DNA from: Petasospora fabianii
Lineage: Eukaryota; Ascomycota; Saccharomycetes; Phaffomycetales; Wickerhamomycetaceae
NCBI GenBank assembly: GCA_022641835.1
Contig: CP048716.1
Coordinates: 310,001 to 374,000, forward strand
DNA length: 64,000 nt
Reading direction: 5' to 3'
The notes under the pieces are model-generated. The model saw nothing but the letters and a program-made list of their open reading frames with translations. It was not told the DNA's origin and searched no databases. Below, one piece after another: positions 1 to 64,000 of this stretch. Within the stretch, counting starts at the first letter, position 1. Each line of letters opens with the position of its first letter. The position numbers and the translations under genes were made by a program.

Positions 1-1
1 C

Positions 2-742
2 TTCAGTACCACCAAGGGCCCTGATTCAAGAATTGGCCATCTCGACATCACTAAGGGTGCCTTCCTGCGTTACTATACCGGCCACGACGCACAGGTTACA
101 TCTATCGAAATGAATCCACGACATGATACATTTGTTTCCGCAGCGATGGATGATACTGTCAAGATGTGGGACCTCAGGGCGTCCAACGCACAGGCAACTG
201 TACCTTCTGCTGCTGAAACTCATGTCTCAATGGACCCCTCCGGTCAGGTACTCTGTATATCGAGTGTCAGGGAGGGTACTGCTGCATTCTATGTACTCAA
301 GACAATGACACAGTTTGACAGAACAGTGAAGCTCCCTGACGGCTTTCTGTGGAATAAAGTTGAGTTTTCAAATGACAACAAGTTCATTCTCTTTTCCTCG
401 GTTAATGGTGACCACATTTTGCTGGATGCTTTCGAGTTTACACTAGTTGCAAGACTGTGTGGTGTCACTGTGATTCCATCAAGTGGGTTCCCGCACACGG
501 GATCAGCCTCGTTCACTCCGGACGGAAAGTATGTTTTCAGTGGCAACGGTAACGGAAATGTCTTGCTGTGGAGTTTGAAGAAAGAAGACTACGAAAATAA
601 TGAGCTTCCTCACGATATCCATCCACTAGCGCCACTCGAAGATGATGTGACTCCACGAATGTTACTGTTCAATCCGAAACATATGCAATTCACAACGGCC
701 GACACCCAGGTTAAGATGTGGCTTCCAACTGCTGGCTTCTAA
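2..742 (+). CDS. SWD2: Swd2-like WD40 protein (COMPASS / CPF subunit), 5' end missing
   Basis: The frame is open from base 2, so the gene begins outside the window; 246 C-terminal residues are visible. S. cerevisiae Swd2 has about 329 residues, so roughly a quarter is missing. WD40 blades are visible: 'TGHDAQVTSIEMNP', then 'DTFVSAAMDDTVKMWDLR', which is the family's typical WD repeat, and a later blade 'PDGKYVFSGNGNGNVLLWSL'. In yeast Swd2 is a beta-propeller shared by the Set1/COMPASS H3K4 methyltransferase and the cleavage and polyadenylation factor, acting in the nucleus. The gene is convergent with the OM45-like gene, with about 140 bases between their ends. The assignment rests on blade sequence and length; another WD40 protein of the same fold is possible but less likely. 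Confidence 0.8.
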   Translation, partial: FSTTKGPDSRIGHLDITKGAFLRYYTGHDAQVTSIEMNPRHDTFVSAAMDDTVKMWDLRASNAQATVPSAAETHVSMDPSGQVLCISSVREGTAAFYVLKTMTQFDRTVKLPDGFLWNKVEFSNDNKFILFSSVNGDHILLDAFEFTLVARLCGVTVIPSSGFPHTGSASFTPDGKYVFSGNGNGNVLLWSLKKEDYENNELPHDIHPLAPLEDDVTPRMLLFNPKHMQFTTADTQVKMWLPTAGF

Positions 743-880
743 AATAGCACTTTTTCAAAAAGCATTCTCATTGAGTTCTTTTACTTGTAGAAACTACACC
801 GCTTTAGAAGAATATATCTGTGTTGATTATGTGACAATGACAAAACGAGTGCTAGTTATAAGCAGCTACCACGTACCTCA

Positions 881-2464
881 TCACTTCTGCTGGTCTCTTG
901 TCCAGGACTGGGCAGACTTCAATCCCTCCTGGGTCTTCTCATTCGCTTTGTTCAAACCATCTCTTGTCTGCTTCAAAGCATCCTCCGTCACCTTCAAGAG
1001 CTTATCTTGCGTATCAATTCCCCACTTGCTCAGCTGGTTGGTGGCATCATTGACACGTCTCTGTGCCTCTTCGACATCCTTCTTAGCTTGGAGTTCAAGA
1101 TCCTTGCTTGTCTTCTTACCCCAGCTCCACCAGTGACTGGTCTGTGCATCCAACTCCTTCTGAGCATCCGCAAGAGCGCTGTTGGCATCATTGTAGTAGT
1201 CCTTGGCACCCTGAGCGGTCTCAGCGTACTTTCTGTTGAACCACTTGGTCCAGTCCTTGGTACTTCTAGAAACCTCATCAGCGGCATCGTTGTATGTACG
1301 CTTGAGGTCATTCACAGATTGTTTAGAGTTGTAGTACTGCTCGTTAGCGGCATCCTGTGCACTCTTGCCCCATCCTCTAATAGTGTCAGCAGAGGAGCGG
1401 TTGCTACCCAGGTATGGATAACCACCTCTGAGCCAATCGTAAAATCCATCATAGTGCTTTGTAGTGGTACCATTGGTGGAAAGGGCCCTCTGGGCTCTCT
1501 CTTTCCACTCGTTCAACTTCGATGTAGCAGCATCATACTGCTTCTGAGCGGCTTCAAGCTGCTTCTCAGCCTCTGCATGCAAACGTTTCTTTTCTGGGTC
1601 CTCCTTGAATGAGAACCAAGAGTTGCTTGTCTCCCTCAAGTGAGCCTTGGCATCCTCGTAGCTCTTCTTAGCAGAGTCATAAGCCTCCTGGGCTGCCTCC
1701 TGGGTGTCCTTGGATCTACCCCAGCCAAACCATGAAGATGATGATGATGGCTTGCTGGCAACGGAATCGTAGTACTCGTTAGCATTGGCAGCAGCAGTCT
1801 CACCCCATCCCTCCAGGGCGAGCTTTGATCTGCGAGCAAGCTCCTCTTCAGAAGTGGCAGGGGCAGCTCTGGAGAACCAACCAGAAGCCTTATCCTTAGC
1901 ATCCTCAACAGAGTCCTTGACCTTCTCCTTGGCATCGGTGGCACTCTTCTCAGCGCTGTCCTTCGTACCAACGATGGACTGCTTGGCATTGTGCAAGCTA
2001 TTGTTCACACTAGTTGTAGCGTCTTCAAAAGTATCCTTGACCTCCTGGCCAAACTGCTTGATACGGCCAGGATCATCACGGTGGGCCTGCTTAGCGAGCT
2101 GATCAGCCTTCTTCTTAGCACTGTCTGCGTGCTTGTCAAGGTGATCCTGGGCGTCTTCAAGCTTGTCACTGGCCCAGCCATTAAACTTGGAGCGCTGTTG
2201 CTCAGCAGAAGCAAGGGTTCTGTCAATGGACTTTCCAGTCTCATGTGAGAGGTCATCGAGACGGTCACGGGCGTTGAGGACAGCCTCGTCGAGCTTGCGA
2301 CCGGTGCGCTCACCGGTACCCTCAGTCTTATTGGACGAGGAGCCAAATGCTGGCAACTTGATGCCTCCAGCAGGCGTCTGGGCCTGTTCGAGACGTTGAG
2401 CGTAGAGGTAGTAGGCGGCACCTGCAACGGCAGCACCTCCAAGCACGTATCTTCCTGTTGACAT
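881..2464 (-). CDS. OM45: Om45-like mitochondrial outer-membrane protein, enlarged
   Basis: 527 residues. The N-terminus has one short hydrophobic segment (about residues 6-22, alanine/glycine/tyrosine rich), as expected for a signal-anchored mitochondrial outer-membrane protein. The rest is highly charged, alanine/lysine-rich helix. Two long modules repeat: about residues 217-320 and 362-481. Each begins with a GWG motif (GWGETAA, GWGKSAQ), continues with a Tyr-Tyr motif and a Trp-rich turn (SWFSF, HWWSW), and ends in a helix closing with KLNEW or QLSKW. S. cerevisiae Om45 (about 393 residues) has the same GWGETA, HWWSGW and FKEWN motifs, which is the basis for the name. Residues 60-200 are an additional LEA/apolipoprotein-like helical stretch. 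A TATA box lies about 85 bases upstream and STRE-like AGGGG motifs are nearby. The exact molecular role of Om45 is unsettled even in S. cerevisiae. Confidence 0.8.
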   Translation of the reverse strand: MSTGRYVLGGAAVAGAAYYLYAQRLEQAQTPAGGIKLPAFGSSSNKTEGTGERTGRKLDEAVLNARDRLDDLSHETGKSIDRTLASAEQQRSKFNGWASDKLEDAQDHLDKHADSAKKKADQLAKQAHRDDPGRIKQFGQEVKDTFEDATTSVNNSLHNAKQSIVGTKDSAEKSATDAKEKVKDSVEDAKDKASGWFSRAAPATSEEELARRSKLALEGWGETAAANANEYYDSVASKPSSSSSWFGWGRSKDTQEAAQEAYDSAKKSYEDAKAHLRETSNSWFSFKEDPEKKRLHAEAEKQLEAAQKQYDAATSKLNEWKERAQRALSTNGTTTKHYDGFYDWLRGGYPYLGSNRSSADTIRGWGKSAQDAANEQYYNSKQSVNDLKRTYNDAADEVSRSTKDWTKWFNRKYAETAQGAKDYYNDANSALADAQKELDAQTSHWWSWGKKTSKDLELQAKKDVEEAQRRVNDATNQLSKWGIDTQDKLLKVTEDALKQTRDGLNKANEKTQEGLKSAQSWTRDQQK

Positions 2465-2544
2465 GTTGGATTGGTTGTTGATTGTAATGGGATCAAGGTC
2501 ACTAAGGTCAATTAAGTAATGATGAAACAGGGGCGCACGGGGTG

Positions 2545-2552
2545 TTTTATAC
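2545..2552 (-). promoter_or_regulatory. TATA box of the OM45-like gene
   Basis: TATAAAAC on the minus strand, about 85 bases before the ATG at 2464. This is a typical spacing for a yeast TATA gene. Nearby AGGGG (2528-2532) matches the stress element core. Confidence 0.5.
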
Positions 2553-3262
2553 TCTCGCGAGCCTTAACCCCGTGTGGAGCAGGCAATTGCTGTGGAGTGT
2601 ATGTTTGCTACTTCGAAAGTAGCAAGGTTCGGGGCACATAAAGTGTTTCGTGACACATAGACTGGGGAAGCAAACCAAGGCAATGCAACAAATTTATGTC
2701 GCTGGGCTTCAATTGAGTTTGTGCTAGTGATGAGAAGGCGATCTGGTTATTGAATCAATGTCTATGAACCTGAAAATATATATAAATGGCCCTCTCGAAG
2801 ACACTAGGAGACCCCACGTCCTACGATGACATCAGGCGCAACAAATTTGGCAGGTCATGTGGCCTGCACTTCGGGCCGAGATTGCTGCAGTCGGCATGCT
2901 GCTTGTTCCCTGCTTTTCTAGAAACCTCATTCGAGTGATTTCAGAGCTTGTTATAATGCAAGCCAGATAAATTTTTGATATCATAGATCAATTCTTCAGA
3001 TGGTTACGTATTTTGGTTATTTCAGCGCCCAATGACTCACTGGTACTTTGTGCCCTTACCCCCACATAAGTGTCCGGCTAGTGGCAAAAGTGTCTATCGT
3101 TTCGTCAGTGTGGCGTTGGTTCGTTATTCCTTCGACTCCCAGAGTTCCCGACACCTCAATTGCGCTACACTAGCTATAACCATTGAGTGAAAACTTTTAG
3201 TCCTCGACAATGTCCTCATTTCCAATTGGAAAGAGGTCGCCAGTAGGGGATACATCCATAGC

Positions 3263-3321
3263 ACGCGTAGCTTTCAGACCGGATCACAACGCTGTAGCAA
3301 GCCTGTACGCGTAACTTTCAG
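3263..3321 (+). promoter_or_regulatory. Two direct repeats ACGCGTarCTTTCAG upstream of the tricalbin gene
   Basis: ACGCGTAGCTTTCAG at 3263-3277 and ACGCGTAACTTTCAG at 3307-3321 differ at one base, and their starts are 44 bases apart. Each contains the MCB core ACGCGT. They lie about 200-250 bases upstream of the tricalbin ATG. Repetition of 15 bases rather than just the 6-base core suggests a composite site. Confidence 0.45.
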
Positions 3322-3514
3322 TACCAACAGCCCCACTGTCATTTGATTGCCCTGGCAGCGCGGCAAGCCCGGTTCGCGCCACATCGATGTGAAATTGTAG
3401 GCACACCATCAACAAAGCCTTTGAACAAATAGCCATACACATATCTTTAAAATTCAAGCTTTCCAAAGCACACAATCAGCATCTCGACAAGTCCGAAGCT
3501 AAGGTTTAATCATA

Positions 3515-6500
3515 ATGTCTACCGAAGCAGTGAGTGTTCTTCCGCAATGGCTCTCCGCCAATGTGTCGGTTGTGGGGTGTCTTCAAGACCGCAATCAAAG
3601 GCCATAAACTTCTCAATGCTAACAAATTGAACAATAGGAGGCTCCTTTTCTCCCATCTGACCCAAGAGCCAAGCCAGTTGCAGGCGTATGTATCCAACTC
3701 TAGATCATTGATCAATTCCCCTGAAGACCCTTAACATGGTGCTAACATGAACAAAACAGCAAGCCGATGTTCTGGTAAAAGCTGGTGATGTCTCCGGCAA
3801 GGAAATCCTTGAGCCTCTCAATGCAGAGACCATTGATTCGGACGCGGTCAAGAAAGCCGAGGAGGAAGCTCTCCAGGCACGGAGAGATCCAGTACCAGCT
3901 ACTTCTGTGGGCTGGAAGCAGATTGGTGAGTGGGAAGAAAAAGATGCTCTCACAGCAGATGATGAGCTCATGGATTTGACTACACCAACATTCTTGGACG
4001 CATACATTCCAGACGCTGCATATGGTGAATGGTATCACACCGTTGGTGTTTTCATTGGTGCAGGATTCCTCTCGTTTGTGTTTGGTTGGTTCAACTTCTC
4101 TCTCGCCCCAGTCTTCTTCATCGTTGTTGCCGCATCTGTCTACTACAGAACCTCCATTAAGAAGTACAGATCCATTGTCAGAGATGAGATCCAGAGAGAG
4201 TTCACCATCAAGCACATTGAAAATGACTACGAGACAATGGACTGGATGAACACCTTCTTGGAGAAGTACTGGATTTACTTGGAGCCATCCATCTCCCAAA
4301 TTGTCACTGAGCAAGCTAACCCAATCATCGCTGCCCAACCCTCCATCCCAGCATTTGTCAAGGCTGTCTGGATTGATGAGTTCACTGCAGGTACCAAGCC
4401 ACCAAGAATTGACTTCGTCAAGACACTGAACATTCCAAAGGATGACGTCGTTGTCATGGACTGGGGTTTCTCTTTCACGCCACACGATATTGCTGACAAC
4501 AGTGCCAAGCAGTTAAAGAACCGTGTCAACCAGAGGGTCGTCGTCAAGGCAACACTCTTTGGTATTACCATTCCTGTTGTTGTTGAGAACGTTGCCGTCA
4601 GTGGATTTGCCCGTGTCAGACTCAAAATGATGACCAAGTTCCCACATATCGACACAGTCAATATCACCATGATGGAGCCACCAAAGTTTGACTTTGTCTC
4701 TAAATTGTTCGGCGAGTCCATCTTCAACTGGGAAGTTCTCGCCTTCCCTGGTCTTTTGCCATTGATCAATGAGATGGTGAAGAAGTTTGTCGGTCCGATG
4801 GTCTTTGAGCCATTCTCCTTCCAACTCAACGTTCCACAGCTTTTGTCTGGTTCTAACACTTCTGTTGGTATCTTGACCATCAAGGCCAGAGAAGCAAAGG
4901 ACTTGAGAGCTGCTGACCGTGTTATGGGTAACACCGTTGATCCATACTTAACATTCAACTTCCACGGCAAGCCTGTTGCTGCTAAGACCAAGACCATTCT
5001 TGACACGCTTGAACCAAAGTGGAACGAGACCGTACACGTTCTTGTTGGTAGCTTTGCTGACCCATTGGAGGTCACTGTATATGACTACAACCCTGATAGA
5101 AAGGACAAGAATATTGGTCGTGTCCAGATAGAAATGGAGGAGATTGCTGAGAAGAGGGTTGGCAACGGTATTATTGGAAAAGTTATCAGAAATTCGAAGC
5201 CATGTGGTGAGATTCTTTACGACTACGAGTTCAACCCAACGTTGGAGCCAACTATTCTTGAAGACGGTTCTACAGAGCCACCACCAGATCTGAACACCGG
5301 TTTGACCAAGATTGAGTTCACTGAGATTAGAAACATCGGCTCTGAGGATGAGAAATTGACAACTTACACCGAGTTCTACTTCAACGATGAGCTAGTTCAG
5401 ACTACAGGTACTTTCAAGAAGAACAACAATCCAACTTTCAATATTCCATTCGAGACCATTGTCACTGATCGCCGTAAGGCCAAGGTCAAGGTTCTTGTCA
5501 AGGATCCAAAGGGTAAAATCATTGCTGCTTCCATCCAGCCTTTGAACAATTTGGTTGACAGAACAGAGATCGATAACAAGTGGGTTCCATTCACCAAAGG
5601 TGAAGGTGAGTACCAAATCTCTGCTGTTTGGAAGTCTGTTGAGTTGAAGGGTGTTGCAGGTACGGGTGGTTACACTGAGCCAATTGGAGCCGTCAGAGTC
5701 CTCTTTAACAAGGGTGAGAGTTTGCGTAACTTGGAGACGATTGGTAAGGTTGACCCATACGGAAGAGTTTTGGTCAATGGTATCCAGAAGGCTAGAACTG
5801 ACTTGCGTAACGATACTTTGGACCCGGTCTGGAACGAGGCCCTATGGATCACTGTTACCTCTCCAAACCAAAAGTTGACCATTGAGGTTATGGATGCCCA
5901 GAAGAATGGTAACGACCGTACTCTTGGTTCTTTCAACGTTAAGACCTCTGACATTATTGAGAAGGATGACGATGACAAGTATCTTGAGCACATTGATAAA
6001 GAAATGAGAACTGGTCGTCTTGTTCACAAGAAGGGTCCAAAGGGTATTCTCACCTACGCGTTGTCTTTCTACCCAGTCATTCCTGTCAAGACACTGGAAG
6101 ATTTGGATGAGGAGCAGAAGGCCAAGGAGCGTAAAGAGAAGGAGGCCGCTGAAGAAGCTGCTCTTGAAGCCAAGGAGGGCAAGAAGAAGACGAAAGGGAA
6201 GACCAAAGCTGATGAAGAACCTGATGATGACTTCAACGAGACCAGTAAAGTCCAGATGTCACTTGAGGAGCTCATTACATATCCAACAGGTGTGTTTGTA
6301 TTCACTATTGTCGCTGGTGAGTACTCCAGTTTGAACTCTTATATCCAGTTCTTCTTTGACGAGAAGGGCTACCCAGATCATGTTTCTGGAAAGATCACCA
6401 GCAAGAACGTTGTCACCCCAGACTCTGGTGACGCTATTGTCAAGGAGTTGGAGTGGTCGACATGTACCATCAGATTGGTCAAGGACAAGGACAATTCTAG

Positions 6501-7227
6501 AGCTGATGAATGCATTGCTGAGTCTACACTTCCAACACTCGCGTTGTTGAAAAACACATACCATCAACCAAACATCTTGACGCTCACGGGTCTTGGTAAA
6601 AACAAGCTCAAGATCCAGACACAATGGATTCCAATGGATGCCTCCAAGCTTCCACCATCCGATCTGATCACTAACACTGGTACCTTGGACTTGGACATCA
6701 TCAGTGCCGAGGGCCTTCCTTCATCTGACTCCAACGGTAAGTCTGATCCATTCATCAAGGTGTACGTCAATGATGATTCCGATAATGTCTACAAGACCAA
6801 AACCATCAAGAAGACATTAGATCCTGTGTGGAATGAGAAAACGTCCCTTGAGATTAGCAACAGAGTCAACACTGTTCTTAAGCTGAAGGTTCTTGATTGG
6901 GACTTCGGTGCCGGTCAGGATGATAAACTCGGTGTTGCCCTCTTTGACTTGGCTGATATTGACCCAATCAACCCATCGACCTATGATGTTCCAGTTATCG
7001 GCGAGAAAGGTGAACCAGCTGGTGTTGTGCATCTCAAAACCTCGTTCAGGCCATCTTATATCGTTACTGTCTCTGATTTGAAGTCCAAGAGTGCAGCTCA
7101 AGGTTTGAAATCAGTTGGTACTGGTGTTGGTGGTGTTGGTAAAACTGTCATTGGCGGTGGTGCTGGCGTCGTCGGTAAAGTCACTAAGGGTCTCTTCGGT
7201 AAGAAGGAGAAGGAGGAGAAGGAATAA
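3515..7227 (+). CDS. Tricalbin (ER-plasma membrane tether, SMP + C2 domains), one intron
   Basis: Exons 3515-3529 and 3760-7227, giving 1160 residues. The ATG-containing first exon is only 15 bases (MSTEA). It is followed by donor GTGAGT at 3530, a GCTAACA branch point near 3741 and acceptor CAG at 3759. The joined frame continues with QADVLVKAG, so the protein start is supported although no long ORF covers it. A hydrophobic hairpin (about residues 97-135) is followed by an SMP lipid-transfer domain (about 165-365). Several C2 domains follow: the first near 370-480, middle ones including 'KVDPYGRVLVNG', and a last one near 977-1080 with 'NGKSDPFIKVYV' and 'DPVWNE', which keeps calcium-binding aspartates. 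A lysine/glutamate-rich linker sits between C2 domains. In S. cerevisiae, Tcb1-3 tether cortical ER to the plasma membrane. Length fits Tcb1/Tcb2 better than Tcb3. Codon use suggests high expression. Convergent with MSH2 (96 bases apart). Confidence 0.93.
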
Positions 7228-7323
7228 GTAAACATGACATTTGTATCTGTATTTCTATCGTTATGCTCATTTTTTAACTATGTTAGGTTGTATTTCTTAA
7301 GTAGTCAGTCACTCGAGTGCTAT

Positions 7324-10086
7324 TTACAGCGTCAGTGCCTCTTTAGCGAATGGACTGGCAGCAATTTGATCCTTATACTCTTCTTCAACGAGTTTCTTGA
7401 GCTTACCAGCAGCATCATCACTCGACATCTCAACAAGGTTAACATCACTCTTCCACTTCTTCAAGATGGTCTTCAGAAGTTCAGATCCCTTAGTAACTTC
7501 TTCCGGTGTACATCTAGTACGCTTACTCTTCTCCTCGTGATCATCCAACTCGGCAGCCTTACGTTTGGCCATGTTAACAATTTTCTCTGGGAAACCCACA
7601 ACCTCTGCAACATGGATACCGAATGACTGATCAGAAACGCCAGGTTCAACCTTGTAGAGAAGTGTGATATCATCTGACTTATCCTCAACGTGGGCAGCAA
7701 CATGTAGGTTCTTGACTGTGTTAATCTGATCTGAAAGTTTTGTCAGCTCATGGAAATGCGTAGCGAATAGTGTGAAACTGTGAATTTTGGAGGCAATGTT
7801 TTCGGCAATGGCCCAGGCAAGACCAAAACCATCATAGGTACTCGTACCTCTTCCCAACTCATCAATGATAATCAAGGAATCAGCAGTGGCGGTTTTCAAA
7901 ATCGATGCCGTTTCCAACATCTCAACCATGAAGGTAGAAACACCCTTCAATTGAGAATCTCCCGCACCTACACGAGCCAGGACAGCATCAAACACAGTGA
8001 GTTCAGCGGTGGACGCCGGAACGAAACAACCAATCTGTGCCATCAATGCAATACAACCCAATTGTCTAATAAATGTGGACTTACCACCCATGTTTGGTCC
8101 CGTAATAACCAAGAACTCTGACTCGTTCCTCGAAAGCTTCACATCGTTAGCAATGAAGGCAACACCATCCTGGGCCTCGACACAGGGATGTCTTGCTTCA
8201 GTGAGCTCTGTCTTGCCATTGACGCTTCCCATTGCGTGCATGACCGGCTTGACATATGGCACTGGGGCATAGGCAGAGACATGAGCAAAGGAGACTATCA
8301 CATCAAGATTAGCCAGCACCATATCGAGTTTTTCCAATACAGGAGCATAGGTCGCAGCAATTCCAACGATCTCACGGACCAACGCAGACTGTTGGCGTGA
8401 GTACTTTTGCTGAATATCTGCGCTTTCAGCAGCAATCTCACGCATCTGCTCAGTAGTGAAGAATACACCAGCCTTCACAGTCTGAAGCTCGATGTACTCC
8501 CTCTTTCCTCTGATGGCACGCTCTTCTGTACGAGTGAGACGCATGCACCATCCGTGGTTACTGTGTAGCTCAAGTTTGAGCTTCTTTTCAGCATCGAGGC
8601 CCAAATCATCAGCGACAGATTGGTGGATGGAGCGGATCTCTTCCTCGATCTCATCGAGTCTGGCACGGAATGCTTGAAGGTCGTCATCATATTCTGGCTT
8701 GATCACAAATTCGTGACGGTCAAGGGCGTCAAGGTCAACTGTAGTCTCGACGAGTTCCTGGAGCTTCGTGAGTGGGGCAAATAGATCACGGATTTGAGCA
8801 GTCCATGTTGTCTCAACCAGCAGTTTCAATTCCTCGGACTCAAGCTCGTTTTGCTTCCCTTCGAGAACTTCAATGATGTCTGGAACCTTGAGCAAGAACT
8901 GATAGATACGAACAACATCTTCGAGGTTACCCGAGTTCTTCTTAAGGAGCTTCTTATTCAGCCTGCGGACATCAGGGATTGATGGAAGAAGGTCATCTTG
9001 AAGTGTGGTTCTCATTTGAGTGTCTTCGAACAGCATCTGTAGAAGATCGTGACGGGCCTGGATCTCGGTAACATTGACAAGCGGCTGCTTAATCCATTGA
9101 TGGAGCAATCTGACACCACCTGCACTCTTACAATGGTTCAAAAGCCCGAAGATGCTCGTATTCTTACCACCTGATTGGTTTCCTGCTGTTGGGAACAAGT
9201 TCAGAGCCTTAACAGCGGAGGAGTCAAGCTTCATGAAATGATTGAGGGCGTGTTGTTTGAGCTTGTAGGTACCAAAGCTCGAGTCATCTGTCAATAACCC
9301 AAGGTATTGGAAGACAGCAGATGCAGCTGCAAGACCAGCAGTGGATGTAGAGATATCACCCACAGAGAGAGCAAGCTCATCGCCAATCAAACGTGTAAGG
9401 TCTTGCTCAATGTCTTTGTTGTTGAAATCGGAGCTCTTCAACTCTGTCACGACAGCACCACAACGGTCAACAACACCGGTCATGTTAACGAAGTCCGGGT
9501 CATCGGTATTCGACGACTGAACAAGAACCTCCTTCGCACCAATCTGAATCAATAACGACTCCAAGTTTGAGTATACCTCGTTATCCACGAACTCAGCAAC
9601 ACAGATCTCTTTGCCTGCGGTATCAACGAAGCAGAAACCAATGTTCTTACCTTCGGTCTTGTTCACAACCTTAATAGCGACAACAACTAGTGCACCACCA
9701 TTGGCGTCACCACCACTGGTGCCACCTTGGATCAGGTCCTCGACCTGTTCAATATTTCCCGGTGATGCGAACTTGATGGGCTCCCATGTTCTGTCATAGA
9801 TCTCAACCTTCATTCCTCTCTCGAAGAGGCATAGGCCAAGAAGCTGGCCAACGACTGAGGTAGACATGGTGACATAGTTAACACCCTGCGATTGCTTCAG
9901 GACAGAAGTTGTGCGGTAGACTGTCTCAGCAACAAAGGCAGCATCCTCACCAAGAGCAGTGAAGTAGTCGCCTTTGTCCACAATACGAAGAAGACTGTCG
10001 GTGCGTGCCTGTAAACGCTGGAACTTGCGATAGAACGAGCGCTCGTCCGACGCATCTGAGAATTTGAGCTCGGGACGACTACTCAT
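7324..10086 (-). CDS. MSH2: DNA mismatch repair protein Msh2
   Basis: 920 residues (S. cerevisiae Msh2 has 964). The N-terminus MSSRPELKFSDASDERSFYRKF is nearly the same as the yeast protein. It carries the connector and lever/clamp regions ('HGWCMRLTR', 'TVKAGVFF'), a MutS-family Walker A 'GPNMGGKST' near residue 663, 'DELGRGTSTYDGFGLAWA' and 'FATHFHEL'. The C-terminal helix-turn-helix region contains 'VEPGVSDQSFGIHVAE'. Msh2 pairs with Msh3 or Msh6 to recognise mismatches and loops in the nucleus and couples this to Mlh1-Pms1. The upstream region has two ACGCGT MCB elements and one CACGAAA within 100 bases of the ATG, fitting G1/S expression. No intron and no disruption seen. Confidence 0.98.
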   Translation of the reverse strand: MSSRPELKFSDASDERSFYRKFQRLQARTDSLLRIVDKGDYFTALGEDAAFVAETVYRTTSVLKQSQGVNYVTMSTSVVGQLLGLCLFERGMKVEIYDRTWEPIKFASPGNIEQVEDLIQGGTSGGDANGGALVVVAIKVVNKTEGKNIGFCFVDTAGKEICVAEFVDNEVYSNLESLLIQIGAKEVLVQSSNTDDPDFVNMTGVVDRCGAVVTELKSSDFNNKDIEQDLTRLIGDELALSVGDISTSTAGLAAASAVFQYLGLLTDDSSFGTYKLKQHALNHFMKLDSSAVKALNLFPTAGNQSGGKNTSIFGLLNHCKSAGGVRLLHQWIKQPLVNVTEIQARHDLLQMLFEDTQMRTTLQDDLLPSIPDVRRLNKKLLKKNSGNLEDVVRIYQFLLKVPDIIEVLEGKQNELESEELKLLVETTWTAQIRDLFAPLTKLQELVETTVDLDALDRHEFVIKPEYDDDLQAFRARLDEIEEEIRSIHQSVADDLGLDAEKKLKLELHSNHGWCMRLTRTEERAIRGKREYIELQTVKAGVFFTTEQMREIAAESADIQQKYSRQQSALVREIVGIAATYAPVLEKLDMVLANLDVIVSFAHVSAYAPVPYVKPVMHAMGSVNGKTELTEARHPCVEAQDGVAFIANDVKLSRNESEFLVITGPNMGGKSTFIRQLGCIALMAQIGCFVPASTAELTVFDAVLARVGAGDSQLKGVSTFMVEMLETASILKTATADSLIIIDELGRGTSTYDGFGLAWAIAENIASKIHSFTLFATHFHELTKLSDQINTVKNLHVAAHVEDKSDDITLLYKVEPGVSDQSFGIHVAEVVGFPEKIVNMAKRKAAELDDHEEKSKRTRCTPEEVTKGSELLKTILKKWKSDVNLVEMSSDDAAGKLKKLVEEEYKDQIAASPFAKEALTL

Positions 10087-11651
10087 TTTGTTGGATCTTG
10101 AGCGCTTGTAGATGGCAACGAGTGATGATGGGACAGATGAGAGACGCGTCTTTGCTTCTACCTCCTACGCGTCACGAAATTCGCGTTTTCCCGTTTTGAT
10201 CGGGGCACAGGCCCATATATTACTAGAGGACCGTTTATCCATCTTCAGCAACTAATCGTGGCTCTGTATAGCACCCACTGTCAGAGAAGCAGATCTATGA
10301 AGTACAACTTGTTGTAACTACTCTCGTCACAGAAGTCCACCCAAAAATAGCGGGTCAATATGAAACATAATGCGACCTTGAACTTGAAAAAAGTGACACA
10401 TCCGAACATCTATATCAACTGCTGAGGTACTTTTACTCATTTCTCAAAGCCTCAAATCTTTAGATCATTATGAGATAGATATAGTTTTGTGCTCTTCATT
10501 CAGTGGTAGTTAAATCTGATGCTTTTGACCGGCTTTGAAATAATCGAATTTTTGTAGGTGTTTTACAATGACATCTTTTCGTTTATTTTAACATTTAGAC
10601 TTGTATTCAGTTGTTCAATTTAAGTATCATTTTTTTCTCCCCTTAATTTGTCTAGGGCTCTTCTCATTCAGCAGGAATTCAGCTGGAACAGCAATAAAAC
10701 TTATGCTCATTTTTGGTTGTGATGGCTGATGTTAATTCCGCCCTCTAATTTGCCTCCGTCGATTGGCCGAAGCATCACTTCCCATTTCCTCATAGCTTTG
10801 AATATCGCTTAAGCCTTTCTAAAACCTGGATCAGCACTTTTCACCAGTAGAGCAACTCTATCAGATGATTGTCCCTGTAGTAGCGCTTCTGCAGTAGTTC
10901 AGGAACTGTTCTTCCATTTGACAGACAACTTTTTAGGATCAAGGGTTCGAAAGGTGGAGAGAGGTCTCCAAAACAGAATCCTTTAAATACACCAGAAGAC
11001 TATCATACCAGATTCAAGCTACTAATCAAAGAGTACATTCAGTTGTCGACTTATGGGGCAAAGTGGACAATGCTGAGCTGTCGACAGCTAAGACCCATCC
11101 TTGTCTCACGAGGTCAAGCACAACGTCAGTTTTGTTTGGAGTCGGGTACGAACTTGTGTGGAGTTAAACACTCCTCTAGTAGTGAGTCCGATAGCGCACA
11201 TGAGACGTATCAGCACGCGGCTTTAACTTACAATACAGGCGAATTTAACAATAGATCCATCATATTAACAAAACCATATTATAATATTCGACCAAAGAGC
11301 GGAGATCACACATAAAAAGTATATGTTCATCAACCCATTATATGATATGACACCATAGGAGTATAAAAAAAAAGACGTCATAATAGAGATTTGGGCAAAC
11401 ACAAATGGCCCAAAGAGGGAAAAGATGTGGGAGCCCACACAGGACAGAACCAGCATTGAGACAAGTTAATAAAGACATTCAATCAAAGAGTGAGCAATGT
11501 TGTGGTGCTGAGAAAAAAGAGACCTGATAATATGAGATTGTCAACAAGTTTAACCCAAATAATATAACCCAAAAAGAAGAACAACAAGAAAAATGGAAAA
11601 ATAAAGAGACACATAAAACCACACTTGTAGAGAAGAGATCAGGTACCAGGA
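10087..11651. other. Intergenic region upstream of MSH2 and downstream of an unknown gene
   Basis: About 1.56 kb with no credible ORF on either strand. It holds the MSH2 promoter (cell-cycle elements at 10144-10179) and, further away, AT-rich sequence. No tRNA A/B boxes or repeats were recognised. Confidence 0.6.
10144..10179. promoter_or_regulatory. MCB/SCB cell-cycle elements of MSH2
   Basis: ACGCGT at 10144-10149 and 10167-10172, then CACGAAA (SCB core) at 10173-10179, all 58-93 bases upstream of the MSH2 ATG. MBF (Mbp1-Swi6) binds ACGCGT and SBF binds CACGAAA in S. cerevisiae, where mismatch repair genes peak at G1/S. Function here is inferred from the motif cluster. Confidence 0.75.
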
Positions 11652-12998
11652 TTAACCAGCGATAATGCTATTATTACTAGACTTGATTTCGTTGGTGTTA
11701 TGTCTCAAAGTCTCACCAACGGAGGAGACAACCAAACTTTCGTTATCACTAGCGTCGAAACAAGTGTCATCAAGATTTGAATAACGTCTTCCTGGGGCCA
11801 TTGGAGAGCCGAGCAATGAGCTCTGGTTAGAGACTGATCTGTTCAAAACACGATTGTGGTAGTTTGATGACTTGCGGGAGTTGACAGAGTTCTTGCGGGT
11901 GTGGACGTAGTCGGACTCAGAGTCTGATGAGTTTGGTGAAGTATCGAGAGAGAACTTCTTTTGACCTGTGGATGTGAAGCCAGGAATTGATGGACGAGAT
12001 GTAGAGTTCGTTCTTTGTTGTTGGAGGGTTCTTGGTGCAGCGTATGGGGAGGAGAAACTTGGGCGACTAGTCATTGGGGTTCTCTGTGGGGTAATGGCTG
12101 AACCGTTGAGGGAGAAGGAGTTAGATCTAGTGTTGATGAATGATGATGAGAGGGATTGGGAAATGGATGGTCTGCGTGGGTTTGGATTTTCAGAGTTGAT
12201 CATGTCAGCATATGAGTAGAAACTGAGTGCTGGTGGTCTAGCTGCGGTTGTGGTGGCGGCACTAGAGGTGTTGTTGTTGATGGTGGATGTGTTGTTGTTT
12301 GGAGATGACTCTAAATCAGTCATGCTAGCAATAGAGTGTGTCTTTTGCACAGGGGAGGATGTAGACTGCATTGTATCGGTGGCAACAGATGATCTTGTTC
12401 TGCCCAGAGCCAAGTTGAGACCCATGACGGATGATGGACGTCTAGAGTATACCATATCCACGTTTTCCAAGTCAGCATTCTTATCAGTAAGAATTTGTGT
12501 TGTGGCGTCAAGACAAGGCGATACAAAGTTCTCAACAGAGTAGTGAGATGGCAAGTTGACAATCGATTGGTGGTTGCATTTGATGCCAGAACTTGAGCTC
12601 TTCTTGCCACAGCGTGGACACTGAGTTGGTTGATAAACCTGAGTTGGATCCTCAACAGATCTCTCAAAGATCAAGGATGACTCTGAGGGTTCCACTGGGG
12701 ACATCATGAGGAGTTCTTCGTCTGAGCCGACAAGGGATGATGGTGGGAAAGTATCGTCGTCCTCGACAGTGTCGATTCTGATGGGCTGGTTTGGGTCATT
12801 ATTAGTGGCTGTTGCCGCTGGTGCGGTGGTGGCGGTGGCTGAGTTGGCTGACAAAGGGTCAGGCGAACTGATGGACATGGACCTATCCGACTTCACCGGA
12901 GCATGCTTTTGCGATGTAGAAGAGTTCTTTCGCTTCTGAGCGAACCTGAAGAGGTTGAGCTTACTGCTTGTTTCTTCTTTCGGCTGCGGCTGCGACAT
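11652..12998 (-). CDS. Serine-rich protein of unknown function with a short CxxC...CxH motif
   Basis: 448 residues from the first ATG, at 12998. The open frame runs further upstream to 13223, but its upstream part has no ATG, so it is not included. The start MSQPQPKEETSS is followed by a basic segment. Residues 127-143 hold C-x2-C-x10-C-x-H, which could be a small zinc knuckle. It is flanked by a conserved-looking, less repetitive stretch (to about residue 205) containing 'HYSVENFVSPCLDA'. The remainder is serine/asparagine/threonine-rich and probably disordered, with many RxxS-like phosphorylation contexts ('RRPS', 'RKNS', 'RKSS'). I do not recognise the family. The motif block and phosphosite-rich tail suggest a regulatory protein, but this is inference only. 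It lies in tandem with MKS1 on the same strand, 1.75 kb apart. Confidence 0.75.
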   Translation of the reverse strand: MSQPQPKEETSSKLNLFRFAQKRKNSSTSQKHAPVKSDRSMSISSPDPLSANSATATTAPAATATNNDPNQPIRIDTVEDDDTFPPSSLVGSDEELLMMSPVEPSESSLIFERSVEDPTQVYQPTQCPRCGKKSSSSGIKCNHQSIVNLPSHYSVENFVSPCLDATTQILTDKNADLENVDMVYSRRPSSVMGLNLALGRTRSSVATDTMQSTSSPVQKTHSIASMTDLESSPNNNTSTINNNTSSAATTTAARPPALSFYSYADMINSENPNPRRPSISQSLSSSFINTRSNSFSLNGSAITPQRTPMTSRPSFSSPYAAPRTLQQQRTNSTSRPSIPGFTSTGQKKFSLDTSPNSSDSESDYVHTRKNSVNSRKSSNYHNRVLNRSVSNQSSLLGSPMAPGRRYSNLDDTCFDASDNESLVVSSVGETLRHNTNEIKSSNNSIIAG

Positions 12999-14747
12999 GG
13001 CGAGCGTTATAATGGATGTGTCAGCTTGTCGGCGGGGGGATAATGGGTGCGCTATCTGGTGATGAGACGTCTCAGGAGGGAATTCCAGCGACGGTTCAGT
13101 GGAGGGTATCGATGTGTGTAGAGTGGACGGCGTGAAGCGTCTTGTTGAGGGGGTTTGAAGGTTGTGGTATCCAGAGGAATTGGCGGGAGGTCGGAGAGGG
13201 TGATTAGCGATTTGAGCCGACAATCCGAGGTAGTGAGCAGAGATGTGGACTGCGCGGGGGTGTGAGGCGGCTTATAAGAGTATGAGAGTGTAAGAGTATA
13301 AAGGTGTAAGGTGGGCCGTGTCAATGACTGGTTTTCTCTTGTGGGTACCGCCGCTTGCTGCTGTTGTGCTGGTTGCTGACGTTGGGGTATTCAGGATTTG
13401 GAGGGATATTTGTTTGATTAGGCGCTCATGAAATGGGGAAGCCTCCCCCCAGCCAATTTGGCCCGGACTCGCGGCAGCGAATCAGCGCTATTCTACGTAA
13501 GGGCTTATATAAGCAGGCGTGTTGCGCGTACCGCAAAGATTAGCTCAGCGGCCGCCATCCATGAGATCATCCTGCTTCTCTTAGTGCCCAAGAACAAGAA
13601 GAGGGTTAAAAAAGAGGAAGCCCAGAGGAGAATAAAAGGGGTGAGGCATTGGTATGTTGATGCTGCCATTGCGTATCTCCCTGCAGATAAAGTTTATCTC
13701 GCTGCCGTTTCGGTGTGTTTGACACAACAGAAACGCTATCGGGTCGTTTCCTTGGCTTGACCTATCTCTAGTCTTCAGCCCAAATCGCGACATTTCAGAG
13801 GTTGGCACATCCTTGGCCTTGGCTACTGGCTACAGCTCCACTAGAAGAAGAAGGAGCAGACGACACAGGTTCAAGCCCCTTTCAGAGGGCTCCTCTGTTC
13901 CCTCCTGGCCCCACTCACAAGACAGGGCGAAAGACATCAAAACTGCTCCGAACCCGGCTTGCCAAGGTTTGCCGCTGCATATCGCCTTGTTGTGCACTAC
14001 AAATATCCGCAGACAGAGGCTTCTCCTCTTTCGCAAGACTTTACCCTTTTCTTCCTTTTGACTTGTTCGTACTCCCCACCCACACAATTCAGTGTTGTGC
14101 TGGAAATTTCGGAAGCTCCGTGTATCCGACGGCGGCATACACACAACGCTCGGTCATGGTCGGTTTTAGTCATACGAGAACGGGACGTAGGGCCGTAGTG
14201 GCTAATGCTCGTACATACTTCGTCTCGTCTAACACACTGTTTTTCTTTAGATTGTTTCGATAATCTTCCGATGAGCGCTAGGGCTTATCAGCGAGAGACC
14301 CTTCACGAAGTCACAGTATCGCCCTGCATACCTGGGTTGGTCCTTAGTCCCATAATGATACTGAACAAACCTCTGTATGCACCTAGGCAACATACTCATC
14401 ATCCACCGCAAACACAACCTGATTGTTGGTGGATCCCGTCAGAACCGATACCGAATGGGTATCGTTACAGTTACACATCCATACCTCCTGTAAGCACTGC
14501 GCCAATGCTTAAAAACACGCTCTAAATGCTCCCTCATTAGTCAACTCGGCTGCTCCTTGCAGACAACAGAAGTACTATATAGCGCTTGGGCCGCCCAATG
14601 TTCACATGGATCAGTGAGCAAAGTATGCTAATGAAAAACCTACAGTGACGATACTTTTTCTTTTTGAGAAACATTATTAAAATTCATTACCTCGTGAGAG
14701 TAAAACCTCTCTTTATAATTGCATGGACGTCATACACATTCCAGCTT
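12999..14747. other. Intergenic region between the unknown serine-rich gene and MKS1
   Basis: About 1.75 kb containing only short overlapping ORFs with no recognisable similarity. It includes a perfect 12-bp palindromic TATA sequence GCTTATATAAGC at 13503-13514. An inverted repeat CGATACC-(5)-GGTATCG lies at 14446-14464. A minus-strand TATAAG near 13272 could serve a start at 12998 only through a long leader. Confidence 0.5.
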
Positions 14748-17700
14748 TTACCATCCCCTAGCGTAGAAACTTTCACTCTCCCAGTCATCATCATTGTTCT
14801 TTTCCAGCTCGGGTTTGATAATCTTTGGTGCCTTACCTTTGGCCAACTTCTCACCAGCATTATTACCATCAAAATCACCACCATTAACGTGACCATTACC
14901 GGTACCATTCACACCATCACCATCAGATGCAGTAACTTTGCCACTGTCACCTGCTGGATACATACCATACTGTCTATCCCACAAGATTGACTTCCTCAAA
15001 GAATCAGATAATTCAGTAGCGAGCATCTGCTTTCTCGTAGTCTTTGGAGACAATTTTCTCGAAATGTTATTAGTATGGTGATGCAACCCACCAAGTCCTC
15101 TATCCTGATGCATATGCTCCACCACGGGTTCATCATCCTGAATATCCACTCTAATTCTATGCGTCTTGATTGGTACAGTTGGTGATTTGATCGGCTTGAC
15201 AACTTTTTCATCAGAGTGCAAGATAGGAGCATCCGTATCAGAATTCTTTCTAGATATATCAGTCGAAGGGACACCTGACGAAGCATCAGATTCTACCACG
15301 GAGGCAAGACGAGATTTGGCACGTTGATGGGCATTGGGTAAGAACATGTGTGTCGAGAGTGCAGTTGGCAAGAGTGTAGATGCAGTTGGTGGGGCTCTGG
15401 ATTCATGCTTGAAACGAACACGGGTACGATCAGATGCAATAGAACTGAAACTGTTTTTGCGGTGTGAAGCGAAATAGTTTGTCAGGTTCAATGCTGACTT
15501 GGCAATTTGGGTGAATGATGATGAAAGTGGTGTATGTGATGCTTCCTGTGTACTCTCCAACTTCTCCTTTAAACTAGAAATCTCATGTGGTTCATTGACA
15601 GTTCCTGGGACATTAATGTTCGAAGTTGAAATCTCTGCATGTGGACCAGTGGTGTTCAGTTCTAATGGACCTTTATCATTCGCCTTGGTAGCCTGAGAAC
15701 GTGGTTTAATTTGAATCTGCGCAGAAGACAAGGACGAACTCAACTCATGACCATCTGAAGTGCCAGCCTTCGAGACAGTTGTAGTTGCAGTCACATTAGG
15801 AGCAGCCGGGGTAGCCTTGACTGGTTCTGGTTGCATCTCATTGAGAAACAACCCCGAGAGTAGAGATCTTTTGATCTGTGGCTTGGTCACGTTTTCATCA
15901 CGCTTCTTAAATGCCGGCTGACGCAACTGTTCATCTAACTGACGAGCAGCCTCTTCATCATCGGTGTCCATATCCTCAGAGACAGAAGACCAATCACTCT
16001 CTTCTGAAAGGGAATCGTCCGATGAGAACATAATTTCCCGAACGGGAATCTTACCTTGGAATAACGAAGTATTGGAGGCAGCAGGCTTTGACCGTGATTG
16101 AGGAGGAGGTGGTGACCTGGAGGACTTCGTAGATGAATTGCTCTTTTGACGACCTGTATGTTGTTGATGAGGGTGTGAGTTATTATGGTGATGATGATGT
16201 TGTTGTTGATGATGACCATGTGGCTGGGTAGGTGCTTGGTGATTCTGAATCTCCGGGAAACTGGCAATCTTAGATGCATGGGTCTCGATAAATTTGGGCT
16301 GTTCAGTTGGTGATGGTGAGCTTTCGATAAAGAACATGTTCTTCTCTTTCTTTGGATCATTCTTGGTCAAACTAGTCATACCCAAGTTGTTTAACACAGT
16401 CGTCCTCTTCTTTTGATGATGGTGCTGTTGCTCCTTCGGCGGTTGCTGATATTCTTGTTTGGAATCGACCCCTGACTGCTCAAGTGAAGTGTCAGCGGCC
16501 ACAACAGGTTGAGCAGCGCGCTTTGCAGTATCATTAGGTTCACCTAGCGGCGGAGACGCTGTCTTTTTCACATTTGGACTGATACCAACTTGATCAAACA
16601 ACATTGACTTCATGGCACCTGTGCTCTGACTGTGTGGAGGACCTGACTTGTTTGAGTTGGTGAACAATGAAGTAGGTTTCGGTTTTGAGCGAGACTTGTT
16701 GTTGTTATTGTTGTCGTTGTTGTTGTTGTTATTGGCAAAAAGAGACGTTGCCGACTTACCCTTCAATACCTCAGATGTTGTTTCATGGGAGAGCGGCGAT
16801 TTCACTCTATCCATGGAGCGGGAACGATTGTTAGGAGGTTGTTGTGGTTGAGTGAAAAGGGACAATGGCCGTTGTTGTGCATGTGGTGCTGTTGGCTTTG
16901 GCTGGTAGACAGTCTGTTGTTGTGATGGCTTTTTCTGTTCAACAGAGGATGATGTCGAGACGGACGATGAGGACGATGAGGCCCTGCTGTTACCAAAGAG
17001 TGATGGGGTGGAGTGAGATGTGGTCTTCTTTGGAGATTCACGTTCCCGTTTCGGTATTGTCGATAGCGGCTCCACTGGCTGCATTGTTACCACTGATGGC
17101 TTATCAGTGGAGAACCCTCTGATGACGGATGTTGATGTATCGGATCTCTTTAATGAAGGAGGTCTGACAGAGTTGGCACTCTCATTGTTCTCATCAATTG
17201 CATTTTCGTCCTTGTCATAAATACCAAAAGCGTACCTCGGGTGTGGCTGTTCGTAAACCTCACGGTCATCAATCTGCGGAACAGATGGTGTCAGTGATGT
17301 GAGATCAACTGTACTCTTTTTCTTTTGGTTGAGCTTCTTTAAAGATTTGGAAGATGAAGATTTTCGAAACATTGGAGGCCTCTGAATGAGTGATTCGGAG
17401 CTCTTCTTACTTAGGAATAGATTGGACTTTGAGGATGACTTTCGTTTTGTGAGCTGTGGCCTTTGCGGTGGCGGCGTGAGGGTCTCCTCCGCCACGATGG
17501 ACAATAGACTGAAAAGATCACTATCATTGAGCTTGGCTGTGGACTTTCCCAAGGAATTGGAGGGTAGTGATGTTGGCATCAGCTTATGCGGTTGTAGGTC
17601 ACATTTCTCATGTGAATGTTCATCTTGTGATTGCTGCCTGCTGTTGACAAGCTGTCTGTTGACGATACGCCAACTGATATTTTCCAAACGCTTACCGTTC

Positions 17701-17846
17701 TTGACAAAGCCTGTGCACTTGGTAAGACCAGTCCAAACGGATAGCACACTTTCGATATCGAGGCCACTTGTGTCTATGGACTCTAGCGTTGTTCGTGAGA
17801 GCTCCAAGAAAGGCGGCGCCTTGTTTATTGTATTTGAATCGGGCAT
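14748..17846 (-). CDS. MKS1: Mks1-like negative regulator of retrograde / nitrogen signalling
   Basis: 1032 residues against about 584 in S. cerevisiae. The short blocks conserved in Mks1 occur in the same order. An N-terminal 'C..GFVKNGKRLENISWRI' motif (about residues 39-62) corresponds to the GATA-factor-associated region also seen in AreA-type proteins. An acidic 'FSSDDSLSEESDWSSVSED' block lies near 603-622, 'LLSGLFLNE' near 663 and 'LLPTALSTHMFLPNAHQR' near 825-842. Mks1 in yeast binds Rtg2 or Bmh1/2 and holds Rtg1/Rtg3 inactive, linking mitochondrial state and glutamate supply to transcription. Between the blocks are long low-complexity inserts: asparagine runs, a histidine/glutamine-rich stretch and many serine tracts. 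These account for the extra length. A TATATA lies about 100 bases upstream of the ATG. Identification rests on the ordered blocks. Confidence 0.88.
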   Translation of the reverse strand: MPDSNTINKAPPFLELSRTTLESIDTSGLDIESVLSVWTGLTKCTGFVKNGKRLENISWRIVNRQLVNSRQQSQDEHSHEKCDLQPHKLMPTSLPSNSLGKSTAKLNDSDLFSLLSIVAEETLTPPPQRPQLTKRKSSSKSNLFLSKKSSESLIQRPPMFRKSSSSKSLKKLNQKKKSTVDLTSLTPSVPQIDDREVYEQPHPRYAFGIYDKDENAIDENNESANSVRPPSLKRSDTSTSVIRGFSTDKPSVVTMQPVEPLSTIPKRERESPKKTTSHSTPSLFGNSRASSSSSSVSTSSSVEQKKPSQQQTVYQPKPTAPHAQQRPLSLFTQPQQPPNNRSRSMDRVKSPLSHETTSEVLKGKSATSLFANNNNNNDNNNNNKSRSKPKPTSLFTNSNKSGPPHSQSTGAMKSMLFDQVGISPNVKKTASPPLGEPNDTAKRAAQPVVAADTSLEQSGVDSKQEYQQPPKEQQHHHQKKRTTVLNNLGMTSLTKNDPKKEKNMFFIESSPSPTEQPKFIETHASKIASFPEIQNHQAPTQPHGHHQQQHHHHHNNSHPHQQHTGRQKSNSSTKSSRSPPPPQSRSKPAASNTSLFQGKIPVREIMFSSDDSLSEESDWSSVSEDMDTDDEEAARQLDEQLRQPAFKKRDENVTKPQIKRSLLSGLFLNEMQPEPVKATPAAPNVTATTTVSKAGTSDGHELSSSLSSAQIQIKPRSQATKANDKGPLELNTTGPHAEISTSNINVPGTVNEPHEISSLKEKLESTQEASHTPLSSSFTQIAKSALNLTNYFASHRKNSFSSIASDRTRVRFKHESRAPPTASTLLPTALSTHMFLPNAHQRAKSRLASVVESDASSGVPSTDISRKNSDTDAPILHSDEKVVKPIKSPTVPIKTHRIRVDIQDDEPVVEHMHQDRGLGGLHHHTNNISRKLSPKTTRKQMLATELSDSLRKSILWDRQYGMYPAGDSGKVTASDGDGVNGTGNGHVNGGDFDGNNAGEKLAKGKAPKIIKPELEKNNDDDWESESFYARGW

Positions 17847-19269
17847 CTTGGATGGTATGTGTATGACCCGTGAGCTCTTGACAAAATGAGGGGAATACTA
17901 CTCCAGAGAGATGCCTGTTTGTTTGTCTGGTTGCGGGGGGCGAATGTGTATATATGTGGCTTAATGGATGAAGTGTCAAATAGACTGGATGAAGGACATG
18001 TGGCGGGTGTGTGTCCTGTGTGAAGAGATGAAGTACCTTTGGAGGAGTTGTTGAGGGCAGGAGGGGGTGACACTGACAGTTGCCGTATGATAACGAAGAC
18101 AATAGCAGGGGGGCCGGCGGTTAACCGAAGCAGCTGTGTTGAAAGCAGCGGTTGTCAAACGACAGTAGGAGGATAAGCAGACAACTGCTAGGGGACAGAA
18201 AGTTCACCTGCTTTGTTGTTTAAGGGTGGATGCGAGCGCTAAGGTATTAGTTGTAAAGCGGTGTTGTGCTTAGAGGCGACGCGATTTCGCCCGCAACTTT
18301 TTTCTATGGTGCCGCGGAGCTGATGCCGGCAAGACAAGCCAGAGGTCAGGCGCTCAAACAATAAGGCTTTGGAAATCCTCTCACTTAGGGGTTCCGTGTG
18401 GTGCTACGTTCCAACATCATCCTGAGCACAATTCAGCGGCGCCAGCGACGGCTGTCGTGGCTGTTGGCAGCCCCAGCGGTGTTTAGCTACTCGCTCATCG
18501 CTTCTGTTGACCCCCCTGAAGTCTGCCCAGGGGCCGCTTAGGGCCTGACGTGGGGTCCAGCGTGTTGGTGATGCCAAACTGGCCCCGCAAAGTGAGTGCT
18601 TTGCGCACTTTAACAGTGACCCTTATCAACTGCAACCTGGCCAAATCTGCCAACCTCAATTGCTAATTGCCAGCTCTGGCCGGGTGCTGCGCTCGTGGCC
18701 ACTGTCGGCTGTGCAGCCTGAGCCCATGACTCGTGATGGTCAGTCAGTCCAAGGTCATCCGGTTCGCGTAGGGCGAACCCGGAGAATCGCTCAAGTGCGT
18801 GCTGACCTCAAGCGCCAGTGCACAACCGCCAACCCGTCGTTTAAGATTTTACCGAGGCAGTGAGAAGACAAAAAGGTTGTCATCTCCTTGGTATGATTAA
18901 AGTTCCATTATCGCCACCGTGCTGGTATAATTTTCAAAGGTGAAAGTGTCTAGCCCACCCAAGGTCACGCCCCTGATACGGCCACTCCCATCGGGTGATT
19001 CCGCGTTGATTTCCCGCTTGTGCCTTTCTGGTGTAAAAAATGTGTCAACTTTTTTTTTTTTTTGTTTTTATTTTATTTATTTATGTTTTTTTTTAGGGCC
19101 ACTTTGAGCTTTGACTAGATGGCGGAATTTGTCGGAATTTAAGACGTTTGGGCTGGGTTGTCGCGCAAGTGCGTCAATTGAAGATCAGAACAACTAAACT
19201 CAACAACTACGGAGGCCGATCGATCTTGACGGATGATTTGTTGAATCTACGTCGGCTCCATCGGAAATC
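17847..19269. other. Intergenic region, divergent MKS1 / HCS1 promoters
   Basis: About 1.4 kb, GC-richer than its neighbours in the middle and ending in a T-rich tract at 19050-19095 near HCS1. No supported gene; the few short ORFs have no recognisable features. MKS1 has a TATA-like sequence near 17950. Confidence 0.55.
19050..19095 (+). repeat. T-rich tract upstream of HCS1
   Basis: A 14-T run is followed by TTTTTATTTTATTTATTTATG and a 9-T run. This is a typical nucleosome-excluding poly(dA:dT) promoter tract, 175-220 bases before the HCS1 ATG. Confidence 0.6.
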
Positions 19270-21357
19270 ATGTCACACAAGAAACTCTCAGAGAAGTTCC
19301 TTAGGTGCATTGAGCTTGAACGAGCTGCTGATGTCCAACAAACAACTGCTCTTCTTAACTCCCTCCCACAGAAGAAGTTAGCCGCCAAGGGTCTAGCCAT
19401 CATCAACCTCTCCACGGAAAACGTACGAACAGGGCTCGGTGGCCGTACCATTGTGGAGCTTAAGAACGATCTCAGCTTTCATGACTCCGATACAATCGAT
19501 TCTGGCGACATCCGAACTGGTGACATTGTGAAGATTGATCGGGCAGGAGCAGGAGCAAGAGCAGCAGGAACATCCGACCCTTCAGCTTCCAAGAAGAAGA
19601 CATCTAAAGCGAGCAAAGACGACAAGGACCAGTCTAACGCTGATTCAGCATGCGAGGGTGTTATAACAAGGGTATCTCAAACATCCGTGGTGGTGACAAT
19701 TGATGAAAACCATGAGGAAAAAGTCCTCAACATCATCAGTGATCGTCTTTGGATCGTTAAGATCTCTAACTCCATCACATACAAGCGCATGGAATCCACA
19801 ATGAGAAAGCTTTCTGAGATCGAAACCCCAAATTACCTAATGCAGCTTCTATTGAATGATGCTACCTACGTCCCACCATCAGATACTCAACTCGAGACAT
19901 CATACAAGGTCATGAAGTTTCACAATGACCACTTGAACGACTCGCAGAAACACGCCATTAACTTTGCCATGAACAGTCCAATTTCTATCATCCATGGGCC
20001 ACCAGGAACAGGAAAGACTTATACACTAATCGAGACAATACGCCAACTCATCGATCGTGGTGAAAGGGTGCTCGTGTGTGGTCCGTCAAATATCTCCGTT
20101 GACACCATCTTGGAGAGATTGAATGGGCTTGTACCGGGAGATCAGCTTTTGCGAATCGGTCATCCGGCAAGACTTTTGTCATCCAACTTGCAACACTGTC
20201 TGGACATTGTATCAACCACAAGTGATGGTGGTCAACTTGTCGCAGATATCAAGAAGGAGATTGACGACTCGATGAAGAAGATCAAAAAAACAAGGACATA
20301 CAAAGAGAAGAAGGCCATATGGTCTGACATCAAAGACCTTAAAAGGGAACTTCGTCAACGTGAGAAGAGAGTTACAGATGAACTAATCCTTCAAGCCAAA
20401 GTTGTTGTTTCTACACTTCACGGTTCCAGTTCAAGGCCACTCACAAACCTGTACGCTACCCATCCAGGCACTAGAATTTTTGATACCATCATCATTGATG
20501 AAGTATCACAATCCCTTGAACCACAGTGCTGGATCCCACTGATAACTCATGAGAAATCACAAGTCAAAAAGCTTATCCTGGCAGGAGACAATCAGCAACT
20601 TCCACCCACAATCAAACTTGACAATGATGCTCAGGTGAAGAAGATCCTTGAGACCACCATCTTTGATAGACTTGTCTCACAATACGGCGATGTATTCAAA
20701 CGGCTCCTGAATATTCAATACCGCATGAACAAGCAAATCATGACATTTTCCTCTGATTCGCTCTATGCTGCTAAACTCCTTGCTGATGAATCTGTGGAGA
20801 ATATTCTTCTCTTTGACCTTGACAATGTGGAGAAGAACGATGAGACCGAAGTCCCGATTATTTGGTATGATACACAAGGAGGGGATTATCCAGAGAAGGA
20901 TAGTGCGGACTCTAATGAAGTCGTCTCTTCGAAATACAATGAAATGGAGGCATATGTCGTTGTCAACCATATCAAGAAGCTTTTGGACTCTGGTGTTGAG
21001 ACGAAGCACATTGGTGTGATTGCTCCATACAATGCCCAAGTCTCATTACTCAAGTCACTAATCCATAAGGAGTATGCAGACATTGAAATATCCACAGTGG
21101 ACGGCTTCCAGGGTCGTGAGAAAGAGATCATAATCTTTACACTAGTAAGAAGCAACGATGAGAGAGAGGTTGGATTTTTGAGTGAACAGAGACGTCTCAA
21201 CGTTGCCATCACAAGACCAAAGAGACAATTATGTGTTGTTGGTGATATGGAGACCATATCTGCAGGTTCCAAATTCCTAAAAAGCTGGGTGGATTGGTGT
21301 GAGGACAACGTCGAGATTGTGTATCCTGATATAGATGAGGTGCTACAAGGCTTTTGA
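19270..21357 (+). CDS. HCS1: Hcs1 DNA helicase (SMUBP2/UPF1-like superfamily 1)
   Basis: 695 residues, close to S. cerevisiae Hcs1 (683), the 5'-3' helicase A associated with DNA polymerase alpha. Motifs in order: Walker A 'GPPGTGKT' at residue 243, motif Ia 'VCGPSNISVDTILERL', 'RIGHPARLLSSNLQHCLDI', Walker B 'IIDEVSQSLEPQ' at 410, 'AGDNQQLPPTI', 'LNIQYRMNKQIM', 'TVDGFQGREKEIIIFTLVRSN' and 'RRLNVAITRPKRQL'. The N-terminal SMUBP2-type beta-barrel region includes 'GDIVKID' and 'GVITRVSQTSVVVTI'. A CTG codon encodes the conserved Leu in 'HCLDI', evidence for standard CTG decoding. The start is the first in-frame ATG. No intron seen. Confidence 0.95.
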   Translation: MSHKKLSEKFLRCIELERAADVQQTTALLNSLPQKKLAAKGLAIINLSTENVRTGLGGRTIVELKNDLSFHDSDTIDSGDIRTGDIVKIDRAGAGARAAGTSDPSASKKKTSKASKDDKDQSNADSACEGVITRVSQTSVVVTIDENHEEKVLNIISDRLWIVKISNSITYKRMESTMRKLSEIETPNYLMQLLLNDATYVPPSDTQLETSYKVMKFHNDHLNDSQKHAINFAMNSPISIIHGPPGTGKTYTLIETIRQLIDRGERVLVCGPSNISVDTILERLNGLVPGDQLLRIGHPARLLSSNLQHCLDIVSTTSDGGQLVADIKKEIDDSMKKIKKTRTYKEKKAIWSDIKDLKRELRQREKRVTDELILQAKVVVSTLHGSSSRPLTNLYATHPGTRIFDTIIIDEVSQSLEPQCWIPLITHEKSQVKKLILAGDNQQLPPTIKLDNDAQVKKILETTIFDRLVSQYGDVFKRLLNIQYRMNKQIMTFSSDSLYAAKLLADESVENILLFDLDNVEKNDETEVPIIWYDTQGGDYPEKDSADSNEVVSSKYNEMEAYVVVNHIKKLLDSGVETKHIGVIAPYNAQVSLLKSLIHKEYADIEISTVDGFQGREKEIIIFTLVRSNDEREVGFLSEQRRLNVAITRPKRQLCVVGDMETISAGSKFLKSWVDWCEDNVEIVYPDIDEVLQGF

Positions 21358-22370
21358 CCCTTGGCGCTTATGTCTATGAAGTACTCGGTCACTTTTGGTC
21401 ATCAACGCACGATGTATTGAGGGACTATTGTCTTGATGCAATAACTGTAGGCACAGAGGGATTTGTGCGGGGCAGACGTCTGCACCTAAGTGATTGCCGG
21501 TTGGTGCCCGGTGCATGGACCAAGGCTTAGAGAATTCCATTAATCAAGTTGGGATAATCGTGACACGGTAATAGACATTTGATGGCTGCTATTTCATGAT
21601 CGTATCAAGCGATCCCGACATTGCTATGCACCTGTGGAACTTGTTGCGCTGTAACGGCTTGCTAAATATATCGCTTGGACCTTTGTTGAGCGCGGGGTAC
21701 CCGATTACTGAAGGTGAAGTTGACAACCATCATCCCATCCTATTGTTTCCCAAACACCTTACCAATATCCATCATCTGTGCCTCGTTTATAGTTTTGGTT
21801 GATGCCTTATTGGTGGGCGTTTTGAGTTCCCGGGCAGCCGTGTTGCGACGTTGTATCTTACCTTCTCACAATATCCGGCCCGAAAAGGGTCGCTGAAATC
21901 TGAGCCGATATTGTTTGGATGTGTCTCAGTTTTAAACTTGTCATTTAGCTGGTTTCTAATCTGGCTGAAGATCATATCTGGAGCACATGAGCCTAGTAGC
22001 TAAGGCTCATAGCCCAGACTGAAAGATTGGAAGCTTTTGTCGGACCATATATGCATCTCTGCTATTCATGCAAACAACTTGTCTCTATCTGGCAACTCTC
22101 GAGACCAATAAGGGTCAAGGCTCCGAAAGTGTCATGGCTTCGGCGGCGTCGGAAGGATGTGCCTGCATATATGGAATTGAGTTTTAGTGGGATGGCGGTA
22201 CTCGAGCAATTGAATCCGCTTAGTTCGGGCTCGAGGCTCTGCGGGTTCATCTCGATTGCGTTCCCCCACGCACACCCCAAACCCAACAGATGATGCGTAT
22301 ATAAAAGTGCCCGTATCCCATTATTGAGATTGTAGGATGATAATATTGCTGGAAAGTCATTACACTCGCT
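21358..22370. other. Intergenic region upstream of the tannase gene
   Basis: About 1 kb with no supported gene. It includes an inverted repeat (ATGAGCCT, 8-base loop, AGGCTCAT at 21987-22010) about 360 bases upstream of the tannase ATG. Close to that gene are a C-rich CCCCCACG segment and a strong TATA box. Confidence 0.5.
22298..22306 (+). promoter_or_regulatory. TATA box of the tannase-like gene
   Basis: TATATAAAA, 65 bases before the ATG at 22371. A canonical TATA at this spacing suggests a strongly inducible gene. Confidence 0.6.
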
Positions 22371-24242
22371 ATGTTCAAAAAGGCCCTGTTGCTCGGTGCG
22401 CTCGCCATTCTCGGTGATGCTGCTCCACTTTACAGACGTGCCAACTCTACAGCTCCCTCCTTGCGAGACTTCTGTGATGTCTCCAACATTCAAGATGCTA
22501 TCCCATCCAATGGCACTCTCAATGGTATCGATATTCTTCCAGACTCAGTAACTGCCTCCATTGTAAGAACTCCCGGTAATCTAACATCTTCCTATGGCAG
22601 CTTGAACTCGACAAACAGCACGTCGAGCAGTGGCTCCGGTTCTTCGTCTTACAATTATTGTAACGTCTCTCTTCAGTACGTTCACACTGGCACTGACTAC
22701 CTCGTTACTTTGGTCTACGCCTTCCCAGACCCTCAGGACTTCAAGAACCGTTTTTACTCCGCTGGTGGTAGTGGTTACTTGCTCAACACTGATGCCACTG
22801 GTGGTTTGCCATACGGTGCCGTCTCTGGTGCCACTGATGCCGGTTATGACTCGTTAGATGGTGTTTCTTTTGACGAGATTGTCCTTTTCGGTAACGGTAG
22901 CTTGGATTGGGAAGCCACCTTTATGTTTGGCTACCAGGCTCTTGGTGAGTTGACAATTGTTGGTAAGGAATTGACCAGAAACTTGTATCAAGTTGACGAC
23001 GACCAGAAGATTTACACCTACTTTGAAGGTTGCTCGGAGGGTGGTCGTGAAGCTATGTCCCAGGTTCAGAGATATGGTGAGGAGTATGATGGAGTTATTG
23101 CTGGTGCTCCAGCTTTCAGACTGGCTTTGGAAAGGGTTGGTCATGTTGCCCCAGCATTGTACGAATATGTTGAGGACTACATCCCAGAGCCATGTGCTCT
23201 TTCGACCATTGTCAACTTGACCATCGAGGCTTGTGATGACCTCGATGGTAGAGAGGATGGTGTCATTGGAAGAACTGACTTGTGTTTGCTCCAATTCAAC
23301 CTCTCGTCATTGATTGGCGAGTCATACAACTGTGATGCCTCCACCATTACCCCTCTGGGCTTTGGATTCTCCAACAGCTCCAACAGTTCCATTACAGGCT
23401 CGTCACACTACAACACCTCCACAGCAGGCTCGCCTTCCTACGCTGTTCCAGCTCAGAGCGGTACTATCTCTGAAGAGGATGTGTTAATCGCTCAAAAGGT
23501 TTGGGATGGTCTTCACAACAACGATGGTGAGAGGGCCTATGTTGGCTGGCAGATTGGGTCTGAGTTGTCTGACGCCGAGCCTACTTACAACAATGACACT
23601 GATGACTGGGAGATCAACATTCCATCCACCGGTGGTGAGTGGATCACAAAGTTCATTGAGCTCATTGACCTCGACAACTTGGAGGACTTTGATGGTGCCG
23701 ACTACGACACTGCCGTTGAATGGATGAACACTGGCCTTGTTAGATTTTGGGATTCCCTGCAGACTGTTTACCCAGACCTCAGCACTTTCCATGAGTCTGG
23801 TGGTAAGTTGCTCCACTATCACGGTGAATCCGATCCATCTGTTCCAGCTGCCTCTTCTGTTCTCTACTGGCAGTCGGTTAAGAAGTCGTTGTATGGTAAT
23901 CTCACTTTGCAAAACCAGATTAAGGCTCTTGACGATTGGTATCAATTGTACTTGATTCCGGGTGCTGGTCATTGTGGTGCCAACTCTCTTCAGCCAGGTC
24001 CATACCCACAGACCAACATGGAGATAATCATTGATTGGGTTGAGAACGATCACACGCCAGCTGGGTTGAACTCTACTGTCACATCCGGTAAATTCAGTGG
24101 TGAGGAGCAGCTATTGTGTAAGTTCCCACAACGTCCAGTGTGGCAGGGATCTAACTCTTCCTCTTTCGACTGTGAGTTTGATGAGGATGCTTATCAAACT
24201 TGGAATTACACCTTCCCAGCTTTTGATTTACCAATCTGGTAA
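22371..24242 (+). CDS. Secreted tannase / feruloyl esterase family enzyme
   Basis: 623 residues. The N-terminus MFKKALLLGALAILGDAAPLYRR is a signal peptide followed by a dibasic RR that Kex2 could cleave. The family's CS-D-HC signature is complete. Catalytic Ser222 is in 'GCSEGGREAM' with Cys221 just before it, Asp488 is in 'GESDPSVPA', and His534 is followed by Cys535 in 'GAGHCG'. The two cysteines next to Ser and His form the characteristic disulfide. Many N-x-S/T sequons fit a glycosylated secreted protein. Tannases split galloyl esters of hydrolysable tannins; feruloyl esterases release hydroxycinnamates from plant cell wall. Sequence alone does not tell me which. S. cerevisiae lacks such an enzyme; tannase is known from some non-conventional yeasts. 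The promoter has a strong TATA box, suggesting induction. Confidence 0.9.
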   Translation: MFKKALLLGALAILGDAAPLYRRANSTAPSLRDFCDVSNIQDAIPSNGTLNGIDILPDSVTASIVRTPGNLTSSYGSLNSTNSTSSSGSGSSSYNYCNVSLQYVHTGTDYLVTLVYAFPDPQDFKNRFYSAGGSGYLLNTDATGGLPYGAVSGATDAGYDSLDGVSFDEIVLFGNGSLDWEATFMFGYQALGELTIVGKELTRNLYQVDDDQKIYTYFEGCSEGGREAMSQVQRYGEEYDGVIAGAPAFRLALERVGHVAPALYEYVEDYIPEPCALSTIVNLTIEACDDLDGREDGVIGRTDLCLLQFNLSSLIGESYNCDASTITPLGFGFSNSSNSSITGSSHYNTSTAGSPSYAVPAQSGTISEEDVLIAQKVWDGLHNNDGERAYVGWQIGSELSDAEPTYNNDTDDWEINIPSTGGEWITKFIELIDLDNLEDFDGADYDTAVEWMNTGLVRFWDSLQTVYPDLSTFHESGGKLLHYHGESDPSVPAASSVLYWQSVKKSLYGNLTLQNQIKALDDWYQLYLIPGAGHCGANSLQPGPYPQTNMEIIIDWVENDHTPAGLNSTVTSGKFSGEEQLLCKFPQRPVWQGSNSSSFDCEFDEDAYQTWNYTFPAFDLPIW

Positions 24243-24585
24243 TCTGATACCCCAAAGCTGTACATCTGATGCCTGACGACGTTGGATGGTTCCACTATTT
24301 ATTTGAAAATTCTTTTCTAATTACGTTTTACTGGCTGTTACGTCTTCGTGTTTGCTGGCTCATATCACTTAGAAATGTTATATTACATGTTTTCTTAACT
24401 GAGACGCTGTAGCTTCTTGAGAACTCAAAACCGTAAGACTTTATCTAGCACAGAGCACACAAAGTTGGCATGATACGAAAGGCAAGCCGGTGTGAAGGAG
24501 CACTATTCCCTATAAAACTACTACAACACTAATCATCCAATGCTCATTAACCTTTATAACGTAACATAAACACTTAGTGATCCAT
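24243..24585. other. Convergent 3' intergenic region, tannase / IMP4
   Basis: About 340 bases of AT-rich sequence between two convergent stop codons. Nothing beyond probable 3' ends seen. Confidence 0.5.
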
Positions 24586-25443
24586 TCATTCAGCCAAGTA
24601 GTCCTTTCTGTTGGCAGTACGGACAAATCTTCTCAACTGCCACTCAACATCGGCATCCTTGTTCTCCAAAGTTCCAAGTCTTAACTCATAAAGTCTCATT
24701 TCAAATCTTGGGCCAACTTCAGCAATTTCGACACCATCTCTTGTCTTGACATAAACGTGCTGTCTCACACTGATAAAGTCTCCATCGTTGCTGAAAGTGA
24801 TGACTCTTGGACTGTCCTTCTTGACACCAGGTGGGAACATGTGTTTAAGGATTGTCTCGACACGTTTACCGAGTTTACTTGTGAAGTTGTTGAAGATGAG
24901 ATGTGGGTGGGCCTCACTTTGGTTCCCAGAGTTGAGAATGTCGTGTCTTAGCACAACGTTGTGTAATGTGAAGAAGGCTGTTGGTCCATGCGGGAAATGA
25001 CTTATCGTCAGGGAGGTCGGCACACCTCTGTGTTCGTGAACAATGACTAGGTCTGTGGTTCCGGAGCTTTGACAGGCAGAGACAAGGTTTGGCATGATGT
25101 AGTTACCTCTGTTAAGTCTTACTGCTGTTGGGAAGAGGAGCTTGATCTCCTTGGTGAACTGTGCGAGTCTCGAGGACGGGTTTCTGGAAGTAGTGACAAT
25201 AATCTTTGGGTCGGCGATTCCGGACAGCTGGGAGTACTCATCATCGATGGTCTCCTGGATGGACTCATCGAAGAGGTAATCCTTTTGAAGCTTCTTATCA
25301 TCGGCAATCTCTTTAGGAAGGGCCTTTCCGCTGGCAAGGGCCTGCTTCATCACCTGGCGCTTCTGGTGCAGCGACGCCTCCTGCAACTCAAGAGCCTTTC
25401 TGTAAAGGTACTCTTTTCTCTCACGCTGCTGCTTTCTAATCAT
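24586..25443 (-). CDS. IMP4: Imp4, U3 snoRNP / SSU processome protein (Brix domain)
   Basis: 285 residues (S. cerevisiae Imp4 has 290). The N-terminal helical segment '[20 protein letters not shown]' and the Brix domain from about residue 80 ('[21 protein letters not shown]', '[11 protein letters not shown]', '[25 protein letters not shown]') match the family well. Imp4 works with Imp3 and Mpp10 to help U3 snoRNA pair with pre-rRNA in the nucleolus. The gene is divergent from AIM11 with 184 bases between them. That gap contains PAC and RRPE motifs oriented toward IMP4, consistent with the ribosome-biogenesis regulon. Confidence 0.97.
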
Positions 25444-25497
25444 CTTTGGGCTGTGGTTACGGTCTGGGTTGTACCTTGTAATGGGAAGTAGTAGAGT

Positions 25498-25524
25498 AGC
25501 TCATCGCCTGTGATAAATTTTTTG
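25498..25524 (-). promoter_or_regulatory. PAC + RRPE ribosome-biogenesis promoter of IMP4
   Basis: On the minus strand GCGATGAGCT (25507-25498) is an exact PAC motif (GCGATGAGMT). CAAAAAATTT (25524-25515) matches the RRPE core. They lie 55-80 bases upstream of the IMP4 ATG, in the spacing and order seen in S. cerevisiae RiBi genes bound by Dot6/Tod6 and Stb3. Confidence 0.8.
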
Positions 25525-25627
25525 TATATCGCGAAAATCCACCCCCGCGGCCCAAAACAAAGTGGCCGAGACATTCTCACCACTATAACTATAATGAAAA
25601 CAGTCAGAGGACAAATAGCCAACCATC

Positions 25628-26175
25628 ATGTCCGAAACTGTGCACAAAATTAATGTCCCGGCAGTGCTCAGTGAGCACTCGGTGATGTACCGTGAAAGAA
25701 GAAGAAAGCAGATGCTCTACTTCTTCGGTGCCACTGCTACGACGCTTCTCTTTGCCAGAATCGCACACAGAGGTGTTCAGTCCAGAAGGTGTAAGTTTCT
25801 TGTGATCCGCTGTTGAGGTATTATTGTGCACTGGTAACTAACAAACGAACAGATATTCCACAGCTCTTCAACGCTAACCATATTCCACCTCCGTTCTCCT
25901 TCCAGAGAGATGCCATGCTTGCTGTTGCCCACGCTTCAGGGCTTGCCCTCTCAGGCTTTGCCATGGGAATCACAGGTCTCTGCTGGTCCTGGGATGTTTC
26001 AACGCCGAGAGAATTCGGTTTCAAACTCAAGAAGTTCCTCGGTGGTGACGTGGCCGAGCAGGCTATTGTCGATCTGCCACTAGATGAGGAATCGTCTTCT
26101 GTCCAGGATGTCATCAACAAGATTCTCAACGGTGAGGACATCAGCGAGCAGATTGATGCTGCTGTGAACAAGTGA
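25628..26175 (+). CDS. AIM11: Aim11-like small membrane protein, one intron
   Basis: Exons 25628-25790 and 25853-26175, joined in phase to 161 residues. Donor GTAAGT at 25791, branch point TAACTAACA near 25835, acceptor CAG ending at 25852; the intron is 62 bases. The junction codon is Tyr in 'RRYIPQLF', matching 'RKYVPSIF' in S. cerevisiae Aim11, whose gene (YER093C-A) also has an intron. Two hydrophobic segments: '[17 protein letters not shown]' and '[19 protein letters not shown]', the second followed by '[11 protein letters not shown]', the best-conserved family motif. In yeast the mutant shows altered mitochondrial inheritance; the biochemical role is unknown. It shares its promoter with IMP4. 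Start codon chosen as the first ATG after the divergent gene. Confidence 0.93.
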
Positions 26176-26714
26176 TGTTATGTGTTATGCCCAAACCCCC
26201 TCCCTTCCTGTATATAGTCGCTCTATGACAAATATTTGATATCTGATAGTTCATTTTATGTAATCTACCGTCGTTTCTATCATGCAAAAGACCCACTCGT
26301 ACCCCAATATGCCTTACAATACAGATGTGCCAGAGCCAGAAGCAAATGATCTTTGTATTCATCAATACAGTCACTAAATGAGACGACAAAGAAGTTGTAT
26401 GCATTGTCTAGTCTGTGTCCAGCTCAGCTAGCTTCATTTCCGGCATGTCCCTTGCCACAGCTATGTTCTCCTTAATTGAACAGCGCAAGACACCTTCAAA
26501 CGACCGAGAAACCAGTAATATCTACAACGTACAACTAGACTAAATAAACTTGTATTCGTCAAAACCGATGTTGAAATCCCTTAAACCCAATGCAATTACC
26601 ATAAGACAATCGTTTGTCATAAAAAAGAAGTGAAATTTTGTGTGTCATAACATCTTCTCGAGAAAAGTGCACACCCATGCATGTTGAATTAATGGGGGCA
26701 ATAGCTCAAAGAAC
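26176..26714. other. Convergent 3' intergenic region, AIM11 / MET6
   Basis: About 540 bases, AT-rich, with no supported gene or repeat. Confidence 0.5.
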
Positions 26715-29021
26715 TCAGTTCTTGGCGTTCTTCTCTCTGAAGTACTTGGCGGCCTCAACCATGTTGGTCAAAGAAGCCTTGGTCTCCTCCCAACCTCTGG
26801 TCTTCAAACCACAGTCTGGGTTGACCCAGAACTTCTCAACTGGGTAAACCTCCAAGATGGTCTGGATCTTCTGGATGAACTCCTCCTTAGATGGGATTCT
26901 TGGGGAGTGAATGTCGAAGAGACCAAGACCAGCGTGGTTTGGATAGTCAGAGAACTCACGAATGTAGTTTGGATCGTCCTTCTTAGAGAACTCAATGGAG
27001 ACAACGTCAGCATCAAGAGCCTTGATGTGGTTTGGATCCAAGTCAGAGTAACAGAAGTGAGAGTGGATCTGAGTAGTGTTCTTGACACCAGCGGTGGCAA
27101 TTCTGAAAGACTCAGCAGCCCACTTGTAGTAGTCCTGTCTCTCTTCACCATCTCTCAATGGCAAACCCTCACGAAGAGCTGGTTCATCAACCTGGATGAC
27201 CTTGATACCGGCAGCCTCCAAGTCGTTGACCTCATCTCTCAAAGCAAGACCAAGCTGGAGAGCCTGAGTCTTCTGAGAAGCGTCAACTCTTGGGAAGGAC
27301 CATCTGAGAATGGTGACTGGACCAGTAAGCATACCCTTCATTGGCTTGGTGGTGATGGACTGAGCGTAAACAGACTCCTTGACGGACATTGGAGCTGGTC
27401 TGGAAACGTCACCAACAATGATAGGTGGTCTAACGTATCTGGAACCGTAAGACTGGACCCAACCGTTCTGGGTGAAGGCGAAACCCTTCAACTGCTCACC
27501 GAAGTACTGAACCATATCGTTTCTCTCTGGCTCACCGTGGACGAGAACGTCAAGGCCGATCTCCTCCTGGAATCTAACAACCTTTTCAATCTCAGACTCA
27601 ATGAACTTCTCGTACTCCTCCTTGGTGATGGTACCCTTGGTGAACTTGTTTCTGTTGATTCTGATGTCCTTGGTCTGTGGGAAGGAACCAATGGTGGTGG
27701 TTGGGAACAATGGCAACTTGAACTCTGGCTCCTGCTCCTTAATTCTGTCAGTGAATGGAGCAGCACGACGACCGAGAGCATCAGTGATAGCGGCAGTTCT
27801 CTCCTGAACGGCAGCGTCGTTGGTGATAGAAGAAGAGGCTCTGGCGGAGACAGAAGCAGCGTTGGCCTCAAGGGCAGCGGAGACATCTTCACCGGAAACG
27901 TTCTTAGCAACGACAACAACCTCAGCAACCTTCTGGGTGGCGAAGGAGAAGAAGTCCTTAATCTCCTCGGACAACTTGGTCTCGTTGTTCAAGTCAACTG
28001 GAGTGTGCAACAAAGAGGAAGAAGTGGCAACGATAACTCTGTCCTTACCAAGCTTCTCAATAGCCTTGTTAACAATCTCAGAAGCCTTGGCAAAGTCAGC
28101 CTTCCAAATGTTACGACCGTCAATAACACCAACAGACAAAGTCTGCTCAGCGGTCAAAGCGTCAGCAACAGCCTCAAGCTGCTCTGGGGCTCTGATGGCG
28201 TCAATGTGGAAACCAGCAACTGGAAGACCCTTGATGGCCTCCAAGTTTGGAACGACGGTACCGAAGTAAGAAGCAACGGTGATGGCTGGGAGACCCTCCT
28301 GCTTGGAGAGGTACTCGTAAGCGGTCTTGAAAGCGGCCTGAACGTTCTCTGGCAAGTCCAAAACGAGGACTGGCTCATCGAGCTGGACAGACTTGGCACC
28401 AGCGTCAGCAAGCTTCTTCAAGATCTCAGCGTAAACTGGGATGAGCTTCTCGAGGAGAGAGATTGGCTCCAAGTCAAGGGAGTCCTTGTCAGCCTTACCG
28501 AGGTAAAGGTAGGAGACTGGACCAACGAGGACTGGTCTGGTCTCAATACCGAGCTCCTTGGCCTCGAGGTACTCGTCAACTGGCTTCTGACCGTTCAACT
28601 TGAACTCAGTGGAGTGGGAAAAAGTTGGTCTGACGTAGTGGTAGTTAGAGTCGAACCACTTAACCATCTCGAGGGCAGTAACATCGACAGCCTTCTCGGT
28701 CTCAGTAGCCTTTCTCTGGAGACCACGACCCATGGCGAAGAGAACGTCCAATGGCTCAAGCTCGTACTTAGTGTAACGCTCTGGGATAGCGTTGAACAAG
28801 AGGGAGAGGTCAAGAACCTGGTCGTAGAAGGAGAAGTCGTTAGAGGCAATGATGTCGACACCAGCCTCCTTCTGGAGCTTCCAGTTGTTGGCTCTGATCT
28901 CCTTACCAACCTTCAAGAGCTCCTCGCGGGAGGTCTTACCGGACCAGTAGGCCTCGGTAGTCTTCTTAAGCTCTCTCTGAGCACCGATACGTGGGAAACC
29001 AAGAACAGATGAGTAGACCAT
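26715..29021 (-). CDS. MET6: Cobalamin-independent methionine synthase Met6
   Basis: 768 residues from the ATG at 29021 (S. cerevisiae Met6 has 767). The start MVYSSVLGFPRIGAQRELKK matches the family N-terminus; the frame runs further upstream but that part is not conserved. The enzyme transfers a methyl group from 5-methyltetrahydropteroyl-triglutamate to homocysteine. Two related barrels are present. The C-terminal one holds the zinc site: His and Cys in 'HSHFCYSD', Glu in 'VVSIEFSKKD' and Cys in 'NPDCGLKTRGW'. Also seen are 'TTTIGSFPQT' and 'EPERNDMVQYFGEQ'. Codon use is strongly biased (highly expressed gene), which creates a long antisense ORF here. Upstream are a TATATAAG, a Gcn4-type TGAGTCA about 195 bases away and a CACGTG about 450 bases away, fitting control by general amino-acid and sulfur pathways. 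Confidence 0.98.
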   Translation of the reverse strand: MVYSSVLGFPRIGAQRELKKTTEAYWSGKTSREELLKVGKEIRANNWKLQKEAGVDIIASNDFSFYDQVLDLSLLFNAIPERYTKYELEPLDVLFAMGRGLQRKATETEKAVDVTALEMVKWFDSNYHYVRPTFSHSTEFKLNGQKPVDEYLEAKELGIETRPVLVGPVSYLYLGKADKDSLDLEPISLLEKLIPVYAEILKKLADAGAKSVQLDEPVLVLDLPENVQAAFKTAYEYLSKQEGLPAITVASYFGTVVPNLEAIKGLPVAGFHIDAIRAPEQLEAVADALTAEQTLSVGVIDGRNIWKADFAKASEIVNKAIEKLGKDRVIVATSSSLLHTPVDLNNETKLSEEIKDFFSFATQKVAEVVVVAKNVSGEDVSAALEANAASVSARASSSITNDAAVQERTAAITDALGRRAAPFTDRIKEQEPEFKLPLFPTTTIGSFPQTKDIRINRNKFTKGTITKEEYEKFIESEIEKVVRFQEEIGLDVLVHGEPERNDMVQYFGEQLKGFAFTQNGWVQSYGSRYVRPPIIVGDVSRPAPMSVKESVYAQSITTKPMKGMLTGPVTILRWSFPRVDASQKTQALQLGLALRDEVNDLEAAGIKVIQVDEPALREGLPLRDGEERQDYYKWAAESFRIATAGVKNTTQIHSHFCYSDLDPNHIKALDADVVSIEFSKKDDPNYIREFSDYPNHAGLGLFDIHSPRIPSKEEFIQKIQTILEVYPVEKFWVNPDCGLKTRGWEETKASLTNMVEAAKYFREKNAKN

Positions 29022-29213
29022 CGTGTGTTTTATCAATTGGCGATGAGGGGAATTCCAAGAGAAGTTGGTAGTAGAGAGGCCCCGTGGCACTGGGAATCGT
29101 GGCTTATATATGTGGAAATTTTCGTCGACGCAACGCACATGGCAATACAATTCGGTTGGGCCACGAACGAGCTCACCGGGCGCGGAGATATATGCGTTCT
29201 CTCACGGCACCAG

Positions 29214-29220
29214 TGAGTCA
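29214..29220. promoter_or_regulatory. Gcn4-type site upstream of MET6
   Basis: TGAGTCA, the reverse complement of TGACTCA, about 195 bases before the MET6 ATG. Gcn4 activates amino-acid biosynthesis genes in S. cerevisiae; function here is inferred. Confidence 0.5.
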
Positions 29221-29467
29221 ATAGTCTAATCTAAGGCAATATTGTGTGTATTCGAAGGTAAAATTAACAGTTGAGATGCTCAATTTACCTCCTAATGGCT
29301 CAATTGACCCAAGATCAGTCAAAGCATGCCTCGCTACCAACTCCGAGTCACTCTTTGCACATGTGAAGATTTTTTACGCATATTAGCTAAACCCGGACAT
29401 TTCCACCCAATCGGCCAATCGTAGCTCCGGTAACGGGGCACTTCTCCCCCAGATCATCACCAAATCT

Positions 29468-29473
29468 CACGTG
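29468..29473. promoter_or_regulatory. Cbf1-type CACGTG upstream of MET6
   Basis: CACGTG about 450 bases before the MET6 ATG. Cbf1 binds CACGTG in promoters of sulfur-amino-acid genes. It is somewhat far from the start, so assignment is tentative. Confidence 0.35.
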
Positions 29474-29594
29474 CAACTCATCGATGAGTCTTATCCCATC
29501 TGTCATGTGAAGAGGGACGAGGCAGGGCAACACTCACAGGTTTGGTGCATCTATAATTTCACATGTGTATCACATTTATTCGTATGTAAAAGAT

Positions 29595-32552
29595 CTATCT
29601 GTGCTTCTTGGACTCCTTCTCAGGGATTTGGAAGTGTCTCTCGTAAAGCTTGAACAACTCATCAATCACAATAACTGGGAATGAGATCACCAGGATCGCA
29701 ACCCATTCGTCAATACCCAGTGGTGCCACGTTGAACAGCACAGCGAGCCATGGTACATACAGGATCATGAAGTGCAACACCATTGACAGGATGATTGCTA
29801 AGATCAGGTACACGTTTTTCCACAATGGGAAAGTGAGAAGAGAGTCAGACTCACTTAGGTTGTTCATGGCGTTCAACATCTCAATGACAACAAGAATAGA
29901 AAGAGAAATGGTTGATGCAATGGTATTATGATTATCCTGGAAAATAGAGAATCCAGTATCCGACAAATGATGGAAGTTTTTAAGCTGAGTGTAACTGATC
30001 TGTGGGCCCTGGTTGAAGAAGATAAAGTACCAAACGTAGCCAAATACTGTGGCAGCACCAACATAAGTACCGACAACGATGTATCTGAAGAGCAACCATC
30101 CACTGACCAATGGGTCTTCCTTGGATTTTGGTGGCTTGGCCATGATCTTGTGGTCTGGTGGGTTGAAACCAAGAGCAGAAGCAGGTAAACCATCAGTCAC
30201 TAAGTTAACCCAAAGAAGTTGGACTGGAATCAAAGCCTCCGGGAGGCCCAATGCAGCTGTGAGGAAGATCGAAACAACTTCACCAATATTGGAAGAAATC
30301 AAGTAACGAATAAACTGTCTTGTGTTGTTGAAGATCAGTCTCCCTTCTCTAACAGCATTGACAATGGTTGCAAAGTTATCATCTTGCAACACAAGATCAG
30401 AAGCCAATCTAGCAACATCAGTACCGGAACCCATAGCAACACCAATATCAGCCTTCTTCAAAGCAGGTGCGTCATTAACACCGTCACCAGTCATAGCAAC
30501 AACTTCACCAGACTTTTGCAAATAGTCAACCAATAAACTCTTATGTGTTGGCTCAACACGGGCAAAGATTCTGGCATTATGAACAGCCTTGGCCTTGGCA
30601 GAGTCAGACAACGATGCAAATTCTCTACCAGTCAAGACCAAGCCATCAGTAGTGTCGTCCTCATCAAAGATACCAATCTGCTTAGCGATATTCTCAGCAG
30701 TGATTGGGGAATCACCAGTGATCATAATGACTCTAATACCGGCATTCTTACAATCTTGGATCGACTCAGCAACCTCTGGTCTTGGTGGGTCGATCAAGGC
30801 AGCGAAACCAACAAAGATGAGATCCTGCTCAAGTTGGTCATACTCGAGAGATGTAGTTGCTGTCTCCGCAAGTGTTTGATCAACGTCATCTTTATAGGCC
30901 AAAGCGATAATTCTGTACCCTTGTCTTGCCAATTCCTCCACTTTAACGCTAAGCTTAGCACGATGGTGAGGAGTCATGTTATCAGCGCTGACAGTTGACA
31001 ATTTCTGCGAGAGGACACGGTTGGATCTTGAAATGAGTTCCTCTGGGGCACCCTTGACGAGCAGCTCTGGTCCATTTGGTGTCTGGACGAGAACGGACAT
31101 GGATTTACGATCCCTTGTGAATTCGTAGGTGGCAAGGCGTGCATACTCGGAGTTGTAAAGATCAGAGACAGGGGTAACGGAGACGGAAAGGTTTTCGGTC
31201 TGTGCTTCAGGTGAAAGCTTCTCAACAAGGATCTTAAGCGCAGCTTCTGTTGGTTCACCCACAGATTTGTAGAGACCTGGTGCCTGTTGGACAACATTGG
31301 CATCATTACAGATAGAGCTGATCTGGGCCACTTTGTGCAAAATTGGGTACTTGTCATCTGGTAGAGTCACTGTATGACCGTTCTCATCTGTAACGGAGCC
31401 CTTTGGTTCGAATGAATATCCTGTGAGATGGAGGTTGGACAGTTCACGAGAAGACTTGAAGAAGACAAGGTTGTGAGCAACCATTTGGTTTGTTGTGAGC
31501 GTTCCAGTCTTATCGGAGCAAATGACATTCGTGGAGCCAAGCGTTTCAACACTGGACAATGATCTGACAATGGCGTTTTGCTTAGCCATCTTCTTAGTAC
31601 CTAGTGCCAGACACGTGGTTATGACAACGGAGAGACCCTCAGGGATTGCTGCGACAGCTAAGGCAACGGCGATCTTAAAGTAGTAGATGGCACCTTTGAT
31701 GTAGCCTCCATGTGACGGATCACTAAAGTTCTTGAAGTTGATAACCCAGACCGCAATGCAAATGACTGTGATGAACTTGGCGAGCATATCACCGAAATCA
31801 TCAAGCTTCTCCTTCAATGGTGTTGGCTGAGAGATTTGAGAGGTGATGTCGTTATAAATGTCACCAATGGCAGTCTTATCACCAGTGAGTGTAACAACGG
31901 CTCTAGCGTGACCAGAGACAACAGTGGTACCGGAGAAGACTGTGTTCGTCTGTTCCTGCTTGACGGCATTGTTGATCTCGACGGGTTCGGTATCCTTCAT
32001 AACAGATTCACTCTCACCGGTGAGGATGGATTGGTCAATGCGAAGAGACTGAGAGAAGATCTTAATGAGTCTAGCATCAGCTGGAACGATATCACCAACA
32101 CTGAGATCAATGATATCACCTGGGACGAGTGCCTCTTGCTTCACTGGGGTCAATCTTCCGTTGCGGAGAACCTTAACCTCGGAGCTTGCGTACTCATTCA
32201 AGGCAGATATAGCGGCTTCAGCTGAAGATTCTTGTTGGACACCAACGATTGCGTTGAGGATTAAGATGGTGAGAATGACGATAGGGTCAACCATGGCAGA
32301 CCACGAGAGGTCACCCTCGCTGACACTGAGACCGAATGATACCACTGCAGATCCAAGTAGGATCTGAGCAAGTTGGTCTTCAAACTGACCGAGAATCAGT
32401 TTCCAGATGGAGGTTGGTGGCTCTTTGGGTAAGGCATTAGGGCCGTACTCTTTCAATCTGGAGGAAGCCTCAAGATCGGTGAGACCGTAGTCAAGATCCA
32501 CCTTGAGGTTTGCCAGTGCAGTCTCAACCGTCTTGCTGTAAAAGTTCGGCAT
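29595..32552 (-). CDS. SERCA-type P-type Ca2+-ATPase
   Basis: 985 residues. P-type ATPase landmarks: 'TGES' actuator motif, phosphorylated Asp347 in 'CSDKTGTLTTNQM', 'KGAPEEL' nucleotide-binding motif, and 'MTGDGVNDAPALKKADIG'. The ion-binding residues identify it as SERCA rather than Pmr1: M4 'VAAIPEGLSVVITTCLALG', M5 'SSNIGEVVSIFL' (Asn and Glu), M6 'NLVTDGLPASALGFNPPD' (Asn, Thr, Asp) and M8 'VVIEMLNAMNNLSE' (Glu). Both calcium sites are therefore complete. SERCA pumps two Ca2+ per ATP into the ER. S. cerevisiae has only Pmr1 (one site) and Pmc1. The C-terminus is lysine-rich (ESKKHR) and not a classical KKXX. It shares a divergent promoter region with YNK1. The CTG of 'CLALG' falls on a conserved Leu. 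Confidence 0.93.
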   Translation of the reverse strand: MPNFYSKTVETALANLKVDLDYGLTDLEASSRLKEYGPNALPKEPPTSIWKLILGQFEDQLAQILLGSAVVSFGLSVSEGDLSWSAMVDPIVILTILILNAIVGVQQESSAEAAISALNEYASSEVKVLRNGRLTPVKQEALVPGDIIDLSVGDIVPADARLIKIFSQSLRIDQSILTGESESVMKDTEPVEINNAVKQEQTNTVFSGTTVVSGHARAVVTLTGDKTAIGDIYNDITSQISQPTPLKEKLDDFGDMLAKFITVICIAVWVINFKNFSDPSHGGYIKGAIYYFKIAVALAVAAIPEGLSVVITTCLALGTKKMAKQNAIVRSLSSVETLGSTNVICSDKTGTLTTNQMVAHNLVFFKSSRELSNLHLTGYSFEPKGSVTDENGHTVTLPDDKYPILHKVAQISSICNDANVVQQAPGLYKSVGEPTEAALKILVEKLSPEAQTENLSVSVTPVSDLYNSEYARLATYEFTRDRKSMSVLVQTPNGPELLVKGAPEELISRSNRVLSQKLSTVSADNMTPHHRAKLSVKVEELARQGYRIIALAYKDDVDQTLAETATTSLEYDQLEQDLIFVGFAALIDPPRPEVAESIQDCKNAGIRVIMITGDSPITAENIAKQIGIFDEDDTTDGLVLTGREFASLSDSAKAKAVHNARIFARVEPTHKSLLVDYLQKSGEVVAMTGDGVNDAPALKKADIGVAMGSGTDVARLASDLVLQDDNFATIVNAVREGRLIFNNTRQFIRYLISSNIGEVVSIFLTAALGLPEALIPVQLLWVNLVTDGLPASALGFNPPDHKIMAKPPKSKEDPLVSGWLLFRYIVVGTYVGAATVFGYVWYFIFFNQGPQISYTQLKNFHHLSDTGFSIFQDNHNTIASTISLSILVVIEMLNAMNNLSESDSLLTFPLWKNVYLILAIILSMVLHFMILYVPWLAVLFNVAPLGIDEWVAILVISFPVIVIDELFKLYERHFQIPEKESKKHR

Positions 32553-33211
32553 ACTAATGGTGCAAGACAGAGTCAGTCAGACAGGCTAGGTTTTTTCTTC
32601 CGGTAGGTGTGCGATCAACTGTGTGCTCGTAGGTTTCTGTTACTTAAATCCCAACGTGTCCGTAGCCAAAGAAACATCTCGAAATCGGTGTACAGATTGC
32701 CCGTTACTGGATGGCAGATCTTTTATTCAGGAGACGGTGTTGATTTGTGTGTTTTGGACAGTGCATAATGGCGGATTTTGCGACCCATATCCATCAAGCA
32801 AAGTACTTGGTTTCTGATTGATATTCAGTTTACTGATGTGATGGTTATTGATTGTTAATATGCTAGTAGTGATGTAAGAGGACCAACACGGGGGACGTCT
32901 GGTTGGCTACTAATGCTCCACACGTGCTGCTCTTTGATGCTGAGACTTCAATGTGTAGAGCATATACGATATAATAGAAAGGTTAACTACTGAACAGCCA
33001 CCAAAACCCACTCAGCTTCTGCAGAAAGATAATCTACACTTATACACACCCTGAGTCCACAATGTTTACCTTCTGTGTCCCGTACCATAAATTTCCCCGA
33101 GTTTGTTCTGCGCCGTTCTCGTCCACGAATAAAATTTTCAGTTTTCCGTTTATGCAACTTGTCCTCCTTCACTAAGTAGTCAGCAACTTTCCACTGCCCA
33201 ATTTCACAACA
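32553..33211. other. Divergent promoter region, Ca2+-ATPase / YNK1
   Basis: About 660 bases without a supported gene. A CACGTG lies at 32921-32926, roughly midway. No other motif stands out. Confidence 0.5.
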
Positions 33212-33776
33212 ATGTCCAACGAGAGAACATTCATTGCCATTAAGGTACGTCTTACCGCTCTGTCGAGTTCAATTGCGGGGTGATTCCAACATGCCGTTGC
33301 AATGTTCTCAGACTCCACTTGCCCGATCCCCCAGCGACTAACCCACGTTCCAGCCAGACGGTGTCCAGAGAGGTTTGATCTCCTCTATCCTCGGTAGATT
33401 CGAGAACAGAGGTTTCAAGCTCGTCGGTATCAAGCTCGTTACCCCAACTGAGTCCTTGTTGAAGACCCACTACTCCGACTTGACTGAGAAGCCATTCTTC
33501 CCATCCTTGTTGTCTTACATGCTTTCCGGCCCAATCCTCGCCACCGTTTGGGAGGGTAAGGACGTTGTCAAGCAGGGTAGAGCCATTCTTGGTGCTACCA
33601 ACCCATTGCAGTCCGCTCCAGGTACCATCAGAGGTGACTTTGCCATTGACATGGGTAGAAACGTTTGCCACGGTTCCGACTCTGTCGAGTCCGCTCAGAA
33701 GGAGATTGACTTGTGGTTCAAGAAGGAGGAGCTTGTTGAGTACAAGTCCGCCATGTTCGGCTGGATCTACGAATAA
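33212..33776 (+). CDS. YNK1: Nucleoside diphosphate kinase Ynk1, one intron
   Basis: Exons 33212-33244 and 33354-33776, joined to 151 residues (S. cerevisiae 153). Exon 1 encodes [11 protein letters not shown]. Donor GTACGT at 33245, branch point GACTAAC near 33336, acceptor CAG ending 33353; the intron is 109 bases. The junction recreates the conserved '[11 protein letters not shown]' motif, which confirms the splice. The catalytic phosphohistidine lies in '[13 protein letters not shown]', followed by the family C-terminus ('[11 protein letters not shown]'). The enzyme equalises nucleoside triphosphate pools by phosphate transfer in the cytosol and mitochondrial intermembrane space. Codon use is strongly biased, as for an abundant enzyme. 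Confidence 0.98.
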
Positions 33777-34259
33777 GCGTATAGTCTAGGTCTTGTCTAG
33801 CTAATACACTTCAATGGTTCTTTACTTTGTTTTTTGTAGATTAGGGGAAACCCCATCATGTTCCTTCTTGAACAGCGAAAATGCACCACAGAAGCGACAC
33901 CAATTGGGTGTTCCAATGTCAATGGCGCACATTGTAGTAGTTTCTACTTTTTTGGCACATGTCAAACCAACAATCTTCCTCTTTACTGTCATTGGCACCT
34001 GCAATGGTTCCAAAATCCGCCCCCGCCTTTGGCTCATCCACAGCGACTCAACGAGCCCCGCGATTGGTGGAGTGCGTGAGTCGCGCAAAGCTATCTTGGA
34101 AGTCACTGTGACTCGTGGGCCCTATCTTAATGGTGTTGGTACAAATATGCTCTATTATATGATGTAATTGGTGATATATGCTCAATTGGAACTTGTAGTC
34201 AATGGAGAGGCCGTGTCCTCATGGCGCTTAGCCCATGTAGTGAAGTATGCACCGTACCA
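33777..34259. other. Convergent 3' intergenic region, YNK1 / NPY1
   Basis: About 480 bases. Overlapping ORFs of about 100 residues on both strands have no recognisable similarity. An 8-bp inverted repeat (GCGACTCA at 34043-34050, TGAGTCGC at 34077-34084) with a 26-base loop is the only structure seen. Confidence 0.5.
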
Positions 34260-35468
34260 TCAAGCTCTCGTCTCACCAGCCTCATACTTGTCCACACAAT
34301 GCTTAATCAAAGAGTGTGCAATGGCAGTGGCAGGAGGGATAAACCAATCAGCCTTTCCACCTTCTAGAATACGCTTCACCTCTTGAATATCCACCCACTT
34401 GGCATCTGCGAGTTCTGGATCATGACCCAAGTCAATCACTTCGTTTATACCATTAAAATCAACGTAAACGACACATCCAATCATCATGTTGGCCGGGTAC
34501 GGCCATGGTTGTGTCTGAACAATATCACAAACTTTACCCTTGACTCCTGTTTCCTCCCATACTTCACGTAGCGATGCCGCTTCAACAGTCTCTGATGGTT
34601 CCATAAATCCAGCAACACAACTGAACATTGGGCCTGGGAATCTCTTACCACGAGCGAGAAGCATCTTGTCGTGGTTTCTTGATGAGACAGCAGTGATCAC
34701 AACACAGTCTGTACGTGGGAAAGAGACATTACTCACCGATGCATTCTTTACAGGGCACTTGTCAGCCTCCTTATCTGACGAACAAAGTAGTTTCGTACCA
34801 CCATGAACGACAACGTTATGCTTACCACAACCTGCACAGAATCTGTTACGGTCCATCCAATCTAAGTACATCTTTGCATGACTGTAAATAGAAGCATCAA
34901 AATTTTCCAACTTGAAGATGATATTTCTGTTATCGTACAATTTCAAGTTTTGCTTTTCACTAAGCAGAGATACCACCTTGTCATCACACCCAACTTCAAT
35001 TCCAAAGTAAGCAACTCCTGAATATCTTTCACGATACACAATACCACTTTCACTCTCATCAAGACCAAGGAATGTAGCTTTGATCCCAGCGAGTGGAACA
35101 CCTTCCCCACTTGCATTCTGTTGACACCAGGTATCAATCACCCCCTTCAGATCTTCATAGGTGGCATACCACACTGCAGGCCCAGATTCACCTTTATTGT
35201 AACCATAAATGACACCTTTGTTAAGCACAGCGTATTTCGTACTAGGATGCTTAGCAGCCAATGTAATGAAGTCTGAATCATCGCGGAGGAAACTGACCCT
35301 GTTCACACATTCACGGCCAAAGAAGATTGCATTCTCGTTGTCCGGAAGCACACTCATCGTCGGGGATGAAGAGAGTTGGCGTTGAATTTGTTCAAGACGT
35401 TGTACAGAGTTATGGGTCGTGTCTCCTTGGCGCATGGTTCTTGGGTAGATCAAAACATGAACCGCCAT
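34260..35468 (-). CDS. NPY1: Npy1-like NADH diphosphatase (Nudix)
   Basis: 402 residues from the first ATG (35468). A second ATG at residue 38 (35357; MSVLPDNENAIFFG) aligns better with the S. cerevisiae start (384 residues), so the shorter form is plausible. NADPH-diphosphatase N-domain motif 'NRVSFLRDDSDF', then a zinc ribbon (CAGCGK ... CSSDKEADKCP), then the Nudix box 'GFMEPSETVEAASLREVWEETG' (full G-x5-E-x7-REUxEExGU), followed by 'SQPWPYP'-type 'TQPWPYPANMMIGC', diagnostic for NADH-preferring members. It hydrolyses NAD(P)H to NMNH plus AMP. The S. cerevisiae protein is peroxisomal and ends in SHL; this one ends in TRA, not a recognised PTS1. Convergent with YNK1. Confidence 0.94.
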   Translation of the reverse strand: MAVHVLIYPRTMRQGDTTHNSVQRLEQIQRQLSSSPTMSVLPDNENAIFFGRECVNRVSFLRDDSDFITLAAKHPSTKYAVLNKGVIYGYNKGESGPAVWYATYEDLKGVIDTWCQQNASGEGVPLAGIKATFLGLDESESGIVYRERYSGVAYFGIEVGCDDKVVSLLSEKQNLKLYDNRNIIFKLENFDASIYSHAKMYLDWMDRNRFCAGCGKHNVVVHGGTKLLCSSDKEADKCPVKNASVSNVSFPRTDCVVITAVSSRNHDKMLLARGKRFPGPMFSCVAGFMEPSETVEAASLREVWEETGVKGKVCDIVQTQPWPYPANMMIGCVVYVDFNGINEVIDLGHDPELADAKWVDIQEVKRILEGGKADWFIPPATAIAHSLIKHCVDKYEAGETRA

Positions 35469-35795
35469 TTGTCATCGTGTAGGTCGTTGCGGAGAGACGT
35501 CCGCTTTTTCTGGAGACCGATCCGGCCGACTCCGGAAATACTCGGGCGCGGAGATGAGTACTCATAAAGTTCCGAAACACTACGCAAACAATTAGTGATT
35601 AAAGAATGTACAATGACCATAAAACAAGCGTGTTGTCGATATGACGAGATGAACTGAAAAGAACGACGACAGGCCACCATAAAGGCAAACAACTCCATAT
35701 CAAAGGAAAGAAAAAAAAAAGACTCTTTTTTCTCTAATGCGATGAACCAATTAAACGTTGATCAAGTCAAGTTAACAGCGAGCTACCAGCTGAGC

Positions 35796-37367
35796 TCAAA
35801 GCCACGTGTATTGTGGTTGCTCATTTTGACCCTGCTGTGGTTTCTGCGGTTGCTGTTGCTGCTGCTGCTGCAATTGTGTGGTAGCCGGCTTCACTAGCTT
35901 CTCAGGCTTCTCAGAAGCTGGGATCTGGGTACTCTGGTTCCATGTATCGATGCGACTTGACAAATTCTTAGACTTGGATGTCAGAAGTTGACGTCCAGAA
36001 TAGTTTTGAGATGGCTGTTGTTGTTGTGGCTGTTGTGGCTGCTGTTGCTGCTGTTGTTGTGGTGGTGCTGGTGCTGGTGGCTGTTGCTGTTGTGGTTGTT
36101 GTTGTTGTGATGCTGGTACTGGTGCTGGTGGCTGTTGCTGAGGTTGATGTTGTTGTGGAGGTGGTTGCTGCTGTTGGCGATTTAGGTACTGCTGGCCATA
36201 GACACGCATATCTTCAAATGTCTTCATAGGCACGTATCCCGGTTGCTCGTGGAGGTATTCATACTTGCGTTCCTGCTGTGGATGCTCACTAGTTTCAGCA
36301 TTCTGGCCCTGGTTTGCCCAACCACCTTCGGCTGGTGGTTTCTGAGTCTGTTCCTGTGGTTGGCCGGCCTTTGGGTCTTGAGCTTGCTGTTGACCTTCCT
36401 CCGCGTTATTAGCAGCTTTGTCTGCAATGGGCTGCTGTCCATTCTTCTGATTCATCTCCTGTTGCTTCTGAATCGACCAGTCAAAGATGTAGTCATATCT
36501 GTAGTTCTCTCTCAAAAAGAGATCTCTAAAGAGTCTTCTCAAGTACATATAGTCTGGCTTGTCCTCGAATCTCAATGACTTAGTGTAGTTCAAGTAATGG
36601 ACAAACTCGATCGGAAGACCTCTACCCAAGACTTCTGAAGGCGTCACCATCTTCTTCTCCATGATACGGTCGTACTTCTGTCTCTTGGTGGCAGCCTTCA
36701 AACCCTGCCATGGCAACATTCCTCTGCAGAAATAGATCAACACGTATCCCAAACTCTCCAAGTCGTCTCTTCTGGATTGCTCGACACCCAAATGTGTGTT
36801 CAAACTGGCATATCTAGCAGTACCGGTCAAGTTCTTATTCTCTCTGTATGGGATGTGAAGGTGCGATCTAGGGTCTCTGTACTTCTTAGCCAAACCAAAG
36901 TCAATAAGATTCACCTGAGATCCTCTCTTACCGATACCCATAAGGAAGTTGTCAGGTTTGATATCTCTGTGGATGAAACATCTTGCGTGTATGAACTCAA
37001 TACGGCACAAAAGTTGGTCGGCAAGTTGAAGCACAGTCTTGTAACTAAACTTTCTTCCACAATAGTTGAATAAATCTTCAAGGGATGGTCCAAGGAGATC
37101 CATAACCATAGCATTGTAGTCACACTCGGTACCGTACCATCTCACAAATGGAATACCGAGGCCACCACTAAGGGACTTGTAGACGCGGGCCTCATACTCC
37201 AATTGAGGGTGGCGGGCGGTCACTGATTCAAGTTTGATGGCCACCAGCTCTCCCGAGATGATATTCGTGCCTAAGTAGATGTCACCGAAAGAACCACTTC
37301 CGATCTTGCGGCCGATACGGTACTTTCTGCCGACTCTGAGATCCATGTTGGAGTTGGTGTCTGTCAT
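35796..37367 (-). CDS. HRR25: Casein kinase 1 family kinase Hrr25
   Basis: 523 residues from the first true ATG (37367). The frame extends to 37424 without an ATG. A second ATG at 37346 begins [22 protein letters not shown], matching the exact S. cerevisiae Hrr25 N-terminus, so that start is equally possible. Kinase domain to about residue 300: '[12 protein letters not shown]', 'VAIKLE', '[13 protein letters not shown]', '[12 protein letters not shown]', '[20 protein letters not shown]' and '[13 protein letters not shown]', all CK1 signatures. After a linker there is a long proline/glutamine-rich tail, as in S. cerevisiae Hrr25. No C-terminal Cys-Cys prenylation/palmitoylation motif is present, so it is not a Yck-type kinase. 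Hrr25 acts in DNA repair signalling, ribosome maturation, meiotic cohesion and vesicle traffic. Confidence 0.96.
35850..36175 (-). repeat. Q/P-rich codon repeats in the HRR25 tail
   Basis: Runs of CAA/CAG (CTG/TTG on the + strand) interrupted by CCA encode poly-Gln tracts with 'PPAPVPA' and 'PPAPAPP' spacers. The two proline/alanine spacers suggest a local duplication. Such tracts are expected to vary in length between strains. Confidence 0.7.
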
Positions 37368-38198
37368 TGGGGATTGCGATGTTGCAACTTGGTGAATTTG
37401 TGTGAATGTTTGGTTTCGTTTCAACTGTGTTAGGGCGCCTTCTATATGACGTGGGGGCTAGCAGTCAGTGCGGCGGATGTGTTGGTTAATCCTTGAACAG
37501 GGATTATGCAATGTCAAGATTGCCGTGGACAGCCTCTTGAGGTCAAAAATGTCGATAGCAGCGTGAGCGGATCAACTGGAGGCCAAAGGGTGACTCCTGA
37601 GCAGGATAAACAAGGGCGGCGTGGCGCGACGGGGCGGGTCGACTGGTGGAGAGGAATAGGGCGGGAGCGGCGTAGATGGAGCTGTGCGAAAGGTCAATCC
37701 CACAGATCGAGTAGACAGTCAGGGACAAGGTCTAAGCTGTGCCTTGCGATAGTATCACTGGTCTCCTTTTGGATGTGGCTTGCTGGAGGGATCCACAAAA
37801 TAGAGGAAAAAAAATGGTGAATTCCCGAACTTTCGCGCTCCTGCCGGTGGTGGTGCGAAGGATCTGAGACCTACGGCTTAATGTCTATGGTTCAATATGT
37901 GATCTCTGTGGGTTTAGGTGCCAGTTAGCCTCTAATGTGGTAGCTAGCCTATTTATCCACTTATTTTAACTTCAAAAGTAATCGGGTTTCCCTAATGGCG
38001 GTCCATCATATGGGGAACTGCTGATAGCACCTTTCTTTTTATGGATTTGGGCCCTGCAGGGTAACCCTTGGTTGCCCCCGCGGTTTCTCGATTTGTGAAC
38101 TTGTGCTTCATACGTGTGGGTCGGTCTATGTATCTTCTGTGTGTTGACTTAGGACTGTGAAGGTTTTACTACCCCAATTGAACATCAGAAGCCCACAC
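37368..38198. other. Divergent promoter region, HRR25 / COG5
   Basis: About 830 bases with no supported gene. The open reading frame entering COG5 from 38157 starts with GTG, so it is leader rather than coding. Nothing else recognised. Confidence 0.5.
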
Positions 38199-39377
38199 AT
38201 GTCAATGTCTGAATCACGCTCGCTTGAAGACTATGCACCTCTGCTTGAGAACAACTTTAGTGCAACATCTTTCGCCAATGATCTTCTTTTGGCCACGAAC
38301 CCCGTTCATCACGAACTAGACATCTCCACAGCGATCAAGCGAGTCAAGTTTGACATCAATGACATAAATCTACAATTGGAGAAGATATCATCAGAAAACC
38401 ATGAGGCATTGATCCAGGAGATTCACAAAGACCAATCCATTAAGGGGCACTTCAAAGACCTCTCACAACCGCTAGATCACATCAACACATCATACCAAAG
38501 GCTCGAGAAGGATTTGGTTCAGCCTTATACTGAGGCGACCAAAACACAGGATGCACTCAAAAAGATTCACACCACGTCTTATCTGCTAAGGTCTGTCACA
38601 TACTTCCTCTATTTGATTGGCCAGATTGAGTCCATTCACTCCAATCCTTCTTTCGAGGAGCATTTGAAGAAGAACCCTAAGACGATGATCAAGGCTTGCA
38701 ACTTTCACAATCAATTGAAAACCCACCTCGATGAGAACGTCAACTTAAAATCTCTCAAAATCATTAGAGACTATGAAATGATCGGATCTAAGAGGCAACA
38801 AGTACTCCAGGAGTTTATACAGTCCCATATCAAGTCATTGAACGAACGCACAATCACCCAGGAACCAGAAGCCACGACCAAAACCTTCATCCTTTCACTC
38901 TACACTCTCGATCCAGAACTTCTCTCATCAACAATTAAGACTGTGCTTGCCAATAACGTTGTGATGTCGGTGAACCTCCTCACTCGAGTCCTCAACTCTC
39001 CGAGAAACTTTGACTCTGCACTTACAGATGTTCTCAAGAAAGCAAAGTTCATCGTGAAGTTCTCATCGATCCTGGAAGCCGCCCAAACGCCACAATCTAC
39101 ATCCTTGCTATCCGAAGTGCTTCAACGACTCGAGTTGACCTCGCTGCTGTCCACATTCTGGAGAGACGTGGCAAAGACATTTGAAGTCAAGTTCAGTGAA
39201 ACGATGAAGAGAGGTGGCCCTGTTGCTAAGAGTCTTGTGAGTTACAAGGATAGTATTAGAACGTCTATCAAAAGGACAGTCATGGCAAGTGCAGAAGGTG
39301 TTATCAAGCCGGAAGGTGTTGAAGTGAAGATGATGCTAAACAGTGTTGGAAGTTTAGACAGAACAAATAGGTATTAG
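38199..39377 (+). CDS. COG5: Cog5, conserved oligomeric Golgi complex subunit
   Basis: 392 residues from the first ATG (38199); the S. cerevisiae protein has 403. The N-terminal 'LEDYAPLLENNFSATSFANDLLLATN' aligns with the Cog5 start, followed by 'LDISTAIKRVKFDINDINLQLEK' and 'HINTSYQRLEKDLVQPYTEA', all typical of the family. Mostly helical throughout. Cog5 is a lobe-B subunit (with Cog6, 7 and 8) of the COG tether that directs intra-Golgi retrograde vesicles. Convergent with the YPQ1-like gene, with 80 bases between their ends. No transmembrane segment or intron seen. Confidence 0.93.
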   Translation: MSMSESRSLEDYAPLLENNFSATSFANDLLLATNPVHHELDISTAIKRVKFDINDINLQLEKISSENHEALIQEIHKDQSIKGHFKDLSQPLDHINTSYQRLEKDLVQPYTEATKTQDALKKIHTTSYLLRSVTYFLYLIGQIESIHSNPSFEEHLKKNPKTMIKACNFHNQLKTHLDENVNLKSLKIIRDYEMIGSKRQQVLQEFIQSHIKSLNERTITQEPEATTKTFILSLYTLDPELLSSTIKTVLANNVVMSVNLLTRVLNSPRNFDSALTDVLKKAKFIVKFSSILEAAQTPQSTSLLSEVLQRLELTSLLSTFWRDVAKTFEVKFSETMKRGGPVAKSLVSYKDSIRTSIKRTVMASAEGVIKPEGVEVKMMLNSVGSLDRTNRY

Positions 39378-39457
39378 ACAGTCAAAACTACTTATTATTC
39401 ATGAGTACAGGAATAGGAATTTCTTTCATGCATTGCTTTTAGAAGTAACAAAAATAC

Positions 39458-40490
39458 TCAGTCGGATATCTCGTCAAATGAATCATCATCACCATTCTTG
39501 TTGTAAAGGAAGAACTGGATGAAAATGGTAAAGTCCAATGCCAACGTACCAATCGAACCGGCCAACCAGGACGACTGCACTGCCAAATATGATGGGTTAA
39601 TGGATATGGAGAGAATGGAGATGACATATGTCAGGTTACCCAAGCATGCACATAGAAAGAAAAGGAAGGAGATACCTTCACATGATTTTCTTCTATAGTT
39701 GAGGAGGATCTGCGGCATACGGGAGCCCAAGTAAAGAACAGCACTAAGCCATCCGAAGAACTGAGCAGTGGAATCCCACTCGAGATCTGGGCCTGTGTCC
39801 TCGGATTCTGGGTCGTAAGATAAGTACCAACCAATGATACCAGAGAGAATGACGAGGATGATAAGTGATGATTCAACGAGGTTCTGTGTGCGTGACTTTC
39901 TGTGCTTTTTGGTGTTGCCCTCTGGGTCAGATGTTGAGGAGATAGATGTGTAACCGGATTCTTCTTCACCAAGGACGTCATGTCTCATTTCGCCAAAGAT
40001 GTTCTCCGAAAGCGGGTTAGCTGGGGAAAGATGAACTGGATCAACTTCAGATCCATCACCATAAGTGAGACATTGCCATAGCAGAATAACATCAGCAGCA
40101 GTGTAGTAGATGGCAAGAATAATCATGGTCGGTAGCACATGTTGCATAACAGCACCGAGAACGTTGAAGACGTCACCTGCAAGCCAGAGAATGACAAAGA
40201 GAAGCGAAAGACCCTCTGAACTCTTTCTTACATACTGAGGGGGATGTTAGTTTTAAATTCATGATTTGAGGGCAGAGAGAGCGTATCAAGAGGATATACT
40301 TACATTTTCATAGATTTGTGGCATGAAAACAATGATCCAGAATGAAATAGATATGGACCTGTAGCGAGAGTTAGTCATTTGTGAGCCCGGGGAACAACAC
40401 ATGAAAAGAGACCTACCCTGTGACTCCAGAGATGGCTTTGTTGTCGAGAACGACATGTGCAAAGTGTTGAGATGGCACGATGTCCGACAT
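39458..40490 (-). CDS. PQ-loop vacuolar basic amino-acid transporter (Ypq1/Ypq2 type), two introns
   Basis: Three exons on the minus strand: 40490-40417, 40358-40304 and 40234-39458, joined to 301 residues. Introns: 40416-40359 (58 bases; GTAGGT donor, GACTAAC branch point) and 40303-40235 (69 bases; GTAAGT donor, ACTAACA branch point). The joined protein reads 'AISGVTGSISISFWIIVFMPQ', 'IYENYVRKSSEGLSLLFV' and 'LAGDVFNVLGAVMQHVL', matching S. cerevisiae Ypq1 almost motif for motif. Two PQ loops are present: 'FMPQIYEN' and 'RMPQILLNYRRKSCEGISF'. Seven transmembrane helices are expected. Ypq proteins export lysine/arginine from the vacuole. Ypq1, Ypq2 and Rtc2 are too similar to choose between here. 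Convergent with COG5. Confidence 0.93.
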
Positions 40491-41055
40491 CGTGCTGTAT
40501 ATCGTCCCTGTGTATAAATAAAACTGAGTTGTTGCCGTAAGCTTCTCCAGGATATGTTGAAGACTTTTTTCCACTATTTCCCCGATGAGCTGTCTCGGCA
40601 AACTTTGGTGATCATCAGTCGCGACATAAAAAAGAAAAGCAGCCAGATTGCGCCAAATTCTTTTCGCCATTTCGAAGAATGCGGTAACCCGTTTCACTTA
40701 TCGCGCCATTTTTCGTATTCTTGGCGAAACTTGGCTCCGACACCGGCTCTTGTTCACCGACACAGGCCATCCTCGATCTTTTTAAGTTGATTTTAAAAAC
40801 CCTTTTTTTGATTCGTTACAAGAGAAGAGCGTCTCAGATAAGACGAGCACAACTTCAAAGCAGTAATACCATGTCCCAATTAGCCGATTTGCTTCTTTCG
40901 CCGACCGCAAGCCCTCCCCCTGTTCGGTGGCGCATGTGCCCCGGACAATGGCGCGCTCTCTCCGAAAAGCTGAAGTATTATACCCTCTTGTTCCGCTTCT
41001 TTTCTCAACCACTCCCTGGAAACGTCGCTATCAAGGCCAGTTATAGAAGATAAAG
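40491..41055. other. Divergent promoter region, YPQ1-like / PGC1
   Basis: About 560 bases with no supported gene. An imperfect inverted repeat around TTTCGCCA (about 40667) and TGGCGAAA (about 40722) is the only notable structure. Confidence 0.45.
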
Positions 41056-42232
41056 ATGTCTTTCGATCCACTGATTGTCGCTCATAGAGGGTATGTTGCA
41101 AATGAGCGTCAGTGGGACCTTGTATCGCTCACAGAATGGGGATTCCTTGCGCACGTGCCTCATCAGATCTCCACAAAGTACTAACACTGCTTTCTAAGCT
41201 ACAAGGACAAGTTCGCTGAGAACACATTGAGGGCCTTTCAAGGTGCTGCTGAAGCCGGGGTGGATTGTATTGAGACAGGTAAGTCATTTGATCAATGAAA
41301 ATATGAAGAAATCTCGAACTAACAGCCCCATCATCAGATGTTCAGACCACATCGGATGGTATCTGTGTCGTTAATCACGTAAGTATTACACTTTAGTGCT
41401 TTCAAATAGCAGTGTTAACCAATCCAAGGATCCATATACTGGAAGAGTCTATGAGGAGCGCCATGTCATTTCGGAGACACCATTGGCAACGTTGAAGACG
41501 TTGAAGCATAAGCAAGATCCGACCCAGAAGATGCTCACCGTTGTCGAGTTCTTGTCATGGGTCGCTAAAGAGGCACCACCAAAAATGAAAGTCATGCTCG
41601 ATATCAAGACATCCAATGATCCCACCGTACTAATGAAGGTTATACGCTGTATGCTTGATGCCAATGACGATCTTGAGTATTGGAAGCCAAAGGTGATCTT
41701 TGGATTGTGGAGTCTTGAATTTTACCAGTTTGGTGTCTCAACTGGTCTTTTGAGTGGCTTTGAGATTATCAACATCACCATATCACCTACTATTGCTCGT
41801 GGCTTCTTGGAGTACTCCAAGTCTCTCCCACCACAATACAAACTTAAGGCAGTATCTCTTATGCTCATCGCCACCACTACTCCAGAATTTAAGACCCTTC
41901 GTGCCGAGTTGATGGAACCTGAAGGTGTCTTACTCTATCTCTGGACATTGAACTCACAGGATGACTTTGATCAGGGTTATCTTCTGGATTGCAAGAACTT
42001 CATCACTGACAACGTTGTGGAAGCCACTGCTGCTGTTAAAGAATTCAAGAGCGGTAAAGAGCCACGTTATGTTCCACCACCGCTTCTTTCTGCGCAAGGT
42101 GTGAAGGGAACTCTGAGATACAGTCTCTATCGCCTCTTCGAGTGGACAGTTTTGAGTGGTTGGAACAGATACAGACCGGTGCAGACTGGTTTGTTTTTCA
42201 TCTTAAGACTCATTGCCAAAGGTCAAAAATGA
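41056..42232 (+). CDS. PGC1: Pgc1-like phosphatidylglycerol phospholipase C (GDPD family), three introns
   Basis: Exons 41056-41090, 41199-41278, 41338-41378 and 41429-42232, joined to 319 residues (S. cerevisiae Pgc1 has 321). Introns: 108 bases (GTATGT, TACTAAC), 59 bases (GTAAGT, ACTAACA) and 50 bases (GTAAGT, weaker TTAAC). Each junction rebuilds a conserved GDPD motif: 'IVAHRGYKDKFAENTLRAF', 'CIETDVQTTSDGICVVNHD' and 'DPYTGR'. The catalytic HR, ExD and NHD residues are all present. A C-terminal hydrophobic segment with basic residues ('GLFFILRLIAKGQK') fits a tail anchor, as in yeast Pgc1. Pgc1 degrades phosphatidylglycerol to diacylglycerol at lipid droplets and ER/mitochondria. The third intron's branch point is the least certain part. 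Confidence 0.92.
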
Positions 42233-44574
42233 TACAGAACGACCGTTATATAGTTGTGATTATCTGATTTCTTGTTTTTCACTCAAAATACTTATGATTC
42301 TTTACTTTCTTATTGAGCTAAGGCAATATGAGCCGTAAGTAAATTTGACAACTAGTCGATGCCTTGGTGCGTGCATGCAAGTGCCAGGTCGGCTAGTGCA
42401 GAGAGAGGTTTACCGAAGCAGGAATGCCAGCCACGCCCTATACCTGTGTTAGCCTTTCCCTATACACCATATCACTCCCCAACCGCCAGCCTCCGAAGTT
42501 TTACAGCCTAATGTTTATCCACCACCGCTTTGTTTTGCTTTTTTGCCTGCTGCAGGAAGATGCCACATGTGCAGGGTTACCATGGCTATGATGCATCAGA
42601 AGTGAGACACTGTCTTTAATTTAATATTTACTAGAATGGTTGAGCTTTTTGCAAGTGGTCCTATCAACACTAGTAACTTCTGCACGGTGAAACTATTAGA
42701 GTTTCGAGTGCTTGAGTTCTGCCTGATGGTGATGCGGAATAGATACCACCAGTTAGTGTTTCCTTTCCGCTGAGGTAGACATCCTAAACACTTTGAACTT
42801 CGCGGGACAGGTTACGTGGTATATACTAGTGTGGTTCAGCATTTCTCCAAGCATCATATCTCTCAAGAAAGAGCGTGTATATGATGGTCGCGTCTAATAT
42901 AAATTACTTGCAGGCACTTGGTGCCAACATAGTGAGGCTATTTTGCTGCGTCTCCAACTTTGACGGAATTCCCATACCCCACAACTCTATCTGGATTTGT
43001 CTGAACTGTGGATGAGCCCTTACATAAGCTGTAGAGCTGTAGAAGAATGCTATTCTACAGTTTTGCTTGCTTTTGCTTTTGCTTTTTATATTTCCTTCCT
43101 CGGGCATTTCTTTTTGAGCTTATGATCGTCCGTATTTTTTGAGTTCAGGGGAGCAGCTTGGGTATCGACCTAATTCCGCTTCGACACTTAAACCTTTTTC
43201 ATTAGCGGAAGAGGGGAGTCAAACACCTCGTAACTCTTTGTAACCTCCTGAAGTATCTTCAAGTAGCAACTTGCTAGTGTAAGTCCGCCATCTGGTACGG
43301 CCAGGCCGCGATCAGTATAATCATGCAACTGGGAGGTGTCAGATGGCCCTCGAAGATATTTCGCCGAAGTCTGTTCAAAAGCACACCATGGTCTCTAGTG
43401 GTCTGTGGCTGAGCCCATGATGCCAGAAGCCACTCTCTCTCGCTATACGAGTCTAGATAACTATGAATGAGTCGGTCAACTCTGGCATGGAAGTTGGCAG
43501 ATGGTTCTAGCTAAGTACTACTAGTTTGGTGATCATAGAGATAGTACATCAGTCTAAAGCAAACCAGCGGAGGTAGAGCGTCCCGTCATGTGCGCCACTT
43601 GGCATAGAGAAGCAGAACTAATCCAACAAACGGTGACCTCGAAAGTGGGGATGACTGTTCGATCCGCCCAACTTTTGGATAAGATCTGCCGCTTGACCGT
43701 TGTGACTTCCTATACCCCGCCCAAGTGAATACGTTCTATCGAACCATCTCTAGTTGTCAATGTATGCAATGGGTGTGACCCAGCTGAGTAGGACCCGAGA
43801 TCTCTGCTCGAGGGCCAGCAGCCATAGCCCGCTGCGGTGAAGCCACATCGTATAGCGTACATAATGCATGCGCCTACATACATGAAGAATATCTTGCAGG
43901 TGATGGCCAGATCTTGGCATCAATAGCGGTATCTTCGGGCTTAGCTGAGTGGAGACTTTCGGCCACCAGCAGAGATTGAAGTCCAATAAGTATTGATAGT
44001 TGTTGAGCTACTGTGGCTTCTCTGGGATACAGTCCTGTCCTATCAATGGCGATGCTCAAATCGTTAAACAACAGTGAGCGCAGGAATTCCCCATAAATCC
44101 TTGCCCAACAGAGAGCCCTGTCCTACGCCACCACCCATAATGCACATCCAGCCCCATCACTATTTCGTGCTAGGAGGCGCCGGAGAAACATGCATGTATC
44201 CAATTTCCCCATCTGGGAGGTCCTGTCACCAATGTTACGCGTGCTAATGTACCATCCTGCATGCGATACTCCATCACCGGAAACTTTGCGCGTCAGGCAA
44301 CCCCTCATCCCGCAGGACTTTTCCTTTGAATTCCCCAATTAAGCCAGTATTTTGTGCTTTATGTCTCACATATGACGAGGCTTGCAAGCGCGTCCCATGG
44401 CAAAGCTACAGTATTGTACCAGGGGCTAGAGCTACCCTCTCAGCTGTATGTTTATTACTCCGCGCCCAGCCACCATAGTATATATACGCGCACCGGCGCA
44501 GAACCCAAGGTTTACAACAACAACATTACACCGAACGATCTGTCTGCTATCGATATCTCGGCTCCCAGCGTCTC
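42233..44574. other. 2.3-kb intergenic region upstream of the adhesin gene
   Basis: The longest gap in the window. Only ORFs under about 80 residues, none with recognisable features. It ends in TATATATA about 90 bases before the adhesin ATG. Very long upstream regions are typical of flocculin/adhesin genes such as FLO11, which are controlled by many factors and by non-coding transcription. A short TTTTGC-type repeat occurs near 43062-43085. No tRNA, transposon or centromere features seen. Confidence 0.6.
44479..44486 (+). promoter_or_regulatory. TATA box of the adhesin gene
   Basis: TATATATA about 90 bases before the ATG at 44575, consistent with a regulated cell-surface gene. Confidence 0.55.
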
Positions 44575-47500
44575 ATGAAGCCACTCACAAAGTGGACGAC
44601 ACTGGCCCTTTTGGCTGGACCCACCTGGGCTCAGTACTTCAATAGCTCCTCTGAGTCGACCCGTTCTTCCGAGTCAACAAGATCTTCATTAATATCCACA
44701 CCTTCATCAAATAGCATCTACTCACCCAGCACAGACTTGTCATCATCAACATTATCCGAAGACAGCTCCTTCGTCTACTTCCCATCATCATCAACAGTCG
44801 ACGATACATCATCAGCGGTCTCATCCTCGGAAGAGGCGACTTCCTCCATGCCATTCACTTTCAGAGGTGCCATGGAAGATGGTGCCCCTCGCTGGGTCCT
44901 CTCCATCCCAGGTGACGCATTTGGTACGTGGACGTCTGTGACAACAACGTTTAACAGAAATGCTCGTTCAGATGGTTTCGTTTTCTCAGATGCCACGGTT
45001 GCAGTCGATGATGTCGTGTCTGATGACGCTGCAATCACTAGAACAGATGACAATGTCTATGTTGATGTTAACTTTCCCATCCCACTGGACTCCACCATGG
45101 TCATCAATATTGATGGAGACGTCACCAGTGGCTCCTCTTGGGGTGTACATGGTCAGCTTGTGGTCACTACAGCGGACTCCAAGAAGCTTCTCAAAAGGGC
45201 TGTGTACTCATATGATTTCAGTACTGAGGTTAACAATGACGGTTCATATTCTGAGTCCTCTTCTTTTGAGCTGGAATCCTCAGAATTTGTTTCTACTTCT
45301 TCAGACGATCTTGTCTCGTCGTCAGTGGAGTCATCAATGAGCACAAACTCGGACGCAGTATCAGAGTCTTTCCTGAGTTCCGAGTCATCTACTGCTGAGA
45401 CTTCTTCCTCTGCTATTGCGGACTCCTCGGAGTCAAGCAATGCCTCATCATTCCCAAGCGACTCGTCTTCAGCTTCAACGGATGAGTATTCTTCTGCTTC
45501 AAGTGATCTCATCTCTTCTACAAGTGAATTTTCTTCAGTGCCCTCTCAAGAGTCCTCGGTCCCAAGCGAAGCATCCTCTCTTCCGAATGAGTCCATATCA
45601 AGCTCTGCAGACGAGTCTTCCATCCAAGATGGATCTTCTTCCTCTGTTTCCGACTCTTCCTCATTGGCAGCTGAGGAGCCATCTCTTTCAAGTGGGTCTG
45701 ACACTTTCTCAACGGAGAGCTCATCTTTGGACATCGGCTCCACGACTTCAGCAGAAGAGTCATCTAATTCAAGTGACCACTCCACCATACCAACTGAGTC
45801 GGACTCTGAGCCAAGTGAGCCGTCTTCCTCTTCGGCTCATGAGTCCTCCATTGCAAGTGAATCAGGGTATATCTCATCTGAGCCTTCCTCTGTTGCCTCA
45901 TTCGACGAGTCATCTACCCTATCTGAGTCTTCATCACTTTCATTGGATCAGTCATTTTCCTCCTCAGTTGAGTTCGCTTCCACTGAATCTGAATCACTTT
46001 CATACCCATCAGAGCAGTCATCGAATCCTAGCGAGTATTCATCTCTTGCATCAGAGTCTTCCGAAGACTCGTTCATGTACGAGCCATCGTCTTCTTCCGC
46101 TTCATCAACTGAGTCTTCTATTGCGCTTACTCCATCTGAATCTTCATCTCTTCCAGCAGACTCTTCTTCCGCTTCATCCATTGAGTCTTCTGTTGCTCCT
46201 ACACCATCTGAATCTTCATCTCTTCCAGCCGAATCTTCCTCTTACGACGATATCTCTTCTACTGCTAGCGAGTTGAGCTCTGCCACAGATAATGAGGAAT
46301 CGTCATTCATCTACTCGGCTTCCTCGAATTTATCAGAGGACTCGTCAGCTCCACTTGAATCGTCTTCTTTCAGTGAGTCTTCGTACATCCCATCTGAAGT
46401 GTCCTCCCTTGTGGAGTCTTCGTCTACTGCTGGCGATGAGTCCTCAAGCCCTGAGGAGTCTTCGTCTACTGCTGGCAATGAATCCTCAAGTCCTGAAGAA
46501 TCTTCATCATTCCCACATGGGTCAATCTCCATAACAGCTTCTTCTTCCTCAAGTGACCTTGTCTCTGTGACAAGTGAAGAGTCCAACGTCTCATCTGAGC
46601 TATCAACCACACCAGCGGCTGAGTCCTCTACGGCACTTGAGTCTTCATCTCTGTCTGTTGGTGTCTCCTCTGAACCTTCGATCTCAGGCGAGATATCTTC
46701 GATCCCTACTGAGTCTGTTTCACTCCCGGCTGAAGCATCATCACTTGCATCTGAGCTGTCTTCCACTGTGTCTGAAGAGTTGTCCTCGACAACTGACGGC
46801 TCCTCTCTTCCTAGTGACGAGTCTTCGCTTCCAACTGGATCTGAATCTCTCACGTCTGAGGATTCGTCTTCCTTCAGTGATTTCTCCTCCCCATCAATTT
46901 CAGAGTCGTCTGCTCCAGTTGCTGAGCCTTCAACATCACTTGAAGAATCATCCAGTTTGAGTGAGGAGTCTTCGTTCTTGTACTTCCCTTCATCTTCTTC
47001 AGCTTCTGACTCATCGGTTCCGGTGGATACATCATCTATTCCTGTTGACGAGAGTTCTGTTCCAACTGAGCCATCAACACTTCCAGCTGAAACGTCATCT
47101 GCACCGATTGATGAGTCTTCCAATCCAGATGAAGAGACATCATTCATGTACGAGCCATCTTCGGTGGCTAGTTCCTCATCCTCTGATGTTGGTACAGGTG
47201 ACACAGAGGTTCCAAGCTACACATTATCAGGATCTTCTCATGAGTCAGCTTCTTCTCCGGTTTCCGAGTCTCTTGGTGGGTCCAGTGTTGAGTCTACTGA
47301 GCCAGCCTCCCTCACCACTCCAGCCTCTGAGGAGTCCACTTCATCTTCCAGCACCTCTAGCGAGACTTCCTCTGATGCCTTGACTGATGTCCCAACCCTT
47401 AGAGGAGAATACAACAATGGTTCTCCGTACTGGATCTTGGAAGTCCCAGCATCTCTTGGTCCATGGACATCCATCTCATGTGATTTCTCCAGGGAAGGTG

Positions 47501-49044
47501 GCGACTTTGACTTTGAGGAGCCATCTGTCTTTGCCGGTGCCACGGATATGACTTCGGATGCAGCAATTGTTTCAGCCAGCGACACGGTTTCTGTTCTCGT
47601 TGACTTTGTCACGACAGATAATCTCTTTGTCAATGTGAGTGCCTTGATGACAAGTGAAGCGATCACTGCCGGTGTGTTGGTTGAGATTACTACTCCGGAT
47701 AGTAAGAAGCTGGTCAAGAGAGCTGTTGCTACTTATAAGTTGGACAGCACTATCACGATTGATGATGTTTCATCCTCATCTGATGCAGGTTCTGGGGCTT
47801 CTACTGCTATCACTTCTGTGTCTTCTAGTGTTGCCACAGGTGGTACTTCTGCAGTGACATCCACTGAATCAACCGTGTCCACAACTGTCATAACCACCAC
47901 ATCATGCTTTGCTGGTATTTGTTCCACCGGTGAAGTGACGACCGGGTTGACAACTGTCACAACAACCAAATCTGGTATTGTGACGGAGTACACAACATAC
48001 TGTCCACTCACAGAGTCCAACTCTGGAAGACCTGCCATTACAGGAAGCGCACACACTGAGACCATTGTTGCATCTTCTACCACTGTGGTTACCATCACCT
48101 CTTGTTCTGAGAACAAGTGCTCCAAGATCCCAGTTACCACTGGTGTTGATGTTGTCACTGTAACATCCGAAGGTGTTGTCACTGAGCACACAACATACTG
48201 TCCATTGACTGCTACTACTGTTCACACTGGTGCCACCGGTGTTGTTGCTAGTGATTCTATAAGCACAGTTACTGAGGCTGGCATTGAAACTAGTGCTAAG
48301 ACCACTACTGAGACTGTCATCACAACTCCAGTCTCCGTTAGTACCGCTGTCTCTGTTGATGCCACAACAGCATCCACCACTATTATCATTGCCGACTCTA
48401 CCACTGTTATCACTGTCACTTCCTGTTACGAGAACCACTGTGATGTGACTCCAATAACCACTGGTGTCACCGTGGCCACTTTCGCTGCAGGAGGCACAAG
48501 TTCTGCCATCACATATTATGTTCCTTTGAGCACTACTGTTACTCTTGCAGGCGGAGCTGGTGCTCGTGCTGGTCCCTCCACTGCCATTGCTTCTTCCTCC
48601 GATACAGCTACTGGTGCTGTCACCACTGTCACTCTTGCCTCTGGTGAGACAGCACCAACAGATTCCCAGAGTATCGCTAGTGGCTCATTATCCAAGACTG
48701 AATCGACATCGACAGTTTATGTTACTTCTGGTGCCTCTACCACTACTACTAAGGCTGGTGTTGAGGGCTCCAACACTATTGATGCCTCATCCAGCATCGC
48801 ATCCAGTGCATCTGCTTCCGAGACCACAGATGTTAATCCCTCTTCCCAAACTGTTGACAACGGCACTGATGCTCAAGACACAACCAAGACACAAACAGAT
48901 ATCACCACAACACAAGCCACATCATTCTCTGACTCTTCGTCTACGACAGCCACTGTATCAGTTAACACTGGTGCCGGTACTGCAAACATTGTGAAGGGAT
49001 CGACGATATTCGGTATACTCCTTCCATTGTTCTTCATCTTCTAA
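44575..49044 (+). CDS. GPI-type cell-wall adhesin with duplicated novel domain and Ser-rich stalk
   Basis: 1489 residues. Signal peptide MKPLTKWTTLALLAGPTWAQ; hydrophobic C-terminus (about 1472-1489, ending LLPLFFIF) typical of a GPI signal. Domain A at about 94-218 and a second copy at about 938-1060 share '[FL]RG..-G.P.W.L..P', 'WTS', 'DAAI' and 'DSKKL-KRAV'; I cannot assign them to a known family. Both end in Lys-Arg (207-208 and 1048-1049), possible Kex2 sites. Between them, about 220-936, is a serine-rich stalk dominated by S/E/P/D. Aromatic islands SF-x-Y recur at Phe66, 500, 578, 801 and 857. Three threonine-rich, cysteine-containing repeats follow (about 1102-1322: 'TSC....C...P.TTGV', ending 'YCPL'), like those of flocculins. 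Probably covalently linked to cell-wall glucan after GPI processing. Ligand unknown. Confidence 0.9.
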   Translation: MKPLTKWTTLALLAGPTWAQYFNSSSESTRSSESTRSSLISTPSSNSIYSPSTDLSSSTLSEDSSFVYFPSSSTVDDTSSAVSSSEEATSSMPFTFRGAMEDGAPRWVLSIPGDAFGTWTSVTTTFNRNARSDGFVFSDATVAVDDVVSDDAAITRTDDNVYVDVNFPIPLDSTMVINIDGDVTSGSSWGVHGQLVVTTADSKKLLKRAVYSYDFSTEVNNDGSYSESSSFELESSEFVSTSSDDLVSSSVESSMSTNSDAVSESFLSSESSTAETSSSAIADSSESSNASSFPSDSSSASTDEYSSASSDLISSTSEFSSVPSQESSVPSEASSLPNESISSSADESSIQDGSSSSVSDSSSLAAEEPSLSSGSDTFSTESSSLDIGSTTSAEESSNSSDHSTIPTESDSEPSEPSSSSAHESSIASESGYISSEPSSVASFDESSTLSESSSLSLDQSFSSSVEFASTESESLSYPSEQSSNPSEYSSLASESSEDSFMYEPSSSSASSTESSIALTPSESSSLPADSSSASSIESSVAPTPSESSSLPAESSSYDDISSTASELSSATDNEESSFIYSASSNLSEDSSAPLESSSFSESSYIPSEVSSLVESSSTAGDESSSPEESSSTAGNESSSPEESSSFPHGSISITASSSSSDLVSVTSEESNVSSELSTTPAAESSTALESSSLSVGVSSEPSISGEISSIPTESVSLPAEASSLASELSSTVSEELSSTTDGSSLPSDESSLPTGSESLTSEDSSSFSDFSSPSISESSAPVAEPSTSLEESSSLSEESSFLYFPSSSSASDSSVPVDTSSIPVDESSVPTEPSTLPAETSSAPIDESSNPDEETSFMYEPSSVASSSSSDVGTGDTEVPSYTLSGSSHESASSPVSESLGGSSVESTEPASLTTPASEESTSSSSTSSETSSDALTDVPTLRGEYNNGSPYWILEVPASLGPWTSISCDFSREGGDFDFEEPSVFAGATDMTSDAAIVSASDTVSVLVDFVTTDNLFVNVSALMTSEAITAGVLVEITTPDSKKLVKRAVATYKLDSTITIDDVSSSSDAGSGASTAITSVSSSVATGGTSAVTSTESTVSTTVITTTSCFAGICSTGEVTTGLTTVTTTKSGIVTEYTTYCPLTESNSGRPAITGSAHTETIVASSTTVVTITSCSENKCSKIPVTTGVDVVTVTSEGVVTEHTTYCPLTATTVHTGATGVVASDSISTVTEAGIETSAKTTTETVITTPVSVSTAVSVDATTASTTIIIADSTTVITVTSCYENHCDVTPITTGVTVATFAAGGTSSAITYYVPLSTTVTLAGGAGARAGPSTAIASSSDTATGAVTTVTLASGETAPTDSQSIASGSLSKTESTSTVYVTSGASTTTTKAGVEGSNTIDASSSIASSASASETTDVNPSSQTVDNGTDAQDTTKTQTDITTTQATSFSDSSSTTATVSVNTGAGTANIVKGSTIFGILLPLFFIF
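45232..47382 (+). repeat. Serine-rich, low-complexity coding repeats of the adhesin stalk
   Basis: About 715 codons mostly of the form (E/P/D)-S-S-(S/L/A). Near-identical sub-repeats include two 'ESSSTAG(D/N)ESSSPE' units around 46415-46500 and paired 'SSLPADSSSASS-ESS-A-TPSE' units around 46117-46215. The region gives long ORFs in other frames that are shadows. Length variation between strains is expected. Confidence 0.8.
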
Positions 49045-50158
49045 TGACCTGTAATAGTCATGATTTCCAGACTTTTCCAATACCCATACCCGCTAAAAAT
49101 AAAAGTCTTCCTATTGTATAATATGAATTGTCTGTAGACGAAGGGCACTGTAGTGACCACTACATTGATGTTTGAAACACCATAGCTGTGGCTTTGATTA
49201 ATGATTTTGTGATCAATCACAAGCTCATAGAATGTATAGAATGTGTCTCGAGCATGTTATCATTCTTTAATGTTGCCCCCACTGTAAACCTGCAAGCTGC
49301 ACGTTGGGGACACTTGTTTGCTGAGTTGGCGCACACAGGAGGCAATGACATGGGTGATTGTACAGTATAAAGGTAGTTTTATATATTTTAACTGTGCTAT
49401 ATTCATACTCAAACAAGTCATTATGAGGTCTATATTCTAAAACAATCTACAGGTCTATTGTTCAAGTATCTTTGAAACCAATTTCCAGCCAAGAGTAGAA
49501 TAACTTTCTTGAAACAATATGATTATGTAATAGACGGGTTGCGGAAAGCGGTAGGGGCCACAGCAGTCTTCTTGTTGTGCATAAGAGGTTACGAAGCATT
49601 ACTGGGGACACATTCTGGACACAGGTGTCATTTGTCATAAGCAAAGGCGTGTCACAGCATTGTCTTGTGAGTCACTAGCTGTATGTATTGCTTTGTAAGG
49701 GGGGTAGATTGTTAGGGGATATATCTTGTGACTAGTGTGCAGAGCCACCGTTGGGGAAAAAACGGGGAAGAAGAAACAGTACGAAGTGTATAAGACTGAT
49801 CCGGATAATGTGGAGCAACAGAGTTTAAGTGTTTCTTGTTAAACTGCGGATAAGTACTTTTCTTACTCGTACTTTGTGCCTTGTGCTAGAAAACTTGAAG
49901 GCAGGTTGCGATATGGTGGTGTAAGGTGAGATCATCGAAGTACGGTAACATCACAGATCACAACGGATGAGGTATCGAGACCGGGAAATGGGCAAGTCGT
50001 CTAAGAGTGCGGTCAAAGGGTTGTCTATGGCCATATAACAAGCCAAATCGAGCTTTATACGTGAGGTATGTTATTTGTTCATGTTATTGTATTCTACCCT
50101 GGACATTATGTATTGCGTTTTTGCCCCCAACATGGTCGAGACCCGAACTGCTTAGCTG

Positions 50159-50195
50159 AGCAGCGGAGCTCAGCAGCGGAGCTCAAGCAGCGTAG
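50159..50195 (+). repeat. 13-bp tandem repeat AGCAGCGGAGCTC
   Basis: Two exact adjacent copies (50159-50171 and 50172-50184), then a spacer A and a partial third AGCAGCGTAG. Each contains the palindrome GAGCTC. GGTCGAGAC occurs on both sides in the same orientation. GC-rich in an otherwise AT-rich stretch. Confidence 0.7.
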
Positions 50196-50321
50196 TTGAC
50201 GGTCGAGACGGGCTGCGTCAGTGCGCGTAGAGTCCATCGCGTCAGCACTTCAAGTCCAGGCACAATGCACACATTTTCGTTAAAATGACTATTGCTCTGT
50301 TCGTAGCCGAAAATGATACAC

Positions 50322-50341
50322 ATATATATATATATATATAT
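50322..50341 (+). repeat. (AT)10 microsatellite
   Basis: Ten uninterrupted AT units followed by GTATATA, 120-140 bases before the E2 start codon. May also serve as the TATA region. Confidence 0.85.
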
Positions 50342-50462
50342 GTATATACCCACCTGCTCTCCAATGCAACCAGAGCTACTAAAGCTGTGCCCCCAGGTTC
50401 CTTCGCGCTTCTAAAAGACAAAGACAAAGGCAAAGGCAATAGATAAACCAACTGATCGCAAC

Positions 50463-51023
50463 ATGTCCACCACAACCACCGCCAGAGCTAGATCCCTTAC
50501 AAGGCCCTCCGAATCTTATTTCAAGAAAATTGCCAACACCGTTTCCACGCGCTACTCCATGATGACTGCTCGTGTCCGTATCATGAAGGAGATCCGTGCA
50601 CTTGAGGCAGACCCTTCTTCGTTACCAGACATTGAAGTGCAACTCACAGACAACCTTCATGTGCTCTACGCTGATATATACGCCCGTGGGAATCCGTTAT
50701 ATGGCGATGACAAGCCATACAGAGTCAAAGTGATGCTTACCGAGGAATACCCCTTTGTTGCCCCAGTGTGTCTCTTCATCACAAGTGAAAACTCTGGTAT
50801 CCCAATCCATCCACACATCTACTCTAATGGCCACATCTGCCTTGACATCCTCGGACCAGGTTGGACACCCGTACAGACAATCCAATCTCTATTACTATCA
50901 CTCCAGAGTTTCTTAGTGTCAAATACAAGAAACGAAAGACCCCCAGATAACGATACATACATCGCACATGCCCCAAAGAATCCAAAGAAGACATCATTTG
51001 TCTACCATGATGATGAGGTTTGA
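50463..51023 (+). CDS. UBE2W-type E2 ubiquitin-conjugating enzyme
   Basis: 186 residues. Active-site Cys126 lies in 'SNGHICLDIL'. Just before it the usual E2 HPN motif is replaced by His-Pro-His (116-118), the hallmark of human UBE2W ('HPHVYSNGHICLSIL'). The C-terminal part also matches UBE2W: 'RPPDNDTYIAHAPKNPKKTSFVYHDDEV' resembles the human NKNPKKTKWWYHDD tail. UBE2W attaches ubiquitin to the alpha-amino group of substrate N-termini rather than to lysines, using its flexible C-terminus. Residues 1-35 are a basic N-terminal extension absent from human UBE2W. To my knowledge S. cerevisiae has no UBE2W orthologue. A general Ubc is unlikely given the HPH and tail motifs. Convergent with YPK3. 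Confidence 0.9.
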   Translation: MSTTTTARARSLTRPSESYFKKIANTVSTRYSMMTARVRIMKEIRALEADPSSLPDIEVQLTDNLHVLYADIYARGNPLYGDDKPYRVKVMLTEEYPFVAPVCLFITSENSGIPIHPHIYSNGHICLDILGPGWTPVQTIQSLLLSLQSFLVSNTRNERPPDNDTYIAHAPKNPKKTSFVYHDDEV

Positions 51024-51245
51024 TCTTCGCACTCCTCTTAACGACACATTCTACAACCTGCTACGAATATCTCTTATGTCCCCATTTGCTTACTCATGCA
51101 CACTCTCATTTTGGCGCTTGCGCCCTCTCTCATTCAAATTCTTTGACACACTTGAAACGTAGTATATAACGTCATAAATACAGTATACTACGATATCATC
51201 ATCTGTAGCTATTTTGTCATAACTTCATTAAAATTCCATATTTTG

Positions 51246-52643
51246 TTAACATAAATGTCTTTCTAGCAACGACTGACCAGCAGTGAAGCTAAAACCTTTA
51301 AACATGGAATCGTCAAATGATTCTTCATCTATCCTTTTGGCATCGATCGGAATTGCCATTACAGTTTCTGAGCCCATATCCAACTCACTATTCTCTCCAA
51401 TGCTCTCCATGGTACCTCTTAGCTGTCTTGAAGGTTTCCGTATTGATCTTCTCTGTGTCTTGTAAATCTCCTGGACTTCATCAATGTCGAAATTTTCCGC
51501 TAGCTCCAAATCAGTAATCACAGGGACAATAGGTGGTGTCATATTTTTCAAATCATTCCAATCAATATTTCTAAAGAATCTCTCCTTCTTAAACAGCTCA
51601 AACTTATCATCAACTTTAAATCTCTTCTCTGGGTTTTTATTCAACAACCTTTGCATCAACCCAATAGCATATTGACTTAGAAATAATCCATCAAATTTAA
51701 CTGAATTTTTCTTCGACATAATCTTGGTCTGTATCTCTTTTGTATTCTTCCCCCTAAATGGAGTCTTCCCCGTCAACATATCATACATCATCACTCCAAA
51801 ACTCCACCAATCAGCCTGGTAAGAATACACTTCCCCAGCAAGAACTTCAGGTGCTGTAAATTCCGGTGTACCCAATATTGAATGACATTTTTCCTCCATT
51901 GAACATAATCCAAAATCAGTGAGAACGATGTGTCCCCTTTGGTCGAGCATACAATTCTCAGGTTTCAAATCACGATAAACGATACCAACACTGTGTAAAT
52001 GGTGCAATGCATCTGCAATCTGTGCGAGGTAAATAGCAGAATCATGTTCAGAAAAGACACCACCTGGACGAAGACGCATGTGGTGGAACAATTCACCACC
52101 GGGGATATACTCAAGGATGAAGTTGATGCTCTCGTGATCATGGAAGGTATAGAAGAGTTTCACAATGGATGGATGAGATATCTTAGCTAAGATATCTCGT
52201 TCATTTCGTGAGTTCTTGAGAGAGGTTTTGTCAACGCAGATCTTTGCCTTGGCGATAGTCTTCCGAGCAAAGAGACGAGACGTTTGGGTATCTCTTACGA
52301 GATGTACAGCTCCGTAAGAGCCGATACCAATGAGAGAAACTTGTTCGAAATCACAAAGTGTTCTTTGGAAAGACGGTGTCGTATTAGCTGTGTAGTTTGA
52401 TTGAAGAAGCACTTCCTCAGAGTCCTTTGCAGGTGCTGAGAAGGAGAGCCTAGCTTTGAAAGAGCGACGGCGCTGAGGTGGCTGATCATGATACTGGCAG
52501 GGTGATACTGATAATGATAGTGATATTGATGATGATGTTGATGATGTTGATGATGCCCTCGTGCGGACTGGCGGTACAATGAGATGGTGTACGGAGGAGA
52601 CATCCTTCTCATCGTCATCGAACACGAATACTGAGTCAGGCAT
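51246..52643 (-). CDS. YPK3: Ypk3-like AGC kinase (ribosomal S6 kinase)
   Basis: 465 residues (S. cerevisiae Ypk3 has 525). A serine-rich N-terminus is followed by a kinase domain from about residue 97: 'GIGSYGAVHLV', catalytic Lys in 'FARKTIAK', 'GIVYRDLKPENCMLD', 'LTDFGLCSMEEKCHSILGT' and 'APEVLAGEVYSYQADWWSFG'. The C-terminal tail contains 'PPIVPVITDLELAENFD', nearly identical to the Ypk3 tail, and 'KGFSFTAGQSLLE', comparable to the 'FSFTASHSF' hydrophobic-motif region of Ypk3. In yeast, TORC1 activates Ypk3, which phosphorylates Rps6. Orthology rests on these tail motifs; the kinase domain alone would only indicate an AGC kinase. A TGAGTCA lies within the first codons, next to two TGACTCA sites upstream. 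Confidence 0.9.
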   Translation of the reverse strand: MPDSVFVFDDDEKDVSSVHHLIVPPVRTRASSTSSTSSSISLSLSVSPCQYHDQPPQRRRSFKARLSFSAPAKDSEEVLLQSNYTANTTPSFQRTLCDFEQVSLIGIGSYGAVHLVRDTQTSRLFARKTIAKAKICVDKTSLKNSRNERDILAKISHPSIVKLFYTFHDHESINFILEYIPGGELFHHMRLRPGGVFSEHDSAIYLAQIADALHHLHSVGIVYRDLKPENCMLDQRGHIVLTDFGLCSMEEKCHSILGTPEFTAPEVLAGEVYSYQADWWSFGVMMYDMLTGKTPFRGKNTKEIQTKIMSKKNSVKFDGLFLSQYAIGLMQRLLNKNPEKRFKVDDKFELFKKERFFRNIDWNDLKNMTPPIVPVITDLELAENFDIDEVQEIYKTQRRSIRKPSRQLRGTMESIGENSELDMGSETVMAIPIDAKRIDEESFDDSMFKGFSFTAGQSLLERHLC

Positions 52644-52657
52644 CTTAGTTGTTCTGA

Positions 52658-52691
52658 TACCTTAAGTGACTCAATACCTCGAGTGACTCAT
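52658..52691. promoter_or_regulatory. Two 17-bp tandem units with Gcn4/AP-1 core TGACTCA
   Basis: TACCTTAAGTGACTCAA (52658-52674) and TACCTCGAGTGACTCAT (52675-52691) match at 14 of 17 bases. TGACTCA falls at 52667-52673 and 52684-52690. A third, inverted copy (TGAGTCA) is at 52632-52638 inside the first codons of YPK3. They sit only 24-47 bases upstream of the YPK3 ATG, so they may lie in its leader. Confidence 0.65.
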
Positions 52692-52795
52692 GCACAAACA
52701 AGAAACTAGAGAGATATAGGTATAGTGATAGAGGTAAAGAGAGAGAATGTGTCAAAGTCTCAGTAACCGAAGGGCACGTGAGCGGATTTACATGT

Positions 52796-52940
52796 TTATT
52801 TTTTTATTTTTATTTTTTATTTTTATTTATTTATTTATTTATTTATATTCTTTTTTTTTTTAATTTTTCCTCCGCTACGGAAAAGCTCTATTGCGAGGTT
52901 TTCCTTAGTAGAAAAAAAAAAATAAAATAAAAATAAAAAT
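52796..52940. repeat. AT-rich inverted low-complexity tract with a central hairpin
   Basis: The left arm (52796-52868) consists of T runs and TTTA repeats; the right arm (52911-52940) of A runs and AAAAT repeats. Between them CTACGGAAAA (52875-52884) and TTTTCCTTAG (52899-52908) are inverted copies with one mismatch and a 14-base loop. The whole block could fold into a long imperfect hairpin or cruciform and would exclude nucleosomes. Confidence 0.65.
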
Positions 52941-52962
52941 GTTTTTTTTCCGTTTATCCATA

Positions 52963-52983
52963 GCGGGCGCGGGCGCGGGCGCG
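52963..52983 (+). repeat. (GCGGGC)3.5 tandem repeat
   Basis: Three and a half perfect hexamer units, extremely GC-rich, directly beside the AT-rich tract and about 305 bases upstream of the GPCR start codon. Confidence 0.8.
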
Positions 52984-53287
52984 AAGCTTAAATCGCCGAG
53001 AGATCTTGGTTCCCCCACGCCCCCTCTCTCTCCCTTCCGTTTCTCGTACTCTTTAAAACTCAGCCTTTCATTCCCTTAGTTCAAAGTGAAAAAGCGTTGT
53101 CTGGCTGGATCCAGCACGCTCTCTTGAACATTCAATATCCAAATTTTATCTCTCCTGCTCTGCCAAGAAACAAACCTCTCGCTCCATAGCGTTTATAAAA
53201 GAACTATCCCCCTCCCCCCTTGACATATATATTCCTTTTAATACTCATATTCCACAACTACAACGCCACGCAACGAACAGGGCACAA

Positions 53288-54751
53288 ATGACCACCACTG
53301 TCACCAACGTCGTTGAGCTTACTTCTCGAAGGCTTGATCGTGCAAACTACTCCGATTACGAGTCCAACGTACTACGCATCATCTCTATCTCGTCATGTTC
53401 CGCATCCCTGCTCGCCTGCCTCATAATGTACTACACGTACCTCGCCATCCATCCATCGCGTCGCATGTTCCGTCATCAACTCATCTTCTTCCTCGTCACA
53501 TTTGATTTCCTTAAAGCCATCGCTATGATCGTGTTCCCGATCCTCACTTACCTTAATCCTGAACAAGTTGGACGCAAAACTATAAACTTCCTTGGATTCT
53601 TCACCGCGTTCTCTATCGAAGGTGGTGACCTCGCCATCCTCTCATTTGCAGTCCACACTTTGCTCACAATCTTTTATCCACAACAAACAGGTGGGTTATT
53701 CTTCGTTAGATACTACGTTTACGTCATCTCTGTGCTTCTACCTGTCATCCTCGCAGGATTAGCCTTCATTAACAACGTTGGTTACGTTGCACTCAACGTG
53801 TTTTGTTATCTACCAGAATCTCCCCGTTGGTACAGACTGGTTCTGTCCTGGTGTCCACGCTACTTCATCATGGGTGCCATCATTGTCATCTATTGCACTA
53901 TCTATTTCTACGTCATCAACCAACTGAAAAAAATGGAGAGAAATCACGGTACACTAGACATTCGCAGGGATAAACCATCATTCTTATCACGTCTTAACCC
54001 TGGTCGTTTCATTCACAATACCATCAAGGAGAAATCAACTCCGCAAACATCATCATCACAAACGAACCAGATGCATACACTACATCCATCGAATCCATCA
54101 CGTACAGACACAAATATCAACATGGAACTCCAATACGATAATTCACAACGTCTTCGTACCAGATACAAAGTCATCGCACGCCAAATTAAGATTGTATTCC
54201 TCTACCCTATTGCATACTTCATCCTATGGATCTTCCCCTTAATTCAAAACTCACTTGCACTCGAACACAAATCAAACTATGGAATTATAATCATCGTCGC
54301 GTTCATTCAACCTTTTAACGGTGTTGTTGATACCATCGTTTGGATGCATCGTGAAAAACCATGGACTTTGACATATGCAAATACACCACGCTCACCTTTC
54401 TCTCAAGAGGAACCAGTTGCAAAATGGAGACATTGGGTAAAGTATTTACCCCTATTTACCCTGCCTCATCTCGATGAAGAAAGAGATGGAGGATCAAGTC
54501 CTACACTCGCGGGAGTCATGGAACCAAAAGCCCTAGCAATGAATTCACTCATGATGAGTATGAATCCTGAAGAGTTTGCACATACTGGTGCTTCATCGAC
54601 TCCAGCTGAGGAGACGTCTGATAGAGACACAGGGAGTAGTGGTGGTGTTAGTACTTATAAGAGAAATTTCAGTGTGGTGAGCTCGAATGCCGGGGAAGAG
54701 AATGAGATGGATTTGTTGGACTTTTTGAATCAAGGTCCTTCAGTGCCTTGA
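53288..54751 (+). CDS. Gpr1/Git3-type G-protein-coupled receptor
   Basis: 487 residues. Five hydrophobic helices lie in the first about 220 residues, then a cytoplasmic loop of about 75 residues, then two more helices ('IKIVFLYPIAYFILWIFPLIQNSL' onward, and 'IIIVAFIQPFNGVVDTIVW') followed by 'MHREKPW'. The arrangement, and the 'FLYPIAYF-LW-FPLI ... VD-IVW--REKPW' block in particular, match the Git3 C-terminal domain of the glucose/amino-acid-sensing receptors Git3 (fission yeast) and Gpr1 (S. cerevisiae). The third loop is much shorter than in S. cerevisiae Gpr1 (961 residues), closer to Git3-type receptors. The C-terminal tail is serine-rich and ends with an acidic 'EMDLLDFLNQG'. Likely couples nutrient or extracellular signals to G-alpha and cAMP; the ligand is unknown. 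It shares its promoter with YPK3. Confidence 0.85.
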   Translation: MTTTVTNVVELTSRRLDRANYSDYESNVLRIISISSCSASLLACLIMYYTYLAIHPSRRMFRHQLIFFLVTFDFLKAIAMIVFPILTYLNPEQVGRKTINFLGFFTAFSIEGGDLAILSFAVHTLLTIFYPQQTGGLFFVRYYVYVISVLLPVILAGLAFINNVGYVALNVFCYLPESPRWYRLVLSWCPRYFIMGAIIVIYCTIYFYVINQLKKMERNHGTLDIRRDKPSFLSRLNPGRFIHNTIKEKSTPQTSSSQTNQMHTLHPSNPSRTDTNINMELQYDNSQRLRTRYKVIARQIKIVFLYPIAYFILWIFPLIQNSLALEHKSNYGIIIIVAFIQPFNGVVDTIVWMHREKPWTLTYANTPRSPFSQEEPVAKWRHWVKYLPLFTLPHLDEERDGGSSPTLAGVMEPKALAMNSLMMSMNPEEFAHTGASSTPAEETSDRDTGSSGGVSTYKRNFSVVSSNAGEENEMDLLDFLNQGPSVP

Positions 54752-55156
54752 GGACTAATCAGTCTTTTATTGGTGGTATGATGTTACACTAGTCTTTGAT
54801 GGGTTGTTTGTCTTGATTTCTTCATAATGGTTAATTTGTCTTTTTGTTTGTTTGTTTGTTTCTTTCTTTCTTTCTTTATTGTTTCCACTATTATTGTTTG
54901 ACGGCATTGTTCTTTGTTAAATTGGTTTTCTATGGTTCTTCACTTCTGGTTCTTAATATTTGTTTGGTATTTTGTATAGGTTGGCTCATTTTCTCTCTTT
55001 GTCTAGTATGCTGGCTGTACATATCACCGCCCTAATGGAATTATTTTATTGGTTTGATACATCTGTTCGACTATAACCCCAAGATACGTAGCTATAATTT
55101 ATAGGTCATAAGCTCATTTCATTAAAATTTACCAATTAAACAATCATATGCACGTA
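54752..55156. other. Convergent 3' intergenic region, GPCR / SGS1
   Basis: About 400 bases, T-rich on the + strand, including (TTTG)4(TTTC)4. No gene seen. Confidence 0.5.
54843..54874 (+). repeat. (TTTG)4(TTTC)4 compound microsatellite
   Basis: Four TTTG units (54843-54858) run directly into four TTTC units (54859-54874), in the 3' region of the GPCR gene. Confidence 0.85.
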
Positions 55157-58100
55157 TCAAAGCGGCATGGCCCTTGGTCCCCGCTTCGTTGAAGATTTTC
55201 TCTGTGAACCACCTCTTCTATATCCACCTCTACCACGTCCACCTCTCCTACCACCTTGAGATCTCTGACTTTGTGATTTTTGACTCTTCCCTGAACCTTG
55301 CGATGTCTGTGATACTTGTGATGCCTGTGATGCCCTAATAGCATCAATCACTGCCCTATTATCATCCTGCTGAGTTTTATTCCAGAATTTTGATGTACTT
55401 CCAGTACTAGAACCGTCAAACTCCTTCTTCAACTGTTGTAAGAGCGGAGCAAAGTGCTTGAAATAGATTGGCTGTTTCGTGTCAACGCCACGAAGTTTCT
55501 TATACTCCGTTTCAGTTTGAGGAAGCTTCAAAGCCATATCTTTCAACGTCTCCTGAGAGCAAACACTTGAACTCTTTTTGAAATTCAAACGACTCATAAT
55601 CTCATTTTGACGGTCTTTAAGACGACGGTGAGCCTCAATATACTGTTGCTTCTCCTCTTCAGACTTGAAATGGGTCTCAGTGAGCTTAATCCGAGATGGT
55701 GCGACAACAGGTGCCGCACGAGATGGTGTAATCGGTGGCACAGACACACCAGATGAGGTACGGTCAAAGTGAGCACGCGCACTGACAATCTTTGGTGTAG
55801 ATGGCAGACGGAACTCATCAAACTGAGCTGGATTCAAGATTCTGTCATTGGTAGATTCAGCGGTATGACGACGAGATCCAGATCCATCACTCGTTGGTGC
55901 TCTCGATGGTGCAGCTGTTGGGAAGTGCATCACTAACTTCTTCTGACCACGGACAAGCGTTGAGCAACGTGGACCAGATTTGATGTATGACGTTGAGAAT
56001 CCAGCACCGTTCATGACATGGTACTCGGTCAAGTACTTCTCGGAGATCATCTGGTAGGCTACCCTGTCCAATGCATTACGATCCAAATCTTTACCGGCAC
56101 CATGGAATTCCAGTTGATCATGTTGAGCGTTCACAATCTTGCTGCTCTTGGAACCTCTGTAAACATCCTTGCAATAAGATAATGTCACCTTCTCCTTCTC
56201 GAGTTCTTGGACTAGTTTGGCAAAATTCACGGCAAAGGTAGTGACATCCTTCTCAATCATGGAAGAAGAACCACTCTTGCAACAGTTATCACATTGCTTA
56301 CCACAGTCCTTCTTATCAAATGTCTCACTGAAGTATCTGAGAACCTGCTCACGACGACAATCAGTGATGTTATCACAATACTCAGTCACTTTTCTCAACT
56401 TGTCTTGATGCTTCTCCTTACCAGCACGATCCAACTCCCTATCCTTCGAGATCATTTTCTGCATCAACATGGCATCGGCAATAGTGTAGTAAAGAGTACA
56501 CCATGATGGCTTGCCATCTCTTCCAGCTCTACCCGTTTCCTGATAGTAGCCCTCCAAAGTTCTTGGAATGGTCAAATGAATCACAAACCGCACGTCAGGT
56601 TTGTCAATACCCATACCAAACGCAATCGTAGCACAAATCACCTTTATCTCACCAGATTGCCACTTCTTCTGGATCTGAAGACGATCTTCCGGTTCCATAC
56701 CAGCATGATAGTATGCAGCTGTGATACCGGCCTTGTACAACAAGTCAGCCGTCTTCTCACACAAATTCTTAGAATGACAGTAGATGATGCCAGTTTGGTT
56801 TCTCCAACGGCCTTTAATGTTACGTTCAATGTCCTTCATGCAGTCCTTCTTCGGTAACACTTCATAGAACAAGTTGGTTCTGTTGAAACTCTGCTTCAAG
56901 AACACAGGGTTGTTCAACTGAAGATTGTGGATGATATCCATTCTGACTTGGTCATTGGCGGTAGCGGTCAAAGCCATCAATGGAATGTCTGGATAGGTCT
57001 TCTTGAAGAACGAAAGAGCCGTGTAGTCTGGTCTGAAGTCATGACCCCAAGAGCTCACACAATGAGCTTCGTCAACGACTATTCTAGCCAACTTCTTGTC
57101 TCTGTGAAGCTTGGCAATAGCATTTTGGGCCTGCTTTGAAGCACTGATCATCTCTGGGGAAAGATACACTAAATCAAGCAGTCCATTGACAAACAAGTTG
57201 AATGTAGTTTTTCTCTCTTCTGCTGAACCTTTACTGCTGATCATACCGGCTCTAATATTTTTCTCCCACAAGTGCTCCACCTGGTCTTGCATTAAAGAGA
57301 TCAATGGAGAGATGACAATGGTGGTTCCATGAGTCTTACCGCTGGTAACAATTGCTGGGAGCTGATAACACAATGACTTACCACCACCTGTTGGCATCAA
57401 GACAAAGACGTCCTGACCACTCAGCGTAGCGTTCACAGCTTCAAGCTGGTTTGGTCTGAAAGTTGTTAATTTGAACACTTCCCTCAACTTACCGAACACC
57501 TCCTTAGACCATGGATGAGTTTCACGAGGTCTGGCCAGAAGCTCATCAAGCTCGGTGTCCGGGAATTGAGTGTCCGCGTCATCTCTGATCGGGGAGCTGG
57601 GAACGTCCGTGATATTTTGCTCGTGTGGAGTTGGTGAATGTTGTGGTGGGGCCATAGCAGCCGGCTGTTGAACCGTTCTCTGTACTGGTGGGGGTGGGAT
57701 GTCAAAGTCATCCAGATCACTGTCACTGAGGATCTCAATAGCCTGTGCTTGAGTTGCCCCAACTTCTCTCTCATCGTCAAAGCCTTCATCATCATCTTCA
57801 AGGTTAACAACCTGGATATCGTCCTCATTGTCACTGAAGGACTCGTTATTGTATCTCACAGAGTCATGGTTACGTGAATGCGCAGTGGCTTCAACTTCAT
57901 CCTCATCACTTGAGGAGGCAAACCCACCAACTCCTTCTTCCTCCTGATGGATCTCATCCTCGTACTCGGACATATCACTCGAATTCTTTAGATCCTGAAC
58001 CTCACTCTGAGAAACCCGCACCGGCTCATCATCACCGTCATCACTAGCTCCATCACTGTTTTGTATTGGGGCCTCGGAAGCATCGACAAAATCATCGTCC

Positions 58101-59590
58101 TCAGAGTTCTCCTCATCAACAATGAAATCACCAAGTTCTTCTCGGATTGCCTGCGAATCTTCCGGTTCACTTGTGACTAATCCGTCCATTGTGTGCAGAC
58201 CTTCATCGTAATCATCCTCATCTTCGTCCTGATCATTCATGTACGCACCCTCATAGTCTGGAGGTGGAGGTGAAGGTAAGTATCTTTGCTCACGCAAGTA
58301 TCTCTGAGGCCTTTGAACAGGCTGTTCTGGGACCTGATCATCGTCGATCATCTCAACGTCTTCCAAGGTCACTTCAATCTGTGACTCGACAGTCTCAGGA
58401 CGTCCTTGAATGTCCGGTGTAGACTTGCGAATCTGGGTTGGGTCCAAAACACGAGAGGAGTCTGGGACTTGAACATGACTAGCATGCGAGGTTCCTTGAA
58501 TACCAAATGTTGTCTCAACATCACTAAGCATCCTCACTGACTGCACAGATGTACCTGGTCCTAGTGGCATTGACTTTGGTGTTGATGATAATGCCTTAGC
58601 AGATGCGATTGATGCCTCAAGATGTTTCTTTAATGTCTCCTGGGACGCTTCGATGGTTTTTAAGCGATTCCCCAACTCAATACGCTTCTGTCTCTTAGCG
58701 TCTTCGGACAGTGCAGTAGATGTCTCAATGGAGACTCGTTCGACCAACAAGGCAATCCTGCGTTCACAGACATCGATGTACCTTTTCTGTAGGCCGACAA
58801 TATCAGGAACTGAGGTTGTAGTTGGGTGAGCTGAAGCGGGATGGGTGGCCGGATGTGAGGTTGTTCTTGACGCAGTTACAGCGGTCAGGTTTGACAAAGA
58901 ACGCTTGTTGAAGTCATAGTTGCTGATGACGTCGTTCAACTCAGAAGCATCATCATCTGAATCACTGGATGGGTGGTCATCGAGCAAGTTGCGCCCCGCC
59001 ATGGATGTCTTGGAAGTGTTTATTGCAGCAGTTGATGAGCCAAGGTGAGCCGGTGTAGCCTTAAGGCGTTTGGTCGCAGATTGCAGTGGAGCAGCTGGGG
59101 TCCTCTTTTTAGCTGTCGGGGTTGCAGTTGAATCGTCAAATGTGAGATCAATCACAGCTGGAGCCGCTGGGGTATGAGCTGGTTGTTGTACTCGAGATGC
59201 CATCTCTCGTTGAGGTGGATCTGGGGATTGGGATGAATATAAAGATGAGCTCTCTGACGACCTGAGCACACCATGATCTTTCTTCTTCGACCTCAGACCC
59301 GAAGATCGGCTTGTCTTGTCAACACTACCAACTAGCCCGATGATATTAATGCCCGAAGTCGATGGTGTTCGTTGTACGTCCGTATGCTTGATAGATGATG
59401 GTGGCCTCGATGTATTGTCCGATGGTCGTACGAGCGGTTGATCTGTTTGCTTTGCGCGGGGCCTCTGGATGTTTGTAATGTTTGTGAGAGCTGAGATTAC
59501 ATCATTTAAACCGCTGTTATTTGAGGGTACATTCGCCTTGCTCTTATCAAGCCATTGCATGTGTGACTTCAAGTTGTTCTTGACTGCCAT
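55157..59590 (-). CDS. SGS1: Sgs1, RecQ-family DNA helicase
   Basis: 1477 residues (S. cerevisiae 1447). The long N-terminal half is disordered and acidic, expected to bind Top3-Rmi1 and other partners. RecQ helicase core: Walker A 'MPTGGGKSLCYQLPA' near 730, 'VVDEAHCVSSWGHDFRPDY' near 838, and 'GRAGRDGKPSWC'. The RecQ-Ct zinc cluster (CRREQ...C..QCDNC) lies near 1080-1105, then a winged helix and an HRDC-like helical domain near 1317-1387. The last about 35 residues are an arginine/glycine-rich stretch ('GGRRGGRGRGGYRRGG'). Sgs1 dissolves double Holliday junctions with Top3-Rmi1 and assists end resection with Dna2. Divergent from RFC3 with a 397-base shared region carrying MCB and SCB elements. 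Confidence 0.98.
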   Translation of the reverse strand: MAVKNNLKSHMQWLDKSKANVPSNNSGLNDVISALTNITNIQRPRAKQTDQPLVRPSDNTSRPPSSIKHTDVQRTPSTSGINIIGLVGSVDKTSRSSGLRSKKKDHGVLRSSESSSLYSSQSPDPPQREMASRVQQPAHTPAAPAVIDLTFDDSTATPTAKKRTPAAPLQSATKRLKATPAHLGSSTAAINTSKTSMAGRNLLDDHPSSDSDDDASELNDVISNYDFNKRSLSNLTAVTASRTTSHPATHPASAHPTTTSVPDIVGLQKRYIDVCERRIALLVERVSIETSTALSEDAKRQKRIELGNRLKTIEASQETLKKHLEASIASAKALSSTPKSMPLGPGTSVQSVRMLSDVETTFGIQGTSHASHVQVPDSSRVLDPTQIRKSTPDIQGRPETVESQIEVTLEDVEMIDDDQVPEQPVQRPQRYLREQRYLPSPPPPDYEGAYMNDQDEDEDDYDEGLHTMDGLVTSEPEDSQAIREELGDFIVDEENSEDDDFVDASEAPIQNSDGASDDGDDEPVRVSQSEVQDLKNSSDMSEYEDEIHQEEEGVGGFASSSDEDEVEATAHSRNHDSVRYNNESFSDNEDDIQVVNLEDDDEGFDDEREVGATQAQAIEILSDSDLDDFDIPPPPVQRTVQQPAAMAPPQHSPTPHEQNITDVPSSPIRDDADTQFPDTELDELLARPRETHPWSKEVFGKLREVFKLTTFRPNQLEAVNATLSGQDVFVLMPTGGGKSLCYQLPAIVTSGKTHGTTIVISPLISLMQDQVEHLWEKNIRAGMISSKGSAEERKTTFNLFVNGLLDLVYLSPEMISASKQAQNAIAKLHRDKKLARIVVDEAHCVSSWGHDFRPDYTALSFFKKTYPDIPLMALTATANDQVRMDIIHNLQLNNPVFLKQSFNRTNLFYEVLPKKDCMKDIERNIKGRWRNQTGIIYCHSKNLCEKTADLLYKAGITAAYYHAGMEPEDRLQIQKKWQSGEIKVICATIAFGMGIDKPDVRFVIHLTIPRTLEGYYQETGRAGRDGKPSWCTLYYTIADAMLMQKMISKDRELDRAGKEKHQDKLRKVTEYCDNITDCRREQVLRYFSETFDKKDCGKQCDNCCKSGSSSMIEKDVTTFAVNFAKLVQELEKEKVTLSYCKDVYRGSKSSKIVNAQHDQLEFHGAGKDLDRNALDRVAYQMISEKYLTEYHVMNGAGFSTSYIKSGPRCSTLVRGQKKLVMHFPTAAPSRAPTSDGSGSRRHTAESTNDRILNPAQFDEFRLPSTPKIVSARAHFDRTSSGVSVPPITPSRAAPVVAPSRIKLTETHFKSEEEKQQYIEAHRRLKDRQNEIMSRLNFKKSSSVCSQETLKDMALKLPQTETEYKKLRGVDTKQPIYFKHFAPLLQQLKKEFDGSSTGSTSKFWNKTQQDDNRAVIDAIRASQASQVSQTSQGSGKSQKSQSQRSQGGRRGGRGRGGYRRGGSQRKSSTKRGPRAMPL

Positions 59591-59987
59591 GGCACCTGTC
59601 GCCTCTCTGCGGTATATATATATGTGTGTACTGAGGCAGGCGTCGTTCAGTGCTTTGGGTGAATATGTTAATGAAAGAAGTGTGAATGAGCCGCCGATGG
59701 CCCCTGAAGCGGTGATATTGAAGATCTGGAAACTGTCACCAGTTTACTGATGGCAAAGCACGCTTTGTTTACTTATAGAGAGCGTGCGCGTAAGAAAGAC
59801 GCCAAACGCGCATCGTGCTTATATAATATCGGTATGATTATTTCCCGCCACACGCGTATATGTTAGAACGTTTTAGTTTCGTGTCGTGAACGCGTCGCGT
59901 CTGTTCTCTTTAATCACACTTACTGGAATATCTGTTCGCAATAGAATCTCATCCCTTTCTAGATAGACATCAATTAAACTGGGAAAT
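59591..59987. other. SGS1 / RFC3 divergent promoter
   Basis: 397 bases between the two ATGs. Contains ACGCGT at 59852 and 59890, TTTCGTG (inverted CACGAAA) at 59877, and a TATATATAT near the SGS1 start (about 59615). Confidence 0.75.
59852..59895. promoter_or_regulatory. MCB/SCB cluster in the SGS1-RFC3 promoter
   Basis: ACGCGT at 59852-59857 and 59890-59895, with TTTCGTG (reverse of the SCB core CACGAAA) at 59877-59883. They are about 95-135 bases from the RFC3 ATG and 260-305 bases from the SGS1 ATG. The pattern is that of MBF/SBF-controlled G1/S genes. Confidence 0.75.
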
Positions 59988-61073
59988 ATGGCTGCACAAC
60001 GTACAGAAGAAAATCTACCTTGGTAAGTATCAGTGAGACCGCTTTTTGTCCGACCTGCTCTTTTTTCTGGTGGCCCCAGGATCAAATCTACGGAATCAAG
60101 ACACAATCCACTAACACCTTATAGGGTTGAGAAATACCGTCCATCGTCTCTCGATGACGTCTATGGTCAACCAGAAGTTGTCGACACTGTCCGCAAGTTT
60201 GTTCACGATGGCCGTCTGCCCCATCTTCTCTTTTACGGACCACCAGGTACGGGTAAGACATCTACCATCATTGCCCTCGCCCGTGAAATCTATGGATCCA
60301 ACTACAAGAATATGGTTCTTGAATTAAACGCCTCAGATGACCGTGGTATCGATGTTGTGCGAAACCAAATTAAAGACTTTGCCAGTACGATGCAGATCTT
60401 CAGCAAGGGATTCAAGCTTATCATCTTGGATGAGGCAGATGCAATGACGAACGTTGCACAGAATGCTTTGAGAAGAATCATTGAAAAGTACACAAAAAAC
60501 ACAAGATTTTGCATACTAGCTAACTACGCCCATAAGTTAAATCCTGCATTGCTATCTCGTTGCACGAGATTCAGATTCAGCCCATTGAGTGAGAACTCCA
60601 TCAAGGACAACATTGCCAAGGTTATCATCAAAGAACACCTCCAGATTGAAGACAGTGCTCAAAAGGCGTTGTTAAAGCTGTCAAAGGGTGATATGAGAAA
60701 GGCATTGAATGTGCTACAGGCATGTAAGGCAGCTACAGATGGAGAAGTAACGGAAGAAATGATCTATGAATCTGTCGGAGCTCCGCATCCTAAAGACATT
60801 GAGACAATTTTGGATTCTATTTTGAAGGACGATTGGAGTACTGCCGTGGCCACATTAACCAAGGTGAAGCAGCTCAAGGGACTTGCTTTGATTGACTTGC
60901 TACAAGGATTCGCTGAGATCTTGGACCAATATGAACTGAAGGCAGCAACAAGGGCATCGGTCCTCAAGGGTTTGGGTGAGATCGAGTACGCCATCTCGAA
61001 GGGTGGCAATGAAAAGATCCAGTGCAGTGCCAGTATTGGTGTTATCAAGAGCAGTCTTGAACTCGAGGCTTGA
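59988..61073 (+). CDS. RFC3: Replication factor C subunit 3, one intron
   Basis: Exons 59988-60022 and 60125-61073, joined to 327 residues (S. cerevisiae Rfc3 has 340). Exon 1 encodes MAAQRTEENLPW. Donor GTAAGT at 60023, branch point CACTAAC near 60109, acceptor TAG ending 60124; the intron is 102 bases. The junction rebuilds 'LPWVEKYRPSSLDDVYGQ', the RFC start motif. Walker A 'GPPGTGKT' at residue 50, Walker B 'ILDEADAMT', sensor 'CILANYAHKLNPALLSRCTRFRF' with the SRC arginine finger. Rfc3 is one of the small AAA+ subunits of the clamp loader that opens PCNA on primed DNA. Rfc3 is preferred over Rfc2/4 because of the N-terminal and 'GVIKSSLE' C-terminal sequence. POA1 follows 127 bases downstream. 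Confidence 0.95.
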
Positions 61074-61200
61074 TATATATGCTTGCAGAGCCATTTGTTG
61101 CACCCCGGACTGTGCGGGAATAAAAAACACATCCGTGAAAACAATAAGCTGTTCTCCACACAACGAGCGCATCGTAGTCAAAGGAAACAACGCTATCACC

Positions 61201-61722
61201 ATGGGAGCTCTCAACTATATCACAGGAAACCTCTTGCATGCCTCACGTCCTGCCATTCTAGCTCATGCCTGCAACACACACGGGATATGGGGTGGCGGTA
61301 TTGCTTACCAAATCGCGTTACAGTTCCCCGCTGCCGAAGCCAGATATGAAGACCACTGCGCACGTCATTCCCCTGAGCAGTTGATCGGTACCACATTTTT
61401 AATCGAGACGCAGAAGGATGAGCCAGGCAATAAGGGTTCCGATGACCCATATATCATTGCTTGTCTTTTCACAAGTGTTGGTGGTGGAGGTTTTGCCGAT
61501 GCCCCTGCAGAAATCGTAAAGAACACAAGGCTCGCATTAGAAGATTTGGAGAGACAGCTTAAAGAGACGAGCAGTGAAGTTCTGCTGGGACTGAAGAAGG
61601 TCAGAGGGCACTGGGTGGTGGATCTACCAAAGATTAACGCTGGTATTTTCAGGGTTCCGTGGGATGAAACTGAAGCTGTACTGAAGGAGAGCGGGCTAGA
61701 TTACAATGTCTACATAGTCTGA
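61201..61722 (+). CDS. POA1: Poa1-like ADP-ribose 1''-phosphate phosphatase (macro domain)
   Basis: 173 residues from the ATG at 61201 (S. cerevisiae Poa1 has 177). The frame is open further upstream through the 3' end of RFC3, but only from 61201 does it resemble the family. Macro-domain motifs: 'YITGNLLHASRPAILAHACNTHGIWGGGIAYQIALQFP' carries the ADP-ribose-binding Asn and glycine loop, and 'INAGIFRVPWDETEAVLKES' carries the second loop. Poa1 removes the 1''-phosphate from Appr1p, a by-product of tRNA splicing; related macro domains also act on ADP-ribosyl groups. Convergent with GCV2 (123 bases apart). Confidence 0.94.
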   Translation: MGALNYITGNLLHASRPAILAHACNTHGIWGGGIAYQIALQFPAAEARYEDHCARHSPEQLIGTTFLIETQKDEPGNKGSDDPYIIACLFTSVGGGGFADAPAEIVKNTRLALEDLERQLKETSSEVLLGLKKVRGHWVVDLPKINAGIFRVPWDETEAVLKESGLDYNVYIV

Positions 61723-61845
61723 AATTGAATGGGCACCCTATTTTGTTGCAAAATCATGGTCTGGAGTTTAAAATACATTTCCTGTTTATTATTAAGTCGT
61801 ATCGTCACATTAGTATAAAGTATAAAGCACAAGCCCCTTCTCTAT

Positions 61846-64000
61846 TTAGTTCTCAGCAGCAACCTCCTCCACCGATGGACAAGTACACAACAAGTTCAGG
61901 TCACCATAGGTATCATCCAATCTAGCAACAGATGGCCAGAACTTGTTCTTCTTCAAAAAGTCCAGTGGGTAAGCAGCCTGTTCTCTTGTGTAACCTCTAG
62001 TCTCCCAATCACTGGAACCAACAATATCGCTCATGGAGTGAGGAGCATTCTTCAACACGTTACCCAAAGGTTCACCAGCAACAAGTGCATCGATCTCTTT
62101 CTTGATCTGAATCAAAGAGTCACAGAATCTGTCCAATTCCTGCTTGTTCTCAGATTCAGTTGGCTCGATCATGAGAGTACCTGGGACTGGGAAGGCCAAA
62201 GTTGGTGGGTGGAATCCGTAATCCTGGAGTCTCTTGGCAACGTCAATAGCTTCAAGACCATCCTTCTTGTACGATCTCAAATCCAAGATGAACTCGTGAC
62301 CACAGAAGTGGAACTCAGCGGAGGAACCAACAAAGGCAATATCGTAGTATGGCTTGAGTCTGTTCATCATGTAGTTGGCGTTTAAGATGGCAATGGATGT
62401 GGCGAATGGCAAACCCTCGGCACCAAGGAGCTTGATGTAAGAGTAAGAGATTGGCAAGATGGAGGCCGAACCATATGGAGCAGCAGATACAGCATCAATG
62501 GACTTTTCAGTCTGACCAACAACTGGGGTGACATCGTGACGTGGAAGGAATGGAACCAAGTGCTCAGCAACACAGATTGGACCAACACCTGGGCCACCAC
62601 CACCGTGTGGAATTGCGAAAGTCTTGTGCAAGTTCAAGTGACAAACATCAGCGCCAAGATCTCCTGGAGAAGTGAGACCAACCTGGGCGTTCATGTTGGC
62701 ACCATCGAGGTAGACCTGACCGCCAGCCGCATGGACAAGGTCGATGGCGGTCTTGACACCAGCCTCGAAGAGACCATAGGTGGATGGATATGTGATCATG
62801 ATGGCGGCAAGGTTGTCCTTGTGCTGGGAAATCTTTGCCTCAAGGTCATTAAGGTCAAGAGAACCGTTAGCGAGACACTTGACAGGGACGACCTTGAAGT
62901 TGGCCATGGCGGCGGAGGCAGGGTTGGTACCATGGGCGGAGACTGGAATGAGACAGATGTTACGATTAGATTGACCAGTGGAATCCAAGTAGGCCTTGAT
63001 AACCTTCAAACCAGTGAACTCACCCTGAGCACCAGAGTTAGGCTGAAGAGTGGTACCAGAGAAACCGGTGATGTCGGCAAGATCAGCTTCGAGCTCGGAA
63101 ACGAGTTCGGCATAACCCTCAGCTTGGTTGACTGGGGCAAATGGATGGAGAGAGCCAAACTCTGGCCATGAAAGTGGGAGCATCTCAACAGTACCATTGA
63201 GCTTCATGGTACAAGAACCAAGAGAGATCATGGAGTCAGCGAGAGAGATATCCTTAGACTGAAGCTGATGAAGGTAACGAAGCATGGCAGTTTCAGAGTG
63301 GTGGAGGTTGAAGACTGGGTTGGTAAGGTATGTGTCGGTTCTTGTGAGCTCAGATGGGAACTCTGGGAAAGCTTCGATGGAAGACGAAGAGAACTCGGTG
63401 GCGGTGAACAACTCAATCAAATCAGAGAGATCCTTCTCTGTGACGGTCTCATCCAAAGACAAGGAAACGGTGCTATCATCAACCTTGAACAAGTTGATCT
63501 GATACTTCTCAACGGCTGTAGCGAGGAGCTCATCAGCAGAAACACCCTCAAGCTTGATGGACAAAGTGTCGAACCATTTGTCGTTGACAATAGTGTGCTT
63601 CTTAGCAACCTCACCAGCAAGAATAGTGGTGAAACCGTAAACTCTTTCAGCAATACCTTTGAGCTTCTGTGGACCATGGTACACAGCGTAGTTGGAAGCC
63701 ATGTTGGCAAGCAAAGCCTGAGCAGTACAAATGTTACTGGTAGCCTTATCTCTCTTAATATGCTGCTCTCTGGTCTGGAGGGCCAATCTCAAAGCCTGGT
63801 CACCGAGCCTGTCTTTGGAAACACCAACAATACGACCTGGGATCTTTCTGTTGAGTGACTGAATGACGGCGAAGAAACCAGCGTGTGGACCACCGTAACC
63901 CATTGGAACACCGAAACGCTGGGTGGAACCAAGGGCGATATCAGCACCGAAGGTTGATGGTGGCTTGAGAAGTGTGAGAGCGAGGAGGTCAGTAGCCACG
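61846..64000 (-). CDS. GCV2: Glycine decarboxylase P subunit Gcv2, N-terminal part outside window
   Basis: 717 residues visible, with the frame open to the window end at a GTG (Val) codon in the middle of the protein; S. cerevisiae Gcv2 has 1034 residues, so about 315 N-terminal residues, including the mitochondrial presequence, are missing. Motifs: '[27 protein letters not shown]', '[26 protein letters not shown]' and the pyridoxal phosphate lysine in '[21 protein letters not shown]'. The enzyme decarboxylates glycine and passes the aminomethyl group to the lipoyl H protein in mitochondria, feeding one-carbon metabolism. Strong codon bias; the C-terminus EVAAEN ends at a TAA-type stop at the left edge of the feature. 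No disruption seen. Confidence 0.98.

Follow-up and report, generated by a model that had tools for sequence, protein, structure and literature searches.

Our analysis of a wall-protein gene in the window (the whole 64,000-nucleotide stretch of DNA that was analysed) supports, on the basis of sequence comparison and structural modelling, a modular β-sandwich domain that is placed between a variable head and anchor repeats in at least nine GPI-type wall proteins. According to the models, a Lys-Arg pair (KR) sits within the last hairpin loop of this domain or where that loop ends. It is a distant zonadhesin/Als-type domain with an apparently new conserved candidate nick site; the fold, the cutting of wall proteins by Kex2 and the doubling of adhesin domains (Flo11) are already known. 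Yeasts release adhesins and enzymes from their walls, and to our knowledge it is not well understood how a covalently anchored wall protein releases its head. If the domain were nicked but held together, different heads would share a genetically encoded point of release that responds to force or conditions; it would be usable for surface display, and a single point mutation would test it.

Two copies of one domain in the window protein

The gene is an intact open reading frame of 1489 amino acids at window positions 44575-49044 on the forward (+) strand, which also carries all the features described below. From its N-terminus, the protein appears to comprise a signal peptide, domain copy 1, a Ser-rich stalk, domain copy 2, a Thr-rich region and a hydrophobic GPI-type tail, of which the signal peptide and the tail were read from the sequence by eye. 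Copy 1, a predicted β-sandwich, spans aa 92-225 (44848..45249) according to the alignment, the AlphaFold model and Foldseek. The stalk (45250..47388) has 713 aa by composition count, with 41% Ser, 18% Asp plus Glu and zero Lys/Arg; the original prediction of about 700 serine-rich residues between two regions that align along their length was confirmed. Copy 2, also predicted to be a β-sandwich, spans aa 939-1067 (47389..47775), as placed by the model, Foldseek and the tree. It is followed by 422 more residues including three Flocculin_t3 repeats, so that the suggestion of a domain near the wall needs correcting in that copy 2 does not adjoin the anchor. These repeats are at 47881..48012 (C2:357881-358012), 48079..48210 (C2:358079-358210) and 48400..48531 (C2:358400-358531), where the coordinate on contig C2 is the window coordinate plus 310000; all three were found by a Flocculin_t3 search of the genome, the second one also by the Pfam scan. 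With its three repeats, and with the signal peptide and tail as read by eye, the window protein fits the GPI wall proteins that carry Flocculin_t3 repeats.

Lys and Arg are absent from the window protein between residues 208 and 943 (aa 209-942; window 45199-47400), so that a protease specific for basic residues has no target in this part and the KR sites stand alone. A SF[VLMI]Y motif occurs ahead of copy 1 (aa 63) and within the stalk (aa 497, 575, 798 and 856), and in four of the five cases PSS comes next. These motifs may possibly be sticker or aggregation sites. The pattern was found in none of the eight paralogues described below; a similar SFLYAGSS is present in another Flocculin_t3 gene (L050). 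Elsewhere in the window, positions 22371-24242 (+) encode a Tannase/feruloyl esterase family protein (PF07519, E 1.7e-113), the start of which looks secreted.

Residues 94-218 and 938-1060 aligned with 39% identity in a single pairwise BLASTP comparison (E 1e-17), and slightly longer versions of the two regions gave a Smith-Waterman score of 166, whereas 2000 shuffles scored 34.6 on average and 64 at most. These two tests ruled out that the similarity is a chance match between serine-rich, low-complexity stretches. In the comparison across the family copies, the pairwise identity of copies 1 and 2 was 32%. AlphaFold2, with an alignment of ten copies as its input, modelled both domains (pLDDT 91.2 and pTM 0.86 for copy 1; pLDDT 90.8 and pTM 0.85 for copy 2), and nine strands in an identical order were seen in the two models when these were compared by strand order. 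These data bear out the proposal of two related globular domains on one stalk, for which structure prediction had been named as the check. A recent duplication within the gene was ruled out, because copy 2 clusters with the copy of a paralogue (L060; 98/97 support) and not with copy 1; the latter had no settled place in the tree of the ten copies.

Fold and distribution of the domain

The domain had been called unassigned, and both profile and structure searches now place its fold. A profile built from the ten copies matched the second cohesin-like domain of Komagataella zonadhesin (5fx8_U) with an E-value of 5.7e-4, and a nine-copy profile did so with 2.9e-4. This match consists of two collinear pieces (N- and C-terminal) that were scored together, and the C-terminal piece, which bears the KR, reached 4.6-5.5 bits and is not significant by itself. 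Single-sequence searches with three copies returned no zonadhesin and nothing relevant. Foldseek ranked 5fx8_U first for copy 2 (E 1.9e-6, query TM 0.71, rmsd 5.0 Å) and third for copy 1 (7.0e-6, after CNA at 2.2e-6 and Als3 at 2.7e-6), and the matches common to both copies were zonadhesin, Candida Als and bacterial collagen-binding adhesins. The Als/MSCRAMM-type matches (CNA, ACE, Cnm, ClfA and SdrG) had E-values of about 1e-3 to 2e-6 at moderate query TM scores (about 0.45-0.72) and with an rmsd of about 3 to about 10 Å. A bacterial pilin (3pf2; profile E 0.16) was left unused, though it also appears in the copy 2 Foldseek list.

At E up to 10, the Pfam families listed for the whole window protein were Flocculin_t3 and, below the cut-off, NuBaID_C; Flo11, GLEYA, PA14, Als N-terminal and Hyr gave no match, and these were also absent from the five weak Pfam families of the ten copies. 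The weak matches (NuBaID_C, DUF2808 and others) were discarded as noise. With the Pfam Zona_CL2 model (PF22321), one of the ten copies matched, at an E-value of 0.14 that falls short of the curated cut-off, and a first look with this model at the whole genome gave 0 candidates. As the profile match is weak and the Pfam cut-off was not reached, we term the domain a distant zonadhesin relative and not a Zona_CL2 member. Its sequence profile and models thus identify it as a distant β-sandwich of the zonadhesin/Als/MSCRAMM type, with detectable homology to zonadhesin domain 2. The original prediction had left room for a known adhesin family to emerge from profile searches of the two copies; this came partly true, for the fold and a distant homology, and not for Pfam membership.

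Domain searches with four different copies as queries covered the genome from which the window comes (12.3 Mb in 16 contigs). Copy 2 and the L061 copy each found 10 copies, copy 1 found 9 and the L064 copy, which is the most divergent, found 5, and all these matches belong to one set of 10 copies in 9 genes. Searches for relatives elsewhere, in viral contigs with one copy and in prokaryote genomes with another, confirmed none. The eight paralogues, several of which lack the 5' end, were fetched, read and scanned against Pfam. Upstream of the domain, the nine genes differ: L058 has a phosphoesterase head (PF04185, E 1e-38), L064 a candidapepsin-like region, and L059, L060, L062 and L063 unnamed Cys-containing domains, while L057 has repeats there and L061 (524 aa from its first Met) only a short Ser-rich stretch. 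Downstream of the domain, eight of the nine genes, counting the window gene, have Flocculin_t3 repeats, and L062 and L063 have Hpf1_C repeats; L063 also carries its head-like domain a second time, placed after the domain and ahead of the repeats. By these gene layouts, the domain is usually located between head and anchor, which makes the window protein unusual in having it also at the tip.

Several further observations were made on these wall-protein genes. DTG is the usual first active-site motif of candidapepsins. In L064 (G000:C3:525500-529000), aa 1-379 of the open frame match Sap2 (phmmer E 7e-11), and the first active-site motif reads DTQ, while at the second KTR aligns opposite DSG; with these motifs, the L064 head looks like an inactive protease serving as the head of a wall protein. 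The Cys-containing heads of L059, L060, L062 and L063 had no trustworthy Pfam match at E up to 0.1 and appear by eye to be two more unnamed types: L062 and L063 each contain one type twice, and L059 and L060 each contain the other type once. Wall-protein genes of the Flocculin_t3 and Hpf1_C kinds (L042, L047, L051, L063 and fragments) are clustered at about 484-528 kb of contig C6. The L063 frame ends without a GPI-type tail, so this gene may be broken or misassembled. Another locus (L053; G000:C6:363615-366746) encodes a wall protein with four ELxAIxxDLxAHxxDYxxQI repeats around one Flocculin_t3 repeat.

Position and conservation of the Lys-Arg pair

The window protein has just two KR pairs, 207-208 and 1048-1049, which confirms the numbering of Ala209 and Ala1050, and the sole other adjacent basic pairs are a KK four residues ahead of each KR. 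According to the models and the motif register, the candidate Kex2 site Lys207-Arg208 (45193..45198) lies in the loop ahead of the last strand of copy 1, and Lys1048-Arg1049 (47716..47721) lies directly ahead of that of copy 2. In the copy 1 model, the last two strands are residues 97-108 and 119-129 and KR is 116-117; the last strand (aa 210-220; 45202..45234) would be on the anchored side of a cut. In the copy 2 model, the corresponding strands are residues 92-103 and 111-122, with KR at 110-111. Here, Arg1049 is counted as the first residue of the last strand (aa 1049-1060; 47719..47754), and the site may therefore be partly shielded. The ten-residue block of the KR loop has a pLDDT of 70-71 and the following block one of 93-94 in both models, the loop block being the lowest of all in copy 1 and second lowest, below the C-terminal end only, in copy 2.

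These positions bear directly on how a cut would act. The original prediction had taken the KR as the end of each domain and supposed that its cleavage would simply free the distal domain. The KR proved to be conserved, in all ten copies found, but not as a domain end, since a conserved strand comes after it; given the confident prediction of this strand, the simplest model could not be release of the whole domain by a terminal cut. We thus consider it unlikely that the KR is a plain shedding site at which Kex2 frees the head domain as a soluble piece, although excerpts of two papers provide precedents, namely, Flo11, whose shedding reportedly includes cleavage by Kex2 within the N-terminus (PMC8617999), and a domain release proposed for auris Scf1 (PMC11657238). 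A pure release site would more simply sit in a linker, and not inside a folded domain with a conserved strand behind it. With the KR inside the last hairpin, a Kex2 cut would instead nick the folded domain, leaving one strand to hold head and anchor, and with the last strand downstream of the cut the two halves should stay together at first.

The placement of the KR is the same throughout the family. In all ten copies found, it lies exactly four residues ahead of the aromatic residue in [YWF]x[LFI]xx[TE][IV], and MAFFT, unaided, aligned it in register in nine of them; the Asp/Asn-to-KR gap in the loop varies (1, 5 or 8 residues, the 5 of L060 by eye). The nine open reading frames, several without a 5' end, hold 11 KR pairs against 1.30 expected from composition. 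All 11 fall in the last hairpin loop, 10 of them at the exact register, L062 having two in its loop. The surrounding residues read [LF]-[LVI]-K-R-A in 9/10 copies; the L064 copy has Glu after the KR and no hydrophobic P4 residue. At the equivalent place, zonadhesin reads TTADSRKRALTSFVLDE, with K-R-A at an equal spacing to the last strand and also without a hydrophobic residue at P4. As a control, 11 Flocculin_t3 genes without the domain (L050 and L055 as partial sequences only) contained one KR, in the L055 tail, as well as RR pairs near the open-frame start of L032 (ahead of its Met) and of L042. These control genes come from a genome search with 42 Flocculin_t3 matches, five of which were left unread (one on C2, three on C6 and one on C13; three of them above the cut-off).

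Shared ancestry without function, with duplicates that have yet to diverge, might also yield a common KR, as the ten copies form one family in a single genome. Such an account is very improbable, however, given that identity falls to 18% between copy 1 and the L064 copy and is 32% between the window copies and yet the KR is always kept, and that a KR is also found in the zonadhesin of another yeast. A more serious, though still rather doubtful, possibility is that the KR stays uncut and that the basic loop (often KK..KR) has a structural or ligand-binding role, for example towards acidic wall mannan or surfaces. The copies do have further basic residues in the KR loop; excerpts of the literature record a conserved, probably uncut KR, with accessibility deciding Kex2 cleavage (Bader et al., PMC2515848), and a surface association of Scf1 via exposed cationic residues (PMC11657238). 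Against this, K and R remain adjacent and in register in 10/10 copies, even in L064 with its loop shorter than all others, as well as in zonadhesin, whereas the remaining basic residues in the loop are variable; a role of charge in general gives no obvious reason for such a fixed pair.

A proposed nicked link and its known counterparts

As for the protease, the genome yielded one gene with a proprotein-convertase P domain (subtilase domain E 5e-42, P domain 3e-23), the product of which shows a transmembrane stretch and a tail by eye. This candidate Kex2 reads LHKRA ahead of its catalytic domain, similar to the residues around the domain KR, and Kex2 cuts itself at such a KR site. A Lys-Arg site and a Kex2-like gene are hence present in the same genome, which makes the site a candidate Kex2 substrate. 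Folding takes place in the ER, and Kex2 acts at a later stage, in the late Golgi. The mechanism that we propose starts from the modular β-sandwich set between variable head and wall-anchor repeats in what would be at least nine GPI-type wall proteins. Kex2 would cut the KR in the late Golgi, once the domain has folded, giving a head-bearing piece and an anchor-bearing piece, the latter contributing the last strand; the two would stay joined non-covalently until force, pH or time parts them. In the window protein, two such links would act in series, at the tip and at the base of the Ser-rich stalk. We put this reading, a detachable link nicked by Kex2 in the KR loop with its halves held non-covalently, at somewhat short of an even chance. 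It would also account for the KR in the zonadhesin sequence. A bolder version, which we regard as less probable, is a yeast counterpart of the detachable links of the Notch-HD/SEA type in which a single β-strand would keep the heads, be they enzymes or adhesins, on the wall and the freed strand could be exchanged between nicked neighbours, resulting in force-gated shedding or strand-swap adhesion.

Among open-licence papers, which give a weak negative, we found no Kex2-type site conserved in the last hairpin of an Als/MSCRAMM-type domain and reused by a yeast between many heads and anchors; the terms adhesin, yeast, Kex2, beta-strand and noncovalent led to the Pir paper only, and zonadhesin combined with manganese lipoxygenase or with cohesin-like led to no paper. 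The arrangement of the window protein had been thought to be without a described example, but according to an excerpt of PMC6308950, some yeasts have two or three copies of the Flo11 domain, which is unrelated to the domain described here.

Among the nearest known systems is the second cohesin-like domain of Komagataella zonadhesin (5fx8 chain U, PF22321), which shares the profile and Foldseek matches and the K-R-A spacing; it differs in having a shorter KR loop and only 14-16% identity in the structural match, at an rmsd of 5.0 (copy 2) and 6.6 Å (copy 1). The N-terminal domains of Candida Als and of the bacterial MSCRAMM adhesins have the β-sandwich fold in common with the domain, but they are ligand-binding heads, mostly of two domains with the ligand-binding cleft between the two N-terminal ones, whereas the domain of the present family is single and usually found beneath another head; we know of no KR nick in the Als and MSCRAMM domains. 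The Notch heterodimerization domain has a fold different from that of the yeast domain and belongs to an animal receptor, so the likeness is an analogy of mechanism only. At its S1 site, a furin-type protease cuts a loop between strands of the folded domain and the halves stay together (excerpt of PMC2726630). Flo11 and Scf1/Rbt1 are also yeast surface adhesins for which Kex2 cleavage is reported or proposed (PMC8617999 and PMC11657238, both in excerpt), but the window protein had no Flo11-domain match in the Pfam scan. The S. cerevisiae Pir proteins, as described in the excerpted text of PMC10483737, are wall proteins that Kex2 splits at Lys-Arg, the two resulting subunits remaining associated by non-covalent contacts, with the differences that their predicted fold is a β-trefoil, that the cut-off strand comes from the N-terminal subunit I and that their linkage to the wall is another one.
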